A stretch of 64,000 bases of DNA from Terriglobus sp. RCC_193 (GTDB lineage: Bacteria; Acidobacteriota; Terriglobia; Terriglobales; Acidobacteriaceae): assembly GCF_041355105.1 (NCBI RefSeq), contig NZ_JBFUPK010000002.1, forward strand, positions 1,370,037-1,434,036, given 5' to 3'. Numbering within the stretch: position 1 is the first letter of the stretch; each line of letters starts with the position of its first letter. The notes under the pieces were generated by a model. That model ran no database searches and was not told the origin of the DNA. It saw only the letters and a list, made by a program, of their open reading frames with translations. The position numbers were made by a program, and so were the translations under genes. Shown one piece after another: positions 1 to 64,000 of the stretch.

Positions 1-1215
1 CTGTTCACCGGTAAACAGGAAACGCGCAGCCCAGCTGGCCACATGAATCTGCTGCCCATTGTGGACTACGGAGTCGCCCTCGGGCGAAAGCGCCTGCCGC
101 AGCGTCAGCTTCGTATCAATCTCACGCGCCTGCGAGAAATACACCACGCGCAACTGATGCGCGCGTTTGATGGTGCCGGTCGTCGGCTCCAGATCGCCGG
201 TCAACAAACGCAGAATCGTCGTCTTACCGCTGCCGTTCGGCCCCACCAGGCCAACGCGCGTACGCGCCGTCATCACATAGTTCAGATGGTTAACAATCGT
301 CCTGCCGCCCAGCTCCAGCGACACATTCTCTGCTTCAATCAGCCGCTTCGTCTGACGATCCGTGGCAACAAAATCAATGTTGGCAGAAGACCTCTGCGCA
401 CGAGAGTTGCGGTCCGCCAGTTCGCCAATCATCTCGTGCGCCTTATCAATGCGCGCCTTGCTCTTGGTGGTGCGCGCCTTCGGTCCACGCCGCAACCACT
501 CAATCTCCGTCTTCACCTGGTTCTTCAGGCTTTCCGTTTGTTTGGCCTGTGCTGCCAGGTACAGCGCGCGCTCTTCCAGAAACTCGGAATACGCACCATG
601 CACGCGGAAGATGCCGTCAGGATACACACGGTTCAACTCTGCCGTTTCGTTGCTCACAGCTTCCAGAAAGAAGCGGTCGTGCGAAATAATCACGCACGCG
701 CTCGGGGTGTAGTTGAGCAAATCTTCCAGCCACTCAATGCCCCCCAGATCAAGATGGTTAGTCGGCTCGTCCAGGAGCAATACGTCAGGCTCAACGATGA
801 CGCCTTCGCAGATGGCCAGACGCTTGCGCCAGCCCCCCGACAGGCTACGCGCTTCCGCATCTTCGTCAGGAAATCCGGTCCGGCCCATCAGTTCGCGCAG
901 CCGCTGTTCATGCTCGTTTTCCGGCACGTTGCCATCCACTAACGCACGCTCCAGAATGCCGCGCACCGTCATGCCGGCAGGGAACTCGCTGATCTGGTGA
1001 ATCACACCCACACGCGCCCGTTTGCGCACAGCCACATCACCGGTATCAGGGTCTTCGCGTCCGGCAAGAATGTTCAACAGTGTCGATTTACCCGCGCCAT
1101 TGGGTCCCACCAGCCCAAGCCGTTCGCCATCCGAAACCACAAGCGAAACATTCTGGAAGAGGACACGAGCGCCATAGCGCTTCGAAACAGATTGCGCGTT
1201 AAGAATCGGCGGCAT
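1..1215 (-). CDS. ABC-F family ATPase (Uup-like), C-terminus beyond window
   Basis: The reading frame is open from an ATG at 1213-1215 to the left edge, 405 codons with no stop, so the gene is cut by the window. It has two ATP-binding cassettes on one chain: first Walker A PNGAGKST, signature LSGGWRKR and Walker B DEPTNHLD, then an inter-domain linker rich in R, K and E, and a second Walker A PNGSGKTT. The visible part ends before the second signature. There is no membrane segment, as expected for soluble ABC-F translation factors that act at the ribosomal E site. It follows tsaE by 39 nt on the same strand, so co-transcription is likely. A second, distinct ABC-F gene is at 57062-59014. Subfamily Uup is a best guess. 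Confidence 0.9.
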   Translation of the reverse strand, partial: MPPILNAQSVSKRYGARVLFQNVSLVVSDGERLGLVGPNGAGKSTLLNILAGREDPDTGDVAVRKRARVGVIHQISEFPAGMTVRGILERALVDGNVPENEHEQRLRELMGRTGFPDEDAEARSLSGGWRKRLAICEGVIVEPDVLLLDEPTNHLDLGGIEWLEDLLNYTPSACVIISHDRFFLEAVSNETAELNRVYPDGIFRVHGAYSEFLEERALYLAAQAKQTESLKNQVKTEIEWLRRGPKARTTKSKARIDKAHEMIGELADRNSRAQRSSANIDFVATDRQTKRLIEAENVSLELGGRTIVNHLNYVMTARTRVGLVGPNGSGKTTILRLLTGDLEPTTGTIKRAHQLRVVYFSQAREIDTKLTLRQALSPEGDSVVHNGQQIHVASWAARFLFTGEQ

Positions 1216-1254
1216 CGTTCTAGTTTATCGGTTTTATGCGGCAATGACGCGCTC

Positions 1255-1692
1255 TTACAGCATCTGCACAAAGAACCAGCGTTCATCCGGCTCATCACCC
1301 GGCTGAATCACCACCTGCCCGCGTGCCCGCTGCATCAGCGACGGAAACTTATCGCCCCACTCCACCAGCACCAGCGCATTCGGATCGGCTTCCATCTCCT
1401 CGATGCCGAGTGAGAGCAACTCCTCATCTCTCTCAAGACGATACAGATCCAGGTGATACAGCTTCAGCTTCGTGCCTTGATACTCATGCACTAGCGTGAA
1501 CGTGGGGCTGGTTACATCTTCCGCATTCGCGCCAATGCACTGTGCAATGCCTTTGACCAGCGTGGTCTTACCCGCGCCCAGGTCGCCCTTCAGAATCACG
1601 AGGCGCGGCGCAGGCAACATCAGTTCCATGATGTTCTGCGCCAGCGCCATCGTGCCATTCACGCTGCGTGTTTTCAGCCGTTTTTCAATCAT
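1255..1692 (-). CDS. tsaE: tRNA t6A37 biosynthesis ATPase TsaE
   Basis: This 145-residue protein matches the usual TsaE (YjeE) length. Walker A GDLGAGKTT sits at residues 36-44, followed by the family-typical SPTFTLVHEY segment and the VEWGDK motif near residue 110. TsaE works with TsaB and TsaD to attach threonylcarbamoyl to A37 of ANN-decoding tRNAs in the cytoplasm. It lies upstream of the ABC-F gene and downstream of a DUF1015 gene, from which it is separated by an inverted repeat pair. tsaB and tsaD are not in the window. Confidence 0.95.
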   Translation of the reverse strand: MIEKRLKTRSVNGTMALAQNIMELMLPAPRLVILKGDLGAGKTTLVKGIAQCIGANAEDVTSPTFTLVHEYQGTKLKLYHLDLYRLERDEELLSLGIEEMEADPNALVLVEWGDKFPSLMQRARGQVVIQPGDEPDERWFFVQML

Positions 1693-1761
1693 CTGCGTTC
1701 ACTTTCCAGCGTCGTTCACAAAAAAGCTGCGTCCAGGGCGAAGCTCGTACGCGCAAAGCGC

Positions 1762-1926
1762 GTCATCCTGAACGGAGCGCAGCGGAGCTGAAGGACCTGC
1801 ATTTCTTTCCCACACGAGAATGTTTCCGGGAAACAGAAAAACTTCTCAACGAAGCATTCCAGGATGCACAGAAGAATGCAGGTCCTTCGACTTCACTCCG
1901 CTATGCTTCGTTTCGCTCAGGATGAC
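1762..1926. repeat. Inverted pair of dispersed repeat modules (MITE/BIME-like)
   Basis: The left copy (1762-1802) reads GTCATCCTGAACGGAGC onward and ends GGACCTGCAT. The right copy (1876-1926) is its inverted counterpart, starting ATGCAGGTCC and ending CAGGATGAC. About 73 bp lie between them. Just left is a perfect small hairpin, ACGCGC-AAA-GCGCGT (1749-1763). The same module recurs at about 10.57, 31.36, 34.68, 39.35 and 63.0 kb. The pair fills most of the 302-nt gap between the DUF1015 gene and tsaE; no gene is seen in this gap. Confidence 0.8.
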
Positions 1927-1994
1927 GAAGTATCAGAGATTTTCGCGAAGTAGTAAAAATCCCCTGATACCCCGCGCACTCAGCGTTCCAAAAA

Positions 1995-3437
1995 CTAGTC
2001 CAATGCGTAGAAAGCAAGTCCGCTCAGCAGCTTCGGATAGAAGTCGGTCGACTTCTGCGGCATTACCTCACCGCCCAGCGACACTTCCTTCATCTGGTCC
2101 AGCGTTACGGGCTTGATCAGGAATGCAATGTCCGCCTCGCCACGCGAAACCTGTGCCGCTGCATCTTCCGCACTGCGCAGATAGCGAAGATTCTCCTGCT
2201 GACGAATGCTCTCCGGTGTCAGCTCCAGCAACTGCTCCAGCACCAGCGAATGCAACTGCACCACATCCATCACACGCTGACGCGGCGGTACATGCTGCAG
2301 CGCACCCTCCACGGCATCCTTCTTTGCCTTCAGCAGCCACGTGCCATCCGCCATCACGGCAAGAAACGCAACACCTTCCGTTGCAGTCAGCGGTGCAAGA
2401 CGCTCTGCGGCAGACTCAACGCCTTCCGCATCCGAGCCCGCAGCCACGGCCTTCGCTTCCACCTTGCTGACATCGAAGAACTCCGCAGCCTTATCCAGAA
2501 ACGCCTGCGATGAGAAGTCCTTCAGCCCGTACACAATGCGGTGCGTCGGCAGAATCGTGATGCCGGGAGCATCGGTGTTCACCAGCGTCATCATCATCGC
2601 GGCTTCCGGGAACGGAGGCACCGGCAACTGCGGTCCCACCTTCAGGTCCGCATCGTTCGACGGCGATTCATCGGCATTGCCAACAGCTTTTTCGCTGCGG
2701 TCGTGTTCGCGCGTCGTGTCCGGCACGCCCAGTTCTGCGGCGCGTTCGCGTGCATACGCGGTCGACGTTTCATAGCGATGGTGCCCGTCGGCAATGATCA
2801 GCTTCTTATCTGACAGCGCACCCACCAGCAGGTTCAACACATGCGGATCGGTCACCTTCCATACGGAATGAACCACGCCATATTCATCGGTCACGGTCTC
2901 ATCCGCCGCAATCGTCGGTTCGCCGGAACGATTGCCAAACACCAGGCTCTCCACCGTGAACGAAGGATCGCTGTACAGCATGTAAATCTGTTCACAATAG
3001 GCACGCGTTGCCTTGAACAGGCTCAGACGATCGCTCTTCGGCTTGGCCAGCGTCTGTTCGTGGCGATACACCACCTGCTCGGCGTAGTCGTACAGATGTC
3101 CCAGGCAGATCAGGCCGCGGCGCTCGCGCACTTCGTTGGTGCCGGGAACGGTGTAGCGCTGCGCATAGCCAAACAGTGCAGGCTCGCGCTCTTCCACCAG
3201 CACGGCTTCCTTGCGCCAGTCCTGCAGCGTCTTCGCAGCGCGGCTGTACACATTCTCCGTCTCGGTATCGGCAGGGAAGCGCTTGCCCAGGATCACCCGG
3301 ATCAGGTTGTAGGGGCTTTTCTCGTAATACGCCTCCTGCATGGCAGGCGAAATCTTGTCGTACGGCTGTGTAACCACGTCTTCCAGCTGTACTTTTTGCG
3401 TGTTGTAACGGAGAGCGCGAAAAGGATAAATACGCAT
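1995..3437 (-). CDS. DUF1015 family protein
   Basis: The 480-residue protein starts MRIYPFRALRYN, the usual N-terminus of DUF1015 proteins, and carries the family signature ADGHHRYET in its middle. I chose the ATG at 3435-3437 over an upstream in-frame codon at 3527 because family homology begins there and AAAGG lies 5 nt before it. No signal peptide or membrane segment is visible. The biochemical role of the family is unsettled. An acidic stretch near residues 245-265 (rich in D, S, E) looks like a lineage insertion. The gene is divergent from the MFS transporter and may head the tsaE/ABC-F unit. Confidence 0.88.
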   Translation of the reverse strand: MRIYPFRALRYNTQKVQLEDVVTQPYDKISPAMQEAYYEKSPYNLIRVILGKRFPADTETENVYSRAAKTLQDWRKEAVLVEEREPALFGYAQRYTVPGTNEVRERRGLICLGHLYDYAEQVVYRHEQTLAKPKSDRLSLFKATRAYCEQIYMLYSDPSFTVESLVFGNRSGEPTIAADETVTDEYGVVHSVWKVTDPHVLNLLVGALSDKKLIIADGHHRYETSTAYARERAAELGVPDTTREHDRSEKAVGNADESPSNDADLKVGPQLPVPPFPEAAMMMTLVNTDAPGITILPTHRIVYGLKDFSSQAFLDKAAEFFDVSKVEAKAVAAGSDAEGVESAAERLAPLTATEGVAFLAVMADGTWLLKAKKDAVEGALQHVPPRQRVMDVVQLHSLVLEQLLELTPESIRQQENLRYLRSAEDAAAQVSRGEADIAFLIKPVTLDQMKEVSLGGEVMPQKSTDFYPKLLSGLAFYALD

Positions 3438-3574
3438 GCGTGCCTTTGAGGAGGGTGCTCCTTGCGATAATTCGGTGCCACTCCATTCTATCGGGCCGGA
3501 AATCTTCCCCTCTTTCGGCGTGGCCACAAATGCCGTGAATACTCCGGAAAAACTTTCTGCATCTACTCTTGACG

Positions 3575-5149
3575 ATGGCGCACGAACAGTGGAAACCGCG
3601 GGTCAATCCCTGGCTGATCGCCGGTACCGTGGCGCTGGCCGCCTTCATGGAGGTGCTGGATACCTCCATTGCCAACGTGGCATTGCCCCACATTTCCGGC
3701 TCCCTGGCCGCCAGCCAGGACCAGGGAACATGGGTGCTTACCAGCTATCTGGTGGCCAACGCCATCGTCCTTCCGCTGGGCGGATGGGCCTCCAGCGTCT
3801 TCGGTCGAAAAAACTTTTTCCTGCTCTGTATCACCATCTTTACCATCGCCAGCTTTCTCTGCGGCATCGCTCCATCGCTGCCTTTGCTGCTGCTTTTCCG
3901 CGTATTACAGGGTGCGGGCGGCGGCGGTCTCCAACCCATGGCGCAGGCCATCATGGCCGATTCGTTCGATCCCAAACAACGCGGAACGGCATTTTCGCTC
4001 TATGCGTTGGTCGCGGTGCTCGCGCCTTCCATCGGTCCCACCCTCGGCGGTTGGATTACTGATAACTACTCCTGGCGCTGGATCTTTTACATCAACATCC
4101 CCGTCGGCATCCTCGCTTTCGTGCTCGTATCGCGCCTCGTGGACGACCCGCCGTGGATTAAGGGCGATCGGAAAAACCTGCTGACGGTCGACTACATCGG
4201 CTTGGCGTTCCTCACCATCGCCATGGCGGGCTTGCAGATCGCGTTAGACAAGGGCGAGGAGAACGATTGGTTTGCCTCCAACTTTATCCGCACCTTCGCG
4301 GCCATGTTCGTCTTCGGTATGATCGCGCTCATCTGGTGGGAACTGCGCGCAAAAAATCCCATCATGAACCTGCGTCTCTTCCGTTTCCGAAACTTCTCCA
4401 TCTGCTGCTTTCTCATGTTGTTGGTCGGTGGCATCCTCAACGCAGGAACGGTGTTGCAACCACAGTTCACGCAGCAGCTGCTCGGTTACGACGCCACTAC
4501 CGCCGGCCTCGCACTCACGGCAGGTGGATGCGTTCTGCTGGTCTGTGCGCCCATTGCCGGCATTCTTTCCGACAAACTTCCCGCGCGAACGTTAGTCGCC
4601 TGTGCCTTCGTCTTTTTCGCGTGCGCTTACTGGTACGTGTCCAACCACATCACGTTGGGCATCAGCTTTGGCCAGAACTCATTCCTGCGCGTGATCCAGG
4701 TCATGCCCATCCCGTTCTGCTTCATCGCCATTACCAATGCGGCATATGTGGGCCTGCCGCGCGAAGCTTCGAATCAGGTCAGCGGCCTCATCAACTTCGC
4801 ACGTAACATCGGCGGCTCCATTCTCATCGCGCTTTCCGGAGCGCAGGTCACCAACCGCACGTTGTTTCACGAAGCACGCCTGCAGAACTACATGAACTAC
4901 GCCAACGATCAGTTCAATCAGAGCATCCAGCAGATCGGTAGTTTTATCGGCATGGGTGCAGGTCAGGCACAGGGGCAATACGCCGCACAGGCCAACATTT
5001 ATCAGCAGTTGAATCAGCAGGCCGCGGTCATGGGCTATGCCGATGTCTATCGCATGTTGTCGTGGATCACCGCTGGTATGTTCTTTCTTGCCTTTCTGTT
5101 AAGCAAGCCAAAGAGTGGTGAAAAGGCGCCCGAAGGCGCTGTGCATTAG
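3575..5149 (+). CDS. MFS multidrug efflux transporter, DHA2 (EmrB/QacA) family
   Basis: The protein has about 524 residues, with some 14 hydrophobic segments typical of DHA2 drug:proton antiporters. The N-terminal AAFMEVLDTSIANVALP is the TM1 signature of this family, GWASSVFGRKNFF is the motif-A loop between TM2 and TM3, and GPTLGGWITD is the antiporter motif C in TM5. A Q/N-rich loop (about residues 440-490) precedes the last TM. The ATG at 3575 is preferred; an in-frame TTG lies two codons upstream. No membrane-fusion (EmrA) or OMF gene is adjacent, so the partner, if any, is elsewhere. Substrate unknown. Confidence 0.9.
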   Translation: MAHEQWKPRVNPWLIAGTVALAAFMEVLDTSIANVALPHISGSLAASQDQGTWVLTSYLVANAIVLPLGGWASSVFGRKNFFLLCITIFTIASFLCGIAPSLPLLLLFRVLQGAGGGGLQPMAQAIMADSFDPKQRGTAFSLYALVAVLAPSIGPTLGGWITDNYSWRWIFYINIPVGILAFVLVSRLVDDPPWIKGDRKNLLTVDYIGLAFLTIAMAGLQIALDKGEENDWFASNFIRTFAAMFVFGMIALIWWELRAKNPIMNLRLFRFRNFSICCFLMLLVGGILNAGTVLQPQFTQQLLGYDATTAGLALTAGGCVLLVCAPIAGILSDKLPARTLVACAFVFFACAYWYVSNHITLGISFGQNSFLRVIQVMPIPFCFIAITNAAYVGLPREASNQVSGLINFARNIGGSILIALSGAQVTNRTLFHEARLQNYMNYANDQFNQSIQQIGSFIGMGAGQAQGQYAAQANIYQQLNQQAAVMGYADVYRMLSWITAGMFFLAFLLSKPKSGEKAPEGAVH

Positions 5150-5204
5150 TTTCCGTTCGCCTGGTGGGTAAACGCGCGTCGTCGCAGCAGCGTCCAAAAA
5201 AGTC

Positions 5205-6536
5205 ATGAAATTTGCCGGTCTGCGAGTGATCCGTATTCTTGCCGTTCTTTTCTGGATCGGAGCCATCGTCAGTCTTCCCGCACTTGTCCTCAGCGGTAAA
5301 TCCAGGTGGGGATGGGATCTTCATGTGTATGCGAATGCCATTCATTCGCTCCGCGCCGGACACGATCCCTATGCCGACGGCATCGCCGTGCAGCAGGCGT
5401 TCCATGCCTCGCCGCAGGCCAGCGATCCAACCATCATGCCGCCGTACACCTATGTGTACTCACCCATCACGCTGCCGGTAGTGCGGTTGGTGTCACATCT
5501 TCCACTCAATGTTTCAGGCAGCATCTACTGGGCTGTCTACGCATCCGCAGTTCTGCTGATGGTGTGGGTGGGAACGCGTTTCTTTCGCAGCAGCGAACAC
5601 GCCGCAATGCTTCTCATGGCGCCCCTCGCCATGCACTTCCCAGGATTGTTAAGTAACAACGTGATCCTCAGCGGCAACCTCGCGTACATCCTCTACGGCA
5701 TCATCCTCCTGCTTGCATGGCTCGGTTGGCAACGCGGTATATGGTGGCCGTTTTATCTCGCGGTTATCGCTGCTTCCTGCATTAAAGCGCCATTACTCAC
5801 ACTGCTTTGCATCCCTGTATTTTCGGCGCGAAAACAGTGGCTCCCCGCAAGCGCCGCCGCATGCGTAGGTTTGTTATTTTTTTCCATACAACGATTCCTG
5901 TGGCCCGGTGAATTTCTCAATTACCTCCGCGCCGTCTCGCTGCAGTTTGAATACAACCACGACTTCGGGCTGAGCCCCGCGGGCTTATTGGGCGAATGGC
6001 TTTACGCACATCACCGGGCCTACACCGCGGCCAGCACCTTCTTTTACATCGCGTACGCCATCCCGCTTCTGCTGTCCCTCTTCTTCCTCGCAAAACGCTA
6101 CGGCAAAGGAGACATTTCCCTTGAACAATGGGCGCCCGTCCTGCTGCTGGGCGTGGTGCTGCTGAACCCACGCATCAAGGAATACGACGTCGCGCCGCTG
6201 ACACTGCCCCTGGCGCTCATCGCATGGCGTCTCAGCGCATGGAAGAGTCGGCAACCACACATCACCGTTGAGTTTCTCCTCTTCTTCCTCGCGCTGCAGT
6301 TCCTCTCCGGCAACGACGCAGCCGTGTGGAAGCCTCTCGTCGGCTGCATTACGACGGCGCTCTACATCGCCGGAGCATGGCAACTGTTCGTCACCACATC
6401 CGCCAACATGCCTGAAAAATCCTGCGATAACGGTGGCAACTCCATCGCGTACAATCGTCTTCCCACGGAGGAGCAGAAAACCTCTGCGGGCCAAAGCCGT
6501 CCAAGAGAGAACGAGACGGTTTGCCAAATGCTGTAA
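5205..6536 (+). CDS. GT87-like (DUF2029) polytopic membrane glycosyltransferase
   Basis: The 443-residue protein has about ten hydrophobic helices. After TM1 comes WDLHVYANAIHSLRAGHDPYA and then YVYSPITLPV, the D-containing periplasmic loop and Y-P motif typical of polyprenol-phosphate-dependent GT87 mannosyltransferases. By family knowledge it would transfer a sugar from a lipid-phosphate donor to an envelope glycan; the acceptor is not known here. It follows the MFS gene by 55 nt and precedes the VWA pair by 22 nt, so one plus-strand transcript is possible. The last 45 residues are polar and unlike the family. Confidence 0.7.
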   Translation: MKFAGLRVIRILAVLFWIGAIVSLPALVLSGKSRWGWDLHVYANAIHSLRAGHDPYADGIAVQQAFHASPQASDPTIMPPYTYVYSPITLPVVRLVSHLPLNVSGSIYWAVYASAVLLMVWVGTRFFRSSEHAAMLLMAPLAMHFPGLLSNNVILSGNLAYILYGIILLLAWLGWQRGIWWPFYLAVIAASCIKAPLLTLLCIPVFSARKQWLPASAAACVGLLFFSIQRFLWPGEFLNYLRAVSLQFEYNHDFGLSPAGLLGEWLYAHHRAYTAASTFFYIAYAIPLLLSLFFLAKRYGKGDISLEQWAPVLLLGVVLLNPRIKEYDVAPLTLPLALIAWRLSAWKSRQPHITVEFLLFFLALQFLSGNDAAVWKPLVGCITTALYIAGAWQLFVTTSANMPEKSCDNGGNSIAYNRLPTEEQKTSAGQSRPRENETVCQML

Positions 6537-6558
6537 AGGGACAGCCAAAGGCGATCTA

Positions 6559-7590
6559 ATGTCAACACGCGGCCGTAATGTCGTTGCGTCATTGTTCTTC
6601 TTCCTGCTGCTTTTCCTTGCAGCCAGGACACTGCGTGCGCAGGAAAATCCGTTGCAGAACCCCCACACCCCCACTAAGCCAGAGCCGCCCAAACCACCTG
6701 CGGGCGAAGTCATCACAGGGAAAGACGTCACAGCCAGGGGCGCGCTCCGGCCCGGCGCCACCCTGCGCGTTGAAGCGAACCTCGTTCTCGTCCCCATGAC
6801 CGTCACCGACGATCAGAACCGCCTCGTCACCGGCCTGGAACGCGAAAACTTCTACGTTTACGAGAACAACCAGCCGCAGACCATCCGCACCTTCTCCACA
6901 GACGACGCGCCCATCTCCATCGGCATCATCTTTGATCTCAGCGGCAGCATGAACAACAAGTACACGCGCTCCCGCCGCGCCCTCAGCGAGTTCATGCGCA
7001 CCAGCAACCCGCAGGACGAGTTCTTTGTAGTCGCTTTCAATGACCGCCCGAACATCGTTGTCGACTACACCAACAATGTCGACGACGTGGATGCCCGCAT
7101 GGTCATGCTCAAGCCGCAGAACCGCACCGCGCTCATTGATGCCGTCTATCTCGGACTGGACAAGCTGAAAGACGCGAAATACGAACGCAAGGCGCTGCTC
7201 GTCATCTCCGACGGCGGCGACAACCGTTCGCGCTACACCGAAGGCGAACTCCGCAAGGCCGTCCGCGAAAGCGACGTGCAGATGTACGCCATCGGCATCT
7301 TTGAACAAAACGCGCCAACCGAAGAAGAACGCAACGGCCCCGCGCTGTTAATGGATATGTGCGATCAAACCGGTGGACGCCTGTTTCACGTCACAGATGT
7401 AGCAGAACTGGGCGATATCGCGTCACGCATCTCCGCCGAGCTGCGGAACGAATACGTCATCGGATACAAACCTACGGACCTTCATCACGATGGCAACTGG
7501 CGTAAGCTGAAGGTGAAGCTGAATCCGCCACCCGGATTGCCACAGCTCTCCGTACACAATCGCCAGGGTTACTATGCACCGTCGGATTAA
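6559..7590 (+). CDS. VWFA-related domain protein (acidobacterial type), first of pair
   Basis: The protein has 343 residues: signal peptide (residues 1-25, ending LRAQ), a proline-rich linker, a short beta domain (VEANLVLVPMTVTDDQNR) and a von Willebrand A domain. The metal site (MIDAS) is intact: DLSGS, a Thr in NRTALID, and Asp in ISDGGDN. The C-terminal NEYVIGYKP plus RQGYYAP stretch is characteristic of the TIGR03436-type family that is expanded in Acidobacteria. The ATG at 6559 was chosen because AAAGG lies 8 nt upstream and a signal peptide follows; the frame is open further upstream but overlaps the GT87 gene. The function is likely extracytoplasmic protein binding; the ligand is unknown. 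Confidence 0.88.
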   Translation: MSTRGRNVVASLFFFLLLFLAARTLRAQENPLQNPHTPTKPEPPKPPAGEVITGKDVTARGALRPGATLRVEANLVLVPMTVTDDQNRLVTGLERENFYVYENNQPQTIRTFSTDDAPISIGIIFDLSGSMNNKYTRSRRALSEFMRTSNPQDEFFVVAFNDRPNIVVDYTNNVDDVDARMVMLKPQNRTALIDAVYLGLDKLKDAKYERKALLVISDGGDNRSRYTEGELRKAVRESDVQMYAIGIFEQNAPTEEERNGPALLMDMCDQTGGRLFHVTDVAELGDIASRISAELRNEYVIGYKPTDLHHDGNWRKLKVKLNPPPGLPQLSVHNRQGYYAPSD

Positions 7591-8683
7591 CTTTTTTGCA
7601 CCACTTTCGTTCGCAATCTCTCTGACGATTCTCCCCGTGCTTGCTGCGCAGCAAGCCCCTGCGCCCTCGGCTCCGTCTCTCTCGGTCGATCGTGACCCCG
7701 TCCCCTCGCCCGATCCCGAGGCAGCTCCCGCAGCCGCCGGTGCAGATGCCGCAGGGCAGCAGCCCTCCACGGACCAGATTCAGCGCGCTGGCGGCACCTA
7801 TACGCTGCATACTGAGGTCGGTGAGGTCCGCCTCAACGCCAGTGTCGTCGACGGCAGCGGCCGCTCCGTGCAGACGCTCCCACCCTCCGCCTTCACCGTG
7901 TACGAGGACGGCGTCCAGCAGACCGTAGCCAGCCTGCGCCATGAGGATCTGCCCGTCTCCCTGGGCCTTCTCATCGACTCGTCAGGCTCCATGTATGACA
8001 AGCGCACAGCCGTCGGCAAAGCCTCGCTCGACCTCATTAAACTGTCGAACCCCAGGGACGAAGCCTTCCTCGTCGACTTCTCCTTCGACCCCTACATCGA
8101 CGCCGATTTCACTCACGACATCAAGAAGCTGGAAGATGGCCTGAACTACGTCAAAGCCAGCGGCGGCACGGCACTGTACGACGCCGTCATCGCCTCCGCA
8201 GACTATCTCTCACGCAACGCCAAAGAACCCAAGCAGGTCATCCTGCTCATCACCGACGGCGATGACAACGCATCGTCCTCCACCCTGGAAGAAACCATCC
8301 GCCGCGTGCAGGAACTCGATGGCCCCGTGATCTACGCGGTGGGCCTGCTCTTCGGCCCCGACGAAGACAAGCGCGAAAGCCGTCACGCTCGCCGTGTTCT
8401 GGAAACGCTCGCAGAGCAGACCGGTGGTGTCGCCTACTTCCCCAAGAAGCTTGAAGACGTGGATGCCATCGCCGCGCAGGTTGCCGCGGACATCCGCCAG
8501 CAGTACACCATCTCCTACAGCTCCACCAAACCGGCGCGCCTCGGTGGTTACCGCACGATCCATGTCACCGCGCAGGCCAAAGGCTTCGGCAAACTCACGG
8601 TCCGCACCCGCAGCGGCTACTTCCCCAAGGGCTCCCAGCCCACCGGCCCCACACCCGGCCTGAAACCGGAAAATGCCAAATAA
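7574..8683 (+). CDS. VWFA-related domain protein, second of pair
   Basis: This 369-residue paralogue of the preceding protein has a signal peptide (ends about LAAQQ), a long P/A/D-rich linker (residues 28-70), a beta segment (EVRLNASVVDGSGR) and a VWA domain with complete MIDAS residues (DSSGS, GGTALYD, ITDGDDN). It ends RSGYFPKG plus a proline-rich tail. Its ATG lies inside the previous gene (17-nt overlap, different frame), which implies translational coupling and a fixed ratio of the two proteins, perhaps a heteromer at the cell surface. Partner and ligand unknown. Confidence 0.88.
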   Translation: MHRRINFFAPLSFAISLTILPVLAAQQAPAPSAPSLSVDRDPVPSPDPEAAPAAAGADAAGQQPSTDQIQRAGGTYTLHTEVGEVRLNASVVDGSGRSVQTLPPSAFTVYEDGVQQTVASLRHEDLPVSLGLLIDSSGSMYDKRTAVGKASLDLIKLSNPRDEAFLVDFSFDPYIDADFTHDIKKLEDGLNYVKASGGTALYDAVIASADYLSRNAKEPKQVILLITDGDDNASSSTLEETIRRVQELDGPVIYAVGLLFGPDEDKRESRHARRVLETLAEQTGGVAYFPKKLEDVDAIAAQVAADIRQQYTISYSSTKPARLGGYRTIHVTAQAKGFGKLTVRTRSGYFPKGSQPTGPTPGLKPENAK

Positions 8684-8697
8684 GGAAGTCGAAATTC

Positions 8698-8975
8698 AGG
8701 CATCAAAGCGAAGCTCAAACGGTCGAAGACCGTCATTCTGAGCGGAGCGAAGAATCCCGATGGATTCTCACTTTCCACAGCTGCCAATTCCCATCCGGCC
8801 ACAAAACCGGGTGCCCCAGGTTCGCGAAGCTAACCTGGGTATTCGTGCAAAGCACGAACCAGCGAAGCTCCCACGCACAGAGTGCCTCATTCGGAAGGGC
8901 AGGGCTTCAGCCCTGCCGTATCGGTTGCAATTGAAGAAGGGGCTTTAGCCCCTGAGGGGAATCTTCCCTCTCAGG
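8698..8975. repeat. Mosaic of dispersed hairpin modules
   Basis: This mosaic fills most of the 332-nt gap before the amidase-like gene. In order: hairpin ACGGTC-GAA-GACCGT (8719-8733) followed by the CATTCTGAGCGGAGC module; CCCCAGGTT...AACCTGGG hairpin (about 8813-8838); TTCGTGC-AAA-GCACGAA (about 8842-8858); GGCAGGGCT-TC-AGCCCTGCC (8898-8917); and GGGGCT-TT-AGCCCC (8939-8952). The words recur at other intergenic sites in the window. No coding capacity is supported. Confidence 0.8.
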
Positions 8976-9015
8976 CAGCGCAACAGCCACCAGCTACAAT
9001 CACATAGCCATCGAC

Positions 9016-9822
9016 GTGAAGCTGCTCATCCCATCTCTCCTGCTCACACTCAGCGCCGCCGCGCAGCAGCCATTCGTGCTCATCGATCCCGCACGCGGAG
9101 GCTCCAAAGGCGGCTCGCACATCGCAGACCGTGTCGAAGAAAAGCAGGTCACCCTGCAGGTGGCGCAGCGTCTTGGCAATCTCCTGCGCGCCCGCGGCTT
9201 CGCCGTGCAGTTGACCCGCGATTCCGATGTGGACACAACCAACGACCAGCGTGCCGCGCTCGCCAACACCACACATCCCATCGCTTGCATCCTGCTCTAC
9301 GCCTCCAGCACCGGCAACGGCGTACATCTCTTTACCACCACCCTGCCGCAGCCGCCCACGGTTGACCCCGCCGCGCCCGTCGTCTGGGACGAAGCGCAAT
9401 CTGCCTATGCGGCACGTTCGCAGGCACTGGCCAGCGGCCTGCGAGAAGCCTTCGACCGTACCCGCATCCCCATCGCCAGCGGAACCACATGGATGCGCCC
9501 GCTGGATAATATGCAGTGCCCCGCCGTCGCCATTGAAATGGGGCCGCAGAAAGACGGCACCGCAGCCGACGATCCGCCGTATCAAAACCGGGTAGCCGAC
9601 ACCATCGCAGGGGTGCTCCTCTTCTGGCGCAACAAGATTGGTAGCATGACACCGCCCGCGCCACCCAAACCAGAACCCACAACCCCCGCAGCGGCACCGC
9701 AGGCAACACCCAGGCCAGCAACCCCGGCACCGCCAAAACCGGCGGCCCAGCCCACTCCAAAACCGGTAGCGCCGTCGCAGCCAAAACCAGCAACACCCAA
9801 ACCCGCAGGAGCCGCGCAATGA
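9016..9822 (+). CDS. Amidase_3-fold protein with lost zinc ligands (pseudo-amidase)
   Basis: The 268-residue secreted protein (signal peptide to about residue 16) has the fold of N-acetylmuramoyl-L-alanine amidases. Active enzymes have a His in the first strand (DPGHGG); here the site reads LIDPARGG, so the ligand is Arg. The second ligand Glu (VEEKQVTL) is kept. The third, usually in SIHAN, reads LLYASS, so His is Tyr. The terminal catalytic Glu (AIEMGP) is kept. Two of three zinc ligands missing makes hydrolysis unlikely. The last 55 residues are a P/A/K-rich tail. The start is GTG. It overlaps the GerMN gene by 4 nt (ATGA), so the two are translationally coupled. Confidence 0.75.
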   Translation: MKLLIPSLLLTLSAAAQQPFVLIDPARGGSKGGSHIADRVEEKQVTLQVAQRLGNLLRARGFAVQLTRDSDVDTTNDQRAALANTTHPIACILLYASSTGNGVHLFTTTLPQPPTVDPAAPVVWDEAQSAYAARSQALASGLREAFDRTRIPIASGTTWMRPLDNMQCPAVAIEMGPQKDGTAADDPPYQNRVADTIAGVLLFWRNKIGSMTPPAPPKPEPTTPAAAPQATPRPATPAPPKPAAQPTPKPVAPSQPKPATPKPAGAAQ

Positions 9823-10490
9823 TCCCTCGTTACCAGCGCATCCTGTTCATCGTGTTGTTAAGCACGTCCGTCTTCATGGCCATCTTCCTCGTGTACATGC
9901 ACCGCAAGAACTTCGCGGATGTAAAGAACGCCGACCACACACCCCTTGAAGCGCCCGTCTATTCGGCCTCAGAACAGGTCACACTGGACCTCGCAGACGA
10001 CTCCGACTTCACCCTCACGCCCACCACGCGCTCCATCGCATTGCCGCAGACCGCCGCCGTCCGCGCACGCGCACTTGTCGAGCATCTGCTGGCGGAATAC
10101 TCGCTGCCGCGCTCCACGCATCCTCTCGACGGCGGCATCGCGGTCGACGACGTCTTCCTCGTACCGCTCCCGCTCGGCTCCGCACCGCAGCGCGCCTCGC
10201 TCACAAAAGAAGCGCAGGCCGACCCGCTGACACAGGCCAACGGTGAACTCGCCGTGGTGAACCTGCGTTCCTCCTGGGTTGACGGCCATCCCGCCGGTAT
10301 CACCTCGGAAACGCTCACCATCCAGTCCATCGTTGGCACCCTGCGCGCCAACCTGCCGGAGATCACGAAGGTGAAGTTTCTCGTAGACGGCAAACCGCGC
10401 GACACCCTCGCTGGCAGCGTGGAATTCGACCGCATCTTCGACGCAGACGCTGCCATCACCGCCCCCGTGCAAACGGCCACACATGACTAG
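9819..10490 (+). CDS. GerMN domain-containing membrane-anchored protein
   Basis: The 223-residue protein has one N-terminal membrane anchor (residues 9-26) and a periplasmic domain. The C-terminal half, with LTIQSIVGTLRANLPEI followed by VKFLVDGKPRDTLAG, matches the GerMN domain found in GerM and LpqB; it is thought to bind peptidoglycan or envelope partners. GerM is often encoded beside amidases and murI in non-sporulating bacteria too, and that is the arrangement here. The ATGA overlap with the amidase-like gene indicates coupling. A role in cell-wall assembly is inferred from context. Confidence 0.75.
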   Translation: MIPRYQRILFIVLLSTSVFMAIFLVYMHRKNFADVKNADHTPLEAPVYSASEQVTLDLADDSDFTLTPTTRSIALPQTAAVRARALVEHLLAEYSLPRSTHPLDGGIAVDDVFLVPLPLGSAPQRASLTKEAQADPLTQANGELAVVNLRSSWVDGHPAGITSETLTIQSIVGTLRANLPEITKVKFLVDGKPRDTLAGSVEFDRIFDADAAITAPVQTATHD

Positions 10491-10498
10491 CTACTGGA

Positions 10499-10700
10499 CG
10501 AACTCCGGGTGCCCCAGGTTCGCGAAGCTAACCTGGGTATCGCGCAAAGCGAAGCTCCCACGAACGAAGTTCGTCATCCTGAGCGAAGCCGAAGGACCTG
10601 CATTCTTCTCCTCTCACTACGCTTCATCGGGAGAACCCAAAACTGGGTGCCCCAGGTTCGCGAAGCCAACCTGGGTATCGTGCCAAGCGCGATCTTTCAA
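10499..10700. repeat. Mosaic of dispersed hairpin modules upstream of murI
   Basis: Two copies of the CCCCAGGTT...AACCTGGG hairpin (about 10511-10538 and 10647-10677) flank a hairpin ACGAAC-GAA-GTTCGT (10560-10574) that runs into a GTCATCCTGAGCG module ending GGACCTGCAT. Read in the murI frame the right copy would encode MPQVREANLGI, which makes a false N-terminal extension of murI. Confidence 0.75.
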
Positions 10701-10709
10701 AGGATGGCA

Positions 10710-11597
10710 ATGACCACGCAAGCAAAGCGCCCACTCATCGGCGTCTTCGATTCCGGCTTTGGTGGCCTCACCGTGCTGCGCGAACTCCTGCATCACCTGC
10801 CGGGCGCAGACTTCCTCTACCTCGGCGACACGGCCCATCTGCCTTACGGCTCCAAATCACAGGCCGCCATCACACGCTACACCCGCGCGGCCATCCGCGA
10901 ACTCGTCAGCCGCGGCGCGGAACTCGTGGTCATCGCCTGCAATACTGCCTCCGCGCTCGCCCTGCCATCGCTCCAGGACAACGCGCCCGTGCCGCTCGTC
11001 GGCGTTGTCGGCCCGGGTGCTGACGCTGCTGCAGCCATCGTCCCTCCCGGCTCCACGGTTCTGGTGCTGGCCACGGAAGGCACCTGCAACTCCCACGCCT
11101 ACGCCGAGGCCTGCGCCGCACGCGGTCTTCAAGCTGTAGAAAAGCCCTGTCCCCTCTTCGTCCCGCTGGTGGAAGAAGGCTGGACCGACGGCCCCATCAC
11201 GGAGCAGATCGCAGACGTCTACCTGAAGGAAGCTCTCGCCGCTGCACTGCATCCACCGCTGGCCATCGTCCTCGGCTGCACGCATTACCCGTTGCTGCGG
11301 CCGCTGCTGCAAAGAGAAATCGCCAAACTCGATGACAACATTCCTATCGTCGATTCCGCGGAAGCCACTGCCCGCCACACCGCAACGCTGCTTCCTTCGG
11401 CAGCGGTGCCTGAGTCTTCCGGAGCTACTCCCGCCACCGGAGAACCCACCCTGGTACCCACCGCAGCAGTGCACAGCGACGCGGAACCCCACCTGCACTT
11501 CCTCGCCACAGACGCTGCCGCCAAGTTCCAGCGATTCGCTCCCCGCTTCCTCGGTCGCGAAATCCCCACCGTAGAACTCATCACCCTCGAAGACTGA
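10710..11597 (+). CDS. murI: Glutamate racemase
   Basis: The 295-residue enzyme interconverts L- and D-glutamate for peptidoglycan in the cytoplasm. It has the N-terminal FDSGFGGLTVL, the first catalytic Cys in VIACNTAS and the second in LGCTHYPLL. The frame is open well upstream, but that part is repeat sequence. I chose the ATG at 10710 because AAAGG (10699-10703) sits 6 nt before it; ATG 10704 would overlap the site. An A/P-rich insertion (about residues 230-260) precedes the C-terminal helix and is unusual for the family. Confidence 0.93.
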   Translation: MTTQAKRPLIGVFDSGFGGLTVLRELLHHLPGADFLYLGDTAHLPYGSKSQAAITRYTRAAIRELVSRGAELVVIACNTASALALPSLQDNAPVPLVGVVGPGADAAAAIVPPGSTVLVLATEGTCNSHAYAEACAARGLQAVEKPCPLFVPLVEEGWTDGPITEQIADVYLKEALAAALHPPLAIVLGCTHYPLLRPLLQREIAKLDDNIPIVDSAEATARHTATLLPSAAVPESSGATPATGEPTLVPTAAVHSDAEPHLHFLATDAAAKFQRFAPRFLGREIPTVELITLED

Positions 11598-12010
11598 CGA
11601 CCCAAGCGAAGCCGCCAAAGGAAACTGGGTGCCCCATGTCTCGATTCTGAGACGTGGGAAAGCGGCAAGGCCGCCTCATTCGACGAAAGCGCAACCAGCG
11701 AAGCTCCAACGGTCGAAGACCGTCATTCTGAGCGCAGGCTAAGAATCCCGACGAACTCTCCTTCCGCCAAGACCGCCACAAGCTTCCAGCCACCAACCCC
11801 AAACCCAGCTTCGCAAGGCGAAGCTCCAACGCGCAAAGCGCGTCTTCTTTGAAGGGGCACGACTTCAGCCGTGCCATAAGAAACCCAAACCAAGAAAACC
11901 GCGCGGCCAAAAAGACAAACAGGAGCATAAATCAAACCCCGCGCGCCCACGGAACGGCCATGGCTGGCACCACGCCGAAGGCGTCGAGAACGGTACGAAG
12001 TACCTGTCAA
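11598..12010. repeat. Long composite repeat, inverted relative to 30860-31290
   Basis: Reading the minus strand from 12010, the block matches the plus strand at about 30866-31240 in the same order of words: a TACTTCGTAC start, a CCATGG-centred stretch, GTTTGTCTTTTTGGCCGCGC, a GGCACG hairpin, ACGCGC hairpin, GGTTTGG word, the TCGTCGGGATTCTT module, an ACGGTC hairpin and the CCCA(C/G)G hairpin. Hairpins here are CCCATGTCTC...GAGACGTGGG (about 11632-11657), GCGGC-AAG-GCCGC, ACGGTC-GAA-GACCGT (11709-11723), ACGCGC-AAA-GCGCGT (11830-11844) and GGCACGACT-TC-AGCCGTGCC (11857-11876). No gene is supported. Confidence 0.8.
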
Positions 12011-12100
12011 GCCCCCAAACCTCCAAACCCAACAAACCAAAAGAAATAGATCTGGCATGTTATTTCCACCAAACCACTAAAATAGAAACAGAAGAGAAAA

Positions 12101-12121
12101 GGGCCGCGCCAAGCGCGGCCC
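12101..12121 (-). terminator. Strong GC hairpin, terminator-like on the minus strand
   Basis: The 9-bp perfect stem GGGCCGCGC / GCGCGGCCC has a 3-nt loop. On the minus strand it is followed by TTTTCTCTTCTG, a U-rich tail; on the plus strand there is none. No minus-strand gene is evident just to the right, so the transcript it would end is unknown. Confidence 0.5.
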
Positions 12122-12649
12122 TAACCCATTTAGAAAGACGATTTTGCCCCTAACCCCAACAGGCAGACGATTTTACAGCCACCAAAACCGTAACCACAAT
12201 CAAAAGAAGATTTTAGAAAACAAGAGGGAGGGGGAGGAGGGGTACCCATCACCTGTGCTACAATTTCCACAGAGTGATTCTGCTCTGTACGTCGCAGGGA
12301 ACGGCCCGAAGTGGATTGGGGCTGGCCAGAGACCGCGATGTTCTGTCCCACCGCTGTATGCCATCCCTTGAACAAATGAGAGGGAAGCGTTGGTTGCTCT
12401 GGCTTAGAAGATCACCTGGACTCTCGAGAGATAGACGCATCAGGCGTTTACCAGACCGGAGCAGCAGGGATAACGATCTCGCCGTGCAGCAGCAAAGGCC
12501 TATCAAACCAATGCTGATCGAATCGATCCATAGTGTTCCGCTCCACGCCTAAGGAGTGAAAACACACCTGCATCACTACAACGAACTGGCAGGCAGGCCG
12601 TCCGCACTGAACGAGGGCGCCGCCGCATACAGACAGAGAAAGACTCCAC
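12122..12649. other. Unexplained 528-nt region before the DEAD-box helicase
   Basis: This region contains no credible gene. It holds two copies of the word CAGACGATTTT/AAGACGATTTT (about 12135-12173), a possible extended -10 (12256-12264) and small hairpins such as CAGAG/CTCTG (about 12270-12287) and ACGC/GCGT (about 12433-12445). It could be a long leader of the helicase mRNA or hold a small RNA. I could not match it to 6S, tmRNA, RNase P or SRP RNA by eye. Confidence 0.3.
12256..12264 (+). promoter_or_regulatory. Possible extended -10 (TGCTACAAT)
   Basis: TGCTACAAT matches the extended -10 form TGnTAtaaT. No clear -35 box is found 17 nt upstream. If used, the helicase transcript would have a leader of nearly 380 nt. 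Confidence 0.3.
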
Positions 12650-14095
12650 TTGAACACTGGCAATTCCGCAGTCGCCGAGCAGAACGCTCCGGCCACCTCC
12701 ACTGAAACCACCACTTCTTCCCCCCGCTTCACCGACTTCAACCTCTCCCAGCGTTTGCAGGACCGCCTCGCTGCGGCAGGCTACGTCACGCCCACGCCCG
12801 TGCAGGCAAAGGCGATTGCTCCCGCGCTGGAAGGCCGTGACGTGCTCGCCACCGCCGCCACCGGCACCGGCAAGACCCTCAGCTTCCTCGTCCCGATGAT
12901 CGAGCGCATGGATGCGGCCCCGCTTGCCGTACCCGCGCAGGACGGCAAGGGCGGCAAGCGCCAGAGCAAGCCTATCCGCGCCCTCATCCTGCTGCCCACG
13001 CGCGAGCTGGCCATGCAGGTGCTCGACAACTATGCCAAGCTCATGCCCGGCCAGAAGAATGACGCCGTGCTGGTTTGCGGCGGTCTCAGCGAAGGCGCAC
13101 AGCTTGATGCTCTCCGCCGTGGTCCACGCCTGGTCGTTGCCACGCCCGGTCGTCTTGAGGACTACCTGAAGCGCGGCGAGATCAGCATCCGCAACGTTGA
13201 GATGCTCGTACTTGACGAAGTGGATCGCATGTTGGACATGGGCTTCCTTCCGGCCATCCGCCGCATCGTCGGCGCACTGCCGAAGACCCGCCAGACCATG
13301 TGCTATTCCGCCACGCTCGACGCCAATATCGCGGAGATCGTGCGCGACTACGTGCAGAAGCCTGTTCGCATCGAGATCGGCACCACGTCGAAGCCCAACG
13401 AACGCGTCGAGCTCCGCGCCTACACCGTGATGCAGGACCAGAAGCTGGGCCTGTTGGACCAGATGCTGAACGAGCAGGAGGGAACCTTCCTGGTCTTCAG
13501 CCGCACCAAGCACGGTGCGGATCGCATTGGCCGCAAGCTGGAGAAGCTGGGCTATACCGCCAGCATCATCCACGGCGACCGCTCCCAGTCCCAGCGCACG
13601 TCAGCTCTCAAGGCGTTCGCTACCGGCAAGAGCCGCATCCTCGTCGCAACAGACGTAGCTGCGCGCGGTATTGATATCTCGCACATTGCTCACGTGGTGA
13701 ACTATGATCTGCCCAATGCCAGCGAGGACTTCGTCCACCGCATCGGCCGTACTGGCCGAGCAGGCAAGGAAGGCCTGGCGACTACGTTCGTTATGCCGCA
13801 GGAGCGCAGTGATGCACGTCGCATCGAGCGTGAACTGAAGGTCAGCTTCATCTGGCGCGAAGCCGATAAGAACCTGGCCAAGGAAGAGCGCAACGCGCCG
13901 CTTGACCTGAACAACGTTGGCGACCTGATGCAACTGGAGACCCGCGCATGGAAGACCAACCAGCAGGGCACCAGTCTTGAGGACGCACCCGTACCGCAGG
14001 GCCGCAGTCATGCGGGCCGTGGCAACGGCAACAGCCGTAATGGCGGCAACGCAGGCAAAGGTGGTGGTGGCGGTTTCCGCCGCCGCCGTCGGTAA
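12650..14095 (+). CDS. DEAD-box (DEVD) ATP-dependent RNA helicase, RhlE-like
   Basis: The 481-residue protein has all SF2 helicase motifs: Q motif PTPVQ, motif I ATGTGKT, Ia PTRELAMQ, TPGR, motif II DEVD, III SAT (YSATLD), V ARGIDI and VI HRIGRTGR. Motif II is DEVD rather than DEAD, a conservative variant. The C-terminal tail (from about residue 445) is G/N/R-rich and ends RRRRR, as in RNA-binding RhlE tails. It unwinds RNA duplexes in ribosome assembly or RNA decay, often in the cold. The start is TTG at 12650; no ATG occurs before motif I. A long leader precedes it. Confidence 0.92.
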   Translation: MNTGNSAVAEQNAPATSTETTTSSPRFTDFNLSQRLQDRLAAAGYVTPTPVQAKAIAPALEGRDVLATAATGTGKTLSFLVPMIERMDAAPLAVPAQDGKGGKRQSKPIRALILLPTRELAMQVLDNYAKLMPGQKNDAVLVCGGLSEGAQLDALRRGPRLVVATPGRLEDYLKRGEISIRNVEMLVLDEVDRMLDMGFLPAIRRIVGALPKTRQTMCYSATLDANIAEIVRDYVQKPVRIEIGTTSKPNERVELRAYTVMQDQKLGLLDQMLNEQEGTFLVFSRTKHGADRIGRKLEKLGYTASIIHGDRSQSQRTSALKAFATGKSRILVATDVAARGIDISHIAHVVNYDLPNASEDFVHRIGRTGRAGKEGLATTFVMPQERSDARRIERELKVSFIWREADKNLAKEERNAPLDLNNVGDLMQLETRAWKTNQQGTSLEDAPVPQGRSHAGRGNGNSRNGGNAGKGGGGGFRRRRR

Positions 14096-14187
14096 AGGTA
14101 AAACACTCGTTTCGCGTGGACCCATTGCAAAGGGCGGCGACGATCGCATCACTTGCTCGTAAACCAGCCTTTGTTCTCTCCATGCAA

Positions 14188-14213
14188 AAAGGGACGCCTT
14201 CGGGCGTCCCTTT
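14188..14213 (+). terminator. Rho-independent terminator after the helicase
   Basis: The stem AAAGGGACGCC / GGCGTCCCTTT is 11 bp and perfect with a TTCG tetraloop. It lies 92 nt past the helicase stop. A-rich on the left and T-rich on the right, it could act on both strands. Confidence 0.8.
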
Positions 14214-14259
14214 GGACTTTGCGTTGCAGTAGCGTCGCGCCTGTGCTTCCATAACGGTA

Positions 14260-14646
14260 TTGCGTAAGCTTTTCGCCATCCTGCTGTTGGTTGTCTTCGG
14301 CTTGCCGTTGGCATCGTCGCTCTTCGCGCTCACTCCGCGAAGTGATGCTTCGCTGCCTGCGTGCTGCCGTCGCGCTGGCATGCATCACTGCACGCAGATG
14401 GCGGAACAGGACTCGCAGCCAACAGACCACCGGCATGTTTCCGTAGTGCAGGAGAAGTGCCCCTGCTGCCCGGCCGTCCTTAGCCTGGGCAATGTAACCA
14501 ACCTGCTTGCGTCTCCTTCGTCGCCGTTGCTGTTCACGGCTCTGCAAGCGCAGTCGACGATTGTTGCGCAGGCAGAAGTCAGCCAGCGCATTGCGCATGA
14601 TCGAGCCCGCGGAAAACGCGGCCCTCCTTCTTTCCTTGCTCGGTAA
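14260..14646 (+). CDS. Small secreted Cys/His-rich protein
   Basis: The 128-residue protein has a clear signal peptide (RKLFAILLLVVFGLPLASS) and then two Cys/His clusters: ACCRRAGMHHC near residue 35 and KCPCCP near residue 67. Such clusters suggest metal binding. It starts at TTG and overlaps no gene, ending 73 nt before the PepSY protein, with which it probably forms an operon. I do not recognise a named family. The context and the Met/His-rich loop of its neighbour suggest copper or iron handling, which is inference. Confidence 0.6.
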   Translation: MRKLFAILLLVVFGLPLASSLFALTPRSDASLPACCRRAGMHHCTQMAEQDSQPTDHRHVSVVQEKCPCCPAVLSLGNVTNLLASPSSPLLFTALQAQSTIVAQAEVSQRIAHDRARGKRGPPSFLAR

Positions 14647-14719
14647 CGCTGTCGAGTTCTGCCGCTTGGACTGCAGCAGATGCTTCGTCTCCGCTTACAT
14701 CGAAGGAAGGAAACCTTTC

Positions 14720-16147
14720 ATGGCAACCTCTGCTGCGAACGCTCCTGTCAACGAACAGGATCGCCGTTTGTATCGCACCATCTGGCGCTGGCATTTCTAC
14801 GCCGGCATCTTCTGCATCCCTCTTGTTATCTGGCTATCGATCACAGGCTCTATCTATCTGTTCAAGCCGCAGATCGAACGCTGGATGGATCGGTCTTATA
14901 ACCATCTACATCTCACCGGTCCGCGCGCTACACCGGAGCAGATTGCTCGCGCTGCTGTCATCGCGGTTCCCGGATCGACGTTGCACTACTACGAGCTGCC
15001 GCCAGGTGATGATGCAGCAGTGCGCGTGATTGTGGGCATCGGCAAGAAGGAGTATCGCGTCTACGTGAACCCGCAGACGCTTGCCATCCTGCATACGATC
15101 AGTGAAGACCGCCGATTGATGACAGTAATCTCACACCTTCACGGCGAGCTGCTGGCCGGAACTCCAGGTTCGTACCTGGTGGAGCTGGCCGCATCGTGGG
15201 CCATCGTGCTGTTGCTTACCGGCTTGTATCTCTGGTGGCCGCGACAGACGGAGAAGCTTGCCGGCGTTCTGTGGATACGTACGCGCAATGGCAGCCGCAT
15301 CTTCTGGCGGGATCTCCATGCAGTGACCGGCGTCTGGGTTTCGGCCTTCGCGTTGTTCCTCATTCTCACCGGTCTGCCCTGGGCGAAAGGCTGGGGTGGT
15401 TACTTCAAGAAGGTCAGGCAAGTTACAGGTACATCCGTTGCCAGGCAGGATTGGATGACGAGCCGCGCTGATACCTTGAATGATCGCATGGCACAGAACG
15501 GCAATAGCCTGAGCAGTTCCATGGACGATATGCCCGGTATGGAGCATTCCGGTCATATGGGGCACGACATGGGAAGCATGAGCGGCATGACGATGGAGGA
15601 CAACGCATACCAGCCCTTCAACTTGCTCGTTCCGGTGGCGGCAACACTGCATCTGGCTGCGCCGGTAGAGATCATGCCGGCCATGAAGGCTGGCGGTACA
15701 TGGACGATCAAGTCTGACGCGCAGAACCGCAGGTTACGCGATGTGTTGCAGGTAAACGCAGAAACGGGAACTATTGTCAGCCGGAAGAACTTTAGCCAGG
15801 GCATGATTCTTGACCGGCTTGTCGGTACGGGCATTGCAGCGCATGAAGGCCAGCTCTTTGGCCTGATGAATCAACTGCTGGGATTGGTTACGGCGATGGG
15901 ATTGGTTCTGTTGAGTACGAGTGCGATTGTTCTGTGGTGGAGGCGGCGACATGTCGGCGTGCTGGGTGCGCCGGTGCCGCTGGTCCGTCCACGATGGAGC
16001 TTTGCACTGGCTGCGGTGGTGCTTGCGCTTGCCGCCTATCTGCCAGCGATGGCGTTTTCTTTGATTGCGGTGCTGCTGCTGGAATGGACGGTTCTATCGC
16101 GCGTTCCCGCAGTTAGCCGCTGGCTTGGATTGGCTGCTATCGCATAA
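14720..16147 (+). CDS. PepSY-associated TM domain protein with Met/His-rich loop
   Basis: The 475-residue inner-membrane protein starts MATSAANAPV; AAGGAAGG lies about 9 nt upstream, which decides the start. TM1 (FYAGIFCIPLVIWLSITGSIYL) and a PepSY region follow, then paired TMs including SWAIVLLLTGLYLWWPR, typical of the PepSY_TM family tied to siderophore or metal uptake. Between TMs lies an exceptional segment, about residues 340-370 (MDDMPGMEHSGHMGHDMG and on), rich in Met and His like periplasmic copper-binding proteins. It follows the secreted Cys/His protein. A metal-handling role is likely; which metal is unproven. Confidence 0.8.
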   Translation: MATSAANAPVNEQDRRLYRTIWRWHFYAGIFCIPLVIWLSITGSIYLFKPQIERWMDRSYNHLHLTGPRATPEQIARAAVIAVPGSTLHYYELPPGDDAAVRVIVGIGKKEYRVYVNPQTLAILHTISEDRRLMTVISHLHGELLAGTPGSYLVELAASWAIVLLLTGLYLWWPRQTEKLAGVLWIRTRNGSRIFWRDLHAVTGVWVSAFALFLILTGLPWAKGWGGYFKKVRQVTGTSVARQDWMTSRADTLNDRMAQNGNSLSSSMDDMPGMEHSGHMGHDMGSMSGMTMEDNAYQPFNLLVPVAATLHLAAPVEIMPAMKAGGTWTIKSDAQNRRLRDVLQVNAETGTIVSRKNFSQGMILDRLVGTGIAAHEGQLFGLMNQLLGLVTAMGLVLLSTSAIVLWWRRRHVGVLGAPVPLVRPRWSFALAAVVLALAAYLPAMAFSLIAVLLLEWTVLSRVPAVSRWLGLAAIA

Positions 16148-16149
16148 GT

Positions 16150-16181
16150 GGAAGGGCTGGAGAATAACTCTCCAGCCTTCC
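16150..16181. terminator. Bidirectional terminator between convergent genes
   Basis: The 13-bp stem GGAAGG(G)CTGGAGA / TCTCCAGCCTTCC has one bulged G and loop ATAAC. It sits in the 35-nt gap between the stop codons of the PepSY gene (plus) and the small secreted protein (minus). Confidence 0.65.
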
Positions 16182-16182
16182 G

Positions 16183-16632
16183 CTACTTCGAATAGGTGTA
16201 AGTGCCGCAGAGCGTAGAGGAGTTGTTCAGGTCCTCTGGCTTCAGGCTTGGCATTTTGCTGCCGGAGAAGAAGGCTACCTGCATGGTCTTGCCCTGCACT
16301 GCGGTTGCCATGTACTGCGTCTCTTCCGCTCCGCACAGCGTGTTCTTGTGCAGGAACTTGCGATCGCCTGCGATGCTCAGGCGGTACAGCTTGCCATGTA
16401 CGCCGTCGGCGGTATCAAAGTTGAATACTGCGGCCACCTCTTCCGTAGTCAGTTCGCGCAGGTCTGCAATGGTGAAGGGTTGAAAGTAGATGGACAACCG
16501 CTCACCGGAGAGCATGATGTCGCCGGTCACGGAACGCGCCGTGTTGCTGGTGGCCTTCCAGTAGCCGTTGTCCTGCGCCACGGCGGATACGGACAGCAGG
16601 AGGGCGATCGCGGTAATGACGAGACGCTTCAT
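16183..16632 (-). CDS. Small secreted protein of unknown function
   Basis: The 149-residue protein starts MKRLVITAIALLLSVSAVAQ, a signal peptide cleaved after AVAQ. The mature domain of about 130 residues has two Cys (LCGAEET and TLCGTYT) that may form a disulfide, and a mostly beta pattern. No family was recognised. The start was placed at ATG 16632 so that the signal peptide is N-terminal. It is downstream of the PQQ dehydrogenase on the same strand with a 52-nt gap, so co-expression is possible. Confidence 0.65.
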   Translation of the reverse strand: MKRLVITAIALLLSVSAVAQDNGYWKATSNTARSVTGDIMLSGERLSIYFQPFTIADLRELTTEEVAAVFNFDTADGVHGKLYRLSIAGDRKFLHKNTLCGAEETQYMATAVQGKTMQVAFFSGSKMPSLKPEDLNNSSTLCGTYTYSK

Positions 16633-16684
16633 GCCTACCAGCATGACACCGCAACGGAAGCATCGGCAAATCCTGGCCGATGAT

Positions 16685-18835
16685 TTATGGCAGGGCAAAC
16701 GCGACGTACTTTGTGCCGTGTTTCGCCTTGAGGTTGCGTGCGCTGCTGCTTGCAATCACCACGTACTGCTTGCCATGGACCATGTATATGGCCGGTGTGG
16801 CGTTGCCTGCGTAGTCCATGGTGTATTCCCAAACGGCCTTGCCGGTTCTGGCATCGAAGCAGTGCAGCTTGTTGTCAAAGCTGGTTGCGCCAATAAACAG
16901 CAGGCCACTGGCGGTTAGCACGGGGCCGCCGTAGTTTTCGCTGCCAGTGTTTTTCATGCCCTTCGCTGCCAGTTCCGGATATTCGCCCAGAGGCACGCGC
17001 CACAGGTATTTGCCCGTGTTCAGGTCGAGCGCATTCAGCGTTCCCCACGGTGGCTGGATTGCGGGATAGCCATCGGGGTCAAGGAATTTGTGATATCCGG
17101 TGAAGCGATACTTCGCGGGTGGCGCTGCATTCCTGTCGTTACCGGATGCTGCTTCCTGCTTGTCGCTACGGTCTGTTTGGGAAAGGTCGCTGCTGCGTAC
17201 ATAGGCGAGGAGTGAGTTTTGGGAATCGCCTATGAGGTTGGAGAAGCCTGGCATCCGTCCGCGACCGTTGTGGATGACGTCTGTCATCTGTTGCGTAGAG
17301 AGCTTGTTGGTCGCTTCAATCAGTGATGGGAAAACGTTTGCCTGTCCTTTACGGTCGGTTCCGTGGCATACGGCGCATTGTGCGTTGTAGAGCGTCGCAC
17401 CAGCGCTTTCGCCACTCTTTACGGCGGTCAGGCCGCCTGTCCAGGCCACATCGTTCGCATTGATGTAGAGCACGCCAGTGTGGGGATCTACTGCTTCACC
17501 GCCCCACTCTGCGCCACCGTCGAAGCCGGGAAAGACAACGGTTTCCTGATCCACGCGGAAGGGAATGAACTGACCGTCGCTGATGAGCGTGCGGAATTTT
17601 TCAGCAGCCCATGCATGCGCTTCCGGTGTGCGCGTGGTCAGCATTTCTCCTGTTAAACGCTGTCGTGCGAAAGGCACAATCGCCGTGGACAGGGGCTGCG
17701 TCGGTGATGCGACCTCACCCGGAACAGTGCTTGCCGGGAACGATTTCTCTTCGATTGGAAACAGCGGCTTGCCTGTGACACGGTCAAAGACGAAGACTTG
17801 CCCGTTCTTTGTCACCTGGGCCACCGCGTCAACGGATTTGCCATTGCGATGCAGCGTCAACAGCACCGGCGGCGAGGGGAAATCGCGATCCCACATGTCA
17901 TGATGCACGGCCTGAAAGTGCCACAACAGTTTGCCTGTGGCTGCGTCGAGTGCCAGCAGCGAGTTTGCATAGAGATCGTTGCCAACACGATCCGCGCCGT
18001 AGAAGTCGCTGACTGCCGAACCGGTGGGTGCATAGAAAATGCCACGCGCTTCATCCAACACGCCGCCGGTCCAATTGTTTGCGCCGCCGGTGTATTTCCA
18101 CGCGTCTTTTGGCCATGTTTCGTAGCCTGGCTCACCGGGATGCGGAATGGTGTGAAAGCTCCATACCAGCGCGCCGGTGTGGATGTTGTAAGCGCGAATG
18201 TCTCCGTGGGGCGACGGTTCCGTTTCGCCGGTGCGAAAGCCAGCGATCAGGACGTCTTTGTAGATGGTTCCCGGTGTGGTGATAGCGACAGTGCCCTGTG
18301 GCGATTCGGGGCCTAAGTCATTGCGAAGATCAATATGGCCATCCTTCCCGAAGGAGGGTATGGGGTTTCCAGTGACGGGATCCAGCGCACAAATGGCATA
18401 TAGTGTCTGCGCAAAGAGGATGTCGTGAGCTCCATCAGGACTCTTCCAGTAAGCAAATCCGCGCGCGGGCTGGCCAGTGCGGATGCCGGAATCAAACTTC
18501 CATAATTGCTTTCCCGTGGCTGCATCCAGACCGAATACGATCTGTTCTGGTGAGTAGACGAACATCCTTCCCTGGGCGATCAAGGGATGTGTCTGCAATC
18601 CTGCCAGCGATTCGCCTGTGTCAAACGTCCATGCCACACGAAGCTGCTTCACGTTGGTGCGGTTGATCTGCGTCAGTGGCGAATAGCGCTGGCCAGACTT
18701 GTTGCCGCCATACACGTTCCAGTCAGTTGATTGCGGATCGCTGGAGGCATGCACGGAAACCGTGCGCGGCAGGAGGAAGACACAGGCCAGGGAGGCAGTT
18801 GCACCAGTTCGCAGCAATGAGGAAAGAGATTTCAT
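16685..18835 (-). CDS. PQQ-dependent dehydrogenase with inserted cytochrome c domain
   Basis: The protein has about 716 residues: signal peptide, then an eight-bladed quinoprotein propeller. It begins DWNVYGGNKSGQRYSPL, with repeated blade motifs (LDAATGKQLWKFDSG, LDLNTGKYLWRVPLG). Between late blades sits a cytochrome c domain with one haem site CAVCH (CXXCH) and a distal Met in GRMPGF. Such quinohaemoproteins oxidise alcohols or sugars in the periplasm and pass electrons via haem to the respiratory chain. The substrate cannot be told from sequence. ATG 18835 is preferred over an in-frame TTG at 18865. No pqq synthesis genes are in the window. Confidence 0.9.
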   Translation of the reverse strand: MKSLSSLLRTGATASLACVFLLPRTVSVHASSDPQSTDWNVYGGNKSGQRYSPLTQINRTNVKQLRVAWTFDTGESLAGLQTHPLIAQGRMFVYSPEQIVFGLDAATGKQLWKFDSGIRTGQPARGFAYWKSPDGAHDILFAQTLYAICALDPVTGNPIPSFGKDGHIDLRNDLGPESPQGTVAITTPGTIYKDVLIAGFRTGETEPSPHGDIRAYNIHTGALVWSFHTIPHPGEPGYETWPKDAWKYTGGANNWTGGVLDEARGIFYAPTGSAVSDFYGADRVGNDLYANSLLALDAATGKLLWHFQAVHHDMWDRDFPSPPVLLTLHRNGKSVDAVAQVTKNGQVFVFDRVTGKPLFPIEEKSFPASTVPGEVASPTQPLSTAIVPFARQRLTGEMLTTRTPEAHAWAAEKFRTLISDGQFIPFRVDQETVVFPGFDGGAEWGGEAVDPHTGVLYINANDVAWTGGLTAVKSGESAGATLYNAQCAVCHGTDRKGQANVFPSLIEATNKLSTQQMTDVIHNGRGRMPGFSNLIGDSQNSLLAYVRSSDLSQTDRSDKQEAASGNDRNAAPPAKYRFTGYHKFLDPDGYPAIQPPWGTLNALDLNTGKYLWRVPLGEYPELAAKGMKNTGSENYGGPVLTASGLLFIGATSFDNKLHCFDARTGKAVWEYTMDYAGNATPAIYMVHGKQYVVIASSSARNLKAKHGTKYVAFALP

Positions 18836-18891
18836 GGAGGGCAGAATTGTAGTCTGCCGATTCAAACTTCCGGGAATTTTGCCTTTGACCG

Positions 18892-19227
18892 TTAGCGAAT
18901 GTCGAAATTAATTTCGCGCACCAGGCCGTCGCCTGTGGTGGTCCACATGATCGCCGTGTTGATCGGAGTGGCAGCACCAGCCTGTGTCACCACGGCATCT
19001 GTCTGCCGAAGCGGGCAATCATTTACCTGCGCCGCGCCGCTGTTATCCACCAGAATCTTCGAGGAAACATCTTTTGTCATACCGGTGCAGACGATGTGCA
19101 CATGACCGTGAAAGTTTGCCGGTACCTGTATCTGCACCTTGCTGGCGCAACCCAGCAGAACGATGCCGGACACCGCCAGCGCCGAGACAACGTGATGCTT
19201 TCGAAGATGAGCCGCAGGGGATTTCAT
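18892..19227 (-). CDS. Small predicted lipoprotein
   Basis: The 111-residue protein has a basic N-terminus, a hydrophobic stretch VVSALAVSGIVLLGC ending in a lipobox (LLGC), then a mature domain with two further Cys (HIVCTG, DCPLRQ) and a beta-rich pattern. It should be lipid-anchored in the envelope. I know no family. It is divergent from the UPF0145 gene with a 66-nt shared promoter region. The reading frame continues upstream, but the ATG at 19227 gives the proper lipoprotein signal. Confidence 0.6.
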   Translation of the reverse strand: MKSPAAHLRKHHVVSALAVSGIVLLGCASKVQIQVPANFHGHVHIVCTGMTKDVSSKILVDNSGAAQVNDCPLRQTDAVVTQAGAATPINTAIMWTTTGDGLVREINFDIR

Positions 19228-19260
19228 ACGCGTACCCACTACGCTATCATGCGCTTGCTC

Positions 19261-19266
19261 TACAAT
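19261..19266 (+). promoter_or_regulatory. Possible -10 box (TACAAT)
   Basis: TACAAT lies 28 nt before the GTG start of the UPF0145 gene in the divergent intergenic region. No good -35 is seen. Confidence 0.3.
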
Positions 19267-19293
19267 TGCGGTGCAAATCAGAGAGGACTCCAC

Positions 19294-19632
19294 GTGCCAC
19301 TTCATCCGGCTTTCGTCACTACCGCTCTTGAGCTTCCGGGGTATCGCATTGTCCGCAGCCTTGGGCTGGTGCGGGGTATCGTAGTGCGGTCGCGTTCCGT
19401 GTTCGGGACTATCGGCGCCAGTCTGCAGACGCTGGTGGGCGGCGACATTACACTGTTCACCAATCTTTGCGAACGCACACGGCAGGATGCTCTGCTGCGC
19501 ATGGAAGAACATGCCGTCGCTATGGGAGCGAATGCTGTCGTCGCCTTTCGTTACGATGCAAATGAAGTGATGCAGGGCGTGACGGAAGTGCTGGCGTATG
19601 GCACTGCAGTTGTTGTGGAACCACTTTCCTAG
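19294..19632 (+). CDS. UPF0145/YbjQ family protein
   Basis: The 112-residue protein matches the short YbjQ (UPF0145) family, with VRSRSVFGTIGASLQTLVGG followed by LRMEEHAVAMGANAVVAFRYD and a closing YGTAVVVEP. Members form pentamer-like rings; the function is unknown, and heavy-metal binding was proposed from fold. The GTG start is chosen for its AGAGAGGA site 6 nt upstream; upstream in-frame sequence is poorly conserved and lies on the promoter. It begins a plus-strand run with the VOC and cupin genes. Confidence 0.8.
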   Translation: MPLHPAFVTTALELPGYRIVRSLGLVRGIVVRSRSVFGTIGASLQTLVGGDITLFTNLCERTRQDALLRMEEHAVAMGANAVVAFRYDANEVMQGVTEVLAYGTAVVVEPLS

Positions 19633-19641
19633 GAGACACTC

Positions 19642-20043
19642 ATGGCTTCAACAGGCAGAGTCACTGGCATTGGCGGCGTCTTTCTGCGGGCTCGTGATCC
19701 GAAGGCGTTGACTGACTGGTATCACAAACACCTTGGCCTTCCGCTGACGGATCACGGCATCACGTTTATGTGGACCGATGAGGTTCCCAAAGGCACCGGC
19801 ATGACCGCGTGGAGCGCCTTCAAAGAAACCACGGACTACTTTGGCAAGGGCAGCCGTCAGGCCGTGATGATCAACTATCGCGTGGACGATATGGATGCTC
19901 TGCTGGACAAGTTGAAGGCAGCCGGTGTGGAGATTGATCCGCACCGCGACGATGCAAGCTACGGACGTTTCGCATGGATTGTTGACCCTGAGGGTAATCG
20001 TGTGGAACTCTGGCAGCCGCTTGCAGATCATGCATCGTCATAA
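19642..20043 (+). CDS. VOC (glyoxalase/bleomycin-resistance) family protein
   Basis: The 133-residue single-domain VOC protein has GVFLRARDPKALTDWYHKHL, a first strand-helix unit, and the closing FAWIVDPEGNRVELWQP, where the Glu is the usual metal ligand. Family members bind a metal and act on small molecules or sequester toxins; substrate unknown. It is 9 nt after the UPF0145 stop, with GGAG just upstream of the ATG, so the two are co-transcribed. Confidence 0.85.
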   Translation: MASTGRVTGIGGVFLRARDPKALTDWYHKHLGLPLTDHGITFMWTDEVPKGTGMTAWSAFKETTDYFGKGSRQAVMINYRVDDMDALLDKLKAAGVEIDPHRDDASYGRFAWIVDPEGNRVELWQPLADHASS

Positions 20044-20064
20044 GTTGAAAACGGGAGTTTGAAA

Positions 20065-20547
20065 ATGAAGTATCTTTTCGGCGCTGTGTTTGCGCTTGCT
20101 GTGATTGCATCGCCACTCGTCGCGCAGACATCCACGCCGCCCAGTGAAATGATTACCGCCACCACACTCCGCAGCACGGGCGACGATCTGCTGAAGCAGG
20201 CGCTTGCGTCGAAAGATGGCATTGCGTTCAAAGTTCTGCTGACACGTCCGGATGGTGCGGAACAGCTTGCCGTGCGCGTGAAAAGCGGTTTGGGAGAATG
20301 GCACCATGACTTTGCCGATGTTCTGATTGGACTGGAAGGCGAGGCAGAAGTGGTGACCGGCGGCACGCTGGTGAACGGCAAGGACACCGCGCCTGGAGAA
20401 AAACGCGGCGACGGCGTGAGCGGCGGTAAGCATCAGCCGTTTCATGCAGGTGACGCCATCCGTATTGAGCCGGGTGTGCCACATCAGATGATTTTGAAAC
20501 CGGGCAGCACCCTCCGTTATTTCGTGGTGAAGGTGCGGGCGAAGTAG
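20065..20547 (+). CDS. Secreted cupin-like protein
   Basis: The 160-residue protein has a signal peptide (MKYLFGAVFALAVIASPLVAQ). The mature part has cupin traits: EWHHDFADVLIGLEGEAEVVTGG gives the first metal motif (HH...E), and GDAIRIEPGVPHQM gives the second (G...P..H). It probably binds a metal in the periplasm. The enzyme activity is not predictable. ATG 20065 with GGGAG 7 nt upstream is preferred over TTG 20059. It is 21 nt after the VOC gene. Confidence 0.7.
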   Translation: MKYLFGAVFALAVIASPLVAQTSTPPSEMITATTLRSTGDDLLKQALASKDGIAFKVLLTRPDGAEQLAVRVKSGLGEWHHDFADVLIGLEGEAEVVTGGTLVNGKDTAPGEKRGDGVSGGKHQPFHAGDAIRIEPGVPHQMILKPGSTLRYFVVKVRAK

Positions 20548-20598
20548 CGAAGATTTTCACCCGATTTTTCACAAGCCGCTTGCCGGTACGATAGGCCA

Positions 20599-21237
20599 AT
20601 GCAGGCTGAAACCAGTTCTCCCTGCCCGGCCACGCCGGGTGTGCTGGAAGTGATCGTTGGACCCATGTTTTCCGGCAAGAGCGAAGAGCTTATCCGGCGG
20701 CTGAAACGCGCGCGTATTGCAAAGCAGCGTGTGGGCTGCTTCAAACCGGATATTGATCTTCGCTATCACCGCACGGCCATTGCATCGCATTCCGAGCAGA
20801 CGCACGAAGCCTCTGTAGTGACACCGAATTCCGATCGGTTACGCGAAGAGCTTTTTGCGAACGGTCTGGTGGATCGCGTCGAGGTTATTGGGTTGGATGA
20901 GGTGCAGTTCTTTGATGAAGGCATTCTGCCGCTCACCATGGAGTTGATCAACCTGGGCAAGCGCGTGATTCTTGCAGGGCTGGATACCACCTTTGCCAAT
21001 GAGCCTTTTGGCCCCGTGCCAAACCTGATGGCCTTAGCGGACAAAGTCACAAAGCTGAATGCTGTGTGCATGGTGTGCGGTCAGCCCGCCATTCACACGC
21101 AGCGGCTTGGCCATTCACAGGAGCTGGTTGTGGTGGGTGCAGTCGGCCTGTATGAAGCACGCTGCCGTGCGCATTTTCAGCCGTACGTGGAAGAGCCCGC
21201 AGAACAGATGGATTTGCCTGTTGTCACCGAGATGTAA
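20599..21237 (+). CDS. tdk: Thymidine kinase (type II)
   Basis: The 212-residue enzyme phosphorylates thymidine to dTMP for salvage. It has Walker A VGPMFSGKSEEL, Walker B-like LDEVQFF with the catalytic Glu, the ILAGLDTTF lasso region, and a zinc site with CMVCG (first pair) and CRAH (second pair), the second His replacing Cys as in some members. The 13-residue N-terminal extension before LEVIVGPM is longer than in most. Placed between the cupin gene and a phosphatase; each has its own spacing and no shared pathway is evident. Confidence 0.95.
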   Translation: MQAETSSPCPATPGVLEVIVGPMFSGKSEELIRRLKRARIAKQRVGCFKPDIDLRYHRTAIASHSEQTHEASVVTPNSDRLREELFANGLVDRVEVIGLDEVQFFDEGILPLTMELINLGKRVILAGLDTTFANEPFGPVPNLMALADKVTKLNAVCMVCGQPAIHTQRLGHSQELVVVGAVGLYEARCRAHFQPYVEEPAEQMDLPVVTEM

Positions 21238-21275
21238 GCTTCTGCGGCTACCATGGAGCGAGGGAGCCGTTTGTC

Positions 21276-22640
21276 ATGCTGAATTGTTCTGGTCGGATTG
21301 CTACAGGTCTGTTTCGCTTTGTAACGATCGCATCGCTTTCCATTGCATGCGCTACTGCTGTTGCCCAGTCGCCCAATGACACAGCGCTCCGCGGCTTGTC
21401 TCCGGTGACGACGCTTCACAAAACAGCAGCGGGACAGGCGGCACTGAGCGCGAACCTGACCGTGACTGGCGGCATCCAGACAGGCGCTATTCCGCAGCCC
21501 ACACTGCTGCCAACAGAGGAGCAGCGTCAACTTGCATTACGCGATGCCGCGATTACTTCAGCGAATGCGACGCAGTTTGCCGACGCTCTGGGCACAGCAC
21601 TTGGCTCTGCTTATGTGGCGCGTGCGCATTACATCGATCGTTCGCATTTCACTGTGGCATCTGAGAGCATCACACGCGTGCTCACACTTGCGCTTACCAC
21701 CAGCGGTACGCATTCCGCGGTGGCGAAGTTCTTCTTTGCTAACGGCACCACGGACGGCAAGACTGCAGCTACAGGGCTTGCTGCGGACGCCATGCATGCA
21801 GCGAATGGTGTGACCGATCCGTTTGGACGTGCGTACCATCTGCCCGCGGGAAGCCCTAATGCCGATTCCTATGGCAACTCGCGTCCGTTTCAAACAGAGC
21901 CGGAGTTCCGTCGCATTGTGGGCCGCGATTATTTCAACCTGGTCACGGATAACACTGTCTATACACGCGGCCCGGTGATGGACCTGACCAATAGCCCTTC
22001 TTATCCCAGCGGTCACACCACATATGGCTATACGGCGGTGCTGGTGCTTGGGTTATTGGTACCGGAACGTTATCCGCAGATGATTGCGCGCGGTGCAGAG
22101 TATGGCAACAGCCGCATCATTGTTGGCGCGCATTATGCGATGGATGTGCTGGGTGGCCGCACGCTTGCTCTCTATGACACGGCACATCTGCTGGCGGAAG
22201 ATCCTGCATATAAGAATTCCACTGGATTTCGCAGAGCGATTGAACAAGCAAAAGCCGATATGGCGAAGGTGCTGGAAAGTGCCTGCGGCAAGAGCGTTGC
22301 GGAATGCGCCGCGGAAGATACCAGCCGTTACAGCGATGCAGCGGCAGTCTCCGCCTTTTATGCGGTGACGCAGACGTATGGCCTGCCGGTGGTTTATCCG
22401 GAGACTGCTGCGAAGATGGAAGATGTGGGCAAGATTGCACCGGAGGCGGGTTATCTGCTCACGGTGGCTTATCCGTCGTTGACGTTGGCAGAGGCAGACC
22501 AGATTCTGACAGAGACCGAAGGCCCAGGTGGAGGTTTCCTGGATGATGGTTCTGCCTTCGGCCTTTATTCCCGCATCAACCTTTATGAAGCAGCAGTGCG
22601 TGCCGCTGTGCTGACGAAGTCCCGTGCCGGAACGAAATAG
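21276..22640 (+). CDS. Secreted PAP2-family phosphatase
   Basis: The 454-residue protein has an N-terminal signal (to about residue 30, ATAVAQ). The core has the PAP2 motifs: PSYPSGHTT (motif 2, catalytic His) and SRIIVGAHYAMDVLGGR (motif 3, SRxxxxxH...D). It resembles class A bacterial acid phosphatases and vanadium haloperoxidase-like enzymes, which act in the periplasm on phosphate esters. The N- and C-terminal extensions (about 120 and 130 residues) are longer than in PhoN. It is convergent with the porin gene, 13 nt apart. Confidence 0.85.
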   Translation: MLNCSGRIATGLFRFVTIASLSIACATAVAQSPNDTALRGLSPVTTLHKTAAGQAALSANLTVTGGIQTGAIPQPTLLPTEEQRQLALRDAAITSANATQFADALGTALGSAYVARAHYIDRSHFTVASESITRVLTLALTTSGTHSAVAKFFFANGTTDGKTAATGLAADAMHAANGVTDPFGRAYHLPAGSPNADSYGNSRPFQTEPEFRRIVGRDYFNLVTDNTVYTRGPVMDLTNSPSYPSGHTTYGYTAVLVLGLLVPERYPQMIARGAEYGNSRIIVGAHYAMDVLGGRTLALYDTAHLLAEDPAYKNSTGFRRAIEQAKADMAKVLESACGKSVAECAAEDTSRYSDAAAVSAFYAVTQTYGLPVVYPETAAKMEDVGKIAPEAGYLLTVAYPSLTLAEADQILTETEGPGGGFLDDGSAFGLYSRINLYEAAVRAAVLTKSRAGTK

Positions 22641-22653
22641 ATAGTTCCGAACA

Positions 22654-24144
22654 CTAATGACTGTGTTGTAGCGGCAGACTGAATCGATAGTTCATTTCGA
22701 TAAAGCCGAACTGCGCGTGCGTGTTTACGGGATAGATGGCACGCACCACGTCTTTGCCCCACACGTGGGCGTAATAGGCAGTAAGTGCGAGGCGCGCTGT
22801 TACCTGGTAATCGGCGCTGATGTCATACAGCGTGGCCAGGCTGTTGTTCCCATTTGCGGGACGTCCCGTGTAGCCAAAGGTGGTTTTATCCAGCGGCCCT
22901 CCGCCCAGGTACCACAGATCATTGCGACTGGTCAGGCCAAGGAAGTGAAGGTCTGTGCGAATGTCCAGCTTCGGCGTTGGTTTGTCCATCAACTGCACAA
23001 ATGCTTCTTTCGAATTCATCATGTTGAAGAAGGGGAAGCGTGCGTAGTTGCGCGGTGTGGGCAGCACCTGGAAGTACGTATTGTGCGTGTTGTCATTAGG
23101 GTTTTCATCGCCGGTGGCGCGCAGAAATCCTCCACGAATCCACGGCGATGACTTTACCTGTGTAAATTGCACGCCGCCTTCCAGTGCTACAGCTCCGGCG
23201 CGATGATCCTGTACGCCCCATCGTCCGTTTTGCAGAACACCCCAGAACAGGCCGTCGAGCTTCACATTCTTTGAAACAGGAACTGCCGCGATCATGCTGG
23301 TTCCATAGGAACCGATGCGAATGTTGTTGTGGTCTGCTGTACGCGCGGCTTGCGAACGGTTGTCTACTTTTGTAACGCCGGTACGGCCGTCGTGATAGCC
23401 AATGGCAAATGCGCGCACCAGTACATGCTGCTTCGCAGCTGTGCGCGACCATGCCAGATATTGCGCATCCACATCGAGTTCCGGATTGGCATTCATGTTG
23501 AACACGCCTTGCACGGCGCGTGCGCCCATCGCCGTGACATCCCATGAACCCTTGTTTACCTTTACTTCCACGCCATCAAGAGAGCGCTGGCCATTGGAGA
23601 AACCAAAGGAGCCGATCAGCCTTTGCGAGATGCGGTTTGCCTGCAACCATTGCAGCGACTTATCAGTGGGCTTGATCTCGGTGCCATCTGTGAATTCGAA
23701 GCGGCCCACGCGAATGGTGTTGGAGTCATGTGCGAAGTGATAGCGCAGCCAGCCCTGCTTGAACGAAGCGGCAGCAGGAAAACGATTATTGCCGTTGTGG
23801 GCGTAGTAGGTGCCACCCAGACCAAGATGTCCCTGTGCAGGCACGGGTGATACTGCATCGTCCGGCAGCCACAGTTCGCTGCTTTGTGAAAGCTCGGCTG
23901 TCCAGTCGATGCGTTTGATGCGCTGCTGCAATGCGATGCGCAACAGGCTGTCTACGTGGGCGTATTGTTCTGCATTGGGTGTGGCAGAAAACCATTGCGT
24001 TACGTTCACGCGCTGGCGATCCCACACGCTTACGGTCAGCGGTGTGGGCTTGGAAATGTCAGGTGAAGGAATCTGCGCTTCAGAGACCGGGGCTGCGAAG
24101 AAAAACAATGCGGACGAGACAAGAGCGGGGAGTCGTAGCGTCAT
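22654..24144 (-). CDS. Alginate-export-family outer-membrane beta-barrel protein
   Basis: The protein has about 496 residues with a signal peptide ending SEAQ and a long alternating beta pattern. Features typical of the alginate_exp family are the early HVDSLLRIALQQRIKRIDW region, RVGRFEFTDGTE, and the closing YYAHVWGKDVVRAIYP followed by FIEMNYRF, an aromatic-ending C-terminus for outer-membrane insertion. The cargo is unknown; no alginate synthesis genes are present. ATG 24144 is preferred to the in-frame TTG just before. It lies upstream of nothing on its strand until the PAP2 gene, which is convergent. Confidence 0.8.
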   Translation of the reverse strand: MTLRLPALVSSALFFFAAPVSEAQIPSPDISKPTPLTVSVWDRQRVNVTQWFSATPNAEQYAHVDSLLRIALQQRIKRIDWTAELSQSSELWLPDDAVSPVPAQGHLGLGGTYYAHNGNNRFPAAASFKQGWLRYHFAHDSNTIRVGRFEFTDGTEIKPTDKSLQWLQANRISQRLIGSFGFSNGQRSLDGVEVKVNKGSWDVTAMGARAVQGVFNMNANPELDVDAQYLAWSRTAAKQHVLVRAFAIGYHDGRTGVTKVDNRSQAARTADHNNIRIGSYGTSMIAAVPVSKNVKLDGLFWGVLQNGRWGVQDHRAGAVALEGGVQFTQVKSSPWIRGGFLRATGDENPNDNTHNTYFQVLPTPRNYARFPFFNMMNSKEAFVQLMDKPTPKLDIRTDLHFLGLTSRNDLWYLGGGPLDKTTFGYTGRPANGNNSLATLYDISADYQVTARLALTAYYAHVWGKDVVRAIYPVNTHAQFGFIEMNYRFSLPLQHSH

Positions 24145-24193
24145 CAAGAACAGGTTACGCAGGCGATTGCCCTCCTGAATGCAGAAAATCTAC

Positions 24194-24859
24194 TCAGAAG
24201 CCCGCAGCGATCAGTGAGCGTTCGGTAATCGACTCAGCAGCTGTCTTTTTCGCACGTTCTTCGGCATATTTTGCCAGCACATCCACTTCCAGGTTCACTG
24301 GGTCGCCCGGCTGCAGCGTGTGGATATTCGTTACCGCGTAAGTGTGTGGAATGAGGGCGACTGTCACTTCTTTGGCGCCGTCGGCTGCGGGTTCCACCTT
24401 TGCCACCGTGAGCGAGATGCCGTTGATGGCAATGGATCCCTTTTCCACGATGTACGGCGACAGCGCAGCAGGCGCGGCGATCTTCAGCGTCCAGTCGGTG
24501 TAGTCTGCATCGGACGTCACTGCTGTTAGCGATAGCAGATATCCCACGCCATCTACGTGTCCCTGAACGACATGGCCGCCCAGCGGTGTTCCCGCCGGCG
24601 TTGGCAGCTCCAGGTTCACACGGCTTCCCGATGCAAGATGTGTCAGCGACGTGCGACGGATGGTCTCTTCCAACAGGTCCGCCTCAAAGCTCTCCGGCGT
24701 GATGTTGAGCGCCGTCAGGCATACGCCAGAGACGGCGATCGAATCGCCTGTGCCAAGCTGCTTCGCCAATGTCGGTGCTGCCACATGAATGCGTGTGACG
24801 CCAACCTTTTTCTCCAGCGAAACTACGGTGCCCGTCTCTGCAATCAGCCCTGTGAACAT
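24194..24859 (-). CDS. ribE: Riboflavin synthase, alpha subunit
   Basis: The 221-residue enzyme starts MFTGLIAETG, the hallmark N-terminus, and has two lumazine-binding repeats: GDSIAVSGVCLT in the first and GSIAINGISLTV in the second, plus GGHVVQGHVDG. It condenses two 6,7-dimethyl-8-ribityllumazine molecules into riboflavin. It lies 9 nt downstream of ribD in a two-gene operon. ribBA and ribH are not in the window. No FMN riboswitch was seen upstream of ribD. Confidence 0.96.
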   Translation of the reverse strand: MFTGLIAETGTVVSLEKKVGVTRIHVAAPTLAKQLGTGDSIAVSGVCLTALNITPESFEADLLEETIRRTSLTHLASGSRVNLELPTPAGTPLGGHVVQGHVDGVGYLLSLTAVTSDADYTDWTLKIAAPAALSPYIVEKGSIAINGISLTVAKVEPAADGAKEVTVALIPHTYAVTNIHTLQPGDPVNLEVDVLAKYAEERAKKTAAESITERSLIAAGF

Positions 24860-24868
24860 ATATCTATC

Positions 24869-26089
24869 TTAACGACTCACAGCGGAAGTGGGTGTGAGCG
24901 CAAACGTTTCCGCCCACGGATCGTGCAGTGTACCGCGCACACATGCGTCTACCTGTCGTGCGCCGTTACTTAGGTCGCTTACAAAGTCACAGCGATCGAT
25001 ATCGGAGAGTTGCTCAATCAAGCCGAACGCCGTGGGTCCATGCGAAGCAAACGGAACTGCGTTGCCGCCGAGTTCTGTTTCTGAGAAGAACAGCACGGCT
25101 TTATCTACCAGTCCTGCATTCAGGAACGCGCCATTCAATCCTGGGCCACTTTCCAGCAAAACACTAAGAATGTCCATGTCTCCGAGCCTCTTGAGCACAG
25201 CTCGCAGATCCAGTTCCAGTCTGCGTCCTTGTGTGCCGCGCTGGGCGGGCGTCAGTGTAGGAATGGTCTCCACAGTGACGCCACGCTGACGCAGCGCGCG
25301 TTGGCGATCATTCGGCGCATTCTTCGCGCAGAAAACAATCAGGTCGTCATTCGCGCTTTCTGCAAGCCGTGACGACAATGGCAAACGGCAATGTGTGTCC
25401 AGCACCACACGCAACAGACGCCTGCGGCGTTGCAGATTGCTGCGGTCGGTCATCATGGGATCGTCCGCCAGCACCGTGCCAATGCCGGTAAGGATCGCAT
25501 CGCTAGCGTGACGGAAGCGATGTACTTCTTCGCGAGCGGCTGTGCCGGTGAGCCAGAAAGGAGCATTCGCGGTGCGTTGCACAGGCAACGGAGCCAGCAT
25601 ACCGTCCACACTTAATGCAGACTTCAATGTGACCAGTGGCATGCCGGTAATAATGTGTCGTGCAAAAGCATCGTTCATGCGGCGCGCTTCGCGATGCAGC
25701 AGGCCATGTTCCGCAAGGACGCCACCGTTCTCAAGAATTGCCATGCCTTTGCCTGCGACCAGCGGATTCGGGTCCAGCGTCGCTGCTACCACTCGCGCAA
25801 TGCCCGCATCCAGCAGTGCGTTGGCACATGGCCCCGTGCGTCCATGGTGCGAACATGGCTCCAGTGTCACGTATGCCGTTGCGCCACGGACACGTTCACC
25901 CGCCTGTTTCATGGCAACGATTTCTGCGTGGTCGCGCAGGTCATAACGATGAGCACCTTCGCCTACGATCTCATTGCCATGCGCAATGACGCAGCCCACT
26001 TGAGGGTTCGGTGAGGCAAGCCCCAACGTTGCACGCGCAAGTTCCAGAGCGCGCTGCATGTGGGCTTTGTCTGTGGCAGAGAAAGGCAT
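24869..26089 (-). CDS. ribD: Bifunctional riboflavin biosynthesis deaminase/reductase RibD
   Basis: The 406-residue protein has an N-terminal zinc deaminase with HAEIVAMKQAG (His and catalytic Glu) and the PCSHHGRTGPC motif giving two Cys ligands, and a C-terminal NADPH reductase beginning near residue 150 (PLVTLKSALSVDGML). It performs the second and third steps of riboflavin synthesis. The length is close to but above the usual 360-390. It starts at ATG 26089, 36 nt after the preceding gene, and is followed by ribE. Confidence 0.95.
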   Translation of the reverse strand: MPFSATDKAHMQRALELARATLGLASPNPQVGCVIAHGNEIVGEGAHRYDLRDHAEIVAMKQAGERVRGATAYVTLEPCSHHGRTGPCANALLDAGIARVVAATLDPNPLVAGKGMAILENGGVLAEHGLLHREARRMNDAFARHIITGMPLVTLKSALSVDGMLAPLPVQRTANAPFWLTGTAAREEVHRFRHASDAILTGIGTVLADDPMMTDRSNLQRRRRLLRVVLDTHCRLPLSSRLAESANDDLIVFCAKNAPNDRQRALRQRGVTVETIPTLTPAQRGTQGRRLELDLRAVLKRLGDMDILSVLLESGPGLNGAFLNAGLVDKAVLFFSETELGGNAVPFASHGPTAFGLIEQLSDIDRCDFVSDLSNGARQVDACVRGTLHDPWAETFALTPTSAVSR

Positions 26090-26125
26090 CTGTGCATGTG
26101 ATGCTATCGCACGGCGGAACGACGC

Positions 26126-26506
26126 TTATGCGTAGGCCGTCTGCACCTTCACGCCAATCTGCCGCGAGGACAGTTCGTACAGCAGGAATGGATGGAGATT
26201 CACCGTATGGGCCAGGTCTCCTGCCGTCGCAGAGGATGCATCCACCTTGAAGGTGAAGATCATCTCCAGCAGCCCGTCTTCACCTGAAAATTCTGCGAGC
26301 GTTGCTTCATGCTCTTTCACGAAATGGAGCAAAGCTTCCAGTGCCTGATCGAAATGCGGCTGAGTAGAGCCCTGGAAAAGCGGAGCGTGCCATACGCTTG
26401 TTTTTCGGACGGAACTCCCGACCTGCTGGCCAGCGGTCATGCAGAAGACCGGCTGCGTCGCGAGTGTTTCTGTCAGGAATTGCAGATCACGCGAGACATG
26501 ATGCAC
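26126..26506 (-). CDS. DUF4279-like small protein
   Basis: The 126-residue soluble protein contains HHVSRDLQFLTETLATQPVF followed by a GxxVGS turn, and ends NLHPFLLYELSSRQIGVKVQ. The pattern resembles DUF4279 domains, of unknown function; the match is by eye only. The annotated start is GTG at 26506. The same frame continues upstream to the ftsY stop (9 more codons including FTISLQ, which looks like the first family strand) without ATG, GTG or TTG, so the true start is uncertain. It lies 30 nt after ftsY on the same strand. Confidence 0.55.
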   Translation of the reverse strand: MHHVSRDLQFLTETLATQPVFCMTAGQQVGSSVRKTSVWHAPLFQGSTQPHFDQALEALLHFVKEHEATLAEFSGEDGLLEMIFTFKVDASSATAGDLAHTVNLHPFLLYELSSRQIGVKVQTAYA

Positions 26507-26536
26507 CTGAAGGCTGATGGTGAAAGGAGCTATGCG

Positions 26537-27811
26537 TTACCCCAGCAGAGAATCAAGAAATGCGTCGCTGTTGAAGGGAAGGATATCTTCCATCTTTTCA
26601 CCGACGCCGGCAAAGACGACTGGCAGCTTGAGCTCACGTGCGATGGCGATGACGATACCGCCCTTCGCTGTGCCGTCGAGTTTTGTCAGCACAATACCAG
26701 TAACTCCCGCACTCTCAGTAAATAGTCGTGCCTGCTGCATGCCGTTTTGTCCGGTCGTTGCATCGAGTACGAGAAAGACCTGATGCGGAGCGCCCGGCAC
26801 AAGCTTCTGCGCAGTGCGGCGCATCTTGTCCAACTCGGCCATCAGGCCAGCCTTGTTGTGCAGACGTCCGGCGGTATCGACGATGACAATGTCTGCACCG
26901 CGAGCCTTACCCGCAGTCAGCGAGTCATACAGCGCGGCGGACGGATCACCGCCCTGCTTCGTCTTGATGATGTCCACGCCAGAACGCTGCGCCCACACTT
27001 CCAATTGCTCAATTGCCGCAGCACGAAAGGTGTCTGCAGCGCAGAGCAGAGCTTTGCGTCCATGCGTGCCGTACAGCGCAGCCAGCTTGCCGCTGGTGGT
27101 GGTCTTGCCGGTTCCGTTTACACCCACCATCATGATGACTTCGGGCGCTTGCTTTGGATGATTCGTCGGCTGTGCCACAGAGTCGAGGATGGCGCGAAGC
27201 TCTTCCTTCAGCATCTGCTTCAATTCATCCGTGGTGGCCTTTTCGCGCAACGCTCGCTGACGTAGATTGCGCATGATCTCACTGGTAGTTGTGGCACCAA
27301 TGTCCGCAGTCAGCAGAACGGCTTCCAGTTCATCCAGCGTGTCTTCATCGACAGTGCGGCCCATCGCCAGAACGTTGTCCAGTCCGGCTCCCAGCTGCGA
27401 ACGTGTGCGTTCCACCGCATCGCGCATTTTGCCCATGAAGCTGGCGTCTTCTTCTGCTTCGCTGGCATAGCCACCGAATGAAAACGCGGAAGTCATCGGC
27501 TTCAGGACGAATTCGTTGCGTTGGGTATCAGGCGTGGTGATGAAGGCAGGTGTCACTACCTGTGGTTCAGGAGCGCGTTCGATGGTTTCTTTCGCGATTT
27601 GGTTTGGAACTTCGACCGGCAGTATTTCTGTGTTCTTGTGCTCCTGCAACTCGAACGCATTTTGCGGAGCTGCAATTTCCACGCTGGTGGAAGGCACTTC
27701 CTGAGCAGACGCGGCAGATTCAGAGCTCTCGCCGGTTACAGCAGAGCGGACACGTTCAAAGAAACTTGGCTTTCTCGGCTTGTCGTCCGAGTTGAAAAGC
27801 GAAATCGGCAT
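26537..27811 (-). CDS. ftsY: Signal recognition particle receptor FtsY
   Basis: The 424-residue GTPase docks SRP-ribosome complexes at the inner membrane. An acidic, P/E-rich A region (residues 1-110) precedes the N domain and the G domain, with G1 GVNGTGKTTT, DTFRAAAIEQ, G3 DTAGRLHN and G4 TKLDGTAKGG. I placed the start at ATG 27811 (MPISLFNSDDK), with GGTAGGG just before it; the open frame upstream overlaps the response regulator. It is 32 nt downstream of the LuxR-type regulator, so all may share a transcript. Confidence 0.95.
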   Translation of the reverse strand: MPISLFNSDDKPRKPSFFERVRSAVTGESSESAASAQEVPSTSVEIAAPQNAFELQEHKNTEILPVEVPNQIAKETIERAPEPQVVTPAFITTPDTQRNEFVLKPMTSAFSFGGYASEAEEDASFMGKMRDAVERTRSQLGAGLDNVLAMGRTVDEDTLDELEAVLLTADIGATTTSEIMRNLRQRALREKATTDELKQMLKEELRAILDSVAQPTNHPKQAPEVIMMVGVNGTGKTTTSGKLAALYGTHGRKALLCAADTFRAAAIEQLEVWAQRSGVDIIKTKQGGDPSAALYDSLTAGKARGADIVIVDTAGRLHNKAGLMAELDKMRRTAQKLVPGAPHQVFLVLDATTGQNGMQQARLFTESAGVTGIVLTKLDGTAKGGIVIAIARELKLPVVFAGVGEKMEDILPFNSDAFLDSLLG

Positions 27812-27843
27812 CCCTACCAGTCTACGACCCTTGGGCGGGTGAG

Positions 27844-28563
27844 CTAAACCGGTTCCACCAGCTTGTGCGAGATAGCGAACAACGCCAGTTCCAGTCGAGT
27901 GGAAACACCGGTCTTGTCGAACGTGTTCGAGAGGTGCCGTTTTACAGTCTCTTCGCTGATGGTGAACTGCTTCGCGATGTCCTTGTTGGAGCAGCCTTCC
28001 ACGATGCACTGCACCACTTCCAGTTCACGTGGTGTCAGGCCGAAGGTCTTCTTCTCAGGTGCAGCGGAGGCCTGCATCATCAGGCCATGCAAAGCCTGCA
28101 ACAGGTTCACGACGCGCTCGCCGCCAATCCAGTAATCGCCGCTGGCTACGGCACGGATGGCTTCACTCAGATCGCCCGCAACGGAGTCCTTCAGCACAAT
28201 GCCGCGCGCGCCAATCTGGAGTGCTTCAATGACCTGTTGTGTGGAGATGGTGCTGGTCAGCAGGATGATCTTGACCCGGGGTGACTTCGACATGATCGCC
28301 CGCATGGCTTCCAGGCCCGGCAGCTTGGGCATCTGCAGATCCAGCAGCAGGATATCCGGCTCATGTTCCAGGGTTTGAGTAATAGCATCTTCGCCGTCTT
28401 CGGCTTCTGCCACCACTTCAAAGCCCGGGTCTGTCATCAGCATGTTCTTCACGCCGAATCGGACTACGGGATGATCGTCCGCAACCACCAGCCGAATGCT
28501 GGAATTGCCGGAACGGGAACTCGTCTGCGAACTGCTATTCACGCCGGATGCGTTCTTCTGCAA
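27844..28563 (-). CDS. NarL/FixJ-type response regulator
   Basis: The protein has about 239 residues. The receiver domain has VVADDHP (acidic pair), phospho-acceptor Asp in LLLDLQMP, and Lys in VLKDS. A linker and a LuxR-type HTH follow (LTPRELEVVQCIVEGCSNKDIA to VKRHLSNTFDKTGV). It should be a DNA-binding output of a two-component system; no histidine kinase is adjacent. TTG at 28563 is chosen for GGAG 8 nt upstream; the frame is open to an ATG at 28650 that would overlap the next gene. Residues before SIRLVVADD are S/N-rich. Start moderately uncertain. Confidence 0.88.
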   Translation of the reverse strand: MQKNASGVNSSSQTSSRSGNSSIRLVVADDHPVVRFGVKNMLMTDPGFEVVAEAEDGEDAITQTLEHEPDILLLDLQMPKLPGLEAMRAIMSKSPRVKIILLTSTISTQQVIEALQIGARGIVLKDSVAGDLSEAIRAVASGDYWIGGERVVNLLQALHGLMMQASAAPEKKTFGLTPRELEVVQCIVEGCSNKDIAKQFTISEETVKRHLSNTFDKTGVSTRLELALFAISHKLVEPV

Positions 28564-28606
28564 AGCCCTGTCTCCAACGGTTATCGCCGTGCTTTCTCTG
28601 ATGGCG

Positions 28607-29299
28607 CTAAAAGTCGCGCAAAAGAAGCTCCTCCAGCATACGGCGTACATGATTGATTTCCCGAAGAAATTCCGGAAAGGCGGGGGGTGGCATCGAACTC
28701 GCCAATCCGGCGTCTTCTACCGTGGATGCTAATGTGCGCAGACGGGTGGCACCGATCATGCCGCAGGAGCCCTTCAGGGCGTGGGCTTCCCTGCGGAGGG
28801 TGGTGGGGTCGTTGGCGGCGGTGGCCGCCTCCATGCGGTATACCCGCTGCTCGGCGTCGGTGAGGGCGAAGTCGTAGAGGGAGCGGAGCTGGGGTGTGGG
28901 CATGGCCTTCCGCATACGCTGGAAGGTGTCCGGGTCGATGGCGTGGTCTTGTGGTGCGGGGGGTGCCGGGGTGTCGGAGATGCGGCGGACTTCGGCAGGG
29001 TCGAAGGGCTTGGTCAGGAGTGCGTCGTAGCCCGTGATGTTGCCCTTTGACGTGGCGGTCATGGCCAGCAGGATGGGCTTGTTGGGGTAGGCGGAACGTA
29101 GATGGGAGGCTAGTTCTTCGCCGCACAGGCCGGGCATCTGGAGGTCGCTCAGGATGACTTCGGGTGCGATGGACGGTGCCAGTGCGAGGGCTTCGTCGCC
29201 GCTGGCGGCTTCGGTTACCGTCCATCCTTCTGCGGCGAGTAATAGGGTCAGCACTTCCCTTGTGGTCTCGTCATCGTCAATCAGGAGAAGGCGTTCCAT
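28607..29299 (-). CDS. Receiver-Hpt phosphorelay protein
   Basis: The 230-residue protein has a receiver domain (residues 3-110: LLIDDDE acidic cluster, Asp in ILSDLQMP, Thr in AMTAT, Lys in LTKPFD) and a C-terminal Hpt domain whose phospho-His is in REAHALKGSCGMIGA (about residue 175). It has no output domain. This order is that of a phosphotransfer intermediate: a kinase would phosphorylate the receiver or Hpt, which passes phosphate on. It lies 43 nt upstream of the LuxR-type regulator, a plausible next acceptor. The upstream sensor kinase is not in the window. Confidence 0.88.
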   Translation of the reverse strand: MERLLLIDDDETTREVLTLLLAAEGWTVTEAASGDEALALAPSIAPEVILSDLQMPGLCGEELASHLRSAYPNKPILLAMTATSKGNITGYDALLTKPFDPAEVRRISDTPAPPAPQDHAIDPDTFQRMRKAMPTPQLRSLYDFALTDAEQRVYRMEAATAANDPTTLRREAHALKGSCGMIGATRLRTLASTVEDAGLASSMPPPAFPEFLREINHVRRMLEELLLRDF

Positions 29300-29319
29300 G
29301 CAAGCACTCTACAGGGTTC

Positions 29320-29325
29320 TACAAT
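29320..29325 (+). promoter_or_regulatory. Possible -10 box (TACAAT)
   Basis: TACAAT lies 18 nt before the ATG at 29343, in the short divergent gap between the REC-Hpt gene and the DUF3999-like gene. No clear -35. Confidence 0.3.
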
Positions 29326-29342
29326 CGGCTGAATCGAGTGTG

Positions 29343-30323
29343 ATGAAGTTCTCCGTTGCCATTGCCGGTTTGTTTGTCGCTGTTTTTGCGATGGGGGTGG
29401 TGGGTGTGGTGACGGCGCAGGACGGGTCTGTTCCCGGGGAGTCGGTGTCAAGCCCGGTGGATGGGACGGCTGCGCGGTGGCAGCGGGTACTGTTGCCGCC
29501 TGCCGCCACTCCCATGGCTGAGCAGTGTGTGGTGGTGGATGCCGACCTGTATGCCCATGCCGCGCCGGGGTTGCGGGATGTGCGGCTGGTGCAGGACGGG
29601 CAGGAACTGCCGTATGCCATGGACGTGAGCTTCGACACCCGCGTGGGCGATGCCGCTGCGCCACCTGCGGACGACCGTGCCCTCTACGAGCCGGTGCAGA
29701 CCATCCGCCTGCTGCCGCAGCCCACGGCAGGTATCGCCGGGTTGCAGACAGGGAATGTGCCGGATACCTACTACAACGAGACCCTGCTGTCGGCGCATGT
29801 GCCGGTGGAGCGGGTGCGGATTGTGCCTGCGCCCAAATCAGAGGCGACAGTGGAGCTACGCGCGTCGGCCCGCATGAACCTGGGACAGGCAGAGGAGTTA
29901 CGTACCGTGCTGTCGGCGGCAAAGCCGGTTGTGCCGTTCACCATTGGCGCCAACCTGCAGGAACCTGCGGACGTCCTGGTGCGAGTCGTCGACCATGATG
30001 GCGCGCCGCAGGCCATTGTGCTGGAGATGCGGCGACGGGAGATCTGCTACCTGCCGCGGTCCATGTCGCCGGTACATATGTTGCTGGGGAATGCGACGGC
30101 GGTTCCTCCGCACTATGACTATGCGCTGCGCTTCCGGCCTAGCGCACAGCCTTTGCTGGCTGCGATGGGGCCGATGTCGCCGAATCCGGCTTACCAGCCG
30201 CAGCAGGCGTCCGCGCCCGTATTGCGGGTGAGTGCCGGTGTGCGCACTGCGGTGATGCTGGTGATCGTACTGGGGTCGCTGGCGGTGATGGCGTTTGCCA
30301 TCGTGGAGCTGCGGCGGAAGTAA
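29343..30323 (+). CDS. DUF3999-like secreted/membrane protein
   Basis: The 326-residue protein has an N-terminal signal (to about residue 26), a beta-rich periplasmic part and one C-terminal TM (VRTAVMLVIVLGSLAVMAFAIVEL) with a basic end, so it is probably anchored to the inner membrane. DADLYAHAAPGLRDVRLVQDGQELPYAM resembles the start of DUF3999 proteins; the function is unknown. The protein is shorter than typical members (about 450). The start is at ATG 29343; an upstream frame runs over the divergent gene. It may be orphan; no partner is evident. Confidence 0.6.
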   Translation: MKFSVAIAGLFVAVFAMGVVGVVTAQDGSVPGESVSSPVDGTAARWQRVLLPPAATPMAEQCVVVDADLYAHAAPGLRDVRLVQDGQELPYAMDVSFDTRVGDAAAPPADDRALYEPVQTIRLLPQPTAGIAGLQTGNVPDTYYNETLLSAHVPVERVRIVPAPKSEATVELRASARMNLGQAEELRTVLSAAKPVVPFTIGANLQEPADVLVRVVDHDGAPQAIVLEMRRREICYLPRSMSPVHMLLGNATAVPPHYDYALRFRPSAQPLLAAMGPMSPNPAYQPQQASAPVLRVSAGVRTAVMLVIVLGSLAVMAFAIVELRRK

Positions 30324-30328
30324 GCCGC

Positions 30329-30817
30329 CTACTTCGGCGGCGCCGTGCAGCCGGTTGGGTCGCGTCCGCTGTCGAGCGTCTCCATCGCGTTCCTGGCCAC
30401 GATCACGTACTGCTCATATCCCGGCGCGTGTTCCGCCTTTTGGAGGAACACTTCCAGAGCGGTCTTTGCCTCGGGCAACCTGCACTGGTGCATGAGGTAC
30501 TGTGCGTGGTTGAAGTAGGGTGTGTAGCACTTGGGAGCGGCCACGATGGAGAGCTGTGCGAGGCGCTCCACCTCGTTCCATTCGCCACGTGCGCGTGCGC
30601 CTTCAATGGGCAGGATGTACTTCACCTTGGGCGATGTGTCTGTGTAGTGCTGGCCGGAATCACTGTCGGAGACGACCTGTGTGCCGTCGACGGCGCAGGT
30701 GTAATGGATGGTCGCGGTGTCGTTCACGGGTTTGTGGTCGTCGTCACCGCCGCGACCCTGCGCACGGAGAAGAGGAGCGGCAAGGAAGATCAGGAGCGCG
30801 GTGGAAACGAATCGCAT
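30329..30817 (-). CDS. Secreted protein of unknown function, TPR-like helices
   Basis: The 162-residue protein has a signal peptide (MRFVSTALLIFLAAPLLRAQ) and a Gly/Asp spacer. The second half (NEVERLAQLSIVAAPK, HAQYLMHQCRLPEAKTALEVFLQKAE) has the helix pairing of a tetratricopeptide-like fold. Three Cys are spread out. Converges with the DUF3999-like gene, 5 nt apart. No family was recognised. Confidence 0.6.
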   Translation of the reverse strand: MRFVSTALLIFLAAPLLRAQGRGGDDDHKPVNDTATIHYTCAVDGTQVVSDSDSGQHYTDTSPKVKYILPIEGARARGEWNEVERLAQLSIVAAPKCYTPYFNHAQYLMHQCRLPEAKTALEVFLQKAEHAPGYEQYVIVARNAMETLDSGRDPTGCTAPPK

Positions 30818-30859
30818 AGCGCAGCAATCGTACCAGCATTCTGAAACGATTCAGAACTT

Positions 30860-31480
30860 CTGTACTTCGTACTGTTCTCGACGCCTGTAGTGCCAGCCAT
30901 GGTCGTTCCGTGGGCGCGCGGGGCTTGCTTCATACTCCTGTTTGTCTTTTTGGCCGCGCGGTTTTCTTGGTTTGGGTTTTTATGGCACGGCTGAAGCTGT
31001 GCCCCTTCAAAGAAGACGCGCTTTTGCGCGTTGGAGCTTCGCTTTTGCGAAGCTGGTTTGGTGGGTGGCTGGAAGCGGCTTGTGGGGGCTTTGGCAGGAT
31101 GAGGGTTCGTCGGGATTCTTCGCTGCGCTCAGAATGACGGTCTTTCGACCGTATGAGCTTTGCTCGGAGTCTTTCAACCATTGAGCTTCGCTGGGGATAG
31201 TCTTTGACCGTTGGAGCTTGCTGGTCACGCTTTCGCACGAATGGAGCAGCTTTGCTGCTCTGCTCAGGTTAGCTTCGCGAACCGGGGGCACCCGGTTCTT
31301 TGGCTGGTGGTTGGTTTTGGGTTTCCTGATGCGTTGTAGAGGGTGTGGAGGAATGCAGGTCCTTCAGCTCCGCTTCGCTTCGTTCAGGATGACGGTCTGC
31401 GACTGTATGAGCTTCGCTGGGTGACGGTCTTTGGCCGTTGGAGATTCGCTGGGGATGGTCTTTGAGCGTATGTCTGCTTG
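30860..31480. repeat. Long composite repeat block (partner of 11598-12010)
   Basis: The first 400 bp match the minus strand of the 11598-12010 block, word for word with scattered changes. The rest continues into words shared with 34550-34800. Hairpins include GGCACGGCT-GA-AGCTGTGCC (30984-31003), ACGCGC-TTTT-GCGCGT (31016-31031), ACGGTC-TTTC-GACCGT (31136-31151) and AGCAGC-TTT-GCTGCT (about 31244-31258), plus two CAGAATGAC/CAGGATGAC modules. It fills most of the 843-nt gap between 30818 and 31660. No gene is supported. Confidence 0.8.
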
Positions 31481-31600
31481 CCAAGAGTGAATTTCTTTTT
31501 TACACCGCGACCATGAAACTGCTTCTGATCTTTGCATCTAACAGGCTGCCGCATTGACGTGTATGCGTTCTATCGAATTGCGGTGCAACTGCTGCATCTG

Positions 31601-31649
31601 AATAAGTGCTTCTCCGACTGCGAAGATAAGTGCTTCTACTGACTGCGAA
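31601..31649 (+). repeat. 24-nt direct repeat upstream of oleate hydratase
   Basis: Copies at 31601-31624 and 31625-31649 (ATAAGTGCTTCT...GACTGCGAAG) lie head to tail; the second has one extra base. The second copy ends in the ribosome-binding site AAGGAG (31647-31652) of the next gene. It may be a regulatory-protein site or a simple duplication. Confidence 0.7.
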
Positions 31650-31660
31650 GGAGACTCTCT

Positions 31661-33406
31661 GTGTATTACAGCAAGGGAAATTATGAGGCATTTGCTCGTC
31701 CGCGGAAGCCTGCGGGTGTGGATGAAAAGTCGGCATACCTGGTGGGTGGCGGGCTGTCTTCGCTGGCGGCTGCGGCATTTCTGATCCGCGATGGGCAGAT
31801 GGATGGCGCGCGCATCACGATTCTGGAAGCGTCGAAGATGAGTGGTGGTGCACTGGATGGTGCGGGCGATGCGCAGACGGGATGGCTGATCCGTGGTGGC
31901 CGCGAGATGGAAGCGCATTTCGAGTGTCTGTGGGATCTTTATCGCTCGATTCCTTCGCTGGAGATCGAAGGCGCTTCTGTGCTGGATGAGTTTTACTGGC
32001 TCAACAAGGACGATCCAAATTTTTCGCTGGAGCGCGCAACCGTTGAGCAGGGGAAAGATGCCAGGACCGGCATGGACTTTACCCTGACGGGCAAAGCTCG
32101 CAAGGAGATTATCGAACTGGTGCTGGCGCTGCCGGAGCAGATGTATGAGAAGCGTATTAACGACGTGTTCAGCAAAGATTTCTTCGCGTCGAACTTCTGG
32201 CTGTACTGGCGCACGATGTTCGCGTTTGAGGAGTGGCATAGTGCGCTGGAGATGAAGCTGTATGTGCAGCGCTTCATTCATGCCATTCAAGGGCTGCCCG
32301 ACTTCAGCGTGTTGAAGTTCACCAAATATAACCAGTACGAATCGCTGGTGCTGCCGCTGATCACATGGCTGCAGAAGCAGGGTGTGAAGGTGCAGTTCGA
32401 CACGCAGGTGATGAATGTTGTGTTTGACATTGCGCCGGAGAAGAAAGTGGCGCGGCGCATTGAATGGATTCGCGAGGGTAAGGTTGGCGGAGTGGATCTG
32501 ACGGAGAATGAACTTGTCTTCGTCACGAATGGATCGCTTGTTGAGAACTCGGAGTGGGGCGATCATCACACTGCGGCAAAGTTCGATCCCATTGTGCACG
32601 ATGGAGGAAGCTGGCATCTGTGGCGCAACATTGCTGCGCAGGATCCGTCGTTTGGCAGGCCGGATAAGTTCTGCATGCGGCCTGAGGAGTCGCAGTGGGC
32701 ATCGGCCTCGATCACGACACTGGATCAACGGATTCCGGCTTACATTGAGAAGATCGCGAAGCGACCGACACGCTCGGGCAAGGTGGTTACGGGCGGGATT
32801 GTGAGTGTGCGCGATTCGTCGTGGCTACTGAGCTGGACGGTGAATCGGCAACCGCACTTCGCGAAACAACCGGAAGACCAGACGGTGGTGTGGTTCTATG
32901 CGTTGTTCACAGACCGGCCAGGCGATTACGTGAAGAAGCCGATGCGCGACTGTACCGGCGAGGAGATCACGAAGGAGTGGCTCTTTCACCTTGGCGTGCC
33001 GGTGGATGAGATTGACCAGATGGCTGCAGATGGTGCGATTACCCGGCCCTGCATGATGCCGTTCATCACGGCTTTTTTCCTGACACGGAATGGCACCGAT
33101 CGCCCGAAGGTGGTGCCGGATGGCGTGAAGAACTTTGCCTTCATCGGACAGTTTGCGGAGTCGACGCGTGACTGCATCTTTACCACGGAGTATTCGGTAC
33201 GCACGGGCATGGAAGCGGTGTACCAGTTGTTGAATATCGATCGCGGCGTGCCCGAGGTGTTTGGTTCGATCTACGATGTGCGCGAACTGATTAAATCGAC
33301 AGCCTTCCTTCGCGATCGCGAGAAGTTATCGATTCCTTTCTTCGCGAAAAAGTATGTCGAGAAAACGATCGTCGGCAGGCTGCTGGAAGAGTACGGAGTG
33401 ATCTGA
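31661..33406 (+). CDS. ohyA: Oleate hydratase (myosin-cross-reactive antigen family)
   Basis: The 581-residue flavoprotein adds water to the cis-9 double bond of oleate and related fatty acids, giving 10-hydroxy products; it is thought to detoxify unsaturated fatty acids. It starts MYYSKGNYEAFARP, the usual N-terminus, with a Rossmann FAD site YLVGGGLSSLAAAAFL, then the active-site loop RGGREME whose Glu is catalytic. The length matches the family. The start is GTG with AAGGAG 8 nt upstream. It stands alone, preceded by a direct repeat and repeats, followed by a convergent transporter. Confidence 0.94.
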   Translation: MYYSKGNYEAFARPRKPAGVDEKSAYLVGGGLSSLAAAAFLIRDGQMDGARITILEASKMSGGALDGAGDAQTGWLIRGGREMEAHFECLWDLYRSIPSLEIEGASVLDEFYWLNKDDPNFSLERATVEQGKDARTGMDFTLTGKARKEIIELVLALPEQMYEKRINDVFSKDFFASNFWLYWRTMFAFEEWHSALEMKLYVQRFIHAIQGLPDFSVLKFTKYNQYESLVLPLITWLQKQGVKVQFDTQVMNVVFDIAPEKKVARRIEWIREGKVGGVDLTENELVFVTNGSLVENSEWGDHHTAAKFDPIVHDGGSWHLWRNIAAQDPSFGRPDKFCMRPEESQWASASITTLDQRIPAYIEKIAKRPTRSGKVVTGGIVSVRDSSWLLSWTVNRQPHFAKQPEDQTVVWFYALFTDRPGDYVKKPMRDCTGEEITKEWLFHLGVPVDEIDQMAADGAITRPCMMPFITAFFLTRNGTDRPKVVPDGVKNFAFIGQFAESTRDCIFTTEYSVRTGMEAVYQLLNIDRGVPEVFGSIYDVRELIKSTAFLRDREKLSIPFFAKKYVEKTIVGRLLEEYGVI

Positions 33407-33440
33407 CGTCAGACGTTCTGCGGACGAATGTTCGTCGGAA

Positions 33441-34325
33441 CTACAGGGTGATGAGGGCTACTGCGGGTAAGGCGAGGAGCATGCCAAGGCGTTGGCGGCG
33501 AGAGGCTTTTTCGTGCAATAGCCAGGCTGCGAGCAGGATGGTTCCGGCGGGATAGATGGAGGCCAGTACCGCGGCGACGTCGAGGCGTCCCATGCGGGTG
33601 GCGGTCAGGTAGCTGAGATTGCCACCGGTGTCCAGGAGCGAGCCTCCGAGTATGTAGAGCAGTGTCTTTGCGTGGCGTGGATCGGGACGGCCTTTTTCGC
33701 GGAACGGCAACAGCAGAAGCAGGAGCAATATGGCCAGGGCGGTGGTGGACGAGCCGATACGGGCTGAGGCCATGCCCCACAGGACGCCGGATTGCCCTGC
33801 GAATTTCAGAGCTACGAAGTACATGCCGAAGCCGATGCCGCCGAGGATGGAAAGCGCCATTGCCTGTTGTGAGGCGGTGTGCGTGGGGTCGTTGGATGAG
33901 GCGATCATCCAGATGGCCGTTCCGGCGAGCAGGAAGCCGATGAGGCGGAGCAGGCCGGGTGCGCCGTCGAGGAAGGCGGAGACGACGGCGGGGACGATGG
34001 CGCAGAGGAGTCCGCTGACGGCGGCTGCTGAGCCCATGTGTCCGGTCGAGAGTGCGATGTAAAAGGCCACCAGCGAGACGGCTGCGATGACGCCTCCGCC
34101 GATGCCCCACCACAGGGCGGCGCCGGTGGGGAAGGGATCGCCGTGGAGGGCGGCCAGGGTGGCGACGACGGTGAGGCTGAGAAGATGGCCGATGAAAACG
34201 ACCAGCAGGGCTCCGCGGACGGTGCTGCCCACGCGACGGACGGCGATGGAGCCGGCGAAGTCGCCACCACCCCACAGGGCTGCGGCAAGCAGTCCGAAGG
34301 CCGCGTTTGCCCCGAGGAAGGTCAT
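33441..34325 (-). CDS. EamA/DMT-family transporter
   Basis: The 294-residue protein has ten hydrophobic helices in two five-TM halves, as in EamA (drug/metabolite) transporters. The first half starts NAAFGLLAAALWGGGDFAGS and the second ALSILGGIGFGMYFVALKF, with the WLLHEKASRRQRLGM end typical of the last TM pair. It exports or imports small metabolites across the inner membrane; substrate unknown. Stands alone, convergent with ohyA. Confidence 0.85.
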   Translation of the reverse strand: MTFLGANAAFGLLAAALWGGGDFAGSIAVRRVGSTVRGALLVVFIGHLLSLTVVATLAALHGDPFPTGAALWWGIGGGVIAAVSLVAFYIALSTGHMGSAAAVSGLLCAIVPAVVSAFLDGAPGLLRLIGFLLAGTAIWMIASSNDPTHTASQQAMALSILGGIGFGMYFVALKFAGQSGVLWGMASARIGSSTTALAILLLLLLLPFREKGRPDPRHAKTLLYILGGSLLDTGGNLSYLTATRMGRLDVAAVLASIYPAGTILLAAWLLHEKASRRQRLGMLLALPAVALITL

Positions 34326-34384
34326 ACTTAATGTTACCCTTACGGGTTTTTGATGGGGCCTTACGATAGGCTTTCACTCTGCTC

Positions 34385-34970
34385 GTTCCGAGAGGGGACG
34401 ACCTTCGGTCGTTTGGGCTTCGCCTTGCGAAGCTGGTTTGGGTTTGGTGGCTGGAAGCTTGTGGGGTCTTGGCAGGATGAGGGTTCGTCGGGATTCTTCG
34501 CTGCGCTCAGAATGACTGTCTTTGCCCGGTGGGAGCTTCACTGGTTCACGCTTTCGCGTGAATGGAGCAGCTTTGCTGCTCGGCCCAGGTTAGCTTCGCG
34601 AACCTGGGGCACCCGGTTCTTTGGTTGGTGGTTTGTTGGGGTTTCCTGGTGCGTTGTAGAGGGTTGAGGGAATGCAGGTCCTTCGGCTTCACTTCGTTTC
34701 GCTCAGGATGACGATTCTTCGAATCGTATGAGCTTCGCTGGATGACGGTCGACTTCACTTCGTTTTGCTCAGGATGACGGTCTTCGACCGTTTGAGCTTC
34801 GCTGGGGGATGCACTTGTGTGCGTTGGATCGCGGTACTTCGTACGGTTCTCGAAATGCTGCGCGATGGCCCACGTCTCAGAATCGAGACGTGGGGCACCC
34901 GGCGTGTAACGTTCTCGAAAAGCCGCGCGATGCCCAGGTTCATTAGGCGAACCTGGTGCACCCGTTGCGT
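34385..34970. repeat. Composite repeat with hairpin-swapped tandem copies
   Basis: This mosaic fills most of the 651-nt gap. Hairpins include ACGACC-TTC-GGTCGT (34398-34412), AGCAGC-TTT-GCTGCT (about 34566-34580), CCCAGGTT...AACCTGGG, ACGATTC-TTC-GAATCGT (34711-34727) and ACGGTC-TTC-GACCGT (34777-34791). At 34849-34963 the same flank (GTTCTCGAAA, then GCGCGATG) occurs twice, once with stem CCCACGTCTC/GAGACGTGGG (34869-34894), once with CCAGGTT/AACCTGG (34934-34956). No gene is supported. Confidence 0.8.
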
Positions 34971-34976
34971 TGATGG

Positions 34977-35873
34977 TTAGAAGCCGTTGTCGTCGTTTCC
35001 GCTGAAGTCGCTGCTGCTGTCATCGAAGTTGCTGGAGTCGTCCGCGAAGGCGTCGGAGCCGCTGTTGTCGCCGCTGTCGAAGAAGCCCTGGGATTCGCCG
35101 CGACGGTCTTCGATGTCGGAGGAGATGTTGCTGCCGTAGCCGTCGGCCTGGGCGAGACGGTCGCCGAAGCCGCCGCCTGTGTCGCGGTCGCCGGCGTTGT
35201 CGTAGTAGTTGTTTACGGTTTCGCCGCCGGTGAAGCCGCGTTCATGGCCGCTGGAGAAGACGTCTTCCAGGGCGCGGAAGGCCATCTCGCCTGCGACGAC
35301 GCCAGCGGCGGTCTGCATGGCTCCCTGAAGGAAGCCGCCACCACCACCGAACATGCCTCCGCCCATAGGGGGCGCGGGGTATCCACCGGCGTAATAGCCA
35401 CCCTGTAGCGGATAGCCGGGGTATGCCTGCGGCGGTGGTGGGGGATAGCCCGGCTGCGGCGGGTAGTAGCCCGTGGGCTGTGTGTAGGCCGGCGGAGCGT
35501 TACGTACGGGGGCGTAGCTGGCGTTGCCTGCGCTGGTGCCTGTGGGGTTGTTGTATTGCGCGGGCGGCGGTGCCTGCTGGGGTTCTTCTTTGTTGAGGCC
35601 AAAGAGGTTGCCGAGGAAGCTGCCGTGCTTTTCGCCGCTGCCGGATTGCCTGAGGCGCTCGATTTCCTCGCGCGCGGCCTGCAGGTCCGTCTGTGATTTC
35701 TCCATGGCGAACTGCTGCACCAGCACCGTCTGGCAGAGGATGTAGAGCGCGTCGGGATTCTGGCTGAAACGCGTCTGGAGCAGGCGTTCCGCGTCGGTGT
35801 CCTTGGTTTGAAGCTGGGTAGAGTTCACACGTTCGATGAGGCCGTTGAGGAGTTGCTCTTCCTGCTGTGTCAT
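34977..35873 (-). CDS. DUF2076 domain-containing protein
   Basis: The 298-residue protein starts MTQQEEQLLNGLIERVN, then ALYILCQTVLVQQFAM, which define DUF2076, a helical N-terminal part of unknown function. The centre (about residues 95-200) is rich in P, Y, Q and G and low-complexity; a G/M-rich hydrophobic patch follows (MFGGGGGFLQGAMQTAAGVVAGEMAF), and the end is S/D/N-rich and acidic. The start was set at ATG 35873 with GGAAAGG upstream. Probable soluble or membrane-associated scaffold; DUF2076 genes are common in Proteobacteria and Acidobacteria. Confidence 0.85.
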   Translation of the reverse strand: MTQQEEQLLNGLIERVNSTQLQTKDTDAERLLQTRFSQNPDALYILCQTVLVQQFAMEKSQTDLQAAREEIERLRQSGSGEKHGSFLGNLFGLNKEEPQQAPPPAQYNNPTGTSAGNASYAPVRNAPPAYTQPTGYYPPQPGYPPPPPQAYPGYPLQGGYYAGGYPAPPMGGGMFGGGGGFLQGAMQTAAGVVAGEMAFRALEDVFSSGHERGFTGGETVNNYYDNAGDRDTGGGFGDRLAQADGYGSNISSDIEDRRGESQGFFDSGDNSGSDAFADDSSNFDDSSSDFSGNDDNGF

Positions 35874-36022
35874 TGCTGCCTTTCCGGGCCGGACGCTGGC
35901 GTCCGTCACCGCAACCATTCCAATGGACGCTGGTGCCCACGGAAAGTTGTCCTTCTAGTGACAGGGTACGCGCGGATTGATTTCGCAGTTCCATTTTCAT
36001 TCCGGGACGTCTTACGGATGCG

Positions 36023-36844
36023 ATGATGATTTCCATGCGTAAAGTCCTTCCCCTGGCATTTCTGGCGGCGATGGCCGCTCCCTCCCAGACGAACAAGCCG
36101 CTGCCTGATATGGAGAGTCTGCGCATGCGGGCGCTGGAGGTGAACAAAGCCACCGAGGCGCAACGCGAGCGTTACCTGTGCCGCATTCGCACGGAGACGA
36201 TTGAGCTGGATGGCAAGGGTAATCAAAAAAAGGTGGATGCGGATGAGCGCGAAATCTTCTTTGTGAAGCAGCGGCAGATTACGCAGACGGTCACGCATAA
36301 CGGCAAACCGCTGAGCGAACATGACGCAAAGAAAGAGATCGACAAGGTCAAGAAACAGATTGCGGATGCAGAGGCGGGGAAGCCCAATGAGATGGGAATT
36401 TCGCAGGCACAGATTGTCAAATTAATTAAGCTAACGAACGAACGGCGCGTGATGATTAACGGTCGGCCTACGATTCTGTTTGATGGCGTGGGCAACCCAC
36501 AGGCGAAGGCCAGCGGCATGATCGAGAAGGCTGTGCAGGCGATGGAAGGCACCATTGCCGTGGACGAAGCCACAGGGCATGTGCAGGATACGAATGTGCA
36601 TGGCGTGCGCGATGTGAAACTGGCAGGCGGGCTTCTGGCCAATATTCATAAGGGTTTTCTGCTGCACATTATTACGGCTCCGCGCAATGATGGTGTTTGG
36701 CTGGTGCAGGAGGTTTGGGGTTCGGGCGATGCGCGTGTGGGGTTGTTTATGCATCCGAGCTATCGCTTTCACCAGATCACGGAGGGTTGCCGTTTGTTTG
36801 ATGTGAAGGCGGATTCGGCGGAGGCTTTGCAGGAGAAGCATTAG
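36023..36844 (+). CDS. Secreted protein of unknown function
   Basis: The 273-residue protein has a short hydrophobic signal (KVLPLAFLAAMAAPS). The mature part begins with charged helices (residues 25-125, K/E/Q-rich) and a beta-rich C-terminal half ending YRFHQITEGCRLFDVKAD. The arrangement is seen in many acidobacterial secreted proteins, and a LolA-like lipoprotein-binding fold is possible but unproven. Alternative starts are ATG 36026 and ATG 36035. It is divergent from the DUF2076 gene. Confidence 0.6.
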   Translation: MMISMRKVLPLAFLAAMAAPSQTNKPLPDMESLRMRALEVNKATEAQRERYLCRIRTETIELDGKGNQKKVDADEREIFFVKQRQITQTVTHNGKPLSEHDAKKEIDKVKKQIADAEAGKPNEMGISQAQIVKLIKLTNERRVMINGRPTILFDGVGNPQAKASGMIEKAVQAMEGTIAVDEATGHVQDTNVHGVRDVKLAGGLLANIHKGFLLHIITAPRNDGVWLVQEVWGSGDARVGLFMHPSYRFHQITEGCRLFDVKADSAEALQEKH

Positions 36845-36869
36845 TGGATTCTTGTGTGTTGCGTTGGTT

Positions 36870-37379
36870 GTCATTCTGAGCAAAGCGAAGAATCCCGACG
36901 AGGCCTATCCTTTCAATGCTGTTGATTGCTTTTTGCCGGAGAGTTCATGCCGCAGGGCTTCGTCTACATTCTGGGGAGTGATTCGGGAACACTTTACATT
37001 GGTGTGACAAGTGACCTGTCGAAGCGAGTCCTCGAACATAAGCGCGGTGAAGGATCGCAGTTCACCACGCGATACGGCTGTCACCGGTTGTTGTATTACG
37101 AGTTGTTCGACGATATCCGTAGTGCGATTGATCGCGAGAAATCTCTAAAAGGGAAGACGCGTCAGAAGAAGCTCGATTTGATTCGGACGATGAATCCGGA
37201 GTTCAAAGACCTTGCTGCGACCTGGGGATGGCCTTCTGTTGGACCGAAGCAGAGTATGGCGGAGACAGACCGGGCTGTTGAGGACTGGGCGTTTGGCACT
37301 TCGGAGCTTCGTACGAGAAAGCGGGAGGGGTTGTTGTCCAGGAAAACTCGTCGGGATTCTTCGCTTCGCTCAGAATGAC
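36870..37379. mobile_element. Candidate single-gene element: GIY-YIG nuclease bracketed by 33-nt inverted repeats
   Basis: The left copy (36870-36902) starts GTCATTCTGAGCAAAG and ends ATCCCGACGAG; the right copy (37347-37379) is its inverse with one mismatch (32 of 33). These are the same module found at many other intergenic sites. Between them is only the GIY-YIG gene, whose stop codon lies inside the right copy. No target-site duplication is obvious. Total 510 bp. The arrangement recalls REP/RAYT units, but mobility is inferred. Confidence 0.5.
36947..37378 (+). CDS. GIY-YIG nuclease family protein
   Basis: The 143-residue protein has an N-terminal GIY-YIG domain: FVYILGS (strand with the first Tyr), LYIGVTSDLSKRVLEHKRG (YIG, catalytic Arg) and YYELFDDIRSAIDREKSLKG (metal-binding Glu). 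It matches the small stand-alone URI-type family (about 90 residues). The extra C-terminal 40 residues are poorly conserved and the last nine (RRDSSLRSE) plus the stop are encoded by the right inverted repeat. The start is ATG 36947 with GGAGAG upstream. A structure-selective cut of the repeat hairpins is a testable idea. Confidence 0.85.
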   Translation: MPQGFVYILGSDSGTLYIGVTSDLSKRVLEHKRGEGSQFTTRYGCHRLLYYELFDDIRSAIDREKSLKGKTRQKKLDLIRTMNPEFKDLAATWGWPSVGPKQSMAETDRAVEDWAFGTSELRTRKREGLLSRKTRRDSSLRSE

Positions 37380-37403
37380 CCTTCCAAGAGAGATACAGGA
37401 GAA

Positions 37404-37437
37404 ACACAAGAGCCCAGCTTTCGCTGGGCTCTTGTGT
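37404..37437. terminator. Bidirectional terminator
   Basis: A 15-bp perfect stem ACACAAGAGCCCAGC / GCTGGGCTCTTGTGT with loop TTTC lies between the convergent GIY-YIG and aminotransferase genes. Confidence 0.75.
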
Positions 37438-37451
37438 CTTTCCTGAGTGGG

Positions 37452-38624
37452 TTATTTCGCAGCTTCGGCGAAGACCTTTTGTGCCGGGATGAGCGCGGTG
37501 CCGAACTGGACGTTGGGCAGCTTCAGGTCAGTGACTGCGACCTGCTCCAGTGCTGCGAGCAGCGCCATGGTGTCCAGGAAGTCAAAGAAGCCGAGGTGGG
37601 CGATGCGGAAGAGCTGGCCCTTCATTTCGCCCTGGCCGTTGGTGATGATGGCTCCGAAGCGTGTCTTCAGGGCCTTCACGATGACGCCCGAATCCACTCC
37701 TTCCGGCGCCAGTACCGCGGTGGCGGCGGGCGATGGCGAGGTGGAGAAGAGCTTGAAGCCGAGGGCGACGCAGGCTTCACGCGTCATCTTGGCGATGACC
37801 TGTGCGTTGTCGACCAGCTTGGCGCGGCCTGCGGCGAGATCGCCGTCTGCCTGACCTGCGATGTAGTCCAGCGCGGCTCCGAGTGCGGCGATGAGAGCGA
37901 CAGCGGGGGTGTAGGCGCTTTCGCCGTTCTTTGCGTTCTTGCGCTCCTTGCGGAGGTCGAAGTAGTAGCGCGGATTGTACGTGCCTTCCATGCGCTCCCA
38001 TGCGCGTTCGCTGACGGCGAGATAGCTGAGACCCGGGGGGATCATGACGGCCTTCTGCGATCCGCCGACGAGTACGTCGACTCCCCATGCGTCCATGTCG
38101 AGCGGCGTGGTGCCAAGGCCGGTGATGGCATCGACGATGAGCAGAGCTTCGCTGTTGGCTTCCTTCAGAAGTTTGGCAACGCCTTCCACGTCGTGGCTGG
38201 TGCCGGTGGAGGTTTCGCTGGCCTGCATGAAGACGGCGCGGGTCTCCAGCTTGAGGGCTTCCTTGACTTCGTTCAGGTCGAAGGTCTGGCCGTAGGGCTT
38301 GCTGATGACGTCGACGGAGCAGCCGAAGGCCTTGGCAAGAGCCGTCCAGCGCTCGCCGAACTTGCCTGCGGTGAGGACCAGGACGCGGTCGCCGGGCGAG
38401 GTCAGGTTGGAGACGGACGCTTCCATGGCGCCGGTGCCGGACGAGGAGAGGATGATGACGTCGTTCTTGGTGCCGACGAAGTCCTTCAACTGGGCGAGGA
38501 CGCGCGAATACAGGGCGCGGAACTCGGGCGTGCGGTGGTGGATGTCCGCGGCTGCCATGGCAAACTGTGCAGCGGGAAGCAGGGGCGTCGGACCGGGCGT
38601 GAACAGGCGTGTTTTGCGGATCAT
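37452..38624 (-). CDS. Class V PLP-dependent aminotransferase (alanine-glyoxylate/serine-pyruvate type)
   Basis: The 390-residue enzyme starts with RLFTPGPTPLLP, a family hallmark, and has the PLP-binding Lys in GGSQKAVMIPPG, an Asp (DAITGLG) that holds the PLP ring nitrogen, and a C-terminal small domain. It transfers amino groups between alanine, serine and glyoxylate or pyruvate; a closely related group is soluble hydrogenase small subunit-like, so the exact substrate is open. It stands alone between the GIY-YIG element and yqeY, with a strong terminator after it. Confidence 0.88.
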   Translation of the reverse strand: MIRKTRLFTPGPTPLLPAAQFAMAAADIHHRTPEFRALYSRVLAQLKDFVGTKNDVIILSSSGTGAMEASVSNLTSPGDRVLVLTAGKFGERWTALAKAFGCSVDVISKPYGQTFDLNEVKEALKLETRAVFMQASETSTGTSHDVEGVAKLLKEANSEALLIVDAITGLGTTPLDMDAWGVDVLVGGSQKAVMIPPGLSYLAVSERAWERMEGTYNPRYYFDLRKERKNAKNGESAYTPAVALIAALGAALDYIAGQADGDLAAGRAKLVDNAQVIAKMTREACVALGFKLFSTSPSPAATAVLAPEGVDSGVIVKALKTRFGAIITNGQGEMKGQLFRIAHLGFFDFLDTMALLAALEQVAVTDLKLPNVQFGTALIPAQKVFAEAAK

Positions 38625-38720
38625 GCTTCTAGTTTAGCGAGTCAGACTTCAGAGAGTCAGCCAGCCCGCGATTTCTTTTGCTGATCGGCAGTAAACTCTT
38701 GTTGAAAGAAGGTTTGAGCG

Positions 38721-39188
38721 ATGGCTATCGGAGAGAAGATCGGCAAAGACATCATTGAAGCGATGAAGGCGAGGGACAGCTTTCGCACGGAGACGCTGCG
38801 CATGGTGAAGTCCGCGTTGAAGAGCAAGGAGATCGATAAGCGCAGCGCGTTGACGGAATCCGAAGAGCTGGTCGTGTTGCAGACCATGGTGAAGCAGCGG
38901 AAGGACGCTGCGGAGCAGTTTGCGAAGGGAAATCGTCCGGAACTGGCGCAGAAGGAACTGGACGAGATCAAGATGCTGGAGGCATACATGCCGCAGACCG
39001 CCAGCGAAGAGGAGATTCGCGCGGTGGTGCAGGGTGCGCTGCACACCATGGCGAATGATGGCGTGAAGCCGGGGCCGAAGGATATGGGGCCTGCGATGCG
39101 CGTGGTGCAGCAACGCATCATGGCGGATGGTTTGCACGTGGATAACAAGCTGGTGAGTTCGATTGTGAAGGAAGAGCTGGCGAAGTAG
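38721..39188 (+). CDS. GatB/YqeY domain protein
   Basis: The 155-residue protein matches free-standing YqeY: IIEAMKARDSFRTETLRMVKSALK at the N-terminus, LVVLQTMVKQRKDAAEQFAKG in the middle and KDMGPAMRVVQQR towards the end. The domain is the helical tail of GatB amidotransferase and binds tRNA-like surfaces; the stand-alone protein's role is unsettled. The ATG start with GAAAGAAGG upstream is well supported. Confidence 0.92.
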   Translation: MAIGEKIGKDIIEAMKARDSFRTETLRMVKSALKSKEIDKRSALTESEELVVLQTMVKQRKDAAEQFAKGNRPELAQKELDEIKMLEAYMPQTASEEEIRAVVQGALHTMANDGVKPGPKDMGPAMRVVQQRIMADGLHVDNKLVSSIVKEELAK

Positions 39189-39418
39189 GTACTTCGTATG
39201 GTGCTTGTGAGCGGAGACGAACTTCGTTCGTTTGATCGCACTTATGTGCGATACCCAGGTTAGCTTCGCGAACCTGGGGCACCCGGTTTCGTGGCTGCTG
39301 ATTCGTTTGGGCTGCCGATGCGTTGTAGAAGGCTGAGAAGAAAGCAGGTCCTTTGGCTTCACTTCGTTTCGCTCAGGATGACGGTCTTCAACCGTACGAG
39401 CTTCGCTGGATTTGTTGA
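39189..39418. repeat. Mosaic of dispersed hairpin modules
   Basis: Hairpins ACGAAC-TTC-GTTCGT (39217-39231), CCCAGGTT...AACCTGGG (about 39254-39279) and an imperfect ACGGT...ACCGT (39381-39396) with the GCTCAGGATGAC module. Fills the gap between yqeY and the GT39-like gene. No gene. Confidence 0.7.
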
Positions 39419-39422
39419 AGAG

Positions 39423-40718
39423 TTATGCAACGGTCTTGCGGTGGGTTGCGCTTTGGAAGAGGTAGACGCCGAGGATGCAGATGAGCGGCTCCAGTGTGTG
39501 GCGGAAGCGGGCCTGTACAGTGACCAGGTAGTAGGGCAGTGGGAGCAGGAGGAATGCTGAGAGGAAGACCCATGCGGCGGGTTTCCTGCGCCGCACTGCG
39601 AGCGCCGCACCGAGGATGCCGCAGAGTGAGAGGAACTGGAAGCTCATCAGGCGGAGGTATTCGAGGATGCCTGCTTCTTCTACGCTTTTGGGTACGCCCA
39701 TCCAGTACATCCATGCGCGTTTCATGCTGAGTTTCGCGAAGCGGCCGGGGTGCGCCTTGATCCATGCGTTGGCTTTTGCGGCGCGGTCGGCGGCCCATGC
39801 GGGTTCGCCCATGCGTGCGTATTCAGCGAGGATCTGATGGTTTTCCAGCGGTACGGTGCGGCCCCAGGGGAAGCCGGTGGACCAGTCGGAGTTGCCTTCG
39901 TAGTTTTCCGCGCCGAAGTTGTCACGCAAGGGGATGAAGCGGTGGAAGACGGCGTAGTTGCGTGCAGTCCAGGGGGCGATAACGGCGAGGAAGAGCACGG
40001 CAGCGAGGGTTGCTTTGCCGATTCGCACTTTGAGTATTGTGGATGAGAAGAAGGGCGCGGCCAGGATGTAGAGCGCCATCACCGGCAGCATGATGAGCGG
40101 TGATGGATTGACCATAGCGAGTACGCCCCAGAGCAGGCCGAATGCCGCCCACTGTTGCCATGTCTGTTCGTATTGTTTCTGGTCGCCGACGCCGCGCATG
40201 CGCAGTGTGAGGACGAACAGCGCGGTGAAGATGCAGGTGGTGGTGGTCATCTCCCAGATCCAGCGAACGGCGTATTGCATGGCGGCAGGGTAGAGCGCCC
40301 AGAGCCAGCCGCTCCACAGGGCGACGCGGCGGTTGAAGCATCGCAGGCCGATCTCATAGCAGAAGACAGCGGTGAGCGCGGAGAGCAGGGAGTTGAACGT
40401 GAGCAGAACGAAGGCGGAGAGTTTCGAATAGACACCGAAGATGCGGAAGACGCCGCCGACCAGCAGCGTGTAGCCGGGTGGAACCCATGCCGTGGGGCCT
40501 GTGTGACCGGTGAAGGGATCGGCGTAGCCGTGGCCGGTGGCGAGGGCGCGGCCGATGCGGCCCATCTCCCAGCCAAATTCAAAGTGGTCGTCGCTGGGGC
40601 GCACTTTGAAGGTGTGGGCCAGCAGGATGTACAGCACGCGCACGATGAAGGCAGCGGTGAAGATCTGCCAGAGGGCGCGGCGGTCGTTTGATGTGGCTTT
40701 GGATTGAACTTCGGTCAC
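39423..40718 (-). CDS. GT39-like polyprenol-phosphate-dependent membrane glycosyltransferase
   Basis: The 431-residue protein has some ten TM helices. After TM1 comes a loop with a D-D pair (RPSDDHFEFGWEMGRIGRAL) and HGYADPFTG; such an acidic pair in the first periplasmic loop is the catalytic site in GT39 and PMT-type transferases. The end is a short soluble tail. It would transfer a sugar in the periplasm; acceptor unknown. GTG 40718 is chosen (AAGG 9 nt before it); the open frame upstream is on the DinB gene. It is divergent from the DinB gene. Confidence 0.72.
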   Translation of the reverse strand: MTEVQSKATSNDRRALWQIFTAAFIVRVLYILLAHTFKVRPSDDHFEFGWEMGRIGRALATGHGYADPFTGHTGPTAWVPPGYTLLVGGVFRIFGVYSKLSAFVLLTFNSLLSALTAVFCYEIGLRCFNRRVALWSGWLWALYPAAMQYAVRWIWEMTTTTCIFTALFVLTLRMRGVGDQKQYEQTWQQWAAFGLLWGVLAMVNPSPLIMLPVMALYILAAPFFSSTILKVRIGKATLAAVLFLAVIAPWTARNYAVFHRFIPLRDNFGAENYEGNSDWSTGFPWGRTVPLENHQILAEYARMGEPAWAADRAAKANAWIKAHPGRFAKLSMKRAWMYWMGVPKSVEEAGILEYLRLMSFQFLSLCGILGAALAVRRRKPAAWVFLSAFLLLPLPYYLVTVQARFRHTLEPLICILGVYLFQSATHRKTVA

Positions 40719-40751
40719 CTCAATTACCTTAACGCGCGATACAGTGTTCGC

Positions 40752-41225
40752 ATGAACCCCTATGCGAGTTACCTGGATGGCCGCGATGCGGTAGAGATCA
40801 TGAAGTCCACGCCCGCGGAGCTGCAATCGCTGCTTGGCGGCATGACAACGGAGCAGATGGATGCGCCGACTGCGCCGGGCAAATGGAGTGTGCGCGAGAT
40901 TCTGGCACATCTGGCGGACTGCGAGTTGGTGTGGGCGTGGCGTATACGACACACGCTGGAAAAGCCGGGCGCGGCAGTGGCGCCGTTCGATCAGGATGTT
41001 TGGGCCGAGCGCTATGCGATGTATTCGGCGGAGTTGAGTCTGCGAACGTTTTTTACGCTGCGCGAATGGAACCTGGCGGTATTGAATACGGTCGCGCCCG
41101 GCGAGCTTGGGAACCTGTTGACGCATCCGGAGCGTGGCACGTTTCCGCTGTCGGAATTGCTGGAGATGATTGCAGGGCACGATCGGAACCACATCGTGCG
41201 ATTGAAGGAGCATCGTTGTCCGTGA
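40752..41225 (+). CDS. DinB family protein
   Basis: The 157-residue protein is a four-helix bundle of the DinB/YfiT type. Metal-ligand His residues are in ILAHLADCE and GHDRNHI, the three-His pattern of the family, so it probably binds a divalent metal. Some members act as thiol-dependent transferases; others are damage-inducible and of unknown role. The ATG at 40752 opens at TGTTCGC; an upstream in-frame start lies on the divergent gene. It is followed by a terminator and convergent with msrB. Confidence 0.88.
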   Translation: MNPYASYLDGRDAVEIMKSTPAELQSLLGGMTTEQMDAPTAPGKWSVREILAHLADCELVWAWRIRHTLEKPGAAVAPFDQDVWAERYAMYSAELSLRTFFTLREWNLAVLNTVAPGELGNLLTHPERGTFPLSELLEMIAGHDRNHIVRLKEHRCP

Positions 41226-41236
41226 TTGCAGAAAAG

Positions 41237-41263
41237 AAAAGGGCCGGCGGAAGCCGGCCTTTT
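41237..41263. terminator. Terminator between DinB and msrB
   Basis: GGCCGGC-GGAA-GCCGGCC (41242-41259), extended by AAAA/TTTT with one bulge. It lies in the 58-nt gap between convergent genes and can act on both strands. Confidence 0.75.
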
Positions 41264-41283
41264 CCTTTTGTGATTGTGACGCG

Positions 41284-41721
41284 TTAACTCGGGTCTGCGT
41301 CGAAGTTCAGCGATGCGGAGTTGATGCAGTAACGCAGGCCTGTGGGGTTTGGGCCGTCGGGGAAGACGTGTCCCAGGTGCGATCCGCAGTTGGCGCAGAC
41401 GACTTCCACACGACGCATACCGTGGCTGTCGTCTTCAATGGCCTCGATGGCGTCCGGCGAAACCGGCTCAAAGAAGCTGGGCCAGCCGGAGCCGCTGTCG
41501 AATTTTGTGTCGCTCTTGAAGAGTGGAGCGTCGCAGGCGCCACAGTGGTAGACGCCATCTTCGTGATTGTCATAAAGCACGCCGGTGAAGGCGCGTTCCG
41601 TACCCTTTTCACGCAGAACGTGGAACTGTTCCGGAGTCAGGAGCTGCCGCCATTCCTCTTCCGTCTTCTGTACGCGAGGACCGTGGGGAACGGTGGCATC
41701 AGCTTTCAGATTTTCTATCAT
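41284..41721 (-). CDS. msrB: Peptide-methionine (R)-S-oxide reductase MsrB
   Basis: The 145-residue enzyme repairs R-methionine sulfoxide in proteins. Structural zinc Cys pairs are CGAC and CANC; the catalytic Cys is in [16 protein letters not shown] is the substrate-binding loop. ATG 41721 was chosen for GGAG upstream and family alignment; the frame is open up to 41925, but that overlaps the next gene's end. It is 73 nt downstream of ridA on the same strand and may be co-transcribed, both acting in metabolite or protein damage repair. Confidence 0.95.
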
Positions 41722-41794
41722 GAGGTTCTTCTCCCGTTGTATTAGACGCTTTCCGGGGTGCTCACGAACCATGGTGAGACGGCCCGGGAAAGTG

Positions 41795-42193
41795 CTAGTT
41801 TGCGGGGAATCGTGCGATGATTTCGATTTCCACGAGCGCGTCTTTGGGCAGGCGCGCCACTTCAATGGTGGAGCGAGCCGGCGGGGTGGCACCCTCTGGC
41901 GCGAAACGCTTTGCATAGGCTGCATTCATGGTGGCGAAGTCATCCATGTTTTTCAGGAAGACGGTGGTTTTGACGACGTCGGCAAAGCCAAGCCCGGAAG
42001 CCGTAAGTACAGCTTCAATGTTTGCGAGTACACGTTCAGTCTGGGCAAGCATACCGCCCTCAACGACCAGGCCGGTGACGGGGTCAAAGCCAACCTGTCC
42101 GGAGGCGAAGAGGAGATCGCCTGAGCGAATCGCCTGTGAGTATGGGCCTATGGCTGCAGGTGCGCCGGAAGCGGAGATGGCTGTCTTTGTCAT
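41795..42193 (-). CDS. ridA: RidA family enamine/imine deaminase
   Basis: The 132-residue protein has the RidA hallmarks: [23 protein letters not shown] and the catalytic Arg in PARSTIEVA. It hydrolyses reactive enamines and imines made by PLP enzymes, protecting them from damage. The start is set at the ATG giving MTKTAIS; an alternative ATG is four codons upstream (42205). No RBS is strong for either. Confidence 0.92.
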
Positions 42194-42205
42194 GGTAACG
42201 ATCAT

Positions 42206-42549
42206 ATCCGTGCGAGTTGTTCGTTTCCCATAAACAAACCGAGTGGAGAAAAACGAATCTCAGATCGCAATTTTTCTGCACAAAGACCGCTGCGTCAGCT
42301 ACTTTCAAGAAATGGCGTAATTGCACCGGAACGATGTTTAAAGTTTTGGTCCGTTGCCATCGACTTACAAATTTGATCTGTAAGCGAAATAAATATTTGC
42401 AGTATTCGGGATCGTCGGGAAGCTGGCGGTTCCTGTTTGTATCTTTCTCTGCCGGTTCGTTGCGCCTTCGAGTGGTTTCGCGCCCCCTTTCCTTTTTGGA
42501 CCGGACTCCGGCATGAGTTCCCGTTGCAGTTATCAAGAAGGAACAGGTC
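42206..42549. other. 344-nt region upstream of the giant surface protein
   Basis: No gene is seen here. The sequence is AT-richer than its surroundings. A small hairpin CTTACA...TGTAAG (42364-42384) could be a regulator site. AAGGA lies near 42538, as RBS of the next gene. No riboswitch was recognised. Confidence 0.4.
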
Positions 42550-45500
42550 ATGTGTGCAAGCCGTTTCAGCCCGAAGATCCGGGTTATGTGTATCTTTCTG
42601 CTGTTGTTGTCTGCTGTCTTTGCGGTGAGCGAAGCGGTGGCCCAGAGTGTGGCGCTGGTGCCGAATGCTGTGCGTTACGCGGGCATTGGCACGAACAATC
42701 GGGGGTTTAACTCCGACAGTGGGCCAGCGACAACGGTGGCGTTGAATATGCCCTCGGGCATGGCGTTTGATGCCAGCGGCAACCTGATCCTGGCAGACAG
42801 CAGCAACAACTGCGTGCGCCGCGTGGATACCACGTCGTTGCACATGGTGACGACGATTGCGGGTCTTGCAGGCTCCAGCGGATCGGATACCTGTAATGCA
42901 TCGAGCAATGCGGCTCCTTCGTATACGCAGGGTCTGCTGTCGCCAGCGAGTGTGTCCGTTGATGCCGTGGGGAACATCTTCATTGCAGACACGGGACACA
43001 ACTGCGTTCGCGAGCTGCGCGCAGGGCAGACGGGTATTTCGCAGTTAACAACGGTGGCTGGTACTTGCGGCAGCAACAACGGCACGGCTTCTGCGACTCC
43101 TTCGCCGGTTTCGCTGGCGATGGATAGCAATAGCAATCTCTACATCCTGCTGCGCGATACGACCTTTGGCGTGTACCAGGTGTTGCGCTATGCAGCAGGC
43201 AGCGCGAATGGATCGGTGTGTCGTGTGGCGGGCGCGGCTTCGTCGCAGAATGTGTCGCAGTGTTCTGATGTAAGTGCGGCTCCTGCACTGAGCCGTGCCG
43301 CGGGGATTGCGGTTGACCCTGCGAATCAGCTCTACATCGCGGATACGGGAAACAACTGCGTTCGAAAGCTGAACAATGGAACATTCACGTCGGCGTTTGG
43401 TACCTGCGGCAGTTCGTCTTCTGCGGTGATGGGGCCTTCGGCGCTGGCGTTCAGCCAGTCGGGTGCGATGTATGTGGCGTTGACGGATAACAACCAGGTG
43501 GTTCGCTACAACCAGAACACCGGGGAAACGCTGCTGGTAGCGGGCAATCCCAATACGCAGCCCGGAGCGTACGCGGCGACACAGGATGGCGCGGCGGCGA
43601 GTTCGCTGCCTTTGAATGGCCCCGTTGCGCTGGCAGAGGATAGCAACAACAATCTTTACGTTGCGGATGCTGGTAACAGCATTGTGCGCGCGTTACGCAA
43701 TGGCACGCTGTTCCCGACGACGAATGTGGGTCAGACGTCGTCGCAGCAGACACTTACTTTTCAGATCAATACGGCGAGTTCGCTGACCGTGGTTCCGGGA
43801 ACGGATTATGCCGTTGCTTCGGGGTCCGATACATGCACGGGTGTGCAGACTCCGGCGTCTGCAGGCGGGCGCCCAACCTATTGTTCCGTTGGCATTGTGT
43901 TTACACCGACGGCAGCGGGCAAGCGGTATGCTCCGGTGACGATCACCGACCTGACGACCTCCACCGCAGTGAATGCGGGTTTGCAGGGCGTGGGCGTGGG
44001 AGTGATGGCGGAGTTGTTTCCGGGGCAGGCGGGGACGCTTCTCGTCAATTCCGGTACGTTCCAGGATGTCATTCATGACTCGCTGGGAAATCTGTTTGTT
44101 CTTTTCAAGCCGACCGCGGGGCAATGGGAGATTACGCGTGAGCCGCTTGGTGCAGGATCTCCGGCCACGGTGGTGCCGATGGGAGCGGGCCTGCAATCGC
44201 CTGTTGCGATGGGAGTGGATGCTGTTGGCAATTTGTATGTTGCGGATAGTTCAGGAAGCACAGCTTCCACGCCGTCGATTCAGCGGTATGGCGTGGATGG
44301 AAGCGTGAATCGTGACTACATCACCGGGATTGTTGCACCGAAGGCACTGCGCGTGGACGGTTTTGGCAACATGCTGGTGGCTGAGCAGGGAACGGCGAAC
44401 GACATTGTTCGAATTTATGCAGGTGGCGAACGGCAGGTGCTTGCGGGTGGTGGAACGCAGACACCTGCAGAGGGACTGGCTGCAACGGGTGTGCAACTGA
44501 CTTCGCCGTCCGGTGTTGCGATGGGACCGAGCGGGACGGTGTACTTCTCCGATGTCGGTACGCACCTGGTGTATAGCGTCGATGCTTCGGGAATTCTGCA
44601 TGTGATTGCGGGTGGTGGAAGCAGCTTTTCCTCTGTGACAGGCGCGCTGAGTCTTCCGCTGTCCAGTCCGGCTGGACTGGATGTGGATGCTGCCGGTGAT
44701 CTCTTTATCGCGGATACGGGAACGAACAGTGTTTACACGCTGTTCTTTGGTGCTACATCCACGCAGAATGCAGCACGGCTGTTCGGTACAGGGAATGGTT
44801 CGGCTGGATACAGTGGCGATGGCAGCGTGTCGTCGAGCGCTGCGTTGAATGCTCCTGTTGCCGTGACCGCTGCGCCGGATGGCAGAGTGTTTGTTGCGGA
44901 TACGGGCAATGGCCGCGTGCGTTTGGTGACGTTCCCTGGTGGCAGCGTGAATTACGGTACCGTTGCCGTGGGATCGGGGAGAACGCAGAGCCAGATTCTG
45001 TGGAACAACGGGAATGCCCAGCTCATCTCGACAGGGTCGCCGGTAATCAGTAATCCGAAGTTTGTCTACGACGCTACGAGATCAACCTGCGGCTCGGTGT
45101 TGCTGCAGGGCGCTGTTTGCGATATCGCAATCACTTTCGAGCCGACAGCCACGGGCACGCAGAGCGGTACGGCAACCATTGTCAATAATGCGGCGACGTC
45201 GCCGCAGACGATTCAATTGAATGGCAACGTGGTGCCTGCGGCGATCACGGCGTTTACCGCTGCGGCGGAGACGGAAAATTATGGTGGTCCTTATGTTGGC
45301 ACAGTCACCATTGCGACGAATGGCGGGACTGCTCCACAGGGGACGGTGACGTTCACAATCAATGGTACGGTGACGTGCTCTGTTACGGGCAGCTTTAACG
45401 GTTCCGCGACTTGCACGTTGCCGAGTGGGACTCTGCTGCCGGTGCGCGCGACACCGTATCCGGTGAGTGTGACTTTCACCGGCAACTATCCGAACCAGAA

Positions 45501-47175
45501 TGCGACGACGACGCTGACAGAGACACCGCGCGTTTTGACGGCGGTGGTCAACAGCAAGTCGAAGGTGTATCTGCAACCGAACCCGGTGTTGGATGGCACG
45601 CCGAGCGGCCTGCTGAACGGTGTGGGTTCGGACAGCTTCACGGTGACGTATGGCTTTGGCTCAACACCGATCACCACCATGACGACTCCGGGGACTTATA
45701 CCGGTGTCATTGTTGCAACGACGACACCGAACGGTACGACGAATCCGGCGAATTACACCATCAACATAACGCCGGGCAGCTTCACGATTACGAAGGCTGT
45801 GTTGAGTGGCTTTGGCGCCGATCCACAAACGGAAGCTTATGGCGGGGCGTATACCGCGACCGCGACTTATGCACCGGGTGCGGGAGCTGTGCCAGCGGGA
45901 GTGGTGATGTTCCGCACGGGTAGCAAGACGTTGTGCACGGCGACATTCACCACCACGACGGCATCGTGCATGGTGGCAGCGGGAACGAATCTGCAGGCGG
46001 GTAGCTATCCCATCACCGTTTCTTATGAAGGTGACGCGAACTACAACGCGGCAACGGCGAGCGCGACGCTGACCGTGACGCCTGTGCCGTTGACGGTCAG
46101 CGTTGCGAACCAGACGAAAGTGTATGGTGCGGCGGTTCCGAACCTGACGGGGTCGGCCACCGTGAGCGGCCTGGTGAATGGCGATGCAGTAGGATCGACG
46201 ATCGTCCTGACGTACAGCACGACGGTGACGGCTTCGACGCCGATTGGAACGTATCCGAATTCGATTACGGCAGCGGTAAGCGGCAGTTCCGCGGCAAGTT
46301 ATACGATCACGAACACGCCGGGCAGCTTCACGGTGGGCGGTGTGGCGACGACTACGACGTTGACACCGGCAACCAGTTCCGCTGCTGCGGGGGTGCCTGT
46401 GACGTTTACGGCGAAGGTGGCTTCGGCGACTGTGATCCCGACGGGAACGGTGGTGTTTACTGCGGACGGCGTTCTGCTGGGTACGGTGACGCTGGATGCC
46501 AGCGGGTCCGCGAGCCTGACAACGGCCGCGCTGGCGGCGGGGTCGCATGCGATTCGTGCGGCGTACTCCGGCAATGCGAGTTTCGCTTCCAGCTTTGCGA
46601 CGGCTACTGCGACGACGACGGTGCCGGTGGGCAGCTTCACGCTGACATCTACGCCGGATGCGCAGTACATCCGCGGCCCGGGCAACAAGACGTTCACCGT
46701 GACGCTGACATCGCAGGGTGGATTTGCAGGGACGGTGGCGCTGACATGTTCCGGCCTTCCGGTGGATGCTACATGCGCGTTGAATCCTGTTTCCGTGGCA
46801 CTGACCGCAGGCAGTACGTCGACGATTACGGTGACAACGACGACCACCGCCGCCGATACGAGTGTGGCTGCGAATCATCGGTCGACGTCCGCGGGGAACT
46901 GGCCGGGTGCGCTTGTGATTTCCGCAGCGGCTGCCTTCCCGATGCAACTGACGGGCCTCGGCATGATGGTTGCCGGTATCGGGCGTCGCCGCAAATTTGG
47001 GCGGAAACACTGGCTGCTGCTGCTTCTGTTGTCTGTCGGGCTGCCTGGCATGATGGGCTGCGGTGCTTCTAACGCGACGTATCACATCTATCCTGTGACA
47101 GTGACAGGAACCAGTGTGGGAGGCGGCCCTGCGCCTGCCTCGACCACTGTGTATCTCGCGGTGGGAACGCCGTAG
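42550..47175 (+). CDS. Giant secreted NHL/Ig-like/MBG-repeat protein
   Basis: The 1541-residue protein has a signal segment (residues 13-35) and then NHL-type propeller units, each with a DSNNNLYVADAGNS-like motif, up to about residue 790. One anchor-type beta domain, several MBG-like units (TKVYGAAVPNLTGSA) and an Ig-like repeat (TSSAAAGVPVTFTAKVA) follow. Near the C-terminus are a TM segment and LLLLLLSVGLPGMMGCG, a possible lipobox or anchor. Such proteins are typical of Acidobacteria and probably mediate surface adhesion or matrix binding. AAGGA precedes the ATG. It ends 139 nt before the OmpA-like gene. Confidence 0.85.
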   Translation: MCASRFSPKIRVMCIFLLLLSAVFAVSEAVAQSVALVPNAVRYAGIGTNNRGFNSDSGPATTVALNMPSGMAFDASGNLILADSSNNCVRRVDTTSLHMVTTIAGLAGSSGSDTCNASSNAAPSYTQGLLSPASVSVDAVGNIFIADTGHNCVRELRAGQTGISQLTTVAGTCGSNNGTASATPSPVSLAMDSNSNLYILLRDTTFGVYQVLRYAAGSANGSVCRVAGAASSQNVSQCSDVSAAPALSRAAGIAVDPANQLYIADTGNNCVRKLNNGTFTSAFGTCGSSSSAVMGPSALAFSQSGAMYVALTDNNQVVRYNQNTGETLLVAGNPNTQPGAYAATQDGAAASSLPLNGPVALAEDSNNNLYVADAGNSIVRALRNGTLFPTTNVGQTSSQQTLTFQINTASSLTVVPGTDYAVASGSDTCTGVQTPASAGGRPTYCSVGIVFTPTAAGKRYAPVTITDLTTSTAVNAGLQGVGVGVMAELFPGQAGTLLVNSGTFQDVIHDSLGNLFVLFKPTAGQWEITREPLGAGSPATVVPMGAGLQSPVAMGVDAVGNLYVADSSGSTASTPSIQRYGVDGSVNRDYITGIVAPKALRVDGFGNMLVAEQGTANDIVRIYAGGERQVLAGGGTQTPAEGLAATGVQLTSPSGVAMGPSGTVYFSDVGTHLVYSVDASGILHVIAGGGSSFSSVTGALSLPLSSPAGLDVDAAGDLFIADTGTNSVYTLFFGATSTQNAARLFGTGNGSAGYSGDGSVSSSAALNAPVAVTAAPDGRVFVADTGNGRVRLVTFPGGSVNYGTVAVGSGRTQSQILWNNGNAQLISTGSPVISNPKFVYDATRSTCGSVLLQGAVCDIAITFEPTATGTQSGTATIVNNAATSPQTIQLNGNVVPAAITAFTAAAETENYGGPYVGTVTIATNGGTAPQGTVTFTINGTVTCSVTGSFNGSATCTLPSGTLLPVRATPYPVSVTFTGNYPNQNATTTLTETPRVLTAVVNSKSKVYLQPNPVLDGTPSGLLNGVGSDSFTVTYGFGSTPITTMTTPGTYTGVIVATTTPNGTTNPANYTINITPGSFTITKAVLSGFGADPQTEAYGGAYTATATYAPGAGAVPAGVVMFRTGSKTLCTATFTTTTASCMVAAGTNLQAGSYPITVSYEGDANYNAATASATLTVTPVPLTVSVANQTKVYGAAVPNLTGSATVSGLVNGDAVGSTIVLTYSTTVTASTPIGTYPNSITAAVSGSSAASYTITNTPGSFTVGGVATTTTLTPATSSAAAGVPVTFTAKVASATVIPTGTVVFTADGVLLGTVTLDASGSASLTTAALAAGSHAIRAAYSGNASFASSFATATATTTVPVGSFTLTSTPDAQYIRGPGNKTFTVTLTSQGGFAGTVALTCSGLPVDATCALNPVSVALTAGSTSTITVTTTTTAADTSVAANHRSTSAGNWPGALVISAAAAFPMQLTGLGMMVAGIGRRRKFGRKHWLLLLLLSVGLPGMMGCGASNATYHIYPVTVTGTSVGGGPAPASTTVYLAVGTP

Positions 47176-47314
47176 TGTGACCTGCGGCGTTCGTTCTTTA
47201 GAGCGTCGCAACAATTTTCTTGAGAGAGCGAGCCCCGACTCTCGAATGACTCGCTTCGCGAGCGGTTATGGGGCAGCGGAAGATGACGATTCCGCATGTG
47301 GAGGTAAGGGTTTG

Positions 47315-48946
47315 ATGCAAGTGCGCTTGTTCCGCCAATTTGGCGCTGCTGTTCTGGCATGTGCCAGCGTGTTTCTTGTTCCGGGTGCCGATGCGCAGGC
47401 GCTTCCTACGGTGAGCCACCTGCCGGTAAGGACTTCGCGCGTGGAACTGTATGGTGCGTACTCTTATTTCCATCCAGTGCAGGCCGATATTCACGAGTTT
47501 TATCTGCAGCCCGTGAACACGGGTGCAATTGCCGGTGTGAACGTTTATTTCAATCGGTTTCTCGGCGTGCAGGCGGAGGGCACCTTCAGTACGAGCAGCC
47601 CGAACGGCTCCAATGTCTGCATGGGCACGGTGCAGGCGGGGCCGGTGATGCGTTTTCAGATGCGTCATGTGGTTCCGTTTGTGCATGCCACCGCGGGTGG
47701 AGCGAAGTCCGGTGGGCCGGTGTTTCAATCGTGCGCGTGGGGCTGGGGTGCAACGGGCGGTCTCGGTATGGATTATGTGCTGCCTGGGTTTCAAGAGCGG
47801 CTGGCGATCCGTCCGATCCAGGCGGACTACGAGTTCAATCATGTGGACCACGGTCCGCTGGTGTTGCCGGGCGGCTTTGACGGTGGCTTGATGAAGATGA
47901 ATGCCTATCGGCTTTCCGCGGGTGTGGTGCTGCGGTTGGGCAATGTGACTCCGCCTGCGGCGCTGGGCATGTCATGCGATGTTACGCCGGGCGATGTGAA
48001 TGCCGGTGAGCCGATCACAGGGAAGTCCGAGAGCATCCACCAGAATCCGCACAAGAAGACGACGTACACATGGCATACGAACGGCGGCAAGTTGTCCGGA
48101 ACGGGCGACACGGTGCAGATCGATACGACCGGGCTTGCGCCCGGGAACTATGTGTTGACGGGCCGTATGGAACAGGGGCGGTTGCCGGAGCAGCAGGCGG
48201 AATGCAATGCGCACTTTGCGGTGAAGGCCGTTTTGACGCCGCTGTCGGTTACGTGTTCGGCGAGTCCGTATTCGGTGCATCCCGGCGATAGCGTGGCGAT
48301 TGCGTCGACGGTGCCGAGCCCGGAAAGTTACGGTGGACTGATGTATGGCTACACAACATCGGCCGGTACGGTTCGCGGTGTTGGGCCGACGGCAACGTTG
48401 AATACTTCCGGTGCACCGACGGGGACGATTACCGTGACCTGCACGGTCCGGGAGGATGGGGGCAAGACAGCAACATCGAACACCACGGTGCAGGTGCTTC
48501 CGGCAGTGTTGCCGCCTGCTCCGCAAACACAGGCGCTGTGCACGATTGCATTTGATCGGGACAAGAAGCGGCCAGCGCGTGTGGACAACGAAGCGAAGGG
48601 ATGCCTGGATGACATTGCGTTGTCGCTGCAGCGGCAGAGCGATGCTCACCTGGTGATTGTGGGGTCGCGTGATGGGACGGAATCTCCGGATGTGGCGGCG
48701 GAGCGCAGTGTGAATACCAAGCTGTATCTGACGCAGGAGAAGGGGATCGATTCGTCGCGGATTCAGCTTCGCACGGGCGATACCGCGGGACGTCGAGTTT
48801 CACAGACGCTGGTTCCGGCGGGCGCGACCTTCGATCAGACCGGGACGACCAACGTGGAGGAGTCGTCGGTGAAGAGCTCCGGTCAGCCTTACGCGACGTC
48901 GAAGAAATTGTGGAAGCTGAAGCTGAAGCCGAAGAAAAAGAAGTAA
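47315..48946 (+). CDS. Outer-membrane barrel protein with OmpA-like C-terminal domain
   Basis: The 543-residue protein has a signal peptide (ending GADAQ), an N-terminal beta-barrel region (residues 30-210, RVELYGAYSYF to AYRLSAGVVLRLG), two Ig-like or PKD-like beta domains with Cys pairs, and a C-terminal OmpA-type domain (TIAFDRDKKRPARVDNEA to DSSRIQLRTGD) that would bind peptidoglycan. It ends KLKPKKKK. The start is ATG 47315 with GGAGGT 9 nt upstream. It could be co-expressed with the giant surface protein and link the outer membrane to the wall. Confidence 0.85.
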   Translation: MQVRLFRQFGAAVLACASVFLVPGADAQALPTVSHLPVRTSRVELYGAYSYFHPVQADIHEFYLQPVNTGAIAGVNVYFNRFLGVQAEGTFSTSSPNGSNVCMGTVQAGPVMRFQMRHVVPFVHATAGGAKSGGPVFQSCAWGWGATGGLGMDYVLPGFQERLAIRPIQADYEFNHVDHGPLVLPGGFDGGLMKMNAYRLSAGVVLRLGNVTPPAALGMSCDVTPGDVNAGEPITGKSESIHQNPHKKTTYTWHTNGGKLSGTGDTVQIDTTGLAPGNYVLTGRMEQGRLPEQQAECNAHFAVKAVLTPLSVTCSASPYSVHPGDSVAIASTVPSPESYGGLMYGYTTSAGTVRGVGPTATLNTSGAPTGTITVTCTVREDGGKTATSNTTVQVLPAVLPPAPQTQALCTIAFDRDKKRPARVDNEAKGCLDDIALSLQRQSDAHLVIVGSRDGTESPDVAAERSVNTKLYLTQEKGIDSSRIQLRTGDTAGRRVSQTLVPAGATFDQTGTTNVEESSVKSSGQPYATSKKLWKLKLKPKKKK

Positions 48947-48970
48947 AACGGGTCGTTGCAGTGCGGTTGG

Positions 48971-48998
48971 AAGGGAGGGGGCTTCGGCCCCCTCCCTT
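48971..48998 (+). terminator. Rho-independent terminator after the OmpA-like gene
   Basis: The 12-bp perfect stem AAGGGAGGGGGC / GCCCCCTCCCTT has a TTCG loop, followed by TTGTTCTG. It is 25 nt past the stop. Confidence 0.85.
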
Positions 48999-49103
48999 TT
49001 GTTCTGTAGGCCGTTAGGGCGGCAAAACTCTGGTACACTAAGCAGGTTGGCTGCTGAGGCGATCAGGCCCCTCGGCTCCTTTGCCAATCGATCCACCTTG
49101 CAT

Positions 49104-49180
49104 CGGGGAGTGGCTCAGCCTGGTAGAGCACCTGGTTCGGGACCAGGGGGTCGGAGGTTCGAATCCTCTCTCCCCGACCA
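49104..49180 (+). tRNA. tRNA-Pro (anticodon CGG)
   Basis: The 77-nt cloverleaf has acceptor CGGGGAG / CTCCCCG, D-arm GCTC...GAGC, anticodon stem CCTGG / CCAGG around loop TTCGGGA (anticodon CGG), T-arm GGAGG-TTCGAAT-CCTCT and a genomically encoded CCA end. It reads the proline codon CCG. Confidence 0.96.
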
Positions 49181-49189
49181 TCTTTTTGT

Positions 49190-49217
49190 GAAAGGGCTAC
49201 CTTCGGGTAGCCCTTTC
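49190..49217 (+). terminator. Terminator after tRNA-Pro
   Basis: The 12-bp stem GAAAGGGCTACC / GGTAGCCCTTTC has a TTCG loop, 9 nt after the tRNA. Confidence 0.8.
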
Positions 49218-49222
49218 TGCTG

Positions 49223-49415
49223 TTTGGGTGTGCCTGGGATAGGGCGGGCCTTTGGCCCTTGGTCCTCAGGGGTGGCCCCTACCTGGGCCTTCGGTCCAGG
49301 CTAATATCGCGTCGCGCCTTTGGCGCTTAAATCTATCTTTGACCTTAAATCTATCTTTGGCCTTAAAGCTATCTTTGGCCTTAACCTATCTTTTCTTTGG
49401 CGCTTAACCTATCGC
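49223..49415. repeat. Hairpin cluster and 18-nt tandem repeats downstream of tRNA-Pro
   Basis: First come small palindromes with TTTGG or CTTCGG centres (GGCGGGCC/GGCCC type, TGGGCC-TTC-GGTCCA, GCGCC-TTT-GGCGC). Then come three 18-nt units starting CTTAAATCTATCTTTG (49326-49343, 49344-49361, 49362-49379) and two degenerate units to about 49415. In frame they would encode a hexapeptide repeat, but no start or RBS supports translation. The cluster sits between the tRNA and gluQ. Confidence 0.7.
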
Positions 49416-49447
49416 GTCGCGTCTTCAGGGCTTGAACCGTTTGGCAA

Positions 49448-50296
49448 TCAGGGGATGTTTGTGAAGGCCATTTTGCGGACCTCTTCGGGCGCCAGGCCCG
49501 ATTCGCGGAGATGACGGAGGCTGCGGGCGGCATCGCGTTTGGCCAGTCGTTCGCCGTGTTCGTTGCGCATGAGTTCTACGTGGGCGTAGGCCGGGATGGG
49601 GTGGCCGAGAGCGCGGAGGAGCAGAATCTGCCTTGCGGTGGAGCGGAGCAGGTCGCGACCGCGAACCACTTCCGTGATCTGCATGGCTGCGTCGTCTACT
49701 ACGCAGGCAAGCTGGTAGCTGGGAACGCCGTCGCGGCGCATCACTACGAAGTCTCCGAAGTCGTGTCCGGCAACGAATGTTTGGGGGCCGAGCAGGGCGT
49801 CGTGAAAGCGAATTTCTTCACCGTCGGTTACACGGAATCGCCATGTGGCAATTTCGTCTGACTGCGGATTTCTTTCACGGCAGGTGCCGGGGTAGATTGG
49901 CTCGTCTTCGTCTTCCGCATGTGGCGCGTGCGGTGCGGCGAGGAGGTCTTTTCGCGAACAGACGCAGGGATACAGGAAGCCGGTCCTGCGTAATTGATGG
50001 AAGGCGGCTGTGTAGAGTGAGCCACGCCGGCTTTGCGCATAGGGGCCGAAGCTACCTGTTTCCGTGCCGTCAGGCTGCGGGCCTTCGGCCCAGTGGATGC
50101 CGAGCCAGGCAATATCTTCCAGCATGGCTTGGACAAATTCGGAGCGGGAACGTTGCGTGTCCAGATCGTCGTTGCGCAGGATCAGCGTTCCGGCTGCGGC
50201 GCGTTTTGCAGCGATGAGAAACGTGCGTGCATGGCCAAGATGCAGAAGCCCGGTGGGCGAAGGCGCAAGTCTGCCACGATAGGGCTTGCCGGTCAT
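49448..50296 (-). CDS. gluQ: Glutamyl-Q tRNA(Asp) synthetase
   Basis: The 282-residue protein is a truncated class I synthetase that charges queuosine in tRNA-Asp with glutamate rather than charging a 3' end. It has HLGHAR (HIGH motif), LAKRD (KMSKS-like), and the zinc site CVCS...YPGTCR. Its lack of the anticodon-binding domain and length under 300 separate it from GltX. It is 60 nt downstream of an outer-membrane gene on the same strand with a terminator-like hairpin between. Confidence 0.93.
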   Translation of the reverse strand: MTGKPYRGRLAPSPTGLLHLGHARTFLIAAKRAAAGTLILRNDDLDTQRSRSEFVQAMLEDIAWLGIHWAEGPQPDGTETGSFGPYAQSRRGSLYTAAFHQLRRTGFLYPCVCSRKDLLAAPHAPHAEDEDEPIYPGTCRERNPQSDEIATWRFRVTDGEEIRFHDALLGPQTFVAGHDFGDFVVMRRDGVPSYQLACVVDDAAMQITEVVRGRDLLRSTARQILLLRALGHPIPAYAHVELMRNEHGERLAKRDAARSLRHLRESGLAPEEVRKMAFTNIP

Positions 50297-50308
50297 GTAT
50301 TCAGAATA

Positions 50309-50333
50309 AAAGGGCCGCGCACGGCAGCCCTTT
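50309..50333 (-). terminator. Terminator-like hairpin between the OMP gene and gluQ
   Basis: The stem AAAGGGC / GCCCTTT spans 50309-50333 with an imperfect GC-rich inner part. On the minus strand it is followed by TTTTATTC, so it may end the outer-membrane-protein transcript. Confidence 0.55.
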
Positions 50334-50356
50334 CTGTTTCAGTCTGGCTGCAGGCG

Positions 50357-51256
50357 TCAGAAGCGATATCCCACACCGAAGGAAAGTACCGGGAAGAAGG
50401 ATGCATAGCTGAGATTGTTGTTCTGCCGCGCAGTGAAGCGTTGCAGATCCTTTTGGAAGTCGACATCGAGATTTACCTTTTGGCATCCGATGGCGGGTGG
50501 TTGCGATGGATCGCAGGCTGATCCTGAGAAATTGATCTTCAGGTCAGGCTGCCCAAGGTAATAAAAGCCAAGTTCTACCGGAAACGACCAGTGCGAGCCG
50601 AGACGCCGCGGGGCAAGGTTGCCGTAGCCAATGGTGAGTCCGGGAGCAACTTTACGCACGCTCACTTCCGCGGAACCGTGAAGTGGATCGGTTGCGCTGG
50701 ATACGTAGTCGCCGCCGCTCAGGCTGATCTGTTGTCCAGAGGGCACAATGACGGTGACGTCTGCGGAGGTCTGCACGCCGAAGTACAACTGGGGACTGAT
50801 ATGGAAGCCATGATGGCTCCAGGGAAAGTAGTCGAGGCTGGCGTGGCCACCGCCAAGCTTCATGCTGGCATCCACCTGAGCGCCATCGCTGGTAAAGGTG
50901 TCTTCAAAGCGAAAGTAACCACCGCCCGCGCGGACATTGAAGTGCTGCGCGATGGGTTCGGCAATCTCCAGACCGATACCGTTGATGCCTACGGCCAGTC
51001 CCAGGCCGGGATGCTTCCATAGTTCTGAAGTAGGGATGTAGCCGCCTTTGCCTTTCTTTTCAGCAGTGGGCGGAACGGTGCTGGTGATGGTGCTGCCGTT
51101 TTGCTGATCCTGCGCGTTTGCCGAGGTCAGACTGCTGGAACTGCCAACGATGGCAGGGGCCAGAGCATACGCAGCGTGTCCCTGTGCCACGGCATGCAAG
51201 GCGGGTATAAGCAGAGAAATGGAGCATACCAGGCCGAAGCGCTGGACCAGATTCAC
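50357..51256 (-). CDS. Predicted outer-membrane beta-barrel protein
   Basis: The 299-residue protein has a signal peptide (to HAVAQ or so), a low-complexity S/T/P spacer (residues 35-70), a barrel of alternating residues (GGGYFRFEDTF, LYFGVQTSADVTV, FPVELGFYYLGQ), and ends FGVGYRF with the C-terminal Phe used for outer-membrane insertion. The start is GTG with AGGAGG 5 nt upstream, a strong site. Function unknown. It is probably transcribed separately from gluQ. Confidence 0.75.
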   Translation of the reverse strand: MNLVQRFGLVCSISLLIPALHAVAQGHAAYALAPAIVGSSSSLTSANAQDQQNGSTITSTVPPTAEKKGKGGYIPTSELWKHPGLGLAVGINGIGLEIAEPIAQHFNVRAGGGYFRFEDTFTSDGAQVDASMKLGGGHASLDYFPWSHHGFHISPQLYFGVQTSADVTVIVPSGQQISLSGGDYVSSATDPLHGSAEVSVRKVAPGLTIGYGNLAPRRLGSHWSFPVELGFYYLGQPDLKINFSGSACDPSQPPAIGCQKVNLDVDFQKDLQRFTARQNNNLSYASFFPVLSFGVGYRF

Positions 51257-51374
51257 AGGGGCCTCCTGAGCTGTGAGATTTAATTGTTCACAGCTTTGTC
51301 GGATTCATGATTTTTGCGGAACAGGCTTCACCGTACCACTGACATGCTGCCGATGCATCCCCCATGTGGGAATT

Positions 51375-54173
51375 TCATCCGGTATTACGCAAACCTGCGG
51401 AGATGCCGTTGATGGTACCAGTAATGGCGCGATTCAACGCGTCTCCCTCCTGGTCTTCGCCAGCCTGTTTGCGGCGAAGGAGTTCTACCTGAATCCAGCT
51501 CATGGGATCGACGTAAGGATTGCGCAGGCGAATGGAGCGCGCGAGTACAGGATTGCCCGTGAGCAGGTCTGCCTGCTGCGTGACCAGCAGCAGCAGGGCG
51601 CGTGTGCGGTCGAACTCTGCCTGCAACATGGGGTAGACGCGGTCGCGGAGGGCTTCATTCTGCACCAGTGAAGCGTACAGTTCGGCGATGCCGAAATCGC
51701 TCTTGGCAAGGGCGGATTCCACGTTGCGCATCATGTCGAGGAAGAGTGGGAACTCCTTCATCATGCGCTGCAACTGTTCCAGACCGTCTGCGTGTTCGCG
51801 CGTGAAGCGTTCCAGCGCAAAGCCTACGCCGTACCATGCGGGAACGGTGTGGCGCGACTGCATCCATCCGAAGACCCAGGGGATGGCGCGGAGGTCTGCA
51901 AGAGTACGTTTGCCGGCGCGCTTGGCCGGACGCGAGCCGATGCGCGCGTGTTCCAGTTCCGCAACGGGCGTGGCCTGCTGGAAGTAGTCGAAGGTGTCAG
52001 GGTTGTCGAGAATGTCCTGACGGTATTGCTCGAACGACCATGCGGACAAGGAATCCATTGCCTGTTCCCACTCCGGCAACACAACGCCGGTAAGGTGCGC
52101 GCTGCATCCGCCGCAGGACTTACTGTCAGGACGGGCCAGAGCGTCGAGTGACGCTGCAATCATCAGTTCCAGGCTGCGTTCGGCAAGCACGACGTCGCTG
52201 TACTTGAAGTTGAGGACTTCACCCTGTTCGGTGATGCGCAGCTCGCCATTGAAGCTGTTCATGGGCTGCGCATAGATGGCGCGATGCGTGGGGCCCCCGC
52301 CGCGGCCTACGGTGCCGCCGCGACCGTGGAAGAGGCGCAGATCCACGTTGCATTCACGTGCCACGTCATAGAGTGCGCGATGCGCCTTCCAGATGCTCCA
52401 TGTGGAGGCGATCATGCCGCCGTCCTTGTTGGAGTCGGAGTAGCCCAACATGACTTCCTGCTTGCGTCCCCAGCTTTCCAGTAGCGGACGATAGGCTTCG
52501 CTGGTCCATAGCTGGCGGCAGATGTCCGGCGCGTTTTCCAGATCCTCAATGGATTCGAAGAGAGGGGCGATGAGTAGGCCGGGATCGTTTGCGGACTTTT
52601 CAGCGTCGACGCCGCCGAGGCGGGCGAGCCACAGTGTCTTCAGCACGTCGTCTGCGGAGGTTGCGCCGCTGATGACGTATTGTCGGATGCTCATGGGATC
52701 GCCGTTGTGCTTGACTGCGGCGACGGTGCGGAAGGTGTCGATGACCTCGGCCGTCATGGGCGAAGGCGCAGCGGGAAGCGAGCCGTTTTCGCACCAAGCG
52801 CTGAGTTCCTTGACTGCCTCAGAATGCACCTTGGCGTGCTGGCGGATGTCGAGCGTCTGCAGATGAAGGCCGTAGGTGCGTACTTCAACGATCAGGGGAT
52901 CGATGATCTCTTCCGCAATGCGCAGGCCGCGATTGTCCGCGAGCGAATCGCGAATGAGTTGGAGATCACGCAGAAATTCGTGCGCGTCGCGATAGAGCGG
53001 AAGCACTTCGTGCTCGTCGCGGACGATGGTGGTGGTGTCGCCCATGCGCAGCATCATGCACGTCAGCATGAGACGAAGATGCTCGCAGAGAAAACGTTCA
53101 CGAAGCTCAGCCGCAACGCCGGGCATCTGCGAGAGGTATTCGTTCGCCGCTGCTTCTAATGCGGGGTTTGCCGCGGCCTGCTGTGTGGAGGAGGAGATGC
53201 GCTGCGCTGCCGCGATGAGGCGTTTGCGATAGTGCTCCCAGACAACTTCGCGCGACATGGCAAGTGCTTCCTGCGTTACTTCAGGCGTGACGAAGGGATT
53301 GCCGTCGCGGTCGCCGCCGATCCACGAACCGAAATTCACCAGCGTAGGCAGTTCCGTCAACGCGAGATCGAGGCCATATTCATGGCGCAGAGCGTTTGCG
53401 ACTTCGCCATAGAGCAGGGGTAGCGTTTCAAAGAGGCTGTCGTGGAAGTAGTCCAGCCCCATGCGCACTTCGTCGGTCACGGCCGGGCGCTGCAAGCGGA
53501 CATCGTCTGTCTGCCACAGGCCGGTGATTTCTGCCATGAGTGAATCTTCACGCTGCGCAATGGCTTCAGCGGTCTGCGGGATCTGATCCAGTTCTTCCAG
53601 CAACGTGGCGATGCGGCGGCGTTTGGAGATGACGGAACGACGCGCGACCTCTGTGGGGTGTGCGGTAAAAACGGGTGTGATGCAGATTGCGTGCAGGAAT
53701 GCGAGCGCTTCGTCCGCGGTATAGCCTGCTTTGCGCATGCGGCGCAGCGTGCCCTGGAGGCTGCCTCGCTGTGGCTCCGCATCGGGCTTCAATCCACCGG
53801 CAAGACGGCGGCGCTTGCGATGATTCGTCTCTGCGAGATTGATCAGTTCGAAGTAAAAGCCAAAAGCGCGCGCGAGCTGATAGGCGCGATCGACCGGTAG
53901 TTGGTGGACGAGCAATAACGCCTGTTGCAGAGCGGACTTCGCTTTTGCGGTGTCTCCCTGAAACTCTGCTTCGCGGCGTTCGGTGGCCAGACGGCGCAGC
54001 GTCTCCACCTGTTCAAACAGATCGTCGCCCACCTGTTCGCGCAGGACTTCACCCAGCAGTGTGCCCAGCGAACGCACGTCACGACGCAGCGGAGCTTCTT
54101 TCCACTCCGTCTCAGTGGCCTGCAACTCAGCAAGCCGCTCACTCCAGTTTCTTGCCTGCCACAACCCGGCCAT
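51375..54173 (-). CDS. ppc: Phosphoenolpyruvate carboxylase
   Basis: The 932-residue enzyme fixes bicarbonate onto PEP to give oxaloacetate, refilling the TCA cycle. Catalytic His is in FTAHPTEVARR, the second signature is GYSDSNKDGG, and the Gly/Arg loop is HGRGGTVGRGGGPTH. The C-terminus ends in NTG, as in most members. ATG 54173 is chosen over an in-frame TTG at 54209. It stands alone on the minus strand, downstream of the CPBP gene by 37 nt, with no obvious functional link. Confidence 0.95.
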   Translation of the reverse strand: MAGLWQARNWSERLAELQATETEWKEAPLRRDVRSLGTLLGEVLREQVGDDLFEQVETLRRLATERREAEFQGDTAKAKSALQQALLLVHQLPVDRAYQLARAFGFYFELINLAETNHRKRRRLAGGLKPDAEPQRGSLQGTLRRMRKAGYTADEALAFLHAICITPVFTAHPTEVARRSVISKRRRIATLLEELDQIPQTAEAIAQREDSLMAEITGLWQTDDVRLQRPAVTDEVRMGLDYFHDSLFETLPLLYGEVANALRHEYGLDLALTELPTLVNFGSWIGGDRDGNPFVTPEVTQEALAMSREVVWEHYRKRLIAAAQRISSSTQQAAANPALEAAANEYLSQMPGVAAELRERFLCEHLRLMLTCMMLRMGDTTTIVRDEHEVLPLYRDAHEFLRDLQLIRDSLADNRGLRIAEEIIDPLIVEVRTYGLHLQTLDIRQHAKVHSEAVKELSAWCENGSLPAAPSPMTAEVIDTFRTVAAVKHNGDPMSIRQYVISGATSADDVLKTLWLARLGGVDAEKSANDPGLLIAPLFESIEDLENAPDICRQLWTSEAYRPLLESWGRKQEVMLGYSDSNKDGGMIASTWSIWKAHRALYDVARECNVDLRLFHGRGGTVGRGGGPTHRAIYAQPMNSFNGELRITEQGEVLNFKYSDVVLAERSLELMIAASLDALARPDSKSCGGCSAHLTGVVLPEWEQAMDSLSAWSFEQYRQDILDNPDTFDYFQQATPVAELEHARIGSRPAKRAGKRTLADLRAIPWVFGWMQSRHTVPAWYGVGFALERFTREHADGLEQLQRMMKEFPLFLDMMRNVESALAKSDFGIAELYASLVQNEALRDRVYPMLQAEFDRTRALLLLVTQQADLLTGNPVLARSIRLRNPYVDPMSWIQVELLRRKQAGEDQEGDALNRAITGTINGISAGLRNTG

Positions 54174-54210
54174 GTGCCTAGTAGACCAGTGAGATTGCCT
54201 TTGCAGCAAG

Positions 54211-55215
54211 TCAGAGGGACGACACGTTCGATTCTGCTGCGGGAGAACCGGGCTCGGCCTTCAATGTGAGAGCGACGATGGCTGTGACGAGAAGGATGAC
54301 GGCTAGCACCAGAACGCTGCCCTCAGGCCCCGTAAGGCCACCACTCAGCAGCAATGGACCCTGAGAATGTGTGAGCAACAGGCGATGCTGCGAAACGCCG
54401 CCACTGTCCGCCACTCCCCATACGAATGACTGCGTCCAATCCCACGCGGCATGGTAGCCGATGGCCCACCACAGGGAGCCAGTGCGCCACAGGCTGTATG
54501 CAAACACAAGGCCGACCAACCCCGCACTGACCAGGCCGATGGGTGATTCGCCGGGGTTATTGCCATGCAACAGGCCGAACAAGAGTGAGAAGAATCCCGC
54601 CGCGACCCAGAAGCCGATGCGTTTGCATAAGGCTTCGCGATGGCCCATGCGTGCGGCGATAGCGGCGACACCACGAGCCAGTTGAAACTGCAGGAAGCCG
54701 CGCATGAGATATTCCTCTGCCAGTGCCACGGCGAAAAATGCCAGCGCCCAGAGCGCGCCCCATTTCACAATGTCTGTGCCATGCAGCAGCAGGCCGTTGA
54801 AGGTCATGACACCGGCCACCTTCAACGCCAGCATCAGCAGACACATGGTGGCAACGCCGAATACGGCTCCCACTGCAAATTGACGGATGCGGTGCGGCCG
54901 CAATGCATCGATGCCATATTGTCCGAAGTTCCGTTTTTCAATGCGGGAGATCAGAAAGGCAACGAGCGCCGCTACGGCGAAGAGCACGCTATCCATGAGC
55001 AGCGTGAAAGTTACCGGTAGTTCACCCGTGCTTTTGATGACAAGTTGCTGCTGGTGAAGGTAACCGCCAAGTACTGCGAATATGGCTCTCCCCAGCGCAA
55101 ACGCAAGCACGAGGAACAACAGAATGGACCAGACTGCGCGCAGGCCATCGTGTCCAAAAAAGATTCGCTGCACACCGTGACGCGGTGGTACATCCGGGTT
55201 CTGGTTGTCCTGCAT
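54211..55215 (-). CDS. CPBP family intramembrane glutamic endopeptidase
   Basis: The 334-residue protein has about eight TM helices. The core motifs are EEYLMRG (two Glu and Arg), FGLLHGNN (His) and HAAWDW (His, Asp), the set of the CPBP/ABI/Rce1 family. It probably cleaves in the membrane a C-terminal or bacteriocin-like peptide; substrate unknown. ATG 55215 has GGAG nearby (GGAGCAAGC before the ATG). It is divergent from the TonB receptor, 50 nt apart, and followed by ppc. Confidence 0.88.
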   Translation of the reverse strand: MQDNQNPDVPPRHGVQRIFFGHDGLRAVWSILLFLVLAFALGRAIFAVLGGYLHQQQLVIKSTGELPVTFTLLMDSVLFAVAALVAFLISRIEKRNFGQYGIDALRPHRIRQFAVGAVFGVATMCLLMLALKVAGVMTFNGLLLHGTDIVKWGALWALAFFAVALAEEYLMRGFLQFQLARGVAAIAARMGHREALCKRIGFWVAAGFFSLLFGLLHGNNPGESPIGLVSAGLVGLVFAYSLWRTGSLWWAIGYHAAWDWTQSFVWGVADSGGVSQHRLLLTHSQGPLLLSGGLTGPEGSVLVLAVILLVTAIVALTLKAEPGSPAAESNVSSL

Positions 55216-55250
55216 GCTTGCTCCTTCTGTGATTTTCACCATACGCCAGC

Positions 55251-55256
55251 TACACT
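55251..55256 (+). promoter_or_regulatory. Possible -10 box (TACACT) very close to the start
   Basis: TACACT ends 10 nt before the ATG of the TonB receptor. If it is the active -10, the mRNA would have a leader of only a few nt. No convincing -35 box was found. Confidence 0.25.
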
Positions 55257-55265
55257 CAGGATGGA

Positions 55266-57065
55266 ATGTTTGTTTCTTTGCGCCGTGTTGGTTCCGTGGT
55301 TTCTACGTTGGTTGCTGTAGCATCTTCCGCTGCATACGGACAACAAAATATTCAGCAGACCGTTACCGTTGTGGGTGAGGCCGAGCCTGTCACGCTGGGA
55401 CAGACCGCGCGCTCTGTTCAGGTGATGGATACGCAGCCGATGTCGCTTTCGTTGCAGGAAATTGCAGACGGTTTGCGCTCGGATGCGTCGGTAGATATTC
55501 AGCAACGTGGCGCGATGGGCGTGCAGAGCGATGTGAGCATCCGTGGCGGCACGTTTGAACAGACGCTGGTGCTGCTGAATGGATTTCGCATTAACGATGC
55601 GCAGGCTTCGCACTTCAACCTGGATGTGCCAGTGCCGCAACAGGCGGTTGGCGGTCTTGCAGTGCTGCATGGTTCGGGTTCCACGCTGTATGGAGCGGAT
55701 GCGCTTGCGGGTGTGGTGCATGTGAGTACGTGGAAGCCGCAGGAGAGTTCACTGCGGCTGCGCGCAGGTGGCGGAAGCTTTGGCGGTAATGAGCAGGCAG
55801 TGACAGGTGCGATTGCAAATCAGCTTCGAAGCGTAGTCGTTGCAGGGGAACGTGATTTCTCAACCGGTTTCATTCCTGGGCGTGATTACCGCAGTGAAAG
55901 CGCGAGTGCGGAAGGCCGCACGACATCGTCGCTGGGCGAATCGGATCTGCTGTTAGCGGGGAGTGATCGTTCGTTTGGCGCGAACCAGTTTTATGGGAAC
56001 TACAACTCGTGGGAACGAACCAAGGGATGGTTTCTTGGATTCACGCAGGCTTTCCGTGAGAAGACAACGGCTGCTGTTGCATACCGTCGCCACGCGGATA
56101 ACTATATTTTGATTCGTACAAATCCCGCGTATTACGCGAACAATCACGTGGATGCCAGTTGGCAGGGAGCGTTACGCCAGACCGTCACGCTGGGACGCGC
56201 GGGCAAGCTATTTGTGGGCGCGGAAGAAAATACAGACAGTATTCACAGCAACAGCCTGGGACAGCATGGGCGCAATCGGACGTCGCTGTATGGTGATGCA
56301 GATTTGCATCGTGGTGCGGCGAACTTCTCCATTGGATTGCGTGAAGAGGTTTTGAGTGGAGGCCGCGTTGTTTCTGCGCCGTCGTTTGCTGCGAGTCTTC
56401 TGGTGCACAAGGTATGGAAGCTGCGTGGCAGTGCGGGTTATGGTTTTAGGCTGCCCACTTACACGAATCTTTATTACAACGATCCCACCACGATCAGTAA
56501 TCCTTCGCTGAAGCCGGAGACGGCGTGGAATTTTGATGGCGGTGTGGATTGGTATCCATCGACGCGTATCGCTGCGTCGGTAACGGGTTTCTATGCGCGT
56601 CAGCAAAACGCGATTGATTATGTGCGACCCTCCGCTGCGGATAAATGGCAGGCGAAGAATCTTGCTGAGGTGCGCTTAACGGGCGTTGAAACATCTGTGC
56701 AGATGCGGTTGCAGGGCGATCAGCAATTGCGGGTGAACTGGACTGCGATCTTCGGTTCGCAGGATGTGTTGCAGGGACAGCAGTCACAGCTTGTGTTTCA
56801 ATTCCCAACGAATCGTGCGCGTGTGGAAGCTTGGCTTCATGCGAGTTCGCAAGTTGCGTTGCGGCCAGCATTCAGCGTGACGCAGCGAGTGGGACAGACG
56901 CCTTACAGCACGATGGATTTTGCAGTGTCACGCGACCGCGGAATTTTGCGACCGTATGTGCAGGGAACGAACCTGTACAACACCGGCTACGCGGAGATTC
57001 AAAGCATCCGCATGCCGGGGCGAGGCATTCTTGCAGGCATTGAAATTGAGCTTTCGCGGCGCTAG
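55266..57065 (+). CDS. TonB-dependent receptor (BtuB-like)
   Basis: The 599-residue outer-membrane transporter has a signal peptide (to about AAYGQ), a short plug domain with ADGLRSDASVDIQQRG, SDVSIRGGTFEQTLVLLNGFR and the YGADALAGVVHV segment, and a 22-strand-type barrel with YGFRLPTYTNLYYNDPTT and a final aromatic-basic C-terminus (IEIELSRR). It is on the short side, like BtuB. The TonB box could be QQTVTVVGE. It imports a chelate or vitamin; substrate unknown. Its stop codon overlaps that of the convergent ABC-F gene (CTAG). Confidence 0.9.
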   Translation: MFVSLRRVGSVVSTLVAVASSAAYGQQNIQQTVTVVGEAEPVTLGQTARSVQVMDTQPMSLSLQEIADGLRSDASVDIQQRGAMGVQSDVSIRGGTFEQTLVLLNGFRINDAQASHFNLDVPVPQQAVGGLAVLHGSGSTLYGADALAGVVHVSTWKPQESSLRLRAGGGSFGGNEQAVTGAIANQLRSVVVAGERDFSTGFIPGRDYRSESASAEGRTTSSLGESDLLLAGSDRSFGANQFYGNYNSWERTKGWFLGFTQAFREKTTAAVAYRRHADNYILIRTNPAYYANNHVDASWQGALRQTVTLGRAGKLFVGAEENTDSIHSNSLGQHGRNRTSLYGDADLHRGAANFSIGLREEVLSGGRVVSAPSFAASLLVHKVWKLRGSAGYGFRLPTYTNLYYNDPTTISNPSLKPETAWNFDGGVDWYPSTRIAASVTGFYARQQNAIDYVRPSAADKWQAKNLAEVRLTGVETSVQMRLQGDQQLRVNWTAIFGSQDVLQGQQSQLVFQFPTNRARVEAWLHASSQVALRPAFSVTQRVGQTPYSTMDFAVSRDRGILRPYVQGTNLYNTGYAEIQSIRMPGRGILAGIEIELSRR

Positions 57066-59014
57066 ACGGCTGCGCCCTGCTCTTCCAGTTGTGTGGACAG
57101 GTCTTCCCATTCCAGCATGAGTGATTCGTGCCGCTTGCGTAGATCCGCGAGTTCCACAGTCTGCCGCTGCGATTCTTCCGCAGAGACGAAGTTGCCCATT
57201 GCCGTTTCGAGCGCAGTCATGCGGTCTTCCAGGCGCGGCATCTCTTCTTCTGCAAAACGTACGCGGTCCTGCATCTGTTTCAGCTTGATGGGATTCAGCT
57301 TCTTTACATTCGCAGTTGGTGTGGGAGCAGGTGGCGGTGGTGGAGGTGTTTCGATGACAGGGATGTGCGCCTTCTGCATTTCAATGGCAGCAGCCTGCAT
57401 CTGTTCCGGTCCGCCATTCTTGCGCCATAAGTAATCTTCGTAATTGCCTGGGTACACCTGCACGCCGCCGTGTTCGCATTCGAAGACGCGTGTGGCAAGA
57501 CCGTCAATGAAGTAGCGGTCATGCGAGACGAACAGCACCGTGCCTGTGAAATTGCGAATGGCCTCCAGCAATACATCCTTTGCACGAAGGTCAAGGTGAT
57601 TGGTGGGTTCGTCCAGCAGGATGAAGTTTGCAGGGCTTACCAACATGCGCGCGAGTGCGTAACGATTGCGTTCGCCACCGCTGAGTACGCCGAGTTGTTT
57701 GAAGACGTCGTCGCCGGTGAAGAGGAATGCGCCGAGCAGGCTGCGCAGTTCCACTGTTGGGATTTTCGGAGCGGCAGCACCGATGTCTTCCAACATTTTT
57801 GCCTGCGGATCCAGCACCTTGTACTGGTCCTGCGCGAAGTAGTCGGCAAGGACGTTGTGGCCATAGCGGACATCGCCCGTGGTGGTTTCTTCCAGTTTGC
57901 TCAACATGCGGATGAGTGTGGATTTACCCGCGCCGTTCGGGCCTACGAGCGCAATGCGATCACCGCGTTCGATGGTGAAGTTCACGTTGCTGAGAATCTG
58001 CTTCGGCTCGTAGCGCTTGGAGAGCCCACTAACCTCGCACACGATGCGACCGGACGCAGGCGGCTGCGGGAAGGTGAAGTGGATGGTCTCTTCATCTTCA
58101 GGAACTTCAATGCGCTCGATTTTTTCCAGTTCTTTGATGCGGCTCTGCACCTGCTTGGCCTTGGTGGCCTGGTAGCGAAAGCGGCCGATGAAGGCTTCGA
58201 GCTGGTCAATGCGTTCCCGTTGCGAGGTGTAGTCGCGCGCGAGTTGTTCGCGGCGCTCGGTCTTCTGCTTTACAAACTTTTCGTAGCCACCGGTGTAGAA
58301 CCACACGCGCTTGTTCCACACCTCCGTGATTTTGTTCACGGTGACGTCGAGGAAGTAGCGGTCGTGCGAGATGAGGATGAAGGCGCGTGGATAGGACTTT
58401 AAATACTCTTCGAGCCAGTTACGGCTTTCGAGATCGAGGTGGTTGGTGGGTTCGTCCATCAGCAGAAGCGAGGGTTTTTCCAGCAACAGCTTTGCGAGTG
58501 CAATGCGCATCTGCCATCCACCGGAAAATTCGCCACAGTCGCGTCGCCAGTCTTCTTTCTGAAATCCAAGTCCGCCGAGCACTGCGCCAACCTGCGCGTC
58601 CAGGTTATAGAGATCGAGTGCCTGCAGTGTTTCGCTGACTACGGAGAAACGGTCGGCAGCGGTTTCATATTCAGCGCTGGCGGGGTCGAAGTGGGCCAGC
58701 TTGTCACTGAGTTCACCCATCTCGTGTTCCATGTCCTGCGCGGCTTTGAAGACGCTGAGGCATTCGTCGAATACGGTGCGGCCACGGAGCGCGAGGCCAT
58801 CCTGTGGGAGATAGCCGATGGTGAGGCCTTTGCTGCGATTGAGCTGGCCGTGATCCAGATGTTCGATGCCTGCGAGGATTTTCAGCAGCGTTGATTTTCC
58901 GGTGCCGTTACCACCGACGAGACCGGTACGTTCGTCCGGTGTGATGAGCCAGTTGGCTCCTTCAAATAACAGCTTGTGGCCAAAGCGCTTGGCCCCGTCG
59001 GCGAGATGCAGCAT
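57062..59014 (-). CDS. ABC-F family ATPase (translation factor/Uup-YheS type)
   Basis: The 650-residue protein has two ABC domains (GGNGTGKST, FSGGWQMR, DEPTNHLD; and GPNGAGKST, LSGGERNR, DEPTNHLD), an arm/linker between them that is charged (residues about 245-325), and a C-terminal extension with a P/A-rich stretch followed by a coiled coil. No TM. Such proteins rescue or tune the ribosome. ATG 59014 (MLHLADGAKRFG) fits the family start; an upstream in-frame codon gives an unlikely extension. Its stop overlaps that of the TonB receptor. Confidence 0.93.
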   Translation of the reverse strand: MLHLADGAKRFGHKLLFEGANWLITPDERTGLVGGNGTGKSTLLKILAGIEHLDHGQLNRSKGLTIGYLPQDGLALRGRTVFDECLSVFKAAQDMEHEMGELSDKLAHFDPASAEYETAADRFSVVSETLQALDLYNLDAQVGAVLGGLGFQKEDWRRDCGEFSGGWQMRIALAKLLLEKPSLLLMDEPTNHLDLESRNWLEEYLKSYPRAFILISHDRYFLDVTVNKITEVWNKRVWFYTGGYEKFVKQKTERREQLARDYTSQRERIDQLEAFIGRFRYQATKAKQVQSRIKELEKIERIEVPEDEETIHFTFPQPPASGRIVCEVSGLSKRYEPKQILSNVNFTIERGDRIALVGPNGAGKSTLIRMLSKLEETTTGDVRYGHNVLADYFAQDQYKVLDPQAKMLEDIGAAAPKIPTVELRSLLGAFLFTGDDVFKQLGVLSGGERNRYALARMLVSPANFILLDEPTNHLDLRAKDVLLEAIRNFTGTVLFVSHDRYFIDGLATRVFECEHGGVQVYPGNYEDYLWRKNGGPEQMQAAAIEMQKAHIPVIETPPPPPPAPTPTANVKKLNPIKLKQMQDRVRFAEEEMPRLEDRMTALETAMGNFVSAEESQRQTVELADLRKRHESLMLEWEDLSTQLEEQGAAV

Positions 59015-59088
59015 GTATCTATTGTCGCAGCAAGTTGGCGGGGCAGTGAATGGCATGGGGATGCTGATTTCCGCAAATTCGACTTAGT

Positions 59089-60219
59089 ATGGAAGGCAGC
59101 ATGGTGAGTCGTCGTCAATTTGTGCTGAGTTCGTTGCTGGTAGCAGCGGGGGCGCGTGCGCAGGAATTGGCGCGTGCGGGATGGCGCGGCAATGGTATTG
59201 CGCCGGAGGCGTGGTGGCTGCACGCGTCGATGATTCGTTGTGCGCAGGATGTGACGTTTGCCGATGCGGTGAAGATGCTGGACCGCATGAGCGATGTGGG
59301 TGCGGACAGCATCCTGTTGCCGGATCTGGAACCAACGGCGAAGCAGCCGTATGCAGAGCGTTTTGGCACAGAAGAAGAACTGGATGCACTGCTGCGTGAG
59401 ATGTCTGCGCGAAGGATGCACCTGTTGCTGCATATGCCGTTGCAGCGTGCGATCAGTAATGCTGGTGAAGTACGTTTCTGGATGAGCCGTGGTGTGGCGG
59501 GAATCGATCTGGGAACGCTTGGGTCCGGCGATATGGATGCGGTGCGGCAGTTGCGTGCATCGTTGGATCATTATCCGGGCCACCGCATACTGCTGGCGCG
59601 TACCGCAGGGCAGGAGGCGCAGGCTGTTGCGTCTGGCTCACGCAGGCGCGGCTCTGCGTCGTCTGATCCCATCACGCTGCACATTCTCTCGCCGCAGGAT
59701 ACTGAGAGCGGAGTGCGACACACGGGTGCAGTGAACGCTGTCGAGATTGCCGCCATGCCTGTCAGCGATGAGAAAGCAGAGTCTGCGGCTGCAACGTTGC
59801 CGGCGGCTGTTCCGTATGTGAGAAGCCTGTTCCCGCTGCTGTTAGCGTCGGGAGCGCCGATTCTGGATAGCCATTTGCTTACGTCGGATTTGGGGCGCGA
59901 GTCGGTGCAGCAAGTACTTGCGTTTCGAAATACGCATGCGGTGGTGCGCGACGGGAGTGTCGTGGTGTTGGCGACTGCACAGCCTTCGTTGCGTGCATGG
60001 ATTCTGCGAGCGAAGGGAGCTCGTGGTTCGTTGCTGCTGGCAGCAAACGATGGCACCACGCCCGCAACTCTGCATCTGACGGCAGCGTTGGCGTCGAATG
60101 GATTTCGCAATGTGTATCTGCGGCCGCTGATGCGATCCGATCACGGTATGGGCGCGGTCAATGTGGAGATGGGAACACTACCGCCCGGGGCCGCCATTGT
60201 GGCGGAGATTCTGCACTAA
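59089..60219 (+). CDS. GH13-like pseudoenzyme with Tat-type signal
   Basis: The 376-residue protein starts with SRRQFVLSSLLVAAG, a Tat-like twin-arginine signal. FADAVKMLDRMSDVGADSILLPDL, RFGTEEELDALLREMSARRMHLLLHMPL and FWMSRGVAGIDLG align by eye with GH13 alpha-amylase landmarks. In active enzymes the last is GFRxD (nucleophile Asp); here it is AGIDLG, so the Asp is Gly. The C-terminal 90 residues resemble the GH13 beta-sandwich. It may be an exported carbohydrate-binding or inactive relative. Its stop overlaps that of the convergent GT4 gene. Confidence 0.5.
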   Translation: MEGSMVSRRQFVLSSLLVAAGARAQELARAGWRGNGIAPEAWWLHASMIRCAQDVTFADAVKMLDRMSDVGADSILLPDLEPTAKQPYAERFGTEEELDALLREMSARRMHLLLHMPLQRAISNAGEVRFWMSRGVAGIDLGTLGSGDMDAVRQLRASLDHYPGHRILLARTAGQEAQAVASGSRRRGSASSDPITLHILSPQDTESGVRHTGAVNAVEIAAMPVSDEKAESAAATLPAAVPYVRSLFPLLLASGAPILDSHLLTSDLGRESVQQVLAFRNTHAVVRDGSVVVLATAQPSLRAWILRAKGARGSLLLAANDGTTPATLHLTAALASNGFRNVYLRPLMRSDHGMGAVNVEMGTLPPGAAIVAEILH

Positions 60220-61409
60220 GCCGTCAGTGGTTGTGTTGATGCAGTGAGTGGATATTCCGCAAGCACGGCATCGAAGATGGCATCCCACGAACAACCTGTG
60301 GCATACGCTCGAGCAGCTTCTCCCATAGAACGAAGGCGCGCGCGGTTCTTCGTGAGTTGCACGATGGCTTCGATCCATGCGGATGTGGGGCGAACGATAC
60401 CGGTGCTTTCATTTATCACGATGAACTTTGGGCCTCCACCGTCGGTAACGGCAGCAGGTACGCCGCTGGCCAGCGCTTCCAGCACTACGTTGCCGAAGGT
60501 GTCGGTTTCTGATGGAAAGACGAAGAGGTCCATATTGGCGTAGGCCGTTGCCAGTGCTTCACCGCGCAATACGCCTGCGAAATCCGCGTCTGGCAATGCT
60601 TGTCGCAGCGCTGCTTCTTCACCGCCGTGTCCGATGATGCAGAAGCGCGCTTTGATTCCCGCGGCATCGAGTGCCTGCTGGAGCAGGGGAAGCAGGGCGA
60701 CGTTCTTCTCAACGGAGAGTCTGCCTACATAGCCAAGAATCATTCCACCGTCATGGATAGAACGTGTTCTTCGCACCGGGGAAAACAGTTCGGTATCCAC
60801 GCCGCGGCGCATCACGTGGCAGGCCCGTTGTGTCTTGCGTTCCAGCAGTGTGCATAGTTCTTCATTGGGGGCGTAGAGAACTTTTGCCAGTCGATAAAAG
60901 CTTGATGTGGCATGGAGTGCGCCGGATTCGATCCATTGCGGCGCCTTCGGCAGCAGCTTTGCCAGCGGTGCACTGCGGCGAGCTGCGTATTCATGAACGT
61001 TGGTGTGCCAGCTTGCTGCAAGAGGAATGTTTCTGCGCCATGCAAAGTATGCGCCGAAGATGCCCAGTTCACTGGGGCCTGTGATGTGGATGAGATTCGG
61101 GCAAAAGTGATCCAGTTCCCGGGCAATGGTGATTGCATATCGACCGAACAATGGATCAAAGCTGAGATCCTTTTCCATTGCGATGCTAAAGGAACTACGC
61201 GGCAGGTCCACTTCGGTGACGGAGCCATCGGTAGTCACACTTGCATTGCCACGAACGTCCGGCACGCCGGCGCGGATGCAAAGCATGGGTAAATTGCGGC
61301 GTTTTGCATAGGCGGTAAAGTTGCGTGCGGTATGCGCGACTCCGTTTACCTCGTGGAACGAATCCGGAAAGAATGCAACTCGTGGGCCAGTTCCCATGCA
61401 CGACACCAT
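60216..61409 (-). CDS. GT4 family glycosyltransferase
   Basis: The 397-residue GT-B enzyme has an N-terminal half with FFPDSFHEVNGVAHTARNF (donor/acceptor lobe) and a C-terminal half with the GT4 signature LFVFPSETDTFGNVVLEALASGVPAAVTD and ILGYVGRLSVEKN. It resembles mannosyl/glucosyltransferases that glycosylate lipids (MgtA-type). It probably makes a membrane glycolipid or polysaccharide. The start is ATG 61409; a second ATG is at 61397. No TM. It is divergent from a small membrane protein. Confidence 0.88.
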   Translation of the reverse strand: MVSCMGTGPRVAFFPDSFHEVNGVAHTARNFTAYAKRRNLPMLCIRAGVPDVRGNASVTTDGSVTEVDLPRSSFSIAMEKDLSFDPLFGRYAITIARELDHFCPNLIHITGPSELGIFGAYFAWRRNIPLAASWHTNVHEYAARRSAPLAKLLPKAPQWIESGALHATSSFYRLAKVLYAPNEELCTLLERKTQRACHVMRRGVDTELFSPVRRTRSIHDGGMILGYVGRLSVEKNVALLPLLQQALDAAGIKARFCIIGHGGEEAALRQALPDADFAGVLRGEALATAYANMDLFVFPSETDTFGNVVLEALASGVPAAVTDGGGPKFIVINESTGIVRPTSAWIEAIVQLTKNRARLRSMGEAARAYATGCSWDAIFDAVLAEYPLTASTQPLTA

Positions 61410-61420
61410 AGCACCTCTGC

Positions 61421-61966
61421 ATGAGAGACTGTTTGCGAGCCGCTATGCCGAACCTTCCCGACCCGCTTGATCGTGTGCTGGCAGAGATGTTGCGGCATCC
61501 GCTTGCGCTGCTGCGCGGATGGAACTGGAAGGCCGCGTCTTTTTCGGCAATTCTGCGTAGTTTGTTTTTCCTTTTCGCAAATCTTCATGGCACACACCAT
61601 GCCGCGGCAAAAGCCATGCTGACGGAGTTTGTGTACGGCACGTTTGCCGCAGGAGTGGCGGGTGCGGTGATCCAGCGGCTGCGTCATACGGAGCCTGTCA
61701 GGAAAACGGCGTTGGTGGTGTGGCTGGTGATCCCACTGGTGTTGTTGGCGGCGCAGGCATCGGTGCATCGCATGATGGGTACGCAGCATGTGCGTACGGG
61801 GCTGATTGCTTCGTTTATTTTTGCGTCGTTTGCCTCAGGATTTAACTGGTTTGCAATGCGTCATGGCGCGTTTGTGATGGGTGAGCGGCGTTCGTTTGCG
61901 CACGATCTTCTGCTGGTTCCAGGGCTGATTGGGCAGTTTCTGTTTACACCGTTGCAACGCGAGTAG
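61421..61966 (+). CDS. Integral membrane protein of unknown function
   Basis: The 181-residue protein has about four TM helices (ILRSLFFLFANLHG, VYGTFAAGVAGAVI, ALVVWLVIPLVLLAAQ, TGLIASFIFASFASGFNWF) separated by short loops. I know no family. It starts 11 nt from the divergent GT4 gene. Alternative start ATG 61445. Confidence 0.55.
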   Translation: MRDCLRAAMPNLPDPLDRVLAEMLRHPLALLRGWNWKAASFSAILRSLFFLFANLHGTHHAAAKAMLTEFVYGTFAAGVAGAVIQRLRHTEPVRKTALVVWLVIPLVLLAAQASVHRMMGTQHVRTGLIASFIFASFASGFNWFAMRHGAFVMGERRSFAHDLLLVPGLIGQFLFTPLQRE

Positions 61967-62020
61967 GGTGTAACCTGATTGCAAGAGGGACGACCTTCGG
62001 ATGAAGGCGGCCACCACACC

Positions 62021-62935
62021 ATGATGAAGACCCCACTCTGCCTCGTAACCTGCCTCCTTGCATCTTCCGCAGCCTTTGCACAGAACGCCGATATCTTTGG
62101 CCATCTGCTTCCCGCACAAAAACATACACGCGTCTTCGGCCAGGAGATTGCCTATTACGACATGGGTACAGCCAAGGCCGATGAGCCGGTGCTGGTCCTG
62201 TTGCACGGCTATGGTTCGCAGGCCGATGTGGACTTTGGCCCGTCATTGCCGCTGCTGGAAAAGCAGTATCGTGTGATTGCGCTGGACCAGATTGGTGCGG
62301 GACAAAGCGCCAAACCGCTGATTGCCTATCGTGTGCAGACTTACGTTGAATTTCTTGCAGAGTTTCTGCGCACGCAGGGCATTACGCATTTTGATCTGCT
62401 TGGCGAATCGCTCGGTGGATGGACTGCTGCTGCGTATGCACAACAGTCGCTTACTTCCGGAAGTACATTGCCGAAGCCTTCGCGATTGATCCTGGAAGAT
62501 GCTGCCGGATTCTCCGCGCCGGAGACGGGGTTTTCTCCCAGCGCAGGTATTCATCTTTCGGTAAGCACGGTGGGAGAAGTGGTCACCGGGCTGCGTGCCG
62601 TTTTCTATAACAAGTCGTTGATTACGGAAGACGTGGCGCGGCGTCGTTTCATTACGAAGCTGGCGGCGAATGATGGCCTTGTAACGAGTACCTTCAGCAG
62701 TAATCCTGCGGTGCGTTCAGAAGCTCTGGGTGAGAAGGCTTCGAGCATTACGATTCCTACGCTGGTGATCTGGGGCGCGCAGGATACGACGGTGCCGATT
62801 GCGATGGGGCGGGCGTATGCCAAGACGATACCGCAGGCGAAGCTGGTCACCATTGATGAGAGTGGCCATGTGCCTTCACTGGAACAGCCGCAGCGGTTTG
62901 TGAAGGCTGTAGAAGATTTTCTGGCAGGAAAGTAA
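62021..62935 (+). CDS. Secreted alpha/beta-hydrolase
   Basis: The 304-residue enzyme has a signal peptide (MMKTPLCLVTCLLASSAAFAQ). Serine hydrolase motifs: nucleophile elbow GESLGG, oxyanion HGYGS, Asp in WGAQDTTVP, His in SGHVPSLEQP. It resembles esterases and 2-hydroxymuconate-type hydrolases; substrate unknown. The ATG at 62021 follows a second ATG (62024); the upstream frame is poor. It is 54 nt from the small membrane protein. Confidence 0.85.
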   Translation: MMKTPLCLVTCLLASSAAFAQNADIFGHLLPAQKHTRVFGQEIAYYDMGTAKADEPVLVLLHGYGSQADVDFGPSLPLLEKQYRVIALDQIGAGQSAKPLIAYRVQTYVEFLAEFLRTQGITHFDLLGESLGGWTAAAYAQQSLTSGSTLPKPSRLILEDAAGFSAPETGFSPSAGIHLSVSTVGEVVTGLRAVFYNKSLITEDVARRRFITKLAANDGLVTSTFSSNPAVRSEALGEKASSITIPTLVIWGAQDTTVPIAMGRAYAKTIPQAKLVTIDESGHVPSLEQPQRFVKAVEDFLAGK

Positions 62936-62984
62936 TCTCTTCGGAATGCCGCGGTGTGCTGTTGTTATGAACGGATTGCGTCAC

Positions 62985-63330
62985 TACAGTCCGTCATCCT
63001 GAGCGGAGCACGAAGTGCGGAGTCGGAGGACGCGCTTTCTCAGTGAAATCGTAGTGAGTGACAAGAAAGCAGGTCCTTCAGCTCCGCTTCGCTTCGTTCA
63101 GGATGACGAACTTCGTTCGTATGAGCTTCGCTGGTTCGCGCTTTGCGCGAAGAACCCAGGTTAGCTTCGCGAACCTGGGGCACCCGGATTTTGCGGCTGG
63201 AAGTTCGAGCGGTTGTGGGCGCTGGGAGTCTATCGGGATCCTTCGCTTTGCTCAGGATGACGCGCTTTGCGCGTACGAGCTTCGCTTAGATGCAAGCGAT
63301 AATGTGTTTGCGCTCCGCTCAGAATGACAA
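62985..63330. repeat. Inverted pair of modules and hairpin mosaic
   Basis: A GTCATCCTGAGC module (62993-63040) faces an inverted copy (63064-63107), making a 115-bp MITE-like unit. Then come ACGAAC-TTC-GTTCGT (63106-63120), TTCGCGC-TTT-GCGCGAA (about 63135-63151), CCCAGGTT...AACCTGGG, and ACGCGC-TTT-GCGCGT (63260-63274) with CTCAGGATGAC and CTCAGAATGAC modules. It fills most of the 421-nt gap. No gene is supported. Confidence 0.8.
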
Positions 63331-63356
63331 TGAGAAAACGTCGTCCTTGGGTTTCC

Positions 63357-64000
63357 TTATCCACGTGTGGCGGCGATGTCTGGCCCCAGAACTTCCTGTG
63401 CGTTTGGCGCTGGGCCTTCGGGGACGCGCTCCTCCGGGCCGCATGTCGAGCAATATTTCTGCAGACCTTCTTGCAGAATGGCGAAGGCTTCTTCCGGCGT
63501 GTCGGCAAAGCGGAAGAGGTTGGTATCGCCGACAGAGATGGCGCCCTTTTCCGCGAGCAAGTCAAGGTTGATGACGCCGTGCCAGTACGATCGACCGTAA
63601 ATGATTATGGTCATGTCCTTGGCCATCTTGTGTGTCTGCGCCAGCGTCAGAAGCTCAAACATTTCGTCCAGCGTGCCAAAACCTCCGGGAAAGACAACGA
63701 GTGCTTTTGCGAGGTAAGCAAACCAGAACTTGCGCATGAAGAAGTAATGGAACTGGAAGTTCAGCGCAGGTGTGATGTAGGGATTGGGCCGTTGTTCAAA
63801 GGGAAGTGCGATGTTCAGGCCGATGGTTTTGCCGCCTGCTTCATACGCACCGCGATTGGCAGCTTCCATAATGCCAGGGCCACCGCCGCTGCATACCACG
63901 AAACGATGGCGGCGTCCCGGCAGGTCCTTCGCCCAGTCCGTCAGCAGATGTGCCAGTTTACGCGCGTCTTCGTAGTAGCGCGCCATCTCCACTGCGGCTT
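63357..64000 (-). CDS. LOG family protein (TIGR00730-type), N-terminus beyond window
   Basis: The C-terminal 214 residues have the LOG family motifs GGGPGIMEAANRGAYE and PGGFGTLDEMFELLT, plus an FMRKFWF region between. Such proteins are cytokinin riboside 5'-monophosphate phosphoribohydrolases or relatives that cleave nucleotide phosphoribosyl bonds; many bacterial members have unclear roles. The frame is open to the right window edge without a stop, so the N-terminus lies outside. The last 30 residues are P/E-rich. Confidence 0.85.
   Translation of the reverse strand, partial: AAVEMARYYEDARKLAHLLTDWAKDLPGRRHRFVVCSGGGPGIMEAANRGAYEAGGKTIGLNIALPFEQRPNPYITPALNFQFHYFFMRKFWFAYLAKALVVFPGGFGTLDEMFELLTLAQTHKMAKDMTIIIYGRSYWHGVINLDLLAEKGAISVGDTNLFRFADTPEEAFAILQEGLQKYCSTCGPEERVPEGPAPNAQEVLGPDIAATRG

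Follow-up and report, generated by a model that had tools for sequence, protein, structure and literature searches.

The window analysed here, a stretch of 64,000 nucleotides (C2:1370037-1434036) from the Terriglobus sp. RCC_193 genome (4.22 Mb, nine contigs), contains small hairpins with differing stems on both strands, together with palindromic repeats that stand next to them (Table 1). When six named genomes were compared with a 7.3-kb piece, Edaphobacter aggregans matched best (75% over 1.7 kb), followed by two further Edaphobacter genomes and a Granulicella at 72-75%. In the whole genome, well over 100 such hairpins adjoin palindromic REP-like repeats. The unit, which we call the cassette, reads ACG NN C - loop - G NN CGT, followed by two bases and GAGCTTCGC; the loop is mostly TTC or TTT, and the repeat upstream of most copies terminates in CTCAGGATGAC or CTCAGAATGAC. 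All 13 hairpins listed in a first-pass annotation of this DNA were present, within about one base of where it had placed them, and all their stems are complementary. Its description of the flanks as nearly fixed holds for nine of the 13, which have ATGAC at the 5' side and GAGCTTCGC (once GAGCTTTGC) at the 3' side, and fails for four. The hairpins at 31016 and 11830 keep the tail but follow another repeat, named REP2, which ends in CTTCAAAGAAG or a similar sequence; those at 39217 and 34398 have flanks other than ATGAC and GAGCTTCGC.

Table 1. Hairpins and head repeats in the window (positions are those of the window)
Positions	Strand	Feature	Remark
1749..1763	-	hairpin ACGCGC-TTT-GCGCGT	
8719..8733	-	hairpin ACGGTC-TTC-GACCGT	
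8898..8917	-	REP2 palindrome GGCAGGGCTTCAGCCCTGCC	
10560..10574	-	hairpin ACGAAC-TTC-GTTCGT	
11709..11723	-	hairpin ACGGTC-TTC-GACCGT	
11829..11843	-	hairpin ACGCGC-TTT-GCGCGT	3' of REP2-like repeat
30984..31003	+	REP2 palindrome (GGCACGGCTGAAGCTGTGCC)	heads hairpin at 31016
31016..31031	+	hairpin ACGCGC-TTTT-GCGCGT	3' of REP2
31137..31152	+	hairpin ACGGTC-TTTC-GACCGT	
31392..31406	+	hairpin ACGGTC-TGC-GACTGT	one G.T pair; within chain of hairpin units
34398..34412	+	hairpin ACGACC-TTC-GGTCGT	other flanks
34670..34713	+	CGTC-REP-like head (GAATGCAGGTCCTTCGG...CTCAGGATGACG)	reverse complement starts CGTCATCCTGAGC
34711..34727	+	hairpin ACGATTC-TTC-GAATCGT	longer stem type; 3 exact copies genome-wide
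34730..34738	+	cassette tail GAGCTTCGC	
34777..34791	+	hairpin ACGGTC-TTC-GACCGT	REP-like head 5', GAGCTTCGC 3'
39217..39231	+	hairpin ACGAAC-TTC-GTTCGT	other flanks; element absent from site in G003, G013
39381..39395	+	hairpin ACGGTC-TTC-AACCGT	one C.A mismatch
63106..63120	+	hairpin ACGAAC-TTC-GTTCGT	
63260..63274	+	hairpin ACGCGC-TTT-GCGCGT	

Single-strand DNA folding of four examples from the window gave the local stem in three, and the energies were no better than those of shuffles (z from -1.16 to +1.22). A plasmid search with one stretch of the window gave no match.

Copies and pairing of the stems across the genome

The pattern ACGNNCTTYGNNCGT, in which the four variable bases are free, has 200 matches in the genome against 17 for the reversed pattern. 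Both free pairs are complementary in 80 of the 100 matches that were listed, and shuffling their arms gave 17 complementary matches, with a maximum of 33 in 5000 shuffles. The looser pattern ATGACN{7,19}GAGCTTCGC was found 166 times (control 0), and a pattern with one extra stem base, matched 10 times against 13 in the control, revealed the frame of the motif. The complete cassette had no match in the GTDB contigs scanned, a set that possibly leaves out near relatives.

Copies for the pair tests were drawn from 1.14 Mb of the genome, picked largely around pattern matches; 167 copies in this sample have head and tail, and the 126 with a 15-nt middle were used. All four inner positions are paired in 97 of the 126, whereas arm shuffles reached a mean of 30 and a maximum of 46 (2000 shuffles); the other 29 stems are imperfect, and the perfect ones use nine of the 16 possible inner dinucleotides. 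The alignment of the 126 copies (92 distinct) showed 95.8% of cells paired (shuffles 83.3%), a change on both sides in 74 cells (shuffles 19.6) and a covariation score of 0.373 (shuffles 0.114), values that none of 500 shuffles reached. Related copies can beat shuffles without any structure. The measures least inflated by relatedness are the number of pairs with both-sided change and the number of further pair types, and both are weak here: 2 against 2.1 for the former (498 of 500 shuffles as high, just two pairs varying freely) and 13 against 11.1 for the latter (31 of 500 as high). Slid registers all scored far below the true register, and this control, together with the nine inner dinucleotides, favours real pairing. 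The both-sided change is confined to inner pairs 2 and 3; of the six pairs counted, the remaining four hardly vary. These data bear out the earlier claim that both arms change together across paralogues.

The intergenic part of the sample also holds further series of hairpins with TTC- or TTT-like loops and varying paired stems (ATCGCGC, ATCGCTCC and ATCGCAC; TTCGTGC, TTCACGC and TTCGCGC), so that stem variation is wider than the ACG-NN-C motif.

The two head repeats and the RAYT-like genes

The cassette follows two REP-like repeats. A regular expression found 126 perfect cassettes in the sample behind the first, 17 behind REP2, 12 behind the tail of another cassette and 24 elsewhere, and the stem type follows the head: GCGC occurs in 11 of the 17 behind REP2, and GGTC is the commonest behind the first head. 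The first head, whose core 14-mer TCGCTCAGRATGAC has 153 matches genome-wide and none in the control, starts in reverse complement with CGTCATCCTGAGC or CGTCATTCTGAGCGAAG, that is, with a CGTC tag at one end, followed by AT and a palindrome (forms CGTCATTCTGAG... and CGTCATCCTGAG...). The copies lie mainly between genes, 119 of 167 being outside ORFs by crude ORF calls. The tail is found within 30 bases of 111 of the 206 exact heads in the sample, so that about half carry a cassette. An opposite head lies within 200 bases of 22 of the 206 and a head of the same orientation near 69, and head plus cassette do not form a hairpin of two inverted REPs.

This build resembles that of the CGTC-tagged REPs (PMC3733652), which in the accessible text also show CGTC, AT and a palindrome, occur in many copies, have no bracketed transposase gene and are described as being without a dedicated transposase. 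The resemblance is incomplete. The accessible part of that source gives a stem of 8-9 bp and a loop of 4-5 nt, whereas the head CGTCATTCTGAGCGAAGCGAAGAAT (read by eye from the 26-mer core) has nine stem positions, two of them mismatched, and a loop of 3 nt; for this reason we name it CGTC-REP-like and do not call it a member. Five phyla are listed there for CGTC repeats, Acidobacteria not among them. In addition, the CGTC tag here sits, in the reverse-complement reading, inside the 3' arm of the adjoining variable-stem hairpin, an arrangement not seen for CGTC-tagged REPs in the accessible part of PMC3733652. The outer pairs of the hairpin are perhaps fixed because the tag lies in that arm.

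The 26-mer CGTC core, CGTCATTCTGAGCGAAGCGAAGAATC, was found letter for letter in at least 120 stretches (L168-L247 among these), and a stem of at least 5 bp overlaps the tag in three of the 80 matches read. By their titles, the records with exact CGTCATTCTGAGCGAAGCGAAGAATC presumably come from well over a dozen phyla. Such identity across phyla suggests recent or continuing horizontal spread of this REP-like repeat. The letters of the head core had no match in the text of the open literature searched.

REP2 reads GGCAGGGCTGAAGCCCTGCCCTTCCGAAAGAAG or GGCACGGC..., and carries the cassette likewise at its 3' side. A regular expression for it returned 65 rows, relatives included and most palindromes counted on both strands. 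Its own stems also vary (GGCAGGGC, GGCACGGC, and GGCCCGGC upstream of the second RAYT-like gene described below). Five Y1_Tnp genes are present in the genome, and the one at G000:C2:17557 (L006) is bracketed by inverted REP2 copies of about 75 nt, the downstream copy carrying a variant hairpin, TCGCGC-TTC-GCGCGA, followed by TGGAGC. The product of this gene scores 110 bits against the NCBI model for REP-associated tyrosine transposases (NF047646, cut-off 80), and its sole PDB match is TnpArep (4er8, E 7e-12). The second RAYT-like gene, at G000:C1:619855 (L008), is 50% identical to it and has just upstream a palindrome that resembles REP2 but has a stem of a third type, GGCCCGGC-TTTA-GCCGGGCC; its neighbours, from their translation, are presumably carbamoyl-phosphate synthase genes.

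REP2 thus resembles the REP-rayt-REP units of PMC2817692, in which inverted copies bracket a RAYT gene. It differs from these and from the TnpA-REP substrates, as far as the accessible text of PMC2817692 and PMC8266576 describes them, in carrying the extra cassette and in having neither GTAG nor GTGG at the head as read: by eye, the palindrome is flanked by TTCTTTCGGAAG and by GTA(A/C) or ATAA. Neither head repeat, CGTC-like or REP2, has GTAG at the head as read. The CGTC-like head brackets none of the five Y1_Tnp genes in the roughly 1.5 kb read on each side, which leaves the mobility of that head unexplained and counts against the explanation that we favour below.

Neither the C2:17557 gene nor its 50% relative was found in the sister species G003 and G013. 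The three Y1_Tnp genes of these sisters are orthologues, at 90-95% identity, of two others in this genome. The pattern ATGACN{7,19}GAGCTTCGC, matched 166 times here, has 3 and 10 matches in G003 and G013; the association between RAYT presence and cassette abundance is a correlation across three genomes. The congeners G002 and G008 have 7 to 10 Y1_Tnp genes and few matches to the pattern, mostly of another sort, indicating that Y1 genes per se do not bring the cassette.

Stem changes among paralogues and at orthologous sites

Paralogue pairs were binned by their flank differences over 56 nt. At two or fewer differences (52 pairs), the stem is the same in 22, differs on one arm in 18 and on both arms in 9, and is mixed in 3; at 3-5 differences (232 pairs) the corresponding numbers are 84, 30, 101 and 17, and at 6-10 differences (780 pairs) they are 184, 105, 394 and 97. 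One-sided differences lead in the nearest pairs alone, and both-sided ones overtake them faster than the flanks change. So quick a takeover is as expected from whole-hairpin exchange, and by itself is also compatible with fast change in place. The lead of one-sided differences in the nearest pairs favours the explanation that we prefer below; the 101 both-sided against 30 one-sided pairs at 3-5 differences and the 9 both-sided among the 52 nearest pairs count against it.

In L009:2432-2560 hairpin units of about 38 nt, each with a REP-like end, stand in tandem, an instance of unit duplication, and the array in L009 reads GGTC/GGCC twice and then GACC/GGCC twice, a one-sided change among fresh duplicates. 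Chimaeric stems also occur (GCGC with GTTC, GACC with GACC, GCAC with GTTC), as do wobble intermediates. The stem families are discrete, as indicated by the information that non-paired columns share (0.54-0.75 bit, against 0.90 and 1.30 for the paired columns), and are partly bound to their heads. The picture of a few discrete families without transitions, which the first-pass annotation had named as the outcome that would speak against it, therefore applies to the discreteness and not to the transitions. A separate tandem array with a short unit, roughly CAATCAAGCACCGAAGA, lies at L037:15590-16480 in G000 and is absent from the equivalent place in G013.

Seen in a single genome, whole-hairpin turnover looks like compensatory mutation in place, and orthologous comparison separates the two. 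The aligned flanks of G003 and G013 are mostly 90-95% alike mutually and mostly 84-92% alike to this genome. We excluded intragenic head matches due to chance (L070:2797 and L072:1852, for example), the hairpin L037:16287 (strand misfit) and those additional units of L040 and L049 that had no counterpart. This left 16 comparisons at ten sites, small numbers whose classing rests partly on the reading of alignments. Nine of the 16 show an identical stem, a change on one arm per changed pair, or only an indel or loop change (L034:4335/L071, L034:7297/L077:5020, L081/L121, L070/L091, L049:1926/L075, L040:5575/L080, L087/L076, L023/L082 and the heavily decayed L010/L126).

In five comparisons a whole hairpin was replaced or added, mostly with changes in heads or neighbouring modules as well. 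These are L082/L073 (GGCC versus GATTC with a mismatched partner, and 2 differences in the 42-nt head), L071/L077:2320, L123/L091 and L102/L084 (heads differ too), and L137 against L081 and L121. The last is the clearest whole-unit case: the same 42-nt head is present in three species, two of them with a GCAC hairpin, while in the third (L137) an extra 34-nt GGCC unit is inserted between the head and a GCAC-type hairpin. The sequence 3' of the GCAC hairpin differs, and a global alignment matches the sisters' GCAC hairpin to the GGCC one. A pair changed on both arms in the two remaining comparisons, L010/L072 (GACC to GAAC, a change of C-G to A-T in an otherwise unchanged stem, with different surrounding modules) and the second hairpin of L049/L075.

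The element is absent from a sister at six further sites (L062/L061, L069/L122 with about 122 nt, L074/L127, L080/L129, L084/L135, and window 39217-39395 against L061 and L062); some of the missing stretches exceed the element, and the L080 and L084 sites also gave a comparison with this genome. In this small sample, therefore, whole hairpins were gained, lost and replaced at orthologous sites, and the traceable ones mostly changed one arm per pair. The comparison of orthologous sites, which the first-pass annotation had proposed, shows at single sites something other than the paired change across paralogues. Change on both arms is thus mostly whole-hairpin turnover, a caution for any covariation test on paralogous repeats. 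Synteny is broken across the repeat clusters at 31000-31500 and 34300-34970 of the window in both sister species, as if rearrangements had used the repeats there.

Origin of the variable stems

Bacterial interspersed mosaic elements (BIMEs) are mosaics of REPs and short modules with a variable number of units. The mosaic build described here is alike, and its modules are small hairpins with interchangeable stems. We consider it probable (about 0.65) that the hairpin is a short cassette attached to REP-type repeats in BIME-like mosaics, and that its diversity comes from turnover of whole units plus lineages held to a fold recognised by a RAYT. The two arms would differ together mainly because the hairpin moves, duplicates, recombines or is lost in one piece. 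Over long periods, the stem types would have arisen within lineages of copies that were active, where a RAYT-like HUH enzyme would have to bind the folded single strand and would need pairing while accepting any pair in mid-stem; inactive copies would then decay uncorrected. Complementarity would persist since the hairpin travels as a unit and unpaired copies (the 29 imperfect ones) seem not to found families, and active copies, we infer, are kept paired by selection for a fold whose structure a RAYT could recognise.

Published work on TnpA-REP agrees with this reading in part. In the accessible portions of PMC8266576, a stem mismatch nearly abolishes or seriously reduces cleavage in Stenotrophomonas and Marinomonas, and stem positions 2 and 3 of the Marinomonas substrate can be changed with no effect, the same pattern as the free inner pairs here. 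The same portions describe GTAG as crucial and a mismatched bulge as required by the E. coli enzyme, and these requirements do not fit the repeats studied here and argue against our preferred reading. A bolder form of that reading, that a RAYT-type transposase reads the small hairpin by fold alone, and that two REP-like repeats have captured this fold as an exchangeable handle, one of the two belonging to the CGTC kind, which otherwise lacks a transposase, we regard as speculative and rather doubtful. If it were true, stems would be free to drift in compensated pairs, and several distinct handles could exist in one genome.

Parts of this picture are already published. Compensatory changes in REPIN hairpins are reported in PMC3116915 and palindrome-preserving changes in REPs in PMC2817692, where modified REPs retain their palindromes, as far as the accessible text of each goes. 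The cassette resembles REPINs in being a REP-linked, dispersed and RAYT-associated hairpin with compensatory two-sided changes across copies. It differs from the REPIN of the accessible text of PMC3116915, which is a hairpin of two inverted REPs and a spacer, in being a 15-nt unit after one head, and, unlike it, is common to two repeats and found in chains. A variable-stem cassette common to a CGTC-like REP and a RAYT-bracketing REP was not found in the open literature searched, part of which was accessible in excerpts. Being shared in this way makes it a concrete candidate for the means by which CGTC-tagged REPs spread.

Gene conversion or homologous recombination between paralogous mosaics, with head and tail as the homology, could also swap stems whole. 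This has somewhat less than an even chance of being the cause, and is one route of unit turnover, so that it overlaps with the explanation preferred above. The same stem types recur within the same flanks, the chimaeric stems are those that an exchange point in the loop would yield, and L082 and L073 have nearly the same head with different stems. However, fixed homology on the tail side amounts to just about 10 nt, units are gained or lost or the head is altered in several of the whole-hairpin cases, and the origin of the stem types is left unexplained.

That the hairpins are RNA structures at gene ends, terminators or mRNA stabilisers kept paired through selection on host fitness, is unlikely, although roles of this type have been proposed for REPs in the accessible text of PMC3733652. 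Judged by crude ORF calls, convergent context is enriched (51 of the 116 copies that were placed, background 129 of 509 gaps) and divergent context depleted (12 of 116, background 108 of 509), and 39 of the 53 copies between tandem genes have the motif on the antisense strand; but neutral REPs would also sit at gene ends. The convergent enrichment counts equally for the explanation preferred above. The orthologous hairpins are decayed or absent in the sisters, the mismatches (16 G.T versus 10 A.C) show no clear bias on either strand and point to no particular folded strand, and no Rfam family covers the hairpins in the window, where one tRNA was found.

Still less probable is template switching within the hairpin at replication, by which one arm is copied onto the other and mutations are corrected or spread in one event. 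The accessible text of PMC8794818 proposes that such switching creates and maintains the hairpins of RNA genes, with loop inversion as one pattern. Both arms change together there as here, and a loop-sparing switch could explain the change from C-G to A-T in L010/L072. Here, however, no loop is inverted: the 126 loops are TTC (52), TTT (48), TGC (10), TAC (5) and others (11), none being the inverse of TTC or TTT. The mismatches of the imperfect stems stand uncorrected, and traceable orthologous hairpins drift mostly on one arm. On these three grounds we rejected template switching as the main cause. The first-pass annotation had offered selection on the folded form or strand switching, and long-term selection on the fold is the one that best accounts for the diversity of stems.

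Very little remains of the idea that the covariation is an artefact of a few old families and a palindrome-demanding search: the information shared by non-paired columns and the two of five covariation measures not clearly above shuffles favour it, but the sampling patterns leave the variable bases free of any demand for complementarity, perfect stems use more than half of the possible inner dinucleotides, and chance and search artefact are largely refuted by the shuffles, the pair statistics and the complementarity among the listed matches.

Another interspersed repeat, about 240 bp long and distinct from these, lies at window positions 12004-12234 and at L006:2340-2581 and L011:15396-15638, with no Rfam match in the window and at least 20 matches, mostly at 74-90% identity, in each of G000, G003 and G013. 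A strong GC hairpin lies at its centre, motifs like AGAAAGACGATTTT recur in it, and three pieces gave RNA folding z values of -3.2 to -3.6; a structured RNA and a MITE are candidate identities.
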